From the NCBI GenBank assembly GCA_013359335.1, contig JABWBZ010000016.1, positions 1-35,513 of the forward strand: a stretch of 35,513 nt of DNA, in the 5' to 3' direction. The position numbers and the translations under genes were made by a program. Origin of the DNA: a bacterium. GTDB lineage: Bacteria > CLD3 > SB21. Of this stretch, positions 1-35,513 are shown one piece after another. Under the pieces are notes generated by a model. It was not told where the DNA came from, did not search any database, and saw only the letters and a program-made list of their open reading frames with translations. The first letter of the stretch is position 1. Every line of letters starts with the position of its first letter.

Positions 1-935
1 ATTTTAGAATTCAATCCCCCGCCGTTGTCTTTGACCATAAGATTCAACCGGTCATTTTCCAGCGAGGAAATAATTTCAAGTATACCGGTTTTGGTAAAAG
101 GCGCAATACCGTGACGAATTGCATTTTCCACAATGGGTTGTAATATCAAATTGGGTACGCGCGCATTCAACGTATCCGGATCGATTCGAGTGACAATTTG
201 CAGCCGTTCGCCAAGCCGTGTCCTTTCAATTTCCAGATACTTATTCAGAAACTCCATTTCCTGAAATAATGCCACTTCTTGTGCGCCCACATAATCCAGA
301 GTCAAACGAAGTAAATCGCTCAATTGTGCGATCATCCTTTCTGCGTCATCGGGTTTCGTATGAATGAGCGCGGTGATTGCGTGCAGCGTATTAAATAAAA
401 AATGAGGATTGAGTTGCATTTTAAGCGCTTGCAATTGCGCCTGAGCCAGCTGTGATTGCAATTGCGCTGATCGAAGTTCGCTCTCGCGATAACTTCGGTA
501 GACACCCGCGCCTTGTTGAACGCCTAGAATAATCCAGTAAGCAAGAACATTCCAATGAAACTTAAAAATCAAGGTTGATTGGATAGCTTTGACATACGCA
601 GTTGTCGAATATTCGGAACGAAGCAGCATATTAACCAATGAATAAACCGTCAGGTGAATGACAGCAAACCCTGCGCATGAAAGCAAGTGAAGCGGAACAT
701 GCCTCAACGGGTACGCCCGAATGGAAAATCGACGGCCGAGTGTAAGAATCAACGGCGACAACAGTCCCCATGTGTACCATTCCGGCAAAGCATATATGAG
801 CGAATCTGTCCAGCGAATCGGCTGACGATACGAATACATCAGATAATTTTGACTGGCAAAAAATAATCCGACGAACGTCCAGACTCCAAACAAAACTGTA
901 ATTCGTCTGGCGGCATTTTTAGATGGTAAAGGCAT
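1..935 (-). CDS. LytS/YehU-type sensor histidine kinase (His_kinase PF06580-like), C-terminus truncated by window edge
   Basis: Manual reverse translation from ATG at 935: MPLPSKNAARRITVLFGVWTF... multiple TM stretches, then ALKMQLNPHFLFNTLHAITALIHTKPDDAERMIAQLSDLLRLTL and an N-box VPNLILQPIVENAIRHGIAPF, then DNGGGLN at the edge. Confidence 0.9.
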   Translation of the reverse strand, partial: MPLPSKNAARRITVLFGVWTFVGLFFASQNYLMYSYRQPIRWTDSLIYALPEWYTWGLLSPLILTLGRRFSIRAYPLRHVPLHLLSCAGFAVIHLTVYSLVNMLLRSEYSTTAYVKAIQSTLIFKFHWNVLAYWIILGVQQGAGVYRSYRESELRSAQLQSQLAQAQLQALKMQLNPHFLFNTLHAITALIHTKPDDAERMIAQLSDLLRLTLDYVGAQEVALFQEMEFLNKYLEIERTRLGERLQIVTRIDPDTLNARVPNLILQPIVENAIRHGIAPFTKTGILEIISSLENDRLNLMVKDNGGGLNSK

Positions 936-1088
936 AAGTAAAAAATCGGATAAAATGGTAATAACCTTCAACGATCTGACAATTTAATTGTTCCAAAACT
1001 CTTTTTGCGAAATATCTTTTCGTCTATTATATTGGGCTCACCTTTCTTCGTTTTCTCCTTATAATCACCAATTGCAGGAGAAGATACC

Positions 1089-1538
1089 ATGCTCATTACA
1101 AGTCCGGCTTTTTCAGAAGGCGAATTGATTCCATCGAAATATACGTGCGACGGATCTAATTTTTCACCGCCTTTAAATTGGCAGGATGCACCGCCATCCG
1201 CCAAAAGTTTTGCTCTCATCTGCGATGACCCCGATGCGCCACGCGGAACGTGGGTTCACTGGATATTGTTTAATCTCCCGTCAAACGTTCACGCTCTGCC
1301 CGAGCATATTCCCGCGCAGGAAATTATCGCCGGCGGCGCCAAACAAGGCATCAATGATTCTCACTCCACCGGCTACGACGGCCCGTGCCCACCCGGCGGA
1401 ACGCACCGGTATTATTTCAAACTCTATGCACTCGATACGACACTGGAAATTAAACCCGGTATCACCAAAGCCGATCTGCTCAAGGCCATGAAGGGACATG
1501 TTCTGGCGGAAGCGCAATTAATGGGACGTTACAAGTGA
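1089..1538 (+). CDS. YbhB/YbcL family Raf kinase inhibitor-like protein (PEBP family)
   Basis: ITSPAFSEGELIPSKYTCDGSNFSPPLNW...DDPDAPRGTWVHWILFNLP...GYDGPCPPGGTHRYYFKLYALD family signature. Confidence 0.95.
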   Translation: MLITSPAFSEGELIPSKYTCDGSNFSPPLNWQDAPPSAKSFALICDDPDAPRGTWVHWILFNLPSNVHALPEHIPAQEIIAGGAKQGINDSHSTGYDGPCPPGGTHRYYFKLYALDTTLEIKPGITKADLLKAMKGHVLAEAQLMGRYK

Positions 1539-1619
1539 AAGTGAAATTGAAAATTGAGCATTCATGAATCAATGAGATAATAAATCAATAAATCAATTCT
1601 TCATGAGGAGGAGCTTTTT

Positions 1620-2030
1620 ATGACGGAAGTACACATCAACCATGTAACGGCGATTGTTGCCGCTGTGATTAATTTTTTAGTTGGCGGATTATGGTATTCA
1701 CCGCTTTTATTTGCCAAGCCGTGGATGGCAGCGGCTGGATTCACGGAAGAAGACGTCAAAAAAGGCGCGGGTGTCATGCCCTATGTCATCGCCTTGGCAA
1801 CTGCTTTAGTCGTATCGTACGGAATGGCGTGTATTCTTTCCGCCGTGCAGGCAACTTCGATCGTAGACGCATTGTCGATCGGATTTTTTACAGGCATTGC
1901 TTTTGTTGTTTCGACTATTGCCATGCACGATGCTTTTGAAAGCCGCCCGATTAAGCTTACGTTGATCAATGCCGGGCACTCCCTCGTCGGAATTTTAGTC
2001 GTCAGCGTTATTTTGACTATTTGGAAATAA
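1620..2030 (+). CDS. DUF1761-like small membrane protein
   Basis: Four hydrophobic segments, VNFLVGGLWYSPLLFAKPWMAAAGFTEED typical of DUF1761; aggaggag RBS upstream. Confidence 0.8.
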   Translation: MTEVHINHVTAIVAAVINFLVGGLWYSPLLFAKPWMAAAGFTEEDVKKGAGVMPYVIALATALVVSYGMACILSAVQATSIVDALSIGFFTGIAFVVSTIAMHDAFESRPIKLTLINAGHSLVGILVVSVILTIWK

Positions 2031-2042
2031 AAGGAAAATCTG

Positions 2043-2429
2043 ATGAAACGGGAAAATTTTTCAAGCGGTACGCCGTGGGAACCGATTGTCGGTTATTCAC
2101 GCGCCGTAAGAGTAGGCCATACCATTCATGTTTCCGGCACCACCGCTACGGCGGCTGACGGCAGCATTGTCGGCAAAGGCGATCCGTACGCCCAGACAGT
2201 TCAGACGATCAAAAACATCGAAACCGCTTTGAAAAAAGCCGGCGCGTCTCTACACGACGTCGTTCGCACGCGGATGTACGTAACGAATATCGCCGACTGG
2301 GAAAAAATCGGAAAAGCGCATGGCGAGTTTTTTAAAGATATCCGCCCTGCAACGAGTATGGTGGAAGTCAGTAAATTGATTAATCCCGATATGGTCGTGG
2401 AGATCGAAGCTGAAGCTATAATCAACTAA
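2043..2429 (+). CDS. RidA family protein (YjgF/YER057c/UK114)
   Basis: [28 protein letters not shown]...[25 protein letters not shown]...[26 protein letters not shown]. Confidence 0.92.
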
Positions 2430-2452
2430 ATTTTTATCAGCAAGATAAAACT

Positions 2453-2860
2453 ATGGCAGGTTACTCCGGCACACCATTGATCAAAAAGCTCGGCATTAAA
2501 GAAGGCTTTACTGTTGCACTGATTAATGCGCCAAGAAATTATAATCGAACTCTGGGCAATATGCCCGCTAATGTCAGGATCATTAAAAAAATAAAATCCG
2601 GTTTGGATTGCATTCAATTTTTTACAAAATCGAAGAGCGAACTTGAAGCCGAGATGGTTCATCTCAAAAACGCTATCGTTCAAAACGGTATGATCTGGAT
2701 TTCCTGGCCGAAAGGCAGTTCGAAAATTCCCACCGATGTTAGTGAAAACATTGTCCGCGACATCGCGCTGCGCCATGGTTTAGTGGACGTCAAAGTTTGC
2801 GCAGTCGACGAAATATGGTCGGGACTCAAACTCATTATCCCCGTCAATGACCGCCGATAG
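2453..2860 (+). CDS. DUF3052-like protein
   Basis: MAGYSGTPLIKKLGIKEGFTVALINAP...IQFFTKSKSELE...GMIWISWPKGSSKIPTDVSENIVRDIALRHGLVDVKVCAVDEIWSGLKLI pattern. Confidence 0.8.
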   Translation: MAGYSGTPLIKKLGIKEGFTVALINAPRNYNRTLGNMPANVRIIKKIKSGLDCIQFFTKSKSELEAEMVHLKNAIVQNGMIWISWPKGSSKIPTDVSENIVRDIALRHGLVDVKVCAVDEIWSGLKLIIPVNDRR

Positions 2861-2959
2861 TTTGAACGCTGTTTTATAAACGATCACTGCGATTCCGATT
2901 TCTTTTGAAGAATAAAGAATCTCACACAAAACTTAGCAATTTTCAAAACCGTATGGCTA

Positions 2960-3175
2960 TTAAACCGGCAACTCGACCGTAACGAAACATGCGCGCGCGG
3001 ACTGACACATCTCCGGCGCGACCAATTGCCCGTCGGGTCCGGCGACGCCCATCGTACACAAACACCAATATTGCGCCGTCGTCGAATCGTCGTTGCGCCA
3101 GGATTCCATCTGATCGGGTTCAGGAATGTAACTCATTTTCGTACGAAGATGCCGACATTGCGATTTATGCCCCAT
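2960..3175 (-). CDS. Small Cys-rich hypothetical protein at the 3' end of the oxidoreductase operon
   Basis: RBS-like aagaggtgact before ATG at 3175; 10 bp after the stop of the FAD subunit; 5 Cys (QCRHL, YWCLC, MCQSARAC). Confidence 0.6.
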   Translation of the reverse strand: MGHKSQCRHLRTKMSYIPEPDQMESWRNDDSTTAQYWCLCTMGVAGPDGQLVAPEMCQSARACFVTVELPV

Positions 3176-3185
3176 AAGTCACCTC

Positions 3186-4175
3186 TTATTCAAACGGATT
3201 GATGCCCGCAGCCAGGCAGATCGTTCGCGTAATGACAGCTTTAAAAACAGGAATTTTATAAGCGTTTTCGGACAAAGGCGTTGCTCCGGTCATTGCCGCT
3301 TCGGCTGCTTTTCGCGCAAGCTCGCGCGTAATAGTTTGATTTTTTAAAACGGCTTCCGCTTTCGGTACGCGCCATGGTATCGGCGCAGCCGCGCCCAGCA
3401 CGATCCGGGCATCGGCGCAGGTCTTGCCGTTCATCTGCATACCCACCGCTACTTCCGCCACCGGCCAATCAAACGCCTGCTTTTCTTTTTGTTTATAATA
3501 ATAACTGATATAACCGCCGGGCGCCGGAGGAATGGTAACAGCGGTGATGATTTCATTCGCTTCAAGAATATTTTCCCGAAAAATATCTTTGACAGGTAAA
3601 ACAAAAAAATCATCGATGGAAATTTCTCTTTCGCCTTTGGGCGATGTGATTTTCAATTTTGCTCCCAAGGCCATCAACGCCGTCGCCGTTGCGGATGGAT
3701 GTACAATGACACAACCGCCGTTGTTGCCGAAAATGGCGTGATATTGATTCTCGCCATCGAGGGCGAAACAGGCTTTGCCGCCTTTGCGCTTGCAGTCAAA
3801 ATCGTGGCTGCGGAAATACCAGCAGCGCGGCCGTTGGCACAAATTACCTCCCAGCGTGGCTGCATTGCGGATCTGCGGCGTGGCGGCAGCGTCCGCGGCT
3901 TGCGCCAAAGCCTGATAACGGCCTTTAAGTTTTTCATGCGATGATAATTCATCGAGTGTCACATTAGGACCGATGGTCACGCCGGCGGAATTTTCGTTTA
4001 GAAAATGCAGATCTTTCAGCGAACGCAGATGAACAAGCCGTTTGGGTTGAATCAATCCTTCTTTCATCATATCGAGCAAATCGATTCCGCTGCCTTTGAC
4101 CATGGTCCCCGGATCGTTCAGAAAATTAAAAACATCTTTTAATGATTCCGGCTTCGCGTATTCAAATGAATTCAT
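3186..4175 (-). CDS. Xanthine dehydrogenase family FAD-binding subunit, PaoB/YagS-like with putative [4Fe-4S] Cys insert
   Basis: FEYAKPESLKDVFNFLND...GSGIDLLDMMKEG...NAATLGGNLCQRPRCWYFRSHDFDCKRKGGKACFA; CO dehydrogenase flavoprotein C-terminal pattern. Confidence 0.93.
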   Translation of the reverse strand: MNSFEYAKPESLKDVFNFLNDPGTMVKGSGIDLLDMMKEGLIQPKRLVHLRSLKDLHFLNENSAGVTIGPNVTLDELSSHEKLKGRYQALAQAADAAATPQIRNAATLGGNLCQRPRCWYFRSHDFDCKRKGGKACFALDGENQYHAIFGNNGGCVIVHPSATATALMALGAKLKITSPKGEREISIDDFFVLPVKDIFRENILEANEIITAVTIPPAPGGYISYYYKQKEKQAFDWPVAEVAVGMQMNGKTCADARIVLGAAAPIPWRVPKAEAVLKNQTITRELARKAAEAAMTGATPLSENAYKIPVFKAVITRTICLAAGINPFE

Positions 4176-4202
4176 AATTCACCTTTTTTTAGCAAAAAAT
4201 TA

Positions 4203-6485
4203 TTAACCTTGTAAAACTTTAAGAACGGCAGCCGGTGTCATCGGCAATTCGCGAATGCGTACGCCGGTCGCGTGATAAAACGCATTGGCAATAGCCGCGG
4301 CCGTCGGTACCGTGGCCGGTTCGCCGATGCCCATCGCGCCGGTACTGCTCTGGCCGTTGTTGACGTCGATGATGATCGATTCGATTTCCGGCATATCGAG
4401 CGATCCGGCAATTTTGTATTGATCGAAATTTGCATTCACCATCAATCCGGTATTTCTGTCGAGAAGACGATTTTCAAACAGCGCATAGCTGATGCCTTGA
4501 ATCACGCCGCCGTTGATCTGACTCTCGAGCGTCAATCGATTCATCGGACGGCCGCAGTCATGCACGGCGACAACACGTTTAACCTTGATAACGCCGGTCT
4601 CAGTATCGACTTCCACTTCGGCGAACTGCACGCCTGCGAGCAATCGCGGCCGTACTTCTAAATGATCTTTGAGCCGTTCGCCGATCACGGTGAATTTATC
4701 GCCCGGAATTTTTGACGCAACTTGTTTCCATGTCAAATTTTTCGAAGGATTAGCTGCGACGACAATTTTTCCATCCGTCAAATCAAGTTCTTCCGGCTTT
4801 ACGCCAAGAAGCGGCGCGGCGATGTCGAACATTTTCATTTTCGCAAGATACGCCGCATTGCGCACTGCCGGAGTGATGCCGGCCGTTGTCTGGCTACCGC
4901 CGCTGGCGGGGCCAAGCCCGTACTGCGTGTCTCCGATTTTGACGACAATATCTTTCGGCTGCAATCCCAGTTCCTCCGCCGCCACCATCGCCATGACCGT
5001 CCTGATGCCGCCGCCAATATCCTGAACGCCGTTCGTCAGTTCGAGCGAACCGTCGCTATTGACCTGAATCGCGGCCTGAAATCCGGCGCCGGTAATATAA
5101 TACCAGACGGAATTGGCCATACCGTAGCCTTTTTTTATAGGGCCTTTATCGGCCGCAACTTTAGGATTTCGTTTTTCCCAGCCGAATTTTTTCGCACCGA
5201 TTTCATATTCAGCCATTCGAACAAGGTCGGTCGCGGAATTTAATTTTCTGAATTCCAAAGGATCCATAGCGAGTTTGTATGCCAGTTCATCGATCGATTG
5301 TTCCAATGCAAAAGCGCCTTGCGGAAAACCGGGCGCCCGGAAAGCCGCTCCGGGCCCGGCATTGATAAACACGTCCGATTCTTCCGTAAAAATATTATCG
5401 ACGGTAAAATACATTACGCGCGCCGGTCCGGCCGAACCCGCGCCGGTTCCAACCCCGGCGGTACCGTAAGACAATAATTTGATCGCTTTCAATTTTCCGT
5501 CTTTTCCGGCGCCAATTTTAAGAGTTTGGACGGAACTCGGGCGATTGCCGACAGCCAAATGTTCTTCTTTGCGATTGAGCATCAACCGTACGGGCGCTTT
5601 GGTTTTTTTGGCTAATTTGGCGGCCATGGCGCCGTACACTCCGGCTCCGAATTTGGCGCCGAAGCCGCCGCCCATGTATTCGGTATACACCCTTACGTTA
5701 GTTTTCGGAAGTTGAAATACGTCGGCCAATTCATCGCGCACGCTGAACGTACCTTGTGTCGACGCCCAGACCGTCAGTTGATCGTCAGCATCCCAGCGGG
5801 CAACAACCCCGTGTGTCTCCATGGCCGAGTGCGTTTGAACCTGCGTCGTATACGTGGCTTCGACGACCACGTCGGATCCGGCCAACGCCGTGTCGACCTG
5901 AGATAAATTGCCGTTCGTTCTCGGGCCGCGGACATTGCCTTTTTGTGAAACTTTCGCCGCGCCGCCGGGCGCATCGCCTTCCGTTTTTTTCTCTTCGACG
6001 GTTTCATCGAATACCAGAATTTTTCCGTTTTTGGCTTTCTCAATATCCACGACGAACGGCTTGCGCTCGTATTCGACGGCAACTAATTTTAAAGCCTCCT
6101 CCGCCTGATGCTGCGTTTCAGCGGCAATCGCCAGAATTTCCTGACCGGCAAAACGCACTGCCATCGGCCACTGTTCTTTGACCGGAATAACGGCTTTGAC
6201 GCCGGGATATTTTTCCGCTTTGGAAGTATCGACACTTTTTACAACAGCCGACGCGTGCGGTGATCGCAGAAAAACCGCGTGCAACATGCCCGGCAATTGA
6301 ATATCGAACGTGTATTTGGCTTTGCCGGAAACTTTATCCATGCCGTCGTTGCGCGACGTTTTGCCGCCGATGAACTTAAGTTGATCGCCGCCGTCCCACG
6401 GTTTGGGCGTATTATCGGCAATGTCGACCGTTATGTCTTTTAAATTTTTTTCTACGCCGAGTTTGAGCGTGACTTGTTTGGACAT
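4203..6485 (-). CDS. Xanthine dehydrogenase family molybdopterin-binding subunit, PaoC/YagR-like
   Basis: DGMDKVSGKAKYTFDIQLPGMLHAVFLRSPHA...METHGVVARWD...GGGFGAKFG...MGIGEPATVPTAAAIANAFYHATGVRIRELPMTP. Confidence 0.95.
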   Translation of the reverse strand: MSKQVTLKLGVEKNLKDITVDIADNTPKPWDGGDQLKFIGGKTSRNDGMDKVSGKAKYTFDIQLPGMLHAVFLRSPHASAVVKSVDTSKAEKYPGVKAVIPVKEQWPMAVRFAGQEILAIAAETQHQAEEALKLVAVEYERKPFVVDIEKAKNGKILVFDETVEEKKTEGDAPGGAAKVSQKGNVRGPRTNGNLSQVDTALAGSDVVVEATYTTQVQTHSAMETHGVVARWDADDQLTVWASTQGTFSVRDELADVFQLPKTNVRVYTEYMGGGFGAKFGAGVYGAMAAKLAKKTKAPVRLMLNRKEEHLAVGNRPSSVQTLKIGAGKDGKLKAIKLLSYGTAGVGTGAGSAGPARVMYFTVDNIFTEESDVFINAGPGAAFRAPGFPQGAFALEQSIDELAYKLAMDPLEFRKLNSATDLVRMAEYEIGAKKFGWEKRNPKVAADKGPIKKGYGMANSVWYYITGAGFQAAIQVNSDGSLELTNGVQDIGGGIRTVMAMVAAEELGLQPKDIVVKIGDTQYGLGPASGGSQTTAGITPAVRNAAYLAKMKMFDIAAPLLGVKPEELDLTDGKIVVAANPSKNLTWKQVASKIPGDKFTVIGERLKDHLEVRPRLLAGVQFAEVEVDTETGVIKVKRVVAVHDCGRPMNRLTLESQINGGVIQGISYALFENRLLDRNTGLMVNANFDQYKIAGSLDMPEIESIIIDVNNGQSSTGAMGIGEPATVPTAAAIANAFYHATGVRIRELPMTPAAVLKVLQG

Positions 6486-6514
6486 GATCCGACTCCTTTA
6501 CGGATTTATAGAAC

Positions 6515-6904
6515 TTACTGCGCCCAGATGCCAATGGATAAAAGAACAGCTACCCCCAGCAGCGCCACGGCGCTGATTAATTGTTCTTTTTTGTAGGTAT
6601 TTTTTTTCACTCTGATTTCCAGAATATTTTGCAAAGGAATAATCGCTTTGACATATTGCCGGTGGCCCATGCTGAAAAATTCAAATTCCACGCGTGTGCT
6701 GTCGGTGAATCCTTTGAAATAACCGTCTTCCTCGAAAATACCGCCGGTTCCGCTGCTATAGCGGACGTGCACAACTTCATTGGGTTTGATCATTTCTTTT
6801 TCAATGACCGCGGCGGTGATCGTCTGCGGTTTGTAAATCTTTTGTCCGCCCGCACACCCGGCAACAATCCCGCACCACATTAAACCGATAACCATTTTAA
6901 TCAT
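6515..6904 (-). CDS. Small putative lipoprotein, unknown function
   Basis: N-terminal hydrophobic segment and lipobox-like IVAGC; C-terminal TM-like segment AVALLGVAVLLSIGIWA; lies between two oxidoreductase subunit genes on the same strand with short gaps. Confidence 0.75.
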   Translation of the reverse strand: MIKMVIGLMWCGIVAGCAGGQKIYKPQTITAAVIEKEMIKPNEVVHVRYSSGTGGIFEEDGYFKGFTDSTRVEFEFFSMGHRQYVKAIIPLQNILEIRVKKNTYKKEQLISAVALLGVAVLLSIGIWAQ

Positions 6905-6911
6905 ACATTGA

Positions 6912-7547
6912 TCACGCTTTTTTAGCGTTGAGTACCGCTTCGAAGACTTTAGGATAGGTGCCGCAACGGCACAAATTGCCGCTCGTTGCCGTTTTAATAT
7001 CGTCCATCGTCGGATTGTTTTTATGATCGAGTAAATTTTTGCAGCTCATGATCAGTCCCGGTGTACAAAATCCACACTGCAACGCATCGGCATTGATAAA
7101 CGCCTGCTGTACGGGATGCAATTGACCGTTCGATTCTAAACCTTCAATCGTCTGAATCGGCAGACCGGCAACGTCGATCGCAAGCGTGAGGCATGAAGCC
7201 AATGTTTGACCGCCGACAATGACCGTGCACGCTCCGCAGGCGCCACGATCGCATCCGGTTTTCGTACCGGTGAGATGCAAATGATCCCGCAGCGCTTCGA
7301 CCAACGTCGTACGCGGTTCGACATTGATCGTGTAATTTTTGCCGTTCACATTGAGCGTGATCGAAGTAGTTCCCGGACCCACCAGGGTTCCGTTGGTTGT
7401 GCCGTCGGGAATGACGCCGCCAAGAATGCCTCCGCCGGCCGCCGCTACACCGATCGACGTCAAACCGAACCCTTTGAGAAATTTTCGACGCGACAACCCT
7501 TTGGAGGTTTTATTGTCATCGTGCGACTGACTCATGATAAACTCCAA
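6912..7547 (-). CDS. Xanthine dehydrogenase family 2Fe-2S subunit, PaoA/YagT-like, with Tat signal
   Basis: SRRKFLKGFGLTSIGVAAAGG Tat-like signal; TGTKTGCDRGACGACTVIVGG and LQCGFCTPGLIMSCKNLL...GNLCRCGTYPKV cluster motifs. Confidence 0.95.
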   Translation of the reverse strand: MEFIMSQSHDDNKTSKGLSRRKFLKGFGLTSIGVAAAGGGILGGVIPDGTTNGTLVGPGTTSITLNVNGKNYTINVEPRTTLVEALRDHLHLTGTKTGCDRGACGACTVIVGGQTLASCLTLAIDVAGLPIQTIEGLESNGQLHPVQQAFINADALQCGFCTPGLIMSCKNLLDHKNNPTMDDIKTATSGNLCRCGTYPKVFEAVLNAKKA

Positions 7548-7697
7548 TAGTTAGAGTTATTAAAAAAAATTGAAATCAGGAAATTTGAATTGCCTTAATC
7601 TAATCGTTGAGACGGGTAGAAATGTTACGCAAGAAAAGCTGAATGAGTTTCCTAAAAAAAGAATAAAAAGTCAAGTGACCGGTTTGGGTTATTTATA

Positions 7698-7728
7698 AAA
7701 AAACCCGGAATCCATTATCCCGGGTTTT
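7698..7728 (-). terminator. Intrinsic terminator downstream of the 7791-8462 gene
   Basis: Inverted repeat AAAACCCGG/CCGGGTTTT with a T-run on the minus strand. Confidence 0.75.
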
Positions 7729-7790
7729 ACACGTCGCAAAATACCATATCTCTCAGCGACTCGCCAACTTTGCGAGAAATACATATCGCT

Positions 7791-8462
7791 CTAAAAACGG
7801 CTCGTTAGTCCTAATTGAAAATAGATTGGTAAAACATCGCTTTCATTTCCGCGCGCATTGACTTTGCCTAATCGTAAATTGGCTTCATAACTGCGGCCAA
7901 TGGTTTTACCGGCTTGAATTCCGTAAAAATAATGAGCGCCGTTATTTAAATACCACCCATCCTGAATCTCCGGGTAGTTGCCCTTCATAAGCTTCGAGTG
8001 TTTTAAATATGAAACGACGGCTCCATCGGCGCTCAACTCCAATGCTGCGTGAAAGGTCGGTTTGAAATATCCTGTCACGAGAGAAAATTCGCCGCCGAAA
8101 TTTGAAATTCTGACAAGAGATGTTTTATGATTTCGAAAAATTCCTAGAACTTTACCTGACGCAACAAAACCATTTTTTTCAAAAAACTCAACATGGGTGC
8201 CAAACCGCACTTTAAAATCATCCGTCAGCCGATGACCCATCGGCATAGAATAATCGAAAGTCAAAACCAACGGCCGGATCGTCTGAATAAAACGTCCGTA
8301 GCCGACTTGCGCCGTCACGCCAAAATCGTATCCAAAATTAGAATAAATGATGTTTGAATTCTGCTTGCCAGCCGATCGCCAATTTAAATTTTGAGAATAG
8401 CCAGAGCTTACCAGTATTCCGGCTAAAAAGGTTAAGAAGAATATATTGATTAATTTTTTCAC
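7791..8462 (-). CDS. Secreted/outer-membrane beta-barrel-like hypothetical protein
   Basis: Signal peptide MKKLINIFFLTFLAGILVSSGYSQ; alternating aromatic strands; C-terminal Phe (LGLTSRF). Confidence 0.7.
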   Translation of the reverse strand: MKKLINIFFLTFLAGILVSSGYSQNLNWRSAGKQNSNIIYSNFGYDFGVTAQVGYGRFIQTIRPLVLTFDYSMPMGHRLTDDFKVRFGTHVEFFEKNGFVASGKVLGIFRNHKTSLVRISNFGGEFSLVTGYFKPTFHAALELSADGAVVSYLKHSKLMKGNYPEIQDGWYLNNGAHYFYGIQAGKTIGRSYEANLRLGKVNARGNESDVLPIYFQLGLTSRF

Positions 8463-8482
8463 GACTGTTTCTCCTAAAAATT

Positions 8483-9508
8483 TTATTTAACTTCGTTAAG
8501 GTAATTTTTTGCTAAAGGATAAAATTTGTTCCAACCGAAATAGGTCATTTCATGCCCCTGACCCAAAATTTCTTCGAGTTGAACATTGGGATAGACCGAA
8601 GAAACTTTTTCTGCATGTTTTTTCCCGTAGGCTTCATTCAATTCACTGTAAACGAACAGCACTTTCGTATTGAATTGATTAAGATTGGTTGTGAAATCGA
8701 ATCCGTATTTTTCCGCATAATCCAAAGAGGCCTTGTGGCAAATGGCGCCAAACCTCCAGTTAGGTTCGAGTCCTTCAACGCCTGTTTTGTTACCTTCTGC
8801 AAAATCCGCCGCAGCCATCAAGCCTGCTTTATAATCGAGCACACGGTGATCGTCGCCGGTGACGAATTGATCTAAATAAACAAAATCGTTGCTCGCTTCA
8901 TCGAAAAGCTGAAGTGTCTGGAAACGTTCGATATAGTCTTTGGTGTCTTTCCAGGTAAAACCACCCGGCTCGGCCAGAACAAGACCGCTGATTTTTCCAG
9001 GGTTTTGGTTAACGTATGCCGTCGCCAGCATCGCGCCCCACGATTGTCCCAATAGAAAAATTTTCTGAGCCGAATCTTTTCTGTAGTGATGGATGACGGC
9101 GTCCAGATCATCGATAAAAAGCTGAACTGTATAAATTTTTTCATCGTGCCTTTTGGAAAGCCCCGAACCTCTTTGGTCATACATGACGACAAAAAAACCG
9201 TCGTTCACAAACTCGGCACAATTGAGCAAGTAACGATAGTCGCCGCCAGGCCCGCCGTGAAGGGCGACGAGCATCGGATCATTCGGATTTCCAAATGATT
9301 CTGCATGAAGCTGCGTACCATTTACAGAAATGGAAGGCAACGACGGGTCTTCATCAACGGTTAATGGAACCAGCAGCCCCGGTTCATCCATTTCATGCGT
9401 CTCGCATGAATTCAAAACGGCCATCAACATGACACACAACAATAAAATTTTATGTGCTTGCCGGCTTGAAATTTCAATTGCCGATATCATCGAGGATATC
9501 ATTTTCAC
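8483..9508 (-). CDS. Alpha/beta hydrolase, proline iminopeptidase-like, putative lipoprotein
   Basis: Lipobox-like VLNSC; LHGGPGGDYRYLL...YDQRGSGLS...LLGQSWGAMLA; C-terminal GQGHE. Confidence 0.9.
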   Translation of the reverse strand: MKMISSMISAIEISSRQAHKILLLCVMLMAVLNSCETHEMDEPGLLVPLTVDEDPSLPSISVNGTQLHAESFGNPNDPMLVALHGGPGGDYRYLLNCAEFVNDGFFVVMYDQRGSGLSKRHDEKIYTVQLFIDDLDAVIHHYRKDSAQKIFLLGQSWGAMLATAYVNQNPGKISGLVLAEPGGFTWKDTKDYIERFQTLQLFDEASNDFVYLDQFVTGDDHRVLDYKAGLMAAADFAEGNKTGVEGLEPNWRFGAICHKASLDYAEKYGFDFTTNLNQFNTKVLFVYSELNEAYGKKHAEKVSSVYPNVQLEEILGQGHEMTYFGWNKFYPLAKNYLNEVK

Positions 9509-9650
9509 TCCTTTTTAAAATTGTAATTGAAAGGCGTCTTTTCGAGCGCCACGTTATTTACGCCTTCAAAATACAATCTTTTCAAGGGGCTTTCGCCTCA
9601 AATTGTAAGATGGCACATGTTGTAAATCCTGAAAATACAGTGAGTTGCTG

Positions 9651-10802
9651 CTAGGCTGGCAATTTATTTAACCGGGCGAGATATTCGGAGGGCGTTTGGC
9701 CGCTAAATTTTTTAAAATTCCTGTTGAACGACGATTTGGAATTGAAACCGCAATCGTAGGATAAACCCAGTAAGTTAAGACTTTTATTTTCCTGCAATTG
9801 AACGGCGTGTTTGAATTCTTCTATTCTTTTGAAATTGATATAATCATAAAACGTCAGTTGCAGAACCTCATTGATGTATTGGGATAAATAATTCGGGTGT
9901 ACGTTTAATACGGAAGCTAGTTTATCCAGCGACAATTCCGGATCTAAAAATATTTTTTCTTCGTCGATCTTTCTTGTCAAGGCCGTTTCAATAAATTGTT
10001 TTTTTTCCGGCGAAAGTCCCGACGTTTCGTATTTTTTTGGGGACTCGTTATTATTCGCGTCTAATTTATCCGTTTGATTCGGCGTTGCCGTCGGACTGGC
10101 CAATGATGTACCGGTGAAAACAGGCGTCTGGCGAATACCGAAAAAGCCGATCAACAATACGAACATTGCGACAACGGTATTCGTCTCTACATCTGTTCCC
10201 AGAATTACGGTTATCCAAATAATCCCGATTCCGTAAGTAATGATTTGCAGCCATTTGAGATTGATTTTTTCGATATTAGAGAAAACGTCCCTGATTTTTT
10301 TCTGATAAATATTAATGCGGTATAACGACCACAACACGTATAGAATTCCGATGAGCACAATGGCTATATATCTTATGCGGTCTAAATCTTCAAATCCAAT
10401 GCCTGCATGGGTCATGACATATAGTTTTTGTTCGGCAGGCAAACTAAAAAATTTTATAGATAAATAAATCCCAAAAAACGTTATGGGTATGAAATGAAAA
10501 ATGTTGAAAAATTTCCTTGATGGCAAGCTACCTGTTAAGGCTGACACATAAATAAAAAGCAGAGGCGGGTGAAGGAAAGGCGTAATCAGGTTAATGCCGA
10601 TGAGAAATGAAAGGTTACTTTCATAAAGCTTGGCGGAATCAAAATAAAATAAAAATTGACTGACAACGATTATCAAAAGCCAGAACAAAAGTACGTTGTC
10701 AGCCGTTATTTTATTTTTTTTGAATAACAGCAATACAAACAAAAAAACAGATATGGCGATGCCAAATATAAATATCATAATCGAACGATGATTATTCGAC
10801 AA
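9651..10802 (-). CDS. AraC family transcriptional regulator with N-terminal multi-TM region
   Basis: Several TM segments, then LDKLASVLNVHPNYLSQYINEVLQLTFYDYINFKRIEEF...LSYDCGFNSKSSFNRNFKKFSGQTPSEYL double HTH. Confidence 0.92.
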   Translation of the reverse strand: MSNNHRSIMIFIFGIAISVFLFVLLLFKKNKITADNVLLFWLLIIVVSQFLFYFDSAKLYESNLSFLIGINLITPFLHPPLLFIYVSALTGSLPSRKFFNIFHFIPITFFGIYLSIKFFSLPAEQKLYVMTHAGIGFEDLDRIRYIAIVLIGILYVLWSLYRINIYQKKIRDVFSNIEKINLKWLQIITYGIGIIWITVILGTDVETNTVVAMFVLLIGFFGIRQTPVFTGTSLASPTATPNQTDKLDANNNESPKKYETSGLSPEKKQFIETALTRKIDEEKIFLDPELSLDKLASVLNVHPNYLSQYINEVLQLTFYDYINFKRIEEFKHAVQLQENKSLNLLGLSYDCGFNSKSSFNRNFKKFSGQTPSEYLARLNKLPA

Positions 10803-10847
10803 ATATATCTGTTATTCGAGCAATTTCATAGAACATTTTCGTATCGA

Positions 10848-12719
10848 TCATGCTTTTACATTATCGACCATGAGTTTGGCGACGAGTTTCGCAAAATTAG
10901 ACGGATCTTTCGGCTTGGAACCTTCCAACAAAAGCGCCTGATCGTACAAAAGCCCGGCGTATTCTTTTAACGTCGGGTGACTCTTGTCTTTTTCGAATAA
11001 CGCATTCATCGATTCGAAAAGCGAGTGCGAGGGATTGAGTTCTAAAATGCGTTTGCCGCCGGGAACGCTTTGTCCCATGGCTTTGAGGATGCGCTCCATA
11101 TTCTGATCCATATCGCCTTCATCGGCCACCAGCACGCACGCGGAGTCTTTAAGGCGGCTCGAAAAACGAACTTCTTTCACATCGTCTTTCAAAACGTCTT
11201 TGATGAGGTCGATCAGTTTTGAATATTTTTTCTGCGCATCTTTTTTCTGTGTTGCACGAGTCTTGTCGATGTCAATGTCGCCTTTAGTAACCGATTTTAC
11301 TTTTTTGCCCTGATATTCCAGTTCGTGTGAAATAAAGTCATCGATTTCATCCAACAGAAAAAGCACTTCGTAATCTTTTTCTTTGAAGGCTTCCAAATAA
11401 GGCGATTTTTCGAGTTCCTCGCGCGACGATCCGGTTATGTAATAAATTTCCTCCTGGCCGGATTTCATGCCGTCGACGTAATTTTTCAGCGTCGTGTATT
11501 TTCCGCGTTCCGTACGGGTCGATTCGAATAACATTAAATCGCGAAGGGCATCCTTTCGTTGCTGATCGACGTAGAGGCCTTCTTTGAGCGATTTACGAAA
11601 TTCATTATAAAATTCGACGTATTTTTCATATTCCGCCGTTTTCATTTCCGACAGCGTATCGAGAACTTTTTTGGTAATGTTTTTCTTAATGACTTCGATC
11701 TGGCGATTGGATTGCAAAATTTCACGCGAGACATTCAATGGCAGATCGGAGGACTCGACGACGCCTTTGACAAATCTCAAATAGACCGGAAGCAGTTCCT
11801 CACAGTGATCCATGATCTGTACGCGTTTGACATACAACGTCGGTCCGATTTTGTATTCTTTGTAAAACAAATCGAATGGCGCTTTTTGCGGAATAAAAAG
11901 CAACGCGGAAAATTCCGACGTACCTTCCGCTTTGAAATGAATCACTTTCGCCGGATCGGTAAAGTCATGAGAGACGTGTTTATAAAACTCGTTGTATTCT
12001 TCGGCTGTAATTTCCGATTTATCCTTCAGCCAGATTGCTTTTCTGGAATTGAGAGTTTCTTCGGTGATTTTTTTGTCTTTTTCAACATCCATACAAATCG
12101 GATGTTCGATATAATCGGAATATTTTTTGACAATACGGCGAATTTCCCATTCATCCAGAAAATGTTTTTCATCTTCTTTCAGATACAAAATCACGTCCGT
12201 ACCGCGCGAGGACCGTTCAAACGATTCGATTTCAAACGTTCCTTCCGCCTTCGATTCCCACCGAACGGCTTTATCTTTGGGCTCGCCCGCTTTACGTGAA
12301 ATGACGGCGATTTTTTCGGCCACCATAAAACCCGAATAAAAACCGACGCCAAACTGGCCAATGAGTTCAGGATGATCCTTGATTTGCTGAGAACTCAAAT
12401 GCTGTAAAAATTCTTTGGTACCGGAATGCGCAATGGTACCGAGCGAACGCACGATGTCCTCTTCATTCATTCCGATTCCGTTGTCGCTGATAGTAAGAGT
12501 GCCGGCTGACTTATCGGCTTTGATTTTGATTTTCCAATCGGCGTCGCCTTCGATAATCGATGTATTGGTCAGCGATTCATAGCGCACTTTATCAATGGCG
12601 TCGGACGCATTGGAAAGCAATTCACGCAAGAAAATTTCTTTATGGGAATACAGCGAATGGATCATCAGGTCCAGAAGCTGTTTCACTTCGGCCTTAAACT
12701 GCAGAGTCTGAACGGACAT
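10848..12719 (-). CDS. htpG: Molecular chaperone HtpG (Hsp90)
   Basis: LQFKAEVKQLLDLMIHSLYSHKEIFLRELLSNASDAIDK...DNGIGM...GQFGVGFYSGFMVAEK; ATG at 12719 preferred over the ORF-track GTG start because gaggtg RBS precedes it. Confidence 0.97.
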   Translation of the reverse strand: MSVQTLQFKAEVKQLLDLMIHSLYSHKEIFLRELLSNASDAIDKVRYESLTNTSIIEGDADWKIKIKADKSAGTLTISDNGIGMNEEDIVRSLGTIAHSGTKEFLQHLSSQQIKDHPELIGQFGVGFYSGFMVAEKIAVISRKAGEPKDKAVRWESKAEGTFEIESFERSSRGTDVILYLKEDEKHFLDEWEIRRIVKKYSDYIEHPICMDVEKDKKITEETLNSRKAIWLKDKSEITAEEYNEFYKHVSHDFTDPAKVIHFKAEGTSEFSALLFIPQKAPFDLFYKEYKIGPTLYVKRVQIMDHCEELLPVYLRFVKGVVESSDLPLNVSREILQSNRQIEVIKKNITKKVLDTLSEMKTAEYEKYVEFYNEFRKSLKEGLYVDQQRKDALRDLMLFESTRTERGKYTTLKNYVDGMKSGQEEIYYITGSSREELEKSPYLEAFKEKDYEVLFLLDEIDDFISHELEYQGKKVKSVTKGDIDIDKTRATQKKDAQKKYSKLIDLIKDVLKDDVKEVRFSSRLKDSACVLVADEGDMDQNMERILKAMGQSVPGGKRILELNPSHSLFESMNALFEKDKSHPTLKEYAGLLYDQALLLEGSKPKDPSNFAKLVAKLMVDNVKA

Positions 12720-12874
12720 AATAATCACCTCGTTGTTGTTAACAATGCTTGGTTTTTTTAGCGGGTCGGAAAGTAAAAAATTTTAGGTGAAAATGCAATA
12801 ATACTGTATTCAAAATTTTCTTGTAATTACTCAACTTTTCTTTATTATATTCGTTTTACACTAAAAACAAGGTT

Positions 12875-13720
12875 ATGCAAGCCGACATTGACATACTTCA
12901 TCATTCCGATTTTTATCGTGTTCTGGATTTTAAATGCCGTTGCACGGATCATGGCACGTCGCCGCGGGAATACGTCCAGTCTTTTTCCGTCAGTTTTATC
13001 CGCAAAGGCAATTTTATTTACAACGTATTTCGCCACTCCTACGATTCCTACAATGGAAAAATCCTTCTGACCAAAGCCGGTCACGAACATACGGTTACCC
13101 ACGCCCATCACGTTCCGGATGAATGCACCATTATTCAATTCAGCCAGCGCTTTTATCAGCATTTGATCGATCATTACCATTTGAAACGCCATTGGTTTTT
13201 TGGCAATTCCGATCTTCACTCGATACTGCTTTCCACCGATGTCGACCTCGAATATCTTCATCATCAAATTTTGATCAATAAAAAATCCGGCAATCGCTTG
13301 CTCACGGACAATCTGATCATGGAATTGGTTCATCAAATCATGGCTAATCTGGACATTAAACAAGCCATCTCCCCGATCGGCGATAAATTGAAAAAACATC
13401 ATTTAGTCACGATTGAACGCGCCAAGGAATATATAACCAATAATTTTTCAAACGATATTTCTTTGTCAGCCATTGCCGATTACTGTTATGTCAGCCCGTT
13501 TCATTTCAGCCGAATTTTCAAAACTTTTACCGCCCACTCGCCGTACCAATATCTGCAAAAAGTCCGATTGAAAAACTCCGAATGGCTGCTGCGGCAAACC
13601 GATTGGTCCGTGACGGATATTTGTTTTGCCTCGGGCTTTAATAGTCTTGAACACTTTATTACTTCTTTCAAACAAACTTACCGGCGCTCGCCTTCCCGAT
13701 TCCGGCAATCCGGAAAATAG
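12875..13720 (+). CDS. AraC family transcriptional regulator
   Basis: AKEYITNNFSNDISLSAIADYCYVSPFHFSRIFKTFTAHSPYQYLQKVRL...VTDICFASGFNSLEHFITSFKQTYRRSPSRFR. Confidence 0.93.
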   Translation: MQADIDILHHSDFYRVLDFKCRCTDHGTSPREYVQSFSVSFIRKGNFIYNVFRHSYDSYNGKILLTKAGHEHTVTHAHHVPDECTIIQFSQRFYQHLIDHYHLKRHWFFGNSDLHSILLSTDVDLEYLHHQILINKKSGNRLLTDNLIMELVHQIMANLDIKQAISPIGDKLKKHHLVTIERAKEYITNNFSNDISLSAIADYCYVSPFHFSRIFKTFTAHSPYQYLQKVRLKNSEWLLRQTDWSVTDICFASGFNSLEHFITSFKQTYRRSPSRFRQSGK

Positions 13721-13791
13721 CAAGATTCCTTAAGCATCATTTTTCTTCGTTGGTTATCTTTCATGCGGCTAATAAACATGAAAGGTAAAAC

Positions 13792-14388
13792 ATGAATATT
13801 TTTTCTCGCAAAAAATTAGGAATTCTGTTTTTGTGCAGCGGATATTTTTTGTGCATGGCATTTCAATGGCCGGCAGAAAACTTTTCTTCCCGCGAAAAAA
13901 CAGCAAAATTCCTTAAGAACCCCGCCAAAGTTACGTTTATATTTTCCGACGCAGAACACAAAATGAAAGGTGAAACCATGAAACAGCAATTATTGGCCGC
14001 TATCGAAAAGACACGCCAGTACACCCTGAATATGGGTGAAGCCATGCCGGCAGAAAAGTATAATTTCAAACCCGATTCGGCAGTTTGGACGTACGGTGAA
14101 CTGATGCATCACATCGCTTACGGAATCGTTTGGATGGAAGAAAATTATCTCAGAAAAACAAAATCCGAATGGAATCCGCCGAAAACGGACGGGAAAAAAA
14201 CAGAAGTGATGAATTATCTCAAGCAATCGCTCGATATCCTGCAGCGCAGCGTTGCGTCCACCGGCGAAGTGAGTGAGGATTTTATCAATTCCTTTTACCT
14301 GATCATCGAACATACGGCGCATCATCGCGGCCAGGCAACAACCTATTTGCGCTGTTGCAAAATCGTACCGCCGGAATATCCGTTTTAA
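13792..14388 (+). CDS. DinB family protein (start uncertain: 13792 with signal-like N-terminus, or 13978)
   Basis: MKQQLLAAIEKTRQYTLNMGEAMPAEKYNFKPDSAVWTYGELMHHIAYG...FYLIIEHTAHHRGQATTYLR metal-binding His pattern. Confidence 0.88.
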   Translation: MNIFSRKKLGILFLCSGYFLCMAFQWPAENFSSREKTAKFLKNPAKVTFIFSDAEHKMKGETMKQQLLAAIEKTRQYTLNMGEAMPAEKYNFKPDSAVWTYGELMHHIAYGIVWMEENYLRKTKSEWNPPKTDGKKTEVMNYLKQSLDILQRSVASTGEVSEDFINSFYLIIEHTAHHRGQATTYLRCCKIVPPEYPF

Positions 14389-14472
14389 TTCAATACTCCA
14401 ACTCTTCAGCCAAGGTCAGAAGAAGCTTTTCTTTTGACCTTTTTTTTTATATGTTTCAAAAAAGGAATTTCG

Positions 14473-15162
14473 ATGCTTCAAAATAAAATTTGCATCATTA
14501 CGGGCGCATCCGGCGGACTTGGCAAAACCGTTGTCAGAAAATTTATCGACAACGGCGCAACCGTTATTGCCGTAGACGCAGCGAAAGCCGCCGATCTCAT
14601 TGAATCGGATAGCCTGGTTTTCCATCCGTGTAATATTTTAGATGAATCAAACGTACGCCAGCTTATGCGTGATGTGACTGATCAATTTAAACGGCTTGAT
14701 GCCGTGTTAAATTTAGTCGGCGGCATTTATCCATGGTCCAATGTCACGGAAATCGAAACTTCGGTATGGGAAAAAACAATCGAACTTAATTTGAAATCGG
14801 TTTTTCTATGTTCACGTGAGGCCCTGAAGATCATGATTCCGCAACGATCCGGCAAGATCGTTAATGTCGGCGCCGGTGCGGGTTTAAAAGGCGGAGCGCA
14901 AGCCGGCCCTTATGGCGCAGCCAAAGCCAGCGTAATTAATTTGACTGAAACGATGGCAGAAGAAAATAAACCGAATAATATCCAGATCAACGCGATCATT
15001 CCAAGTATCATCGATACGCCGGCCAATCGCAAAGCTATGCCGGACGCCGATTTTTCTAAATGGGTTCGTGCCGGAGAAATCGCTGAATTGTTGATATTTC
15101 TTGCTTCAGACGCTTCATCCGGTGTCACCGGTTCTATCATTAAAATTCCCGGGCGAGTATGA
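14473..15162 (+). CDS. SDR family oxidoreductase
   Basis: ICIITGASGGLGKTVVRKF Rossmann motif; NLVGGI; catalytic YGAAK; ORF extends to 14434 but ATG at 14473 fits the fold. Confidence 0.92.
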   Translation: MLQNKICIITGASGGLGKTVVRKFIDNGATVIAVDAAKAADLIESDSLVFHPCNILDESNVRQLMRDVTDQFKRLDAVLNLVGGIYPWSNVTEIETSVWEKTIELNLKSVFLCSREALKIMIPQRSGKIVNVGAGAGLKGGAQAGPYGAAKASVINLTETMAEENKPNNIQINAIIPSIIDTPANRKAMPDADFSKWVRAGEIAELLIFLASDASSGVTGSIIKIPGRV

Positions 15163-15926
15163 TTCATCCGACCGCCATTATTTCTCCCGATGCGGCATTA
15201 CAATCCGGCGTGTCCGTCGATGCTTTCTCAATCATTGATCGCGATGTGACGATCGGAGAAGATTCCTCTATCGCCGCCAATGTCCGCATCGAACCCTTCA
15301 CAACTCTTGGAAAACGTTGTAAGATATTTCACGGAGCGGTGATCGGTGGTATTCCGCAAGACCTGAAATTTAATGGTGAGCCTTCCGAGTTAATCATTGG
15401 CGACGATACTGCAGTTCGTGAATACGCCGTCATTCATCGAGGTACGGCTGCAACCGGTAAAACCGTAATCGGAAAAAATTGCCTGATCATGAACTACGTG
15501 CACGTCGCTCACGATTGCGTAATTGGCAATCATGTGATTCTTTCGAATGCTGTGAATATGGCAGGTCATGTGATTATTGAAGATTTTGCGGGAATCGGAG
15601 GGATGGTTCCGGTGCATCAATTCATCCGCATCGGGCAACACGCGTTCGTCGGCGGTGGTTACCGCATTGCACAGGACGTTCCGCCCTACGTGCTGGCTGC
15701 AGGGGAGCCTTTGCGTTACGCCGGGCTAAATTACGTCGGACTTCGAAGAAGAAATTTTTCTGAGGAACAAATTCGCTCGATAGAAAAAGCTTACCATATT
15801 CTTTATCGTGAAAAGCTGAATCGTGCGACGGCTTTAACCCGAATTAAAGAAGCAATGTCTCTCACGCCTGAAATCGAATCGATCATTAATTTTTTTGAAA
15901 AAAGCGAACGCGGCGTAATTAGGTGA
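15159..15926 (+). CDS. lpxA: Acyl-[ACP]-UDP-N-acetylglucosamine O-acyltransferase
   Basis: Hexapeptide repeats from IHPTAIISPDAALQSGVSVDAFSIID; HGAVIGGIPQDLKFNGEPSELIIGDDTAVREYAVIHRGT; C-terminal helical region; ATGA overlap with SDR gene. Confidence 0.95.
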   Translation: MIHPTAIISPDAALQSGVSVDAFSIIDRDVTIGEDSSIAANVRIEPFTTLGKRCKIFHGAVIGGIPQDLKFNGEPSELIIGDDTAVREYAVIHRGTAATGKTVIGKNCLIMNYVHVAHDCVIGNHVILSNAVNMAGHVIIEDFAGIGGMVPVHQFIRIGQHAFVGGGYRIAQDVPPYVLAAGEPLRYAGLNYVGLRRRNFSEEQIRSIEKAYHILYREKLNRATALTRIKEAMSLTPEIESIINFFEKSERGVIR

Positions 15927-15941
15927 AAACCCTGTCAGTTC

Positions 15942-16006
15942 GAGTGGAATCGAGAACTGAACAAAAAAATAGTCGCTTCTTCCCGATGAATCGGGACTCA
16001 AGTGGC
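15942..16006. repeat. Hairpin-rich intergenic element (two inverted repeats) between convergent genes; possible bidirectional terminator/REP-like
   Basis: CAGTTC-gagtggaatc-GAGAACTG and TCCCGAT-ga-ATCGGGA separated by an A-run. Confidence 0.55.
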
Positions 16007-16010
16007 GGCA

Positions 16011-17231
16011 TTACCTCGATCTATACCATCGCCATATTTCCTTCACGGTCGGCCGTTTTCCGTACATCAGCAACGCCACTTCAAACACCCGGCTTGAAAA
16101 ACGCATTGTCAAAATCAAAAAAATAATCAATGTCACTATTGTTCCGATAATATGATACACCGGCGGTTCGGAAATAACGATGCGTAAAATCATTAACGTC
16201 GGAGTCAATGGCGGAAAATACGATAAAATATTGACCAACAGTGAATCTGGATCTTGTAAAACGAGGATGGCAAAAGCAACCGGAATCACGCCAATGGCCG
16301 AAATGACTCCCTGGATGTGTTGAATGTCCTGATCGGATGATACCACGGCTCCAATAATCGAAAAAATCGACGCCAGCATGAAATACCCCAAAACAAAATA
16401 AACTATAAAAAGCGAAATTACCTGCGGCGACAAAATGCTCAACGCCATCGGCCCCCCGAAAACCAATCCGGCCAGCATCCAGATGACGATCTGAGTCAAG
16501 CCGACCATACCGAGTCCCAGAATTTTTCCAACCATCAACTCTTTCGGCGTTACGGAAGAAATTAAAACTTCAATCACGCGATTATTTTTTTCCTCCGCCA
16601 CGCCGCGCATAAACGCGCTGCCGGAATTAAAAATCGAGAAAAATAACATCATCACGAAAATAATCGCCGCAATGTATTTTTGCATGATTTTGGATTCGTC
16701 GTTGATCTGAGAAACTTCCACATCGATTTTTCGCGCCACATTCCGGACATCAAACACGTTCACATTCATCCGGCGCAATTGTTCAACCAGGATCACGTCG
16801 CTCAGCGCGTTTTCCAATTGCCGCAGACTCTCGAAACTCCCGGTTCCTTTGACGTAATATTTCACCGTTTTTTTGGCAAAGATCGAATCGTCGAGAAACA
16901 AGTAACCGTCAACAATACCCTTGTTGACCAATTCCTTGCCGTCGCGATCTGCACGCAAAGCATCATCTGCAGGAATTTCGAGAAAATTGAATAAATGAGA
17001 TTGATTGGACTCGGCTATTTTCAGCTTCAGCGACTCCAGCGCAAAACTCGTCGCATCGGCAACCGCAATATTGGCCGTTTTTTGATTTTCACGTGAAGCA
17101 AAATAAGTAGGAACGAGTGTAAAACCGATGATAAATGTGGGCATAAAAATAATCGAAAAGATAAATCCTTTCGATTTTATTTTTTGCGTGTATTCCCACA
17201 GAAAAATATGGAAGGTTTTTTTCGTAAACAT
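16011..17231 (-). CDS. ABC-2 type transporter permease (NatB-like)
   Basis: N-terminal TM, large extracytoplasmic domain, RGVAEEKNNRVIEVLISSVTPKELMVGKILGLG motif, further TM segments. Confidence 0.92.
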   Translation of the reverse strand: MFTKKTFHIFLWEYTQKIKSKGFIFSIIFMPTFIIGFTLVPTYFASRENQKTANIAVADATSFALESLKLKIAESNQSHLFNFLEIPADDALRADRDGKELVNKGIVDGYLFLDDSIFAKKTVKYYVKGTGSFESLRQLENALSDVILVEQLRRMNVNVFDVRNVARKIDVEVSQINDESKIMQKYIAAIIFVMMLFFSIFNSGSAFMRGVAEEKNNRVIEVLISSVTPKELMVGKILGLGMVGLTQIVIWMLAGLVFGGPMALSILSPQVISLFIVYFVLGYFMLASIFSIIGAVVSSDQDIQHIQGVISAIGVIPVAFAILVLQDPDSLLVNILSYFPPLTPTLMILRIVISEPPVYHIIGTIVTLIIFLILTMRFSSRVFEVALLMYGKRPTVKEIWRWYRSR

Positions 17232-17725
17232 CAGGGAGCAGATTTACCTTTCAGATAATCGTCGAAGCTGATGCGATAATATTCTTTTTCGCCGATATAT
17301 TGGATGATATTGAGAAATTCCTGCGCCTGAATAAATCCGGGAACCAGTGTCACCATTTTTGCGTCCGATTCGAAAAACGCTGTAGCCGGATAGCCATTCA
17401 CGCCAATGCCTTGTGAAAATTGCGCGGCCGAATATTTTTTCCCGTTATAGGTAACTTGTCCGTCTTTTTCGGGATTGAGTTTAATGAGAATAAATTTGGC
17501 GTTGAGATATTTGACCACATCAGGATCGGAATATGTTTTTTGATCCATGACTTTGCACCAACTACACCAGTCCGTGTAAACGTCGATCAGCACGTGTTTA
17601 TTTTCTATCTTCGCTTTTGCCAACCCCTCATCGAAGGAATACCACTTCAATTGATCGCCAGGAAAATTCCAACTAAGCGAAAAACCAACCGCCAAAATTA
17701 ATACTGCAAACCTGATGAATCCCAT
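17231..17725 (-). CDS. Thioredoxin-like secreted protein
   Basis: Signal-like N-terminus; HVLIDVYTDWCSWCKVMDQKTYSDPDVVKYLNAKFILIKLN; cis-Pro region VNGYPATAFF. Confidence 0.9.
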   Translation of the reverse strand: MGFIRFAVLILAVGFSLSWNFPGDQLKWYSFDEGLAKAKIENKHVLIDVYTDWCSWCKVMDQKTYSDPDVVKYLNAKFILIKLNPEKDGQVTYNGKKYSAAQFSQGIGVNGYPATAFFESDAKMVTLVPGFIQAQEFLNIIQYIGEKEYYRISFDDYLKGKSAP

Positions 17726-17820
17726 GACATTTCTTTCTATTTATTAAACAAGCCCAATCTAATACTATTTCCAATCTTAGTAAATAATTGATTCTAAATC
17801 GTCCATAAGCTCATCTTCCA

Positions 17821-19377
17821 TCAACCATAAACTTTTTCTCCTCCAATCACCATCATGTGTACTTTGATCTTTGGAATCACGATAGCCGGAATGTTGAAAA
17901 TATCCTCAGATAATACCATGAAGTCCGCGACTTTACCTGCACTAAGACTGCCCTTGATCGATTCTTCGCCTGAAGCAAAAGCGCTCCCTGTCGTATACGC
18001 GTCAATGATTTCGTGAAGTTCAATTTTTTGTTCAGGTATCCAACTCGCATCTTCGCCACGTTTAGAACGATTTAATGCGGCAAAGATTCCCTCAAAAACA
18101 TTACACGTCTCGATCGGCACATCGGATCCAAAAACCAGAACCGCTTTGCTTTGAAGAAGCGAACGAAATGGATAGGCGTACCGGCATCGCTCACCCCAAA
18201 ATTTATTCGCCGTATCAATATCTTCCGGAATTTGTATCGGCTGCATCGACGCTATCACACCCAGCTCGGCGAATCTCAGAATGTCTTCAGGATTTAGCAA
18301 TTGACAATGCTCGATCCGTTGTCTTAATTTTTTTTCGGATAATTTTTTTCGTGCCGACGAAAAAGCGTTCAAAGCCTTCCGATTCGCCCTATCGCCGATG
18401 GCGTGAATGGCGCACGCGATGTCATTTTGTGCAGCCCGTAATACAAGATCATTAACCGAATCCTCGGTTAAAATTTCCGTTCCGAAGTTGTCCGAACCTT
18501 CGAAGGGCTCGATCATGTGCGCGGTTTGCGAACCCAACGTCCCGTCGAGAAAAATTTTCATTCCGCCGAAGCGCAGCCACTCATCGCCAAGGCCGCTTTT
18601 CAATCCTAATTCTATCACCCGATCCAAATAGCGGATCGGAAAATAAAAACTCACGCGAAGTTTTAATTCATCAAGGCGATGCAAAGTTTGGTAAGCTTTC
18701 CAATCAGGAATGGTTTCCATACAATGAACGCCGCTCAAACCTTGCGCGTAAGCTAAGTTCATTCCGTTTCTCAATGCATTCAAACGCTGCTCTTCAGTAG
18801 GCTCTGCGATGTGTTTCCAAATCAACCGGCGCGCTTCTTCTTTGATGATTCCTGATAAATCGCCATCAGCGTTTTTTAAAATTTCACCGGTCGAATCAAA
18901 CGTTGTCACGCGTGTGATCCCGGCTTTTTTGAGAGCGGCGGAATTCACCCATGACGTGTGTGCGTCACGAGCTTCCAAACACACCGGATGATCGGGCGCC
19001 ACTGCATCTAAATCTTCTTTCGAAGGATATTTAACAGGATTCCAAAGATTTTGATTCCATCCGCTGCCTTGTATCCATTGGCCTTTCGGCGTGTGAATGA
19101 CTTTTTTTCGAACCAATTCCAGAACATTTTCTTTGGATGTCAGGCCATTGAAATCAAGCTGATCTTGTTTTAAACAATACGCCAGAAAATGCGTGTGCGC
19201 ATCGGTAAATGCCGGTAAAACGCGGCGATGTTCCAAATCAATGTGTTTGAATGACGGAAATTGTGCAATCAGATCACGATTCGTTCCGGCAGCAAGGATT
19301 CGTCCATTTGAAACGGCCAGCGCTTCAACTCCATGGCCTTGACCAACATAAATTTTTCCATTCAGAAATAACGTCAT
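17821..19377 (-). CDS. Amidohydrolase, YtcJ-like
   Basis: RVLPAFTDAHTHFLAYC...GSGWNQNLW...AIHAIGDRANRKALNAF...RIEHCQLL...VFGSDVPIE. Confidence 0.93.
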   Translation of the reverse strand: MTLFLNGKIYVGQGHGVEALAVSNGRILAAGTNRDLIAQFPSFKHIDLEHRRVLPAFTDAHTHFLAYCLKQDQLDFNGLTSKENVLELVRKKVIHTPKGQWIQGSGWNQNLWNPVKYPSKEDLDAVAPDHPVCLEARDAHTSWVNSAALKKAGITRVTTFDSTGEILKNADGDLSGIIKEEARRLIWKHIAEPTEEQRLNALRNGMNLAYAQGLSGVHCMETIPDWKAYQTLHRLDELKLRVSFYFPIRYLDRVIELGLKSGLGDEWLRFGGMKIFLDGTLGSQTAHMIEPFEGSDNFGTEILTEDSVNDLVLRAAQNDIACAIHAIGDRANRKALNAFSSARKKLSEKKLRQRIEHCQLLNPEDILRFAELGVIASMQPIQIPEDIDTANKFWGERCRYAYPFRSLLQSKAVLVFGSDVPIETCNVFEGIFAALNRSKRGEDASWIPEQKIELHEIIDAYTTGSAFASGEESIKGSLSAGKVADFMVLSEDIFNIPAIVIPKIKVHMMVIGGEKVYG

Positions 19378-19489
19378 TCTTTATCTCCAATTTTTTTAAT
19401 CTAAGCTTTCTCAAGCTGCATTTCAATCCTGTTTGTTTTTTCGGCCAATTCGTTTACATTGACAAAGACCCATAAAAACTCATCCTGGC

Positions 19490-22400
19490 ATGCGTATTAT
19501 TTTAGCAATTTTATTTTTTCAGAATATTTTTTGTTTTGCTCGACCTTGTTTTACGCAATCACACGAAGTCAACTTCAGGCGTTTTTCGATCGAACAAGGT
19601 TTATCGCAGAGCAATGTATTTTGCATTCTTCAAGATCGTACTGGTTTTATGTGGTTTGGCACCGAAGACGGACTGAATCGTTTCGATGGCTATCGTTTCC
19701 GCGTTTTCAAACACCTGCAGGACACCAGTTCCATTTCCAGCAATTTTATCAACACGTTGTTTGAAGATCGTACCGGGAAATTATGGATTGGCACTTCGCG
19801 CGGTCTGAATTGCTACGATCCTTCATTGGAAAAATTTACACGCATTAAAAAATTTAGCCTCACCAATATCGAAACGATTTTAGAAGATCATTCCGGAAAT
19901 TTGTGGATCGGGGCTTCGGAAGGACTGGGAGTTTTGGATCCAAATTCCGGAGAGTTCAATTCACTCGAATTACCCGATTCCGTTGCTATGGCGCAAGTTT
20001 TATTCGAAGACCGAAATAAAGTTTTATGGATTGGGACGAATCGCGGTTTATTCGCGTATGATCAAAAACATTTTGTTCATTATCGTAATGACCTTAAAAA
20101 TCAGCGCAGTCTTCCGCACAACAATGTTCACGCGATTATCGAAGATCGCCATGGCGATTTGTGGATCGGCATGTACGGCGGCGGAATTGCCCGCTTAGAT
20201 CGTTCGTCCGGCGAATTTACCAATTACCGCGCACGATCGACCGATGTTTTTTCTTTGAGCAGCGATGATGTGAATGCAATCGTGGAAGATCGCGCTGGAA
20301 AATTATGGGTCGGTACATTTGGCGGCGGCGTTTGCCGATGGGATCCACAAACAAAAAATTTCACGCGATTTGTGCACGATCCGCAAAAAATAACGAGCAT
20401 CAGTCATAATTCCGTCGAATCCATGTATCTCGACCATTCGGCAATTCTGTGGGTGGGAACGAACGGCGGCGGTATCAATCAATATGATCCAAATCGAGAA
20501 AAATTTACGCACATTAAAAATATACCTTCCGATCCGAACAGTCTTAGCGATAATATGATCTATTCTTTTTTCTTCGATGAAGAAGAAAATTCTTTGTGGA
20601 TAGGCACCGACGCAGGCGGACTCAATCGATGGAACAGAAATTCCGGAAAATTTCTGCATTATAAAAATAATCCGGCGAATGCAAATAGTTTGGCCCATAA
20701 CTCAGTCCGTGCAATATTTAAATCGTTCGACGGATTGTTTTGGATCGGCTCGGTGCGTGGTGGAATTGATGTTTTGGACGTGAATAAAAATTCATTTGTC
20801 AATTTCAAAAACATCCCGGGAGACCAGCAAAGCCTGAGCGCAAATTCCATTCGTACGATCCACGCTGACCGCGACTCATCCGATAAAATTCTGTGGATCG
20901 GCACGAATGGCGGCGGACTCAATAAACTCGATTTGACGACGAAACAATTCACGGCTTTCAAAAATAGTTCCACCGATTCCGGCAGCCTGAGCAACAACCA
21001 GATTCGCGCCGTTTTCGAAGATTATGATGGATACATTTGGGTCGGAACGTTGGGCGGTGGCCTCAATCGTATAGACAAACGAACCGGTAAATTTCGCCGC
21101 TATGTCAACGAGCCCGATCGCCAGAATTCGTTGAATAATAATATCGTGCTGTGCGTAATCGAAGACACCTTTTTTTATCCTGATAAATTATGGATCGGCA
21201 CCGCCGGCGGAGTTAATGTTTTAAACCTGCAGAATGAAACGTTTGAATTTTTTACCGAACAGAATGGTTTGCCCAACGATGTGGTGTATGGAATTGTCGT
21301 CGATCATCGCGGTTATTTATGGATCAGCACCAATAAAGGTTTGGCGAAATTTGATCCGCGCTCAAAGTCTTTTATTAATTACGACGAACGCGACGGATTG
21401 CAGAGCAATGAATTCAACGCCGGCGCTTATTTAATAAACCGTCGCGGTGAAATTTTTTTCGGCGGCATCAATGGATTCAATTATTTTCATCCCGACAGTT
21501 TGTTAAGCAATTCAATGCCTCCGCCGGTATTGCTCACTGATTTTCAGATTTTCAATGAATCCGTTCCTATCGGCAATCGTACGCTGAAAAAATCGATATC
21601 GCAAACTCATTCGATAGAACTTGATTACACACAAAATGTGTTTTCATTTGAATTTGCCGCGTTGAACTACTCCATTCCTGAAAAAAACCAGTTTGCTTAC
21701 ATGATGGAAGGTTTTGACAAAACCTGGATTTATTCGGGCACGCGGCGTTATGTCAATTACACCAATCTGAATCCGGGCCGTTACGTATTTCGCGTGAAAG
21801 CAGCCAACAGCGACGGCTTGTGGAATGAAGAAGGCCAAAGCGTCGAAATTATTATTCATCCGCCTTTTTGGTCGACGTGGTGGTTTCGGCTTGGCATGAT
21901 AGCGGTTTTGGGACTGATTATTTTCGGAGCTTTTCGTTTTCGTGAATATTACCGCATCTATCGCAAAACGCGTTTTATCAGCCATTATAAAATTGTACGT
22001 AAATTGGGCGAAGGCATCGACCAATCTCAAAAAAAAGCGGTTGCGCTCAAAGTACTGCGTGAAGAAATACTCGAATCGCAGGATGGCATCAAACGTTTTC
22101 TCAAAGAAGTCGAAATCGGAAGACAAATCAACCACCCGAACGTCGTTCGGATTTTTAATGCCGGCAGCAATGAAACCACACGCTACATCGCGATGGAATT
22201 GATCGAAGGCGTGACGCTGAAGTCGCAAATTCGTGAAAAAGGAAAAATTGAAATGTCAATGGCCATTAACTACGTCCGGGGTATTTTGGAAGGCTTGAAA
22301 GCCATTCACGAAAAGAACATCGTTCATCGCGATTTAAAATCTGAAAACATTATGATCCAGAAAGATGCTACGATTAAAATCATGGATTTTGGATTGGCAC

Positions 22401-22735
22401 GGATGAACGCGCTCAGTTCCATCGCCGATCGCGGGCAGCTCGTCGGCACGTTGGCTTACATGAGTCCTGAACAAACGATCGGCAAATCGGTGGATTTTCG
22501 TACGGATATTTATTCGTTCGGCGTTGTTTTGTATGAAATGATTTTCGGAGAATTACCTTTTCATGGCGACAACGAGATGAGCCTGATTTTTTCTATTCAC
22601 AACGACGTGCCGAAATATATCGATCATTCTAATCCATTGCATGCTGTGATTTCACGTTGCCTTCAGCGAGAGCCGGCGCAGCGATATCAAACGGTCGATG
22701 AAATTTTCACTGATATTAGTAAGGCGCACGATTGA
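19490..22735 (+). CDS. Two-component-regulator-type beta-propeller (Reg_prop) + Y_Y_Y + TM + Ser/Thr protein kinase fusion
   Basis: About 14 W[IV]GT-type blades (FMWFGTEDGLNRF ... EIFFGGINGFNYF); Y_Y_Y NQFAYMMEGFDKTWIYSG...YVFRVKAANSDGLWNEE; TM WFRLGMIAVLGLIIFGAF; kinase VALKVL, IVHRDLKSENIM, IMDFGLA, GTLAYMSPEQ. Confidence 0.93.
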   Translation: MRIILAILFFQNIFCFARPCFTQSHEVNFRRFSIEQGLSQSNVFCILQDRTGFMWFGTEDGLNRFDGYRFRVFKHLQDTSSISSNFINTLFEDRTGKLWIGTSRGLNCYDPSLEKFTRIKKFSLTNIETILEDHSGNLWIGASEGLGVLDPNSGEFNSLELPDSVAMAQVLFEDRNKVLWIGTNRGLFAYDQKHFVHYRNDLKNQRSLPHNNVHAIIEDRHGDLWIGMYGGGIARLDRSSGEFTNYRARSTDVFSLSSDDVNAIVEDRAGKLWVGTFGGGVCRWDPQTKNFTRFVHDPQKITSISHNSVESMYLDHSAILWVGTNGGGINQYDPNREKFTHIKNIPSDPNSLSDNMIYSFFFDEEENSLWIGTDAGGLNRWNRNSGKFLHYKNNPANANSLAHNSVRAIFKSFDGLFWIGSVRGGIDVLDVNKNSFVNFKNIPGDQQSLSANSIRTIHADRDSSDKILWIGTNGGGLNKLDLTTKQFTAFKNSSTDSGSLSNNQIRAVFEDYDGYIWVGTLGGGLNRIDKRTGKFRRYVNEPDRQNSLNNNIVLCVIEDTFFYPDKLWIGTAGGVNVLNLQNETFEFFTEQNGLPNDVVYGIVVDHRGYLWISTNKGLAKFDPRSKSFINYDERDGLQSNEFNAGAYLINRRGEIFFGGINGFNYFHPDSLLSNSMPPPVLLTDFQIFNESVPIGNRTLKKSISQTHSIELDYTQNVFSFEFAALNYSIPEKNQFAYMMEGFDKTWIYSGTRRYVNYTNLNPGRYVFRVKAANSDGLWNEEGQSVEIIIHPPFWSTWWFRLGMIAVLGLIIFGAFRFREYYRIYRKTRFISHYKIVRKLGEGIDQSQKKAVALKVLREEILESQDGIKRFLKEVEIGRQINHPNVVRIFNAGSNETTRYIAMELIEGVTLKSQIREKGKIEMSMAINYVRGILEGLKAIHEKNIVHRDLKSENIMIQKDATIKIMDFGLARMNALSSIADRGQLVGTLAYMSPEQTIGKSVDFRTDIYSFGVVLYEMIFGELPFHGDNEMSLIFSIHNDVPKYIDHSNPLHAVISRCLQREPAQRYQTVDEIFTDISKAHD

Positions 22736-22767
22736 TCGATAGTTTTAATATTGATTTTAAACCGGCT

Positions 22768-23214
22768 TCATTGCACGCTGATGAGAGGCTCGAGCGTTAC
22801 GTCAGCTTTGATCGAACGGGCAATCAGGCAATTGTCATGGGCATCATGGATAGTTTTTTCGGCATCGGCAATGGCTTCTGCATTACGGACGACAATTTCA
22901 GGACGAATGACAATTTTTGTAAATTGATAGCCGCCGTCTTTGAATTCAAGCCAACCCTCCGCATGACTTGAATAGGAGATGAGAGGAATCTGTTTACGCG
23001 AGGCAAAAGCAAGAAAAGTCGTCATAGTACAGGTTTCGACCGCTGCGACAAATAAATCCTCCGGAGTCCAAACGCCCGTTTCACCTTTAAACTCCGGCGG
23101 ACTCGCCACTCGGAACTCTGGCTTTCCTTCAGACTTGAGTTTTCCTGCTCGATTTTCGAGCCATTGCAATTGAGTTTGATACGTAAACGTTTTGTATTTC
23201 TTCGTAGCTTCCAT
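22768..23214 (-). CDS. OsmC family protein
   Basis: ASPPEFKGETGVWTPEDLFVAAVETCTMTTFLAFASRKQIPLISYSSHAEGWLE...AEKTIHDAHDNCLIARSI with two conserved Cys. Confidence 0.92.
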   Translation of the reverse strand: MEATKKYKTFTYQTQLQWLENRAGKLKSEGKPEFRVASPPEFKGETGVWTPEDLFVAAVETCTMTTFLAFASRKQIPLISYSSHAEGWLEFKDGGYQFTKIVIRPEIVVRNAEAIADAEKTIHDAHDNCLIARSIKADVTLEPLISVQ

Positions 23215-23324
23215 CTTTCAATCCTTCGATGAATTTTCAGGCGTTTTAAAAGATAAATTAAACATGGGCAGTTTAGAACAAAACCTGATGCAATCCCATG
23301 ATTTTCATCAGGTTTGTTATTAAT

Positions 23325-23777
23325 CTATCGTTTCACCTGCCGCCAGCCGTTCCACACTGGCAAGCCCTGATCGTCGCGTAATTTCAAAACCGAATTATTT
23401 TTTTTCAATTCGGCAGCGATGATAACGGGCTCTTTATTGAAAACTACGCGAGAGCCTTTGATCTCGATAGCATCATTGACAGCCAGATCCATTTCCTGAT
23501 TTTCCAGGAACCATGCCGGCCCGAGATGAACGGAGATCGTTTCCTTGTCCGTCTTGACCATAGCATGAATGCCTACAGACATTCCACGAAATGGAGTCAA
23601 TGTGTCTATGGCGGTTATTTTACCCGCGATGGTTTCTACTGAACTGACGTCATACATTTTGTTGTATGCGCTGCCGGAGCCCCAACCCCCATGACCTCGC
23701 CCTTTCCAACCGCTTTGTGCGTTAACCGATACAGCCAGTAGAATAAGCGCGGTGACATAATACCCTAAACGTTTCAT
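23325..23777 (-). CDS. Secreted small protein, possible OB-fold (unassigned)
   Basis: Signal peptide MKRLGYYVTALILLAVSVNAQ; VETIAGKITAIDTL...ISVHLGPAWFLENQEMDLAVNDAIEIKGSRV. Confidence 0.75.
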   Translation of the reverse strand: MKRLGYYVTALILLAVSVNAQSGWKGRGHGGWGSGSAYNKMYDVSSVETIAGKITAIDTLTPFRGMSVGIHAMVKTDKETISVHLGPAWFLENQEMDLAVNDAIEIKGSRVVFNKEPVIIAAELKKNNSVLKLRDDQGLPVWNGWRQVKR

Positions 23778-23798
23778 AATTCAACCTCTTATTTATTT

Positions 23799-23820
23799 TA
23801 TATAACCACATAGTTATATA
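23799..23820. promoter_or_regulatory. Operator-like palindrome upstream of the 23325-23777 gene
   Basis: TATATAAC-cacata-GTTATATA, perfect 8-bp arms, 22 bp upstream of the ATG. Confidence 0.5.
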
Positions 23821-23963
23821 TGATGTTTATACAACATTTTAATAACTCATTTTATTCCCGATTTTTTGGACAAAGGTTGATAAAGGAATGAGGCTAAGAG
23901 AACTGTACCGTAGCAAAAAAAGCAGGGTATGAATGGAGGTTTTGCCCAGCAAAGGCAAAAAAA

Positions 23964-23992
23964 AATCCCGGAAACTGTGCGTTCCCGGGATT
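23964..23992 (-). terminator. Intrinsic terminator downstream of RRM protein gene
   Basis: AATCCCGG/CCGGGATT inverted repeat followed by T-run on minus strand. Confidence 0.8.
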
Positions 23993-24016
23993 AAACCAGC
24001 TATATAAACTTAACGA

Positions 24017-24304
24017 TTAATAGCGTTTTGAAAAAGAACGATCCGTTCTTTTTTCTTGAGGTTTGGCAACATTAACAACCAAATTGCGGTTTTGCCAATT
24101 GTAGTTGTTGAACATCTCGATGGCTTTTTTTGCATCTTCTTCGGTTGCCATTTCGACGAAACCAAAACCTTTAGAACGGCCGGACATTTTGTCCGTGATG
24201 ATTTTGGCCGATACGACCGAACCTGCTTGTGTAAAAAGGTCCGTAAGGCTTTGCTCATCGCTATTGTACGACAAGTTGCCAACGTATAGTTTCTTTGAAT
24301 CCAT
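24017..24304 (-). CDS. RNA-binding protein with single RRM
   Basis: RNP2 KLYVGNLSY and RNP1 KGFGFVEM; aggaga RBS before ATG at 24304. Confidence 0.95.
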   Translation of the reverse strand: MDSKKLYVGNLSYNSDEQSLTDLFTQAGSVVSAKIITDKMSGRSKGFGFVEMATEEDAKKAIEMFNNYNWQNRNLVVNVAKPQEKRTDRSFSKRY

Positions 24305-24344
24305 GGAAAGTCTCCTGAAAGTGTTAAACATGGGATATAAAAAA

Positions 24345-24376
24345 AAATCTCAAAGCGCCCATACACTTTGAGATTT
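24345..24376 (-). promoter_or_regulatory. Intrinsic-terminator-like hairpin inside the RRM leader (putative attenuator)
   Basis: 11-bp perfect stem AAATCTCAAAG/CTTTGAGATTT with 10-nt loop; on the minus strand the stem runs into eight consecutive T; located between promoter-like sequence and the ATG. Confidence 0.7.
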
Positions 24377-24472
24377 GTAAAACTTAAATCTGTTTATTCT
24401 TAAGACCGGATCGTCGACAAGAAAAACTGAGATGAAAAGAAATCAAAACCTATGGTGCTCACTGAGCACTAC

Positions 24473-24501
24473 ACTATACATCAAATTTATCCCGTTGTCA
24501 A
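24473..24501 (-). promoter_or_regulatory. Sigma70-type promoter for RRM gene
   Basis: Minus strand TTGACA (24501-24496), 17-bp spacer, TATAGT (24478-24473). Confidence 0.75.
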
Positions 24502-24701
24502 GTAATTTTTTGAATGACAACTTTTTATATTGCTTACTCGTATTCCCTGCCTGAACCACGAATGCCGCTTCAAACATAAAAAAAGTGATTTTCTCATGGC
24601 GCTTTTATACATTGGAAGCGCCGTAAGGCACCTGATGCCACCATGCCAGATCAGTTTTACTAAAATAATTTACAACCGATGTCACTCCAAGGAGTCTAAC
24701 C

Positions 24702-25085
24702 ATGGGCGATCGATTCAAAGAATTCACCGAGTTTCGGCATAAAATGAACGAGCGCATTCTCGCGCAGGACAACAAAGTCATCAAACGGTTTTTCTCAATC
24801 GACACCCTGACCTATCAGGAAGGCGCTCTCAACGTCAAGACGAAAGAACTGCTGGGATTGGTTGCGTCGCTGGTATTGCGATGCGACGATTGCATTGCTT
24901 ACCATATCAATAAATGCAAAGAAGCCGGCGTCGCTCGCGATGAAATGTTCGAGGCAATGAGCGTCGGGCTGGTCGTCGGCGGCTCGATCGTGATTCCGCA
25001 TCTGCGGCGAGCCGTGGCATTTCTGGATGAAATCGAAACGATGGAAACTAACGGAAGCTCACAGGAACTCTCAGAAAAAAATTAA
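24702..25085 (+). CDS. Carboxymuconolactone decarboxylase family protein (AhpD-like)
   Basis: KTKELLGLVASLVLRCDDCIAYHINKCKEAGVARDEMFEAMSVGLVVGGSIVIPHLRRAVAFL with CxxC..H; caaggag RBS. Confidence 0.93.
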   Translation: MGDRFKEFTEFRHKMNERILAQDNKVIKRFFSIDTLTYQEGALNVKTKELLGLVASLVLRCDDCIAYHINKCKEAGVARDEMFEAMSVGLVVGGSIVIPHLRRAVAFLDEIETMETNGSSQELSEKN

Positions 25086-26159
25086 ATGGTCATGAAAAAT
25101 AAAATTCGTCTCATTTCGTTAATCGGAATTACGCTGATTATCGTTTTAGCTTTTTCGATCAATAAACTAACCTCCGAACAAAAAACCAATACCGGGAAAT
25201 CCACGCGTTCGGCCGATCCAACGATTGCAGTTCGCGCACATGTGATCAAACCTGAAAAGCTGAGCAATCGCGTGCTCACGACGGGGACGATTTTGGCTAA
25301 TGAAGAAGTGGATTTGCGCAGTGAAATTTCAGGGCGGATCATGCAGATCGCTTTTACGGAAGGTTCGCGGATCAATAAGGGGCAATTGCTGATCAAAATC
25401 AACGACGCCGAATTGCAGGCGCAGTTGGAGCGTGCGGAATCGCGCCGCAAGTTGGCGGAAACGAATGAGAACCGTCAACGCCAGCTTCTGGAAAAAAACG
25501 CCATCAGCCAGGGCGAGTATGACGTTGCGCTCAATGAACTCAATATCGTCAAAGCCGATATCGATCTGATCAAAGCGCAGATTGACAAAACGGAATTACG
25601 GGCGCCGTTCGACGGCGTGATCGGATTGAAATACGTCAGCGAGGGAAGTTTTATTACCAATTCGAGTCAAATCGCCCGGCTCCAGAATCTCACGAGCGTG
25701 AAAATCGATTTTAGCGTTCCGGAAAAATATTCAGGCTCCGTGAGAATAGGCAATGCCATCGTATTTCGGGTACAAGGCAGCGATAAAGAATACCGCGGAA
25801 AAATCTATGCGATCGAACCGAAGATCGATCCTGTGACTCGCACGGTTCAACTGCGCGCCATCTCGACGTTCGCTGACGACCGTGTGCTGCCCGGCGCATT
25901 TGCCAACGTTGAATTGGTTCTTGCGGAAATCAACGATGCGTTATTAATTCCCACTCAGGCGCTGGTTCCCGAATTAAAAGGACAAAAAGTTTATTTGTAT
26001 AAAAACGGCGAAGCCGTAAGTCAGAGCGTTGAAATCGGCATGCGCACGGAAAACCAGATCCAGATCGTCAGCGGCATCCGGCCGAACGATACGCTGATCA
26101 CGACCGGTATTTTGCAATTACGCGGCGGCGCACCGGTTAAAATTTTGGAATTTGAGTAA
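25086..26159 (+). CDS. RND efflux periplasmic adaptor (membrane fusion) subunit
   Basis: EVDLRSEISGRIMQIAFTEGSRINKGQLLIKINDAELQAQLE...ELRAPFDGVIGLKYVSEGSFI. Confidence 0.95.
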   Translation: MVMKNKIRLISLIGITLIIVLAFSINKLTSEQKTNTGKSTRSADPTIAVRAHVIKPEKLSNRVLTTGTILANEEVDLRSEISGRIMQIAFTEGSRINKGQLLIKINDAELQAQLERAESRRKLAETNENRQRQLLEKNAISQGEYDVALNELNIVKADIDLIKAQIDKTELRAPFDGVIGLKYVSEGSFITNSSQIARLQNLTSVKIDFSVPEKYSGSVRIGNAIVFRVQGSDKEYRGKIYAIEPKIDPVTRTVQLRAISTFADDRVLPGAFANVELVLAEINDALLIPTQALVPELKGQKVYLYKNGEAVSQSVEIGMRTENQIQIVSGIRPNDTLITTGILQLRGGAPVKILEFE

Positions 26160-26262
26160 TGCCTCGCAAAGCCAAGACGTGGTATCGGTTTTTCACAGCC
26201 TCGCGATCCCCGCGAGAATATCGTTTTTATTTACGGCGTAGCTTCTTACCAAAGGACACTTT

Positions 26263-29200
26263 ATGAGTCTATCCGCAACATGTATTCGCCGTCCTGTTTT
26301 GGCGATGGTGCTTAATATCGTCGTCGTTCTTTTCGGCGTCATTGGTTTCACCTATCTCGGTGTTCGGGAATATCCCGCCGTCGATCCCCCCATCGTAACG
26401 GTCAGTACAAATTACACCGGCGCCAATGCCGACGTGATCGAATCGCAAATTACCGAACCGCTTGAAGAATCGATCAACGGCATCGCGGGCATTCGTTCGC
26501 TTACGTCGACAAGCCGTGAAGCGCGAAGCACCATCACCGTCGAATTTGATCTGGAAATCGATCTTGAAGCAGCGGCGAACGACGTACGCGACCGTGTCTC
26601 CCGCGCCATGCGCAATTTGCCGGTCGATGCCGATCCTCCGGTCGTCACCAAAGCCGACGCGAACGCCTCACCGGTTGTGTCGATCAATCTGCAAAGCGAC
26701 ACACGCAGCCTGATCGACATTTCCGCCTTTGCCAATAATGTTTTTAAAGAACGTTTGCAGACGATACCGGGCGTTAGTGAAATCCGCATCTGGGGCGAAA
26801 AAAAATACGCCATGCGCATCTGGCTCGATCCGGCAAAAATGGCCGCCTATCAATTAACGCCGCTCGACGTACGCAACGCGCTTAATCGGGAAAACGTCGA
26901 ACTTCCCAGCGGCCGCATTGAAGGCGACGCTACGGAACTTACCGTGCGTACCATTGCGCGGTTGACGACGCCGGCGGAATTCGACGACCTGATTATTAAA
27001 GAAGTTGGCGGCAACATTGTGCGCCTCAAAGATATCGGCCAAGCCGTTCTCGGACCGGAAAACGAACGAACCATTCTCAAACGCGACGGTATTCCGGCCA
27101 TCGGTATTGTAGCGGTACCGCAGCCCGGCGCGAATAACATTGCCATCGCGGATGAATTTTATAAACGCGTGGAGCAAATCAAAGCCGAGCTTCCGAAAGA
27201 TCTGCGAGTCGACTATGCGTTTGATGTGACGAAATATATTCGCAAATCGATCGGCGAGGTGGAGGAAACGATTTTTATTGCGTTCGGTTTAGTCGTGCTG
27301 ATTATTTTCCTTTTCCTGCGCGATTGGAGAACGACGCTGATACCGGTTCTGGCCATTCCGATCTCGCTGATCGGCTCGTTTTTCATCATGTATATGTTCA
27401 ATTTTTCGATCAACGTGCTCACGCTGCTGGGAATTGTTTTGGCGATCGGTTTGGTCGTCGATGATGCGATCGTTGTGCTGGAAAATATTTACGCAAAAGT
27501 CGAACAAGGCATGCCTCCGTTGCAAGCCGGATTTAAAGGTTCGGCGGAAATTTATTTTGCCGTCATTTCGACAACCGTGGCGCTCGCGGCTGTTTTTCTG
27601 CCCGTGATTTTTTTGCAAGGTCTGACCGGCCGGCTTTTTCGTGAATTCGGAATCGTCGTTGCCGGTTCGGTGATCATTTCAGCGTTCGTCTCGCTGACTT
27701 TGACGCCGATGATGAGTACGCGCATCATCCAATCGCACATGCAGCATAACTGGTTTTATAATATCACGGAACCGTTTTTCGTCGCGTTGAGTAACGGCTA
27801 CCGCAAAACATTACATGCTTTCATGCATCGCCGTTGGCTGGGATTTGTGGCCATGGTTTTTTCGGCTATTTTAATTTTTGTTTTAGGAGCGTCGATTCCA
27901 TCAGAATTAGCGCCGTTAGAAGACCGCAGTTGGCTTCAAATCTCGACTACCGCGCCGGAAGGAGCGACGTTTGAGTACATGGACTCGTACATGAGCCGCA
28001 TGGTGGATATGATCAAGGAAACTCTTCCGGAGGCCCAAGCCGTCATGAGCGTGACGTCACCGGGATTTGCGGCGTCGGGTTCTGTGAATTCCGGTTTTGT
28101 GCGGCTTTTCCTTAAAGATCCGCAGGATCGTACACGAACCCAGCAGGAAGTTGCCGACGATCTGATGAAGAAAATAAAATTTTTTACGGAAGCCAGGACC
28201 ATCGTGATACAGGAACAGTCGATTCGCGCGGGCGGCGGCGGATTGCCGGTTCAATTTGTTTTGCAGGCCCCGAACTTTGAAAAACTGCGTGAAGCGCTTC
28301 CGAAATTTTTCGAAGCGGCGCGGCAGCGGCCGGAATTCCAGGTCGTCGACGTTAATTTGAAATTCAACAAACCCGAAATCAGAATCGATATCGACCGCAA
28401 TCGCGCTAAGGCGCTGGGCGTTTCGGCCAGCGATATCGCGCAGACGCTGCAATTGGCCTACAGCGGACAACGGTTCGGTTACTTTATCATGGACGGCAAA
28501 CAATACCAGATCATCGGGCAAGTGGCCAGAGCCAAACGCGATGAACCGCTCGACATGAAATCCTTGTACGTTAAAAATCAGGATGGGAAATTGATTCAGT
28601 TGGACAATCTGGTGACGCTGACCGAGCAGGTAAGTCCTCCGCAGTTGTATCGATTCAATCGTTATATTTCGGCAACGGTGTCGGCCGGATTAAACAAAGG
28701 TTATACGATGGGCGAGGGCATCAAAGCGATGCAGGAAATTGCTGACGATATCCTGGATGATACATTTAGCACGGCTTTGGACGGCCCATCGAAAGATTTT
28801 TCAGAAAGTTCGTCGAGTTTATTGTTTGCATTTTTATTGGCTTTGATTCTGATCTACCTCGTTTTGTCCGCGCAATTTGAAAGTTTCCGCGGTCCGTTTA
28901 TTATTTTATTTACCGTGCCGCTCGCTATGGCTGGCGCGCTTTTGTCGTTGTGGGTTTTCGGGCAGACATTGAATATTTTTTCGCAAATCGGGCAGATTGT
29001 GCTGATCGGTTTGGTCACAAAAAACGGAATTTTGATCGTGGAATTTGCCAATCAGCGCCTTGCGGCAGGATTATCAGTACGCGACGCCGTTATTGATGCC
29101 GCGACGGCGCGCTTGCGGCCGATTCTGATGACGAGCTTATCGACGATTCTTGGAATTTTACCGATTGCGCTGGCGCTCGGCGCCGGATCGGAAAGCCGTG

Positions 29201-29364
29201 TTCCGATGGGTATCGCCGTCGTGGGCGGGCTTATTTTTTCAGGTCTGCTGACGTTGTATGTGATTCCAGCGATCTACACGTATTTTACCAAAGAAGGACA
29301 AGCCGTTTCCAACGTTGCCGATGTTCCTGAAGAAGTCAAAGAAGCGGAATACCAAAGCGTTTAA
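26263..29364 (+). CDS. RND efflux permease, HAE1/AcrB family
   Basis: CIRRPVLAMVLNIVVVLFG...REYPAVDPPIVTVSTNYTGANADVIESQITEPLEESINGI; TM4 GIVLAIGLVVDDAIVVLENI; 1033 aa. Confidence 0.96.
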   Translation: MSLSATCIRRPVLAMVLNIVVVLFGVIGFTYLGVREYPAVDPPIVTVSTNYTGANADVIESQITEPLEESINGIAGIRSLTSTSREARSTITVEFDLEIDLEAAANDVRDRVSRAMRNLPVDADPPVVTKADANASPVVSINLQSDTRSLIDISAFANNVFKERLQTIPGVSEIRIWGEKKYAMRIWLDPAKMAAYQLTPLDVRNALNRENVELPSGRIEGDATELTVRTIARLTTPAEFDDLIIKEVGGNIVRLKDIGQAVLGPENERTILKRDGIPAIGIVAVPQPGANNIAIADEFYKRVEQIKAELPKDLRVDYAFDVTKYIRKSIGEVEETIFIAFGLVVLIIFLFLRDWRTTLIPVLAIPISLIGSFFIMYMFNFSINVLTLLGIVLAIGLVVDDAIVVLENIYAKVEQGMPPLQAGFKGSAEIYFAVISTTVALAAVFLPVIFLQGLTGRLFREFGIVVAGSVIISAFVSLTLTPMMSTRIIQSHMQHNWFYNITEPFFVALSNGYRKTLHAFMHRRWLGFVAMVFSAILIFVLGASIPSELAPLEDRSWLQISTTAPEGATFEYMDSYMSRMVDMIKETLPEAQAVMSVTSPGFAASGSVNSGFVRLFLKDPQDRTRTQQEVADDLMKKIKFFTEARTIVIQEQSIRAGGGGLPVQFVLQAPNFEKLREALPKFFEAARQRPEFQVVDVNLKFNKPEIRIDIDRNRAKALGVSASDIAQTLQLAYSGQRFGYFIMDGKQYQIIGQVARAKRDEPLDMKSLYVKNQDGKLIQLDNLVTLTEQVSPPQLYRFNRYISATVSAGLNKGYTMGEGIKAMQEIADDILDDTFSTALDGPSKDFSESSSSLLFAFLLALILIYLVLSAQFESFRGPFIILFTVPLAMAGALLSLWVFGQTLNIFSQIGQIVLIGLVTKNGILIVEFANQRLAAGLSVRDAVIDAATARLRPILMTSLSTILGILPIALALGAGSESRVPMGIAVVGGLIFSGLLTLYVIPAIYTYFTKEGQAVSNVADVPEEVKEAEYQSV

Positions 29365-29477
29365 CCCGTCTCAAATAAATATTACCACACAAAGCTCCGC
29401 CACGACGGATTGGCTGCAAAGGCCGAAATGTGATCAGGGAAATATCCGTTTAAGATTTCCCGTTATCCTAAGAAAAA

Positions 29478-30830
29478 TTGGAGCCCTTTGAAAATAACCT
29501 TTGCACCGACGCAGTTTCAGTTGAACAAATGATTGACACCATGAATTCATCCGGAAAAAATATTCTGATTATTACTTTGATCGTTAGCGTGGGTGTTGTT
29601 TTTATCACGCTTTTGTCCGACGTTTCCGATTCGAAAGATTCGGCTTTTATATATTCATCGTACAACACACACGCCAACGGCACGCATGCGCTGTATACGC
29701 TGCTCGGCGAATCGGGTTTTTCGCCGGCACGGCTGCGGAAAGATTTTCGCGCCAAAGAACTTGCCGGCCAACGTAACGTCCTTATCAGCGTAGCGCCAAT
29801 CGACACATTGGGCCATGCCGAACTGGATTCGCTGAGCGATCGTGTGTTCAACGGATCGACGGCCATATTTTTTTACAGCCGCTCGATCGCAAAACTTCTG
29901 CTTCGCTTTGGAATTCATCACGGCGATTTTTATGGGTCCGATTTATTGACGTTGCAGCAACCCGCCGCTCACAACGTGTTTGTCGATACGCTCAGCGTTC
30001 CGAACGCCGATTCAGGAAAGATTATATCCGCGCGTTTCTATTCCGATTCCGCGGTGTACACCGTTTTGTATGCCAATGATCGTTGCGATGCGATTATCGA
30101 AGTTCCTCACGGCGAAGGCGCGTTCATTTTTTTTCATTCGCCGGATTACGTGTCCAATGCTCATTTGGCCGAAGGCCGTCAGGCGGATGCGCTTATCCGG
30201 ATGATGACGTTTACGGCGTCGGGCGATTACCGTTCGTTTAACCGGATTTATTTCGATGAATACCACCAGGGTTTTCGGGAGTTTCAATCGTTCATTCAAT
30301 GGTTTGACGAATGGCCGGTTAAATTTGGAATTTTGATTGCGTGCCTTGGGCTGATTATTTGGGCGTATTCCGGAGCAAGGCGGTTCGGCCGGCCGGTGCC
30401 GGTGCGCGTTCAACCGGTACGTTCATCCAAAGCGCATATCGAATCCGTCACGCGCGTATACCGGCGCGCCCGCGCCAACCGGCTCATTCTCAAAATCTGG
30501 CGGCAATGGCTGATGCAATTTCTCTACGACCGTTATAAAACCGGATCGGAAACGAAACTTGCGCAGATGCTGGCCAATCGTTATAATCTCAACGGCGAAA
30601 CGGTTCTCAAACTCTTCCGTGAGACCGACCGCAAAATCCGCGACGCGGAAATGGCGGCAACGCAGGAACCCGTTCAAAAACGCGAAGTATCGATAGCCGA
30701 CGGCGATCTGACAAGGCTTTGCCGCCATATCGATGCGCTTTATTTTTTACATCAGAAAAAAATTCATGTAACTTCGGAGAAATCTCTTGATGGAAAATCC
30801 CAGCACCATGACGCAAACCGTCGCCGATAA
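29478..30830 (+). CDS. DUF4350-like membrane protein (start uncertain; ATG at 29529 or 29541 possible)
   Basis: N-terminal TM, SSYNTHANGTHALYTLLGESGFSPARLRKDF, central TM KFGILIACLGLIIWAYSGARRFGRPVP; immediately upstream of and overlapping moxR. Confidence 0.8.
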   Translation: MEPFENNLCTDAVSVEQMIDTMNSSGKNILIITLIVSVGVVFITLLSDVSDSKDSAFIYSSYNTHANGTHALYTLLGESGFSPARLRKDFRAKELAGQRNVLISVAPIDTLGHAELDSLSDRVFNGSTAIFFYSRSIAKLLLRFGIHHGDFYGSDLLTLQQPAAHNVFVDTLSVPNADSGKIISARFYSDSAVYTVLYANDRCDAIIEVPHGEGAFIFFHSPDYVSNAHLAEGRQADALIRMMTFTASGDYRSFNRIYFDEYHQGFREFQSFIQWFDEWPVKFGILIACLGLIIWAYSGARRFGRPVPVRVQPVRSSKAHIESVTRVYRRARANRLILKIWRQWLMQFLYDRYKTGSETKLAQMLANRYNLNGETVLKLFRETDRKIRDAEMAATQEPVQKREVSIADGDLTRLCRHIDALYFLHQKKIHVTSEKSLDGKSQHHDANRRR

Positions 30831-31752
30831 ACTGCGCGCGGAAATCCAAAAAGTTATTGTCGGACAATCGTACGTGATCGATCACGCGATGATTGCCTTG
30901 TTCAGCGGCGGCCACGTTTTGCTTGAAGGCGTTCCGGGCACTGCCAAAACGCTTCTCGTAAAAACAATGGCGATGGCGATGACCGGCGATTTCAAACGCA
31001 TTCAATTTACGCCCGATCTAATGCCATCGGATGTTGTCGGTACAAATGTTTTCGATTCCAAATCATCCGCTTTCGTATTGAAAAAAGGCCCGATTTTTAC
31101 CAACCTTGCGTTGATCGACGAGGTCAATCGCGCCCCGGCCAAAACACAGGCTGCTTTGTTGGAGGTTATGGAAGAACGGCAAGTAACTATTGATGGCACA
31201 CGTTATCCGTTGTCCGAACCGTTCATCGTTTTTGCCACGCAGAATCCTATCGAATACGAAGGCACGTACGCGCTGCCTGAGGCGCAGTTGGATCGTTTTA
31301 TGTTCAAAATCATGATCGATTATCCCGCGGCTGAAGAAGAAAATCAGATCCTGAGAAATTATCATCACGGATTTACGACGCGCGATCTTTCCAGCGCTCA
31401 TGTCGGCAGCGTCGTCACGCCGGCCGATATCGAGCGATGCCGCGCGGAAATTCAAAACGTTAAAATCGAAGAAAGCGTGATCGGCTATATTACGCAAATC
31501 GTACGCAAAACGCGCGACTACCCCAGCATACTGGTCGGCGCCAGCCCGCGCGCCGCCGTGTCCTTGCTCCTTGCTGCCAAAACCCGTACGGCGATGCGCG
31601 GCCTCGATTATGTCAATCCTGACGATATTAAATTTATCGCACGCCCCGTGTTGCGCCATCGTATCCTGCTGCAGCCGGAGATGGAATTGGAAGGCATTCG
31701 TTCCGACGAAGTCATCGGAGAAATTCTCAACATCGTGCCGGTGCCGCGATGA
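30790..31752 (+). CDS. MoxR family AAA+ ATPase
   Basis: GHVLLEGVPGTAKTLLVKTMA Walker A; NLALIDEVNRAPAKTQAALLEVMEERQVTIDG; FATQNPIEYEGTYALPEAQLDRFM. Confidence 0.97.
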   Translation: MENPSTMTQTVADKLRAEIQKVIVGQSYVIDHAMIALFSGGHVLLEGVPGTAKTLLVKTMAMAMTGDFKRIQFTPDLMPSDVVGTNVFDSKSSAFVLKKGPIFTNLALIDEVNRAPAKTQAALLEVMEERQVTIDGTRYPLSEPFIVFATQNPIEYEGTYALPEAQLDRFMFKIMIDYPAAEEENQILRNYHHGFTTRDLSSAHVGSVVTPADIERCRAEIQNVKIEESVIGYITQIVRKTRDYPSILVGASPRAAVSLLLAAKTRTAMRGLDYVNPDDIKFIARPVLRHRILLQPEMELEGIRSDEVIGEILNIVPVPR

Positions 31753-33407
31753 AACAGACATCTCCTTCGGCGTGTTCGTCCCTTCAACTCCGCCCAGGAA
31801 TCGAACTCCTGCTTTTATTCATTTTGACAGTACACGGCTATTCGCAAAAATTCATAAGCATCACCATCGATGATCCGCATACGGAATCCACGCCTTTGCT
31901 GTTGTGGCCAGAACGCAACGATCGCATTCTAAACGCTCTCCAAACTAATGATTTGAAAGCCGCGTTGTTTGTTTGTGGCAAGCGCGTGGACAACGATGAA
32001 GGACGCGAACTCCTGAAAGCTTGGGATCGCAATAATCATCGAATCGCCAATCATTCGTACTCTCATTTTTATTTCCACTCGAATAAACAAACGTTACAAT
32101 CTTTTCAAAATGATTTCCTCAAAGGCGATTCGGTTATTCAATCGTACCGTAATTATACCAAGTTATTTCGATTTCCCTATTTGAAAGAAGGCAACTCGAT
32201 CGAGAAACGCGACGGCTTTAGAAATTTTCTACAGGAACAGCGTTACCAAAACGGTCATGTAACCATCGACGCTTCCGATTGGTATGTTGATCAACGCCTG
32301 CGCGACACATTGGCCAAAAATCCGAATGCCGACTTGACGGGTTACAAAGAATTTTACATCCGGCATATTTTAGATCGCGCAGAATATTACGACGGTCTTG
32401 CGCGTGAATATGTAAAACGTCCGATCTTTCACACGCTTTTGCTTCATCACAATCTTCTCAATGCCCTGTTCCTGGATGCGCTTATTCAACGGCTTAAACA
32501 AAACGGATGGACGTTGATCGATGCCGACAGCGCGTACACCGATTCCGTTTATTCGCTAAACCCGGATGTTACTCCGGCCGGCGAAAGTTTAGTGTGGGCG
32601 ATTGCGAAAATCAGCGGCGCCACGGGTTTACGCTATCCGGCAGAAGACGGTCTGTACGAAAAAGAAAAATTAGACAGCTTCTTGTTGAAATTTGATGCCG
32701 CCTGGCGCGATACTTTAACCGGAATGAATTTCCAAAAAATCAAACCGGGAGAATTTTTAATGGGGCTTCAAAACGACTCAAGCGCGCCGCCTCATTCCGT
32801 ACGTATTACCAAACCGTTTTTCATCAGCCGCTACGAAGTGACGCAAAAGCAGTGGAGAACGATTATGGACACCAACCCAAGCCAATTCAAAGATTGCGGT
32901 GATGATTGCCCGGTTGAAAATGTTAATTGGTTCGAGGTAAAAAAATTTATCGAAAAGCTGAATGCCAGAACCGGGTTGACATTTCGATTGCCTACTGAAA
33001 CCGAATGGGAATATATTTGCCGCGCCGGAACATCGACGGCGTTTAATACCGGTGACGTTCTGACAACGGATCAAGCTAATTATGACGGCAACTGGCCGCA
33101 CGGAAATTCCGCTAAAGGAATTTTCCGCGCCAAACCGCTTCCGGTCGGAAGTTTTGCGCCGAACGCATGGAACATCTACGACATGCATGGTAACGTTTGG
33201 GAATGGTGCGAAGATGATTTCTGCCCGTATCCCGACGCAACAGAAACGGATCCTTTGCGTATCTGCAGCGCCGGTAAAAAAATCATCCGCGGCGGCAGTT
33301 GGTATTTCGGCGCTGACATCGCGCGAAGCGGGCGCCGTTATACGCACGAGCCGCAAGATCGCGGCCCGAGCCTTGGATTCCGGTTGGTTCGGGAAATCAC
33401 ACCATAA
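31749..33407 (+). CDS. Polysaccharide deacetylase (NodB-like) fused to C-terminal formylglycine-generating-enzyme/sulfatase-modifying-factor-like domain
   Basis: N: ITIDDP, NHSYSH, RFPYLKEG, DASDWYVD, LLLHHN; C: KIKPGEFLMG...ISRYEVTQKQWRTIM...PVENVNWFEVKKFIEKLN...RLPTETEWEYICRAG...DMHGNVWEWCEDDF...IRGGSW...LGFRLVR; ATGA overlap with moxR. Confidence 0.92.
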   Translation: MKQTSPSACSSLQLRPGIELLLLFILTVHGYSQKFISITIDDPHTESTPLLLWPERNDRILNALQTNDLKAALFVCGKRVDNDEGRELLKAWDRNNHRIANHSYSHFYFHSNKQTLQSFQNDFLKGDSVIQSYRNYTKLFRFPYLKEGNSIEKRDGFRNFLQEQRYQNGHVTIDASDWYVDQRLRDTLAKNPNADLTGYKEFYIRHILDRAEYYDGLAREYVKRPIFHTLLLHHNLLNALFLDALIQRLKQNGWTLIDADSAYTDSVYSLNPDVTPAGESLVWAIAKISGATGLRYPAEDGLYEKEKLDSFLLKFDAAWRDTLTGMNFQKIKPGEFLMGLQNDSSAPPHSVRITKPFFISRYEVTQKQWRTIMDTNPSQFKDCGDDCPVENVNWFEVKKFIEKLNARTGLTFRLPTETEWEYICRAGTSTAFNTGDVLTTDQANYDGNWPHGNSAKGIFRAKPLPVGSFAPNAWNIYDMHGNVWEWCEDDFCPYPDATETDPLRICSAGKKIIRGGSWYFGADIARSGRRYTHEPQDRGPSLGFRLVREITP

Positions 33408-33418
33408 GGAATGACCCT

Positions 33419-34411
33419 ATGATCCGCTCGTATGCTGCAACTGCAAAAAAAAGCATTCTTACTCCGTTTGAATTTACACTTCCGCCGCTTACGGACGTGG
33501 ATGTGGTCATTGCTGTAAAATATTGCGCGCTGTGTCACAGCGACATTCATCTGATCGACGGCGATTGGGGCATCGCAAAATATCCGCTCGTGCCCGGGCA
33601 TGAAATTATCGGACAGATTGTTCAAATCGGAAACAAAGTTGCCGGTTTTTCAGAAGGCCAATGGGTAGGCGTGGGCTGGCAGTCCGGTTCGTGCGGCCAA
33701 TGCGCGCCATGTACTCACGGAATGGAACATCTCTGCGTCACCGGAAAAAAACGTACGTGCGTCAACGGCTTTGGAGGTTTGTCCGAAAAAGTCGTCATTG
33801 ATAGCCGGTTTGTGTACGCGATCCCCGATGGTTTTGAACTGATTTCCGCTGCGCCGCTGATGTGCGCGGGTTTGACGGTATTTTCGCCGTTGGAAAGACT
33901 ATTGCTATCGGATGTACAGCGAGTCGGCGTCATCGGTATCGGCGGGCTCGGCCACCTCGCCGTGCAAATGGCCAAAGCGATGGGCGCGGAAGTGTACGCA
34001 TTTGACAGCGTTTCTGAAAAAGCAAAATCAGCCGAAGTGCTCGGCGCGATCCCCCTTCACGATCCGAAATCCGCGCCGCCGATGAATTTGATTTTGTCGA
34101 CGTCTTCGGCGCAACTCGACTGGAATTTCTGGATGGAACGGCTCGATTTTAACGGGGTTTTTTGTCTGGTGGGTTATCCGCCGGGCGATGTTGCCGTCGC
34201 CAACGATCATTTATTGGACGGACAAAAATCAATTACCGGCAGTGTGATCGGAAGTCCGGCGACGATGCGGCACATGCTGCAGTTTTGTTTACGCCATTCG
34301 ATCCGGCCTCATATTGAAACGATGCCATTTTCGCGTGTGAATGAAGCGCTCGACAGAGTACGCGCAGGAAAAGTCAATTTCAGAATGGTGCTCGAAAACG
34401 ATTGGAAGTAA
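33419..34411 (+). CDS. Zinc-dependent alcohol dehydrogenase (YahK/cinnamyl-ADH-like)
   Basis: CALCHSDIHLIDGDWGIAKYPLVPGHEIIGQIVQIG; GSCGQCAPCTHGMEHLC structural Zn; GIGGLGHLAVQMAKAMGAEVYAF. Confidence 0.95.
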   Translation: MIRSYAATAKKSILTPFEFTLPPLTDVDVVIAVKYCALCHSDIHLIDGDWGIAKYPLVPGHEIIGQIVQIGNKVAGFSEGQWVGVGWQSGSCGQCAPCTHGMEHLCVTGKKRTCVNGFGGLSEKVVIDSRFVYAIPDGFELISAAPLMCAGLTVFSPLERLLLSDVQRVGVIGIGGLGHLAVQMAKAMGAEVYAFDSVSEKAKSAEVLGAIPLHDPKSAPPMNLILSTSSAQLDWNFWMERLDFNGVFCLVGYPPGDVAVANDHLLDGQKSITGSVIGSPATMRHMLQFCLRHSIRPHIETMPFSRVNEALDRVRAGKVNFRMVLENDWK

Positions 34412-34545
34412 AATTCATATTTTTCTACCTACCTGAACAGATAATTTTTTTTATTTTCTTGCCAATTCAAGCCACAATTCACCCGTTCAGATAAAAAATC
34501 GCCGAGATATCATCAAAAAAATTCCATCGATTTTTCTGGAAAAAT

Positions 34546-34618
34546 GAGCGCTTTCGAGTCTTATTAATAAAAAGAACGTTGAAATAAAAAAAACGTCTTT
34601 TTTAAACTCGAAGAGCTC
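34546..34618. other. Long imperfect inverted repeat, possible structured RNA
   Basis: Nested arms GAGC/GCTC, TTCGAGT/ACTCGAA, AAAAAG/CTTTTT, ACGTT/AACGT by inspection. Confidence 0.4.
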
Positions 34619-34763
34619 TAGCTTCCTAGGGACTTACAGGCTACTCAATCCTTCCCGTTTCTTGCTGACCCAAAGAAACTGCGACGCTGAAGGCTGCACG
34701 AAGCCTTTTGTGTCAGACATTGTGGTAAAAAAATCGTCGTATGACGGCTTACGTTGACCAACG

Positions 34764-34952
34764 TAAGGCCTACGATAAGCATTTTAGCTTATAAAATCGT
34801 CATTTTAGGCTTATCGATCATGACTCTAAACCTAACGATCAGCATTTTACGCTTAACGATGACAATCGTAAGCCTAACGATTAGCATTTTATGCTTAACA
34901 ATGACGAATCGTAAGCCTAACGATTGTCAATTTACGCTTAACGATGTCGATT
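34764..34952. repeat. 21-bp degenerate tandem repeat array, 9 monomers
   Basis: Consensus about TAmGCyTAACGATkAsmATTT; monomer starts 34764, 34785, 34806, 34827, 34848, 34869, 34890, 34912, 34933 (lengths 21,21,21,21,21,21,22,21,20). Confidence 0.85.
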
Positions 34953-35088
34953 TACGCCATAAATTATAAAATTTATGGCCTAAGCGCCGATCAATTTGTT
35001 TAGATAAGCGCTTGTTAATATCAATTTTAGGCATTGTTACTGATACAATGCTTTGTTTTAATCCATTAAATAAAAAGGAGTTAGCAAA

Positions 35089-35451
35089 ATGGCTAAAAAT
35101 GAGCATGTGCGTCTGTCTCCAACCGTGGTCCAGGCAGATCGTGACGCCGTAGCGGCATTGCAAAAGATCGCCGGTTATACGCCGAATAATCCGGCTTACA
35201 GCTTGGCAGCAGTTCAAACCGCCCACAATGACATGCTGGCGGCACAGGCAGCCGAAGCCCAGGCGTACGCTGCACTGGCAACGGCACGCGACGTCGCTAC
35301 AGCTAAAGAATGGGCCTATCATAACCTGATCCTCGGCGTCAAGGATCAGGTCAGCGGGCAATTCGGTAAAAACTCAAACGAACTGCAGTCGCTCGGCCTC
35401 AAAAAGAAATCCGAATATAAAACTCGCGGCCGGACGCAGAAAAAAGAATAA
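35089..35451 (+). CDS. Hypothetical Ala-rich helical protein, 120 aa
   Basis: aaaaaggag RBS before ATG; MAKNEHVRLSPTVVQADRDAVAALQKIAGYTPNNPAYS...GVKDQVSGQFGKNSNELQSLGLKKKSEYKTRGRTQKKE. Confidence 0.85.
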   Translation: MAKNEHVRLSPTVVQADRDAVAALQKIAGYTPNNPAYSLAAVQTAHNDMLAAQAAEAQAYAALATARDVATAKEWAYHNLILGVKDQVSGQFGKNSNELQSLGLKKKSEYKTRGRTQKKE

Positions 35452-35459
35452 ACCGGAAA

Positions 35460-35490
35460 GTCACCCCGAACTTGGTTCGGGGTATGTGAC
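35460..35490. repeat. REP-like/terminator-like palindrome
   Basis: GTCACCCCGAAC...GTTCGGGG-tat-GTGAC nested inverted repeat directly after the 120-aa ORF. Confidence 0.6.
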
Positions 35491-35513
35491 ACCAATAGCG
35501 GCCTCAGCGATCT

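Follow-up and report, generated by a model that had tools for sequence, protein, structure and literature searches.

The RRM gene and its promoter

The window analysed here, a stretch of 35,513 nucleotides of bacterial DNA, encodes on its minus strand a protein of 95 amino acids with one RNA recognition motif (RRM; PF00076, E=8.6e-22) at positions 24017..24304. The start codon ATG at 24304 is preceded by the Shine-Dalgarno sequence AGGAG (24312..24316, minus strand), which was read from the sequence. A second RRM gene, a paralogue with 70% identity, is present in the same genome, and RRM genes were also found in six other species of the family. To our knowledge, small RRM proteins are widespread among bacteria, and little is known about their regulation. 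The neighbouring gene at 24702-25085, which belongs to the CMD family, is oriented divergently from the RRM gene. A divergent neighbour, being either a CMD gene, a tRNA, or another gene, is found in every homologous locus in which it is visible.

A sigma-70-type promoter, TTGACA-N17-TATAGT, is located on the minus strand at 24473..24501 (TTGACA at 24501-24496, TATAGT at 24478-24473), as had been reported in an initial annotation of this DNA. It matches the consensus at 11 of 12 positions and is the best of six candidates within 5 kb, for which shuffled sequences lead to an expectation of 7.9 candidates, mostly with 9/12 matches. Transcription is predicted to start at about 24466 on the minus strand, and the leader between promoter and RRM gene has a length of ~160 nt. 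TTGACA-type promoters are also found upstream of homologous leaders. The short hairpin GTGCTC-AGT-GAGCAC (24455..24469, minus strand), which had likewise been noticed before, is located at the 5' end predicted for the transcript, and most homologous leaders have a similar GCTC..GAG hairpin close to their 5' end. The minus strand also contains AGATTT (24391-24386), as annotated, and AAGTTT (24380..24385), the only 6-mer upstream of the terminator hairpin that is common to all eight homologous leaders described below. The folding energy of the whole leader (z = -1.5) was uninformative.

A terminator-type hairpin in the leader

In the region from the promoter of the RRM gene to the start codon, as is characteristic of an attenuator, the minus strand encodes the hairpin AAATCTCAAAGTG-TATGGG-CGCTTTGAGATTT (24345..24376), which contains GC pairs and is directly followed by a U-tract (24339..24344, minus strand), as is characteristic of an intrinsic terminator. 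The 11-bp stem consisting of AAATCTCAAAG (24376-24366) and CTTTGAGATTT (24355-24345) had been recognized correctly in the initial annotation. It extends inward by a U-G and a G-C pair to 13 bp, leaving the loop UAUGGG. The run of T residues past the stem is also present, but it comprises six T instead of the eight that had been counted, or nine if three paired ones are included. The folding energy of the hairpin is -16.7 kcal/mol at 37 °C, and its 3' end is located 40 nt upstream of the RRM gene.

As the neighbouring gene is divergent, this terminator can act only on transcripts of the RRM gene, and a role as terminator of an upstream gene is ruled out. Terminator-like sites are frequent in the surrounding 5 kb (20 sites compared with 6.8 expected), so that a terminator by itself is not rare at this place; it is the conservation of the hairpin, and not the presence of a terminator, that exceeds chance. 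The genome contains four other GTGNATGGGCGC sites, none of which is followed by the 3' arm of the stem and a U-tract.

Conservation and covariation in related leaders

The same hairpin with a U-tract was found in eight RRM leaders from six of the family's seven genomes, including the leader of the paralogue in the window's genome. Apart from compensated stem changes, its common form is CUCAAAGUG-N(1-4)-AUGGG-CGCUUUGAG, and the U-tract is retained in all homologues. The copy in genome G005 is interrupted by a contig end, and the leader of G001a has a weaker lower stem (-12.6 kcal/mol). The initial annotation had made its proposal depend on conservation of the hairpin in orthologous leaders, which these genomes confirm, and had suggested a covariation analysis. 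In the resulting alignment, which has only six distinct rows, three stem pairs are changed on both sides (A-U to G-C, U-A to C-G, and C-G to U-A), and 95% of the cells are paired compared with 22-56% with slid partners. While the lower stem covaries, the upper stem and the loop region GUG-N-AUGGG-CGC are invariant, which is unusual for a plain terminator. The annotated leader terminator is borne out by the divergent neighbour together with the conserved hairpin and U-tract and their compensatory changes. That the element is real and conserved can be stated with high confidence; that transcription is terminated at the leader hairpin is predicted with moderate confidence.

Nine genomes of the phylum were searched with the loop pattern combined with CCCAT, a downstream motif discussed below. 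The eight matches obtained were all located in RRM leaders, compared with one match for the reversed control. With a covariance model applied to 290 genomes, strong matches were confined to these RRM leaders. Weaker matches of this model (R1, the window-type leader) elsewhere were ordinary 3' terminators or chance hits, as far as inspected. The known occurrences of the element belong to one family and represent about five independent lineages. As the RRM protein tree was unresolved, it provides no date for a gain or loss of the element.

Three RRM genes of the 'a' type (G003a, G004a, G005a; L113, L115, L114) do not have the hairpin leader. They are located directly behind a 5S-rRNA-like sequence and its terminator and are possibly co-expressed with the rRNA operon. 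In G008, which belongs to the same class, the RRM leader (L089 1260-1500) contains a different terminator-like hairpin, CAAAAGG-UUUUG-CCUUUUG with a U-tract, 46 nt upstream of the RRM gene.

Complementarity between the hairpin loop and the downstream region

The loop motif ATGGG (24358..24362, minus strand) is invariant in the eight leaders, and its exact complement CCCAT, the 3' arm of a predicted pseudoknot, is located downstream of the terminator at 24330..24334 (minus strand). This match was missed in the earlier reading of the sequence. CCCAT is the only 5-mer other than poly-T that is common to all eight downstream regions, with shuffle probabilities of 0.003-0.03 per leader, and its distance from the GAG of the 3' arm of the stem varies between 11 and 16 nt. 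For the duplex of loop and CCCAU, energies of -6.2 to -6.8 kcal/mol were calculated. Complementarity is retained in eight of eight leaders with five invariant core pairs; a sixth pair (U-G, A-U, or U-A) is present in seven of them and fails in G003b. As the core pairs never vary, the case for the pseudoknot rests mainly on complementarity. The loop and CCCAU are predicted to form an H-type pseudoknot, which would exist only in read-through mRNA and would use the U-tract as a long loop. Due to its position downstream of the terminator, CCCAU can have no influence on the termination decision itself.

Search for an antiterminator

In the initial annotation, AGAUUU had been suggested to pair with AAAUCU in the 5' arm of the terminator, resulting in a mutually exclusive alternative helix. 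This helix reaches only -0.8 kcal/mol at 37 °C compared with the energy of the terminator hairpin given above, and the paralogous leaders do not have it. As it is too weak and not conserved, it was rejected as an antiterminator. A longer helix such as CCAUA-G-GUUUUGA could serve the same purpose: when the G000a leader is folded before the 3' arm exists, CCAUA.GUUUUGA is predicted to pair with the 5' arm and the loop (duplex -11.9 kcal/mol), and folding at this stage results in a competing helix in each leader. However, none of these upstream helices exceeds what is obtained with shuffled upstream sequence, and their positions differ among the leaders. In a systematic duplex search of the homologous leaders, in which every upstream segment was considered as a partner of the 5' arm and the loop, the best duplexes likewise had shuffle fractions of 0.07-0.95. 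With no conserved mutually exclusive antiterminator found in these leaders, an attenuator that depends on an upstream antiterminator, be it AGAUUU/AAAUCU or a longer helix, appears unlikely. A mechanism based on a protein only would not need a conserved antiterminator, and if read-through is regulated, control by a protein or by kinetics would be likelier than control by a conserved RNA antiterminator.

Comparison with known regulatory RNAs

With respect to gene context, the closest named motif is Chlorobi-RRM (RF01697), a structured RNA candidate associated with bacterial RRM genes. In the table of Weinberg et al. (2010, PMC2864571), it is classed as a likely cis-regulator. The RF01697 model had no match in 193 genomes in all, including the window's genome and eight relatives from its phylum. 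Screening the window against Rfam yielded nothing at gathering score, and there was also no match to the riboswitch and RNA thermometer families of Rfam 15 at this score. The leader RNA has apparently not been described before. It is similar to the protein-controlled TRAP and Bgl/Sac attenuators, where the leader of the regulated gene also contains a terminator, but it differs from them in that no conserved antiterminator was found.

A second leader family at RRM genes of other phyla

Among 84 RRM loci from other phyla, which were picked by protein similarity, 15 upstream regions contain a terminator, compared with 3.3 in shuffled sequences and one on the opposite strand. Many of these loci, from Nitrospirota and Deltaproteobacteria/Desulfuromonadales assemblies, have another leader in common, R2, which consists of AACUUUUAAAGUU, a short spacer, and CCUCAGAG-ACUUUAAAAG-CUCUGAGG-UUUUUU. 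The R2 model matched 41 of 296 genomes of one phylum, and the range of the family comprises the phylum of G131 as well as MAGs of Nitrospirota and Deltaproteobacteria/Desulfuromonadales (loci L159-L188, L028, L050, L061, L063, L066, L068, L070, L075, L081). The terminator stem of R2 covaries strongly. Its upstream segment is complementary to the loop, and only 0-5 nt are located between the two 3' arms, which should make the complete helices sterically incompatible. The upstream helix P1, the columns of which were part of the search model, is complementary in most members, and its covariation was not above column shuffles.

R2 resembles the window's leader in that a strong intrinsic terminator is located close before RRM genes and its loop is complementary to a flanking segment. 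It differs in its sequence, in the upstream position of the loop partner, and in its additional occurrence before CspA, DEAD-box, and S21 genes. The R2 model had no match in G000-G008, including the window's leader, and R2 is a different RNA; the R2 leaders that were checked had no Rfam match. Downstream of R2, the 30 fetched loci encode an RRM protein in 22 cases, a CspA-type protein in five, and a DEAD-box helicase and ribosomal protein S21 in one case each, while no gene of these four kinds was recognised in one locus (L166). RRM, CspA, DEAD-box, and S21 genes form a typical cold-shock gene set. Leader terminators before RRM genes therefore recur and are associated with cold-shock genes, and the position of R2 before these genes points to control by cold or RNA chaperones. 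On the basis of sequence alone, a leader shared by these four kinds of genes would delineate a cold-shock regulon.

Proposed control of RRM expression

The interpretation of the window's element as a conserved attenuator-type leader is well supported, and this cis-acting RNA probably limits the expression of the small RRM protein by transcription attenuation. RNA polymerase would start at about 24466, and the hairpin at 24376-24345 with its U-tract would end part of the transcripts, releasing a leader RNA of ~120 nt. In transcripts passing this site, the loop AUGGG would dock on CCCAU (24334-24330). The resulting H-type pseudoknot would end 13 nt before the Shine-Dalgarno sequence and could tune translation or stability. 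The read-through fraction would be set by a protein acting on the hairpin, and the likely control variable would be the demand for RNA chaperones, i.e. the level of RRM protein and/or cold. The role of the pseudoknot and the identity of the regulator are proposed with lower confidence.

Each of the family's seven genomes (G000-G006) contains small RRM genes, and no cold-shock protein with a CSD domain (PF00313) was found in any of them using two different queries and positive controls. RRM proteins are thus candidates for the role of CspA in this family. The DEAD-box genes of the family do not have such a leader. In E. coli, proteins of the CspA family are antiterminators, RNA chaperones that prevent the formation of intrinsic terminators (review: PMC4347634), and RbpB, an RRM protein of Bacteroides, binds its own mRNA (PMC11697453). 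Given these two precedents, autoregulation by the RRM protein, which the initial annotation had put forward together with temperature control, is plausible by analogy. Temperature control of the leader is also plausible, and both ideas gain indirect support from the lack of CSD proteins in the family and from the cold-shock-type gene set located behind the analogous R2 leader. The proposed control is similar to that by the CspA family with respect to RNA chaperones preventing intrinsic termination; it differs in that there is no sequence kinship and in that an RRM protein would act in a family without CSD proteins. In a lineage without a CspA-type protein, the conserved combination of a leader terminator and a loop-tail pair makes autoregulation accessible to direct testing. 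Tentatively, RRM leader terminators may have evolved independently in several phyla within a cold-shock/RNA-chaperone regulon, with the hairpin in the window's phylum doubling as a pseudoknot with the downstream motif and acting first on transcription and afterwards on the translation of a CspA substitute.

Alternative interpretations

The loop and CCCAU are the best-conserved parts of the element, and any action of CCCAU is limited to read-through RNA. This would fit a hairpin whose main function in the mRNA is structural or in protein binding, with a pseudoknot that controls translation or stability and with weak and incidental termination in vivo. However, the U-tract directly follows the stem in eight of eight leaders, which fits a terminator better than a mere pseudoknot linker, and this interpretation is therefore considered rather doubtful. 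The leader with its own promoter, 5' hairpin, and terminator could also give rise to a stand-alone small RNA of ~120 nt, with read-through into the RRM gene being secondary. A convincing match to an Rfam small RNA was not obtained, as the candidate FopS (RF04319) reached 15.4 bits compared with a gathering cut-off of 56 and was rejected. Furthermore, the leader upstream of the hairpin is poorly conserved apart from the single common 6-mer, and a promoter scan of the minus strand listed no further promoter from the terminator to the start of the gene. A small RNA as the main product is thus very unlikely.

Even less probable than a stand-alone small RNA is a short upstream ORF starting at the AUG of the loop (MGALRFF...) that would couple translation to the hairpin. 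The leaders contain the frame AUG-GGC-GCU-UUG/UUA, which remains open into the RRM ORF in G001a, G004b, and G006b, but it lacks a Shine-Dalgarno sequence and ends at differing places in the remaining leaders, and the changes track base pairing and not codons (UUU to CUU in G002b). The three leaders in which this frame (MGALRFF / MGALSFF) runs into the RRM gene are located at L112 1807-2151, L116 2753-3115, and L117 2857-3219.
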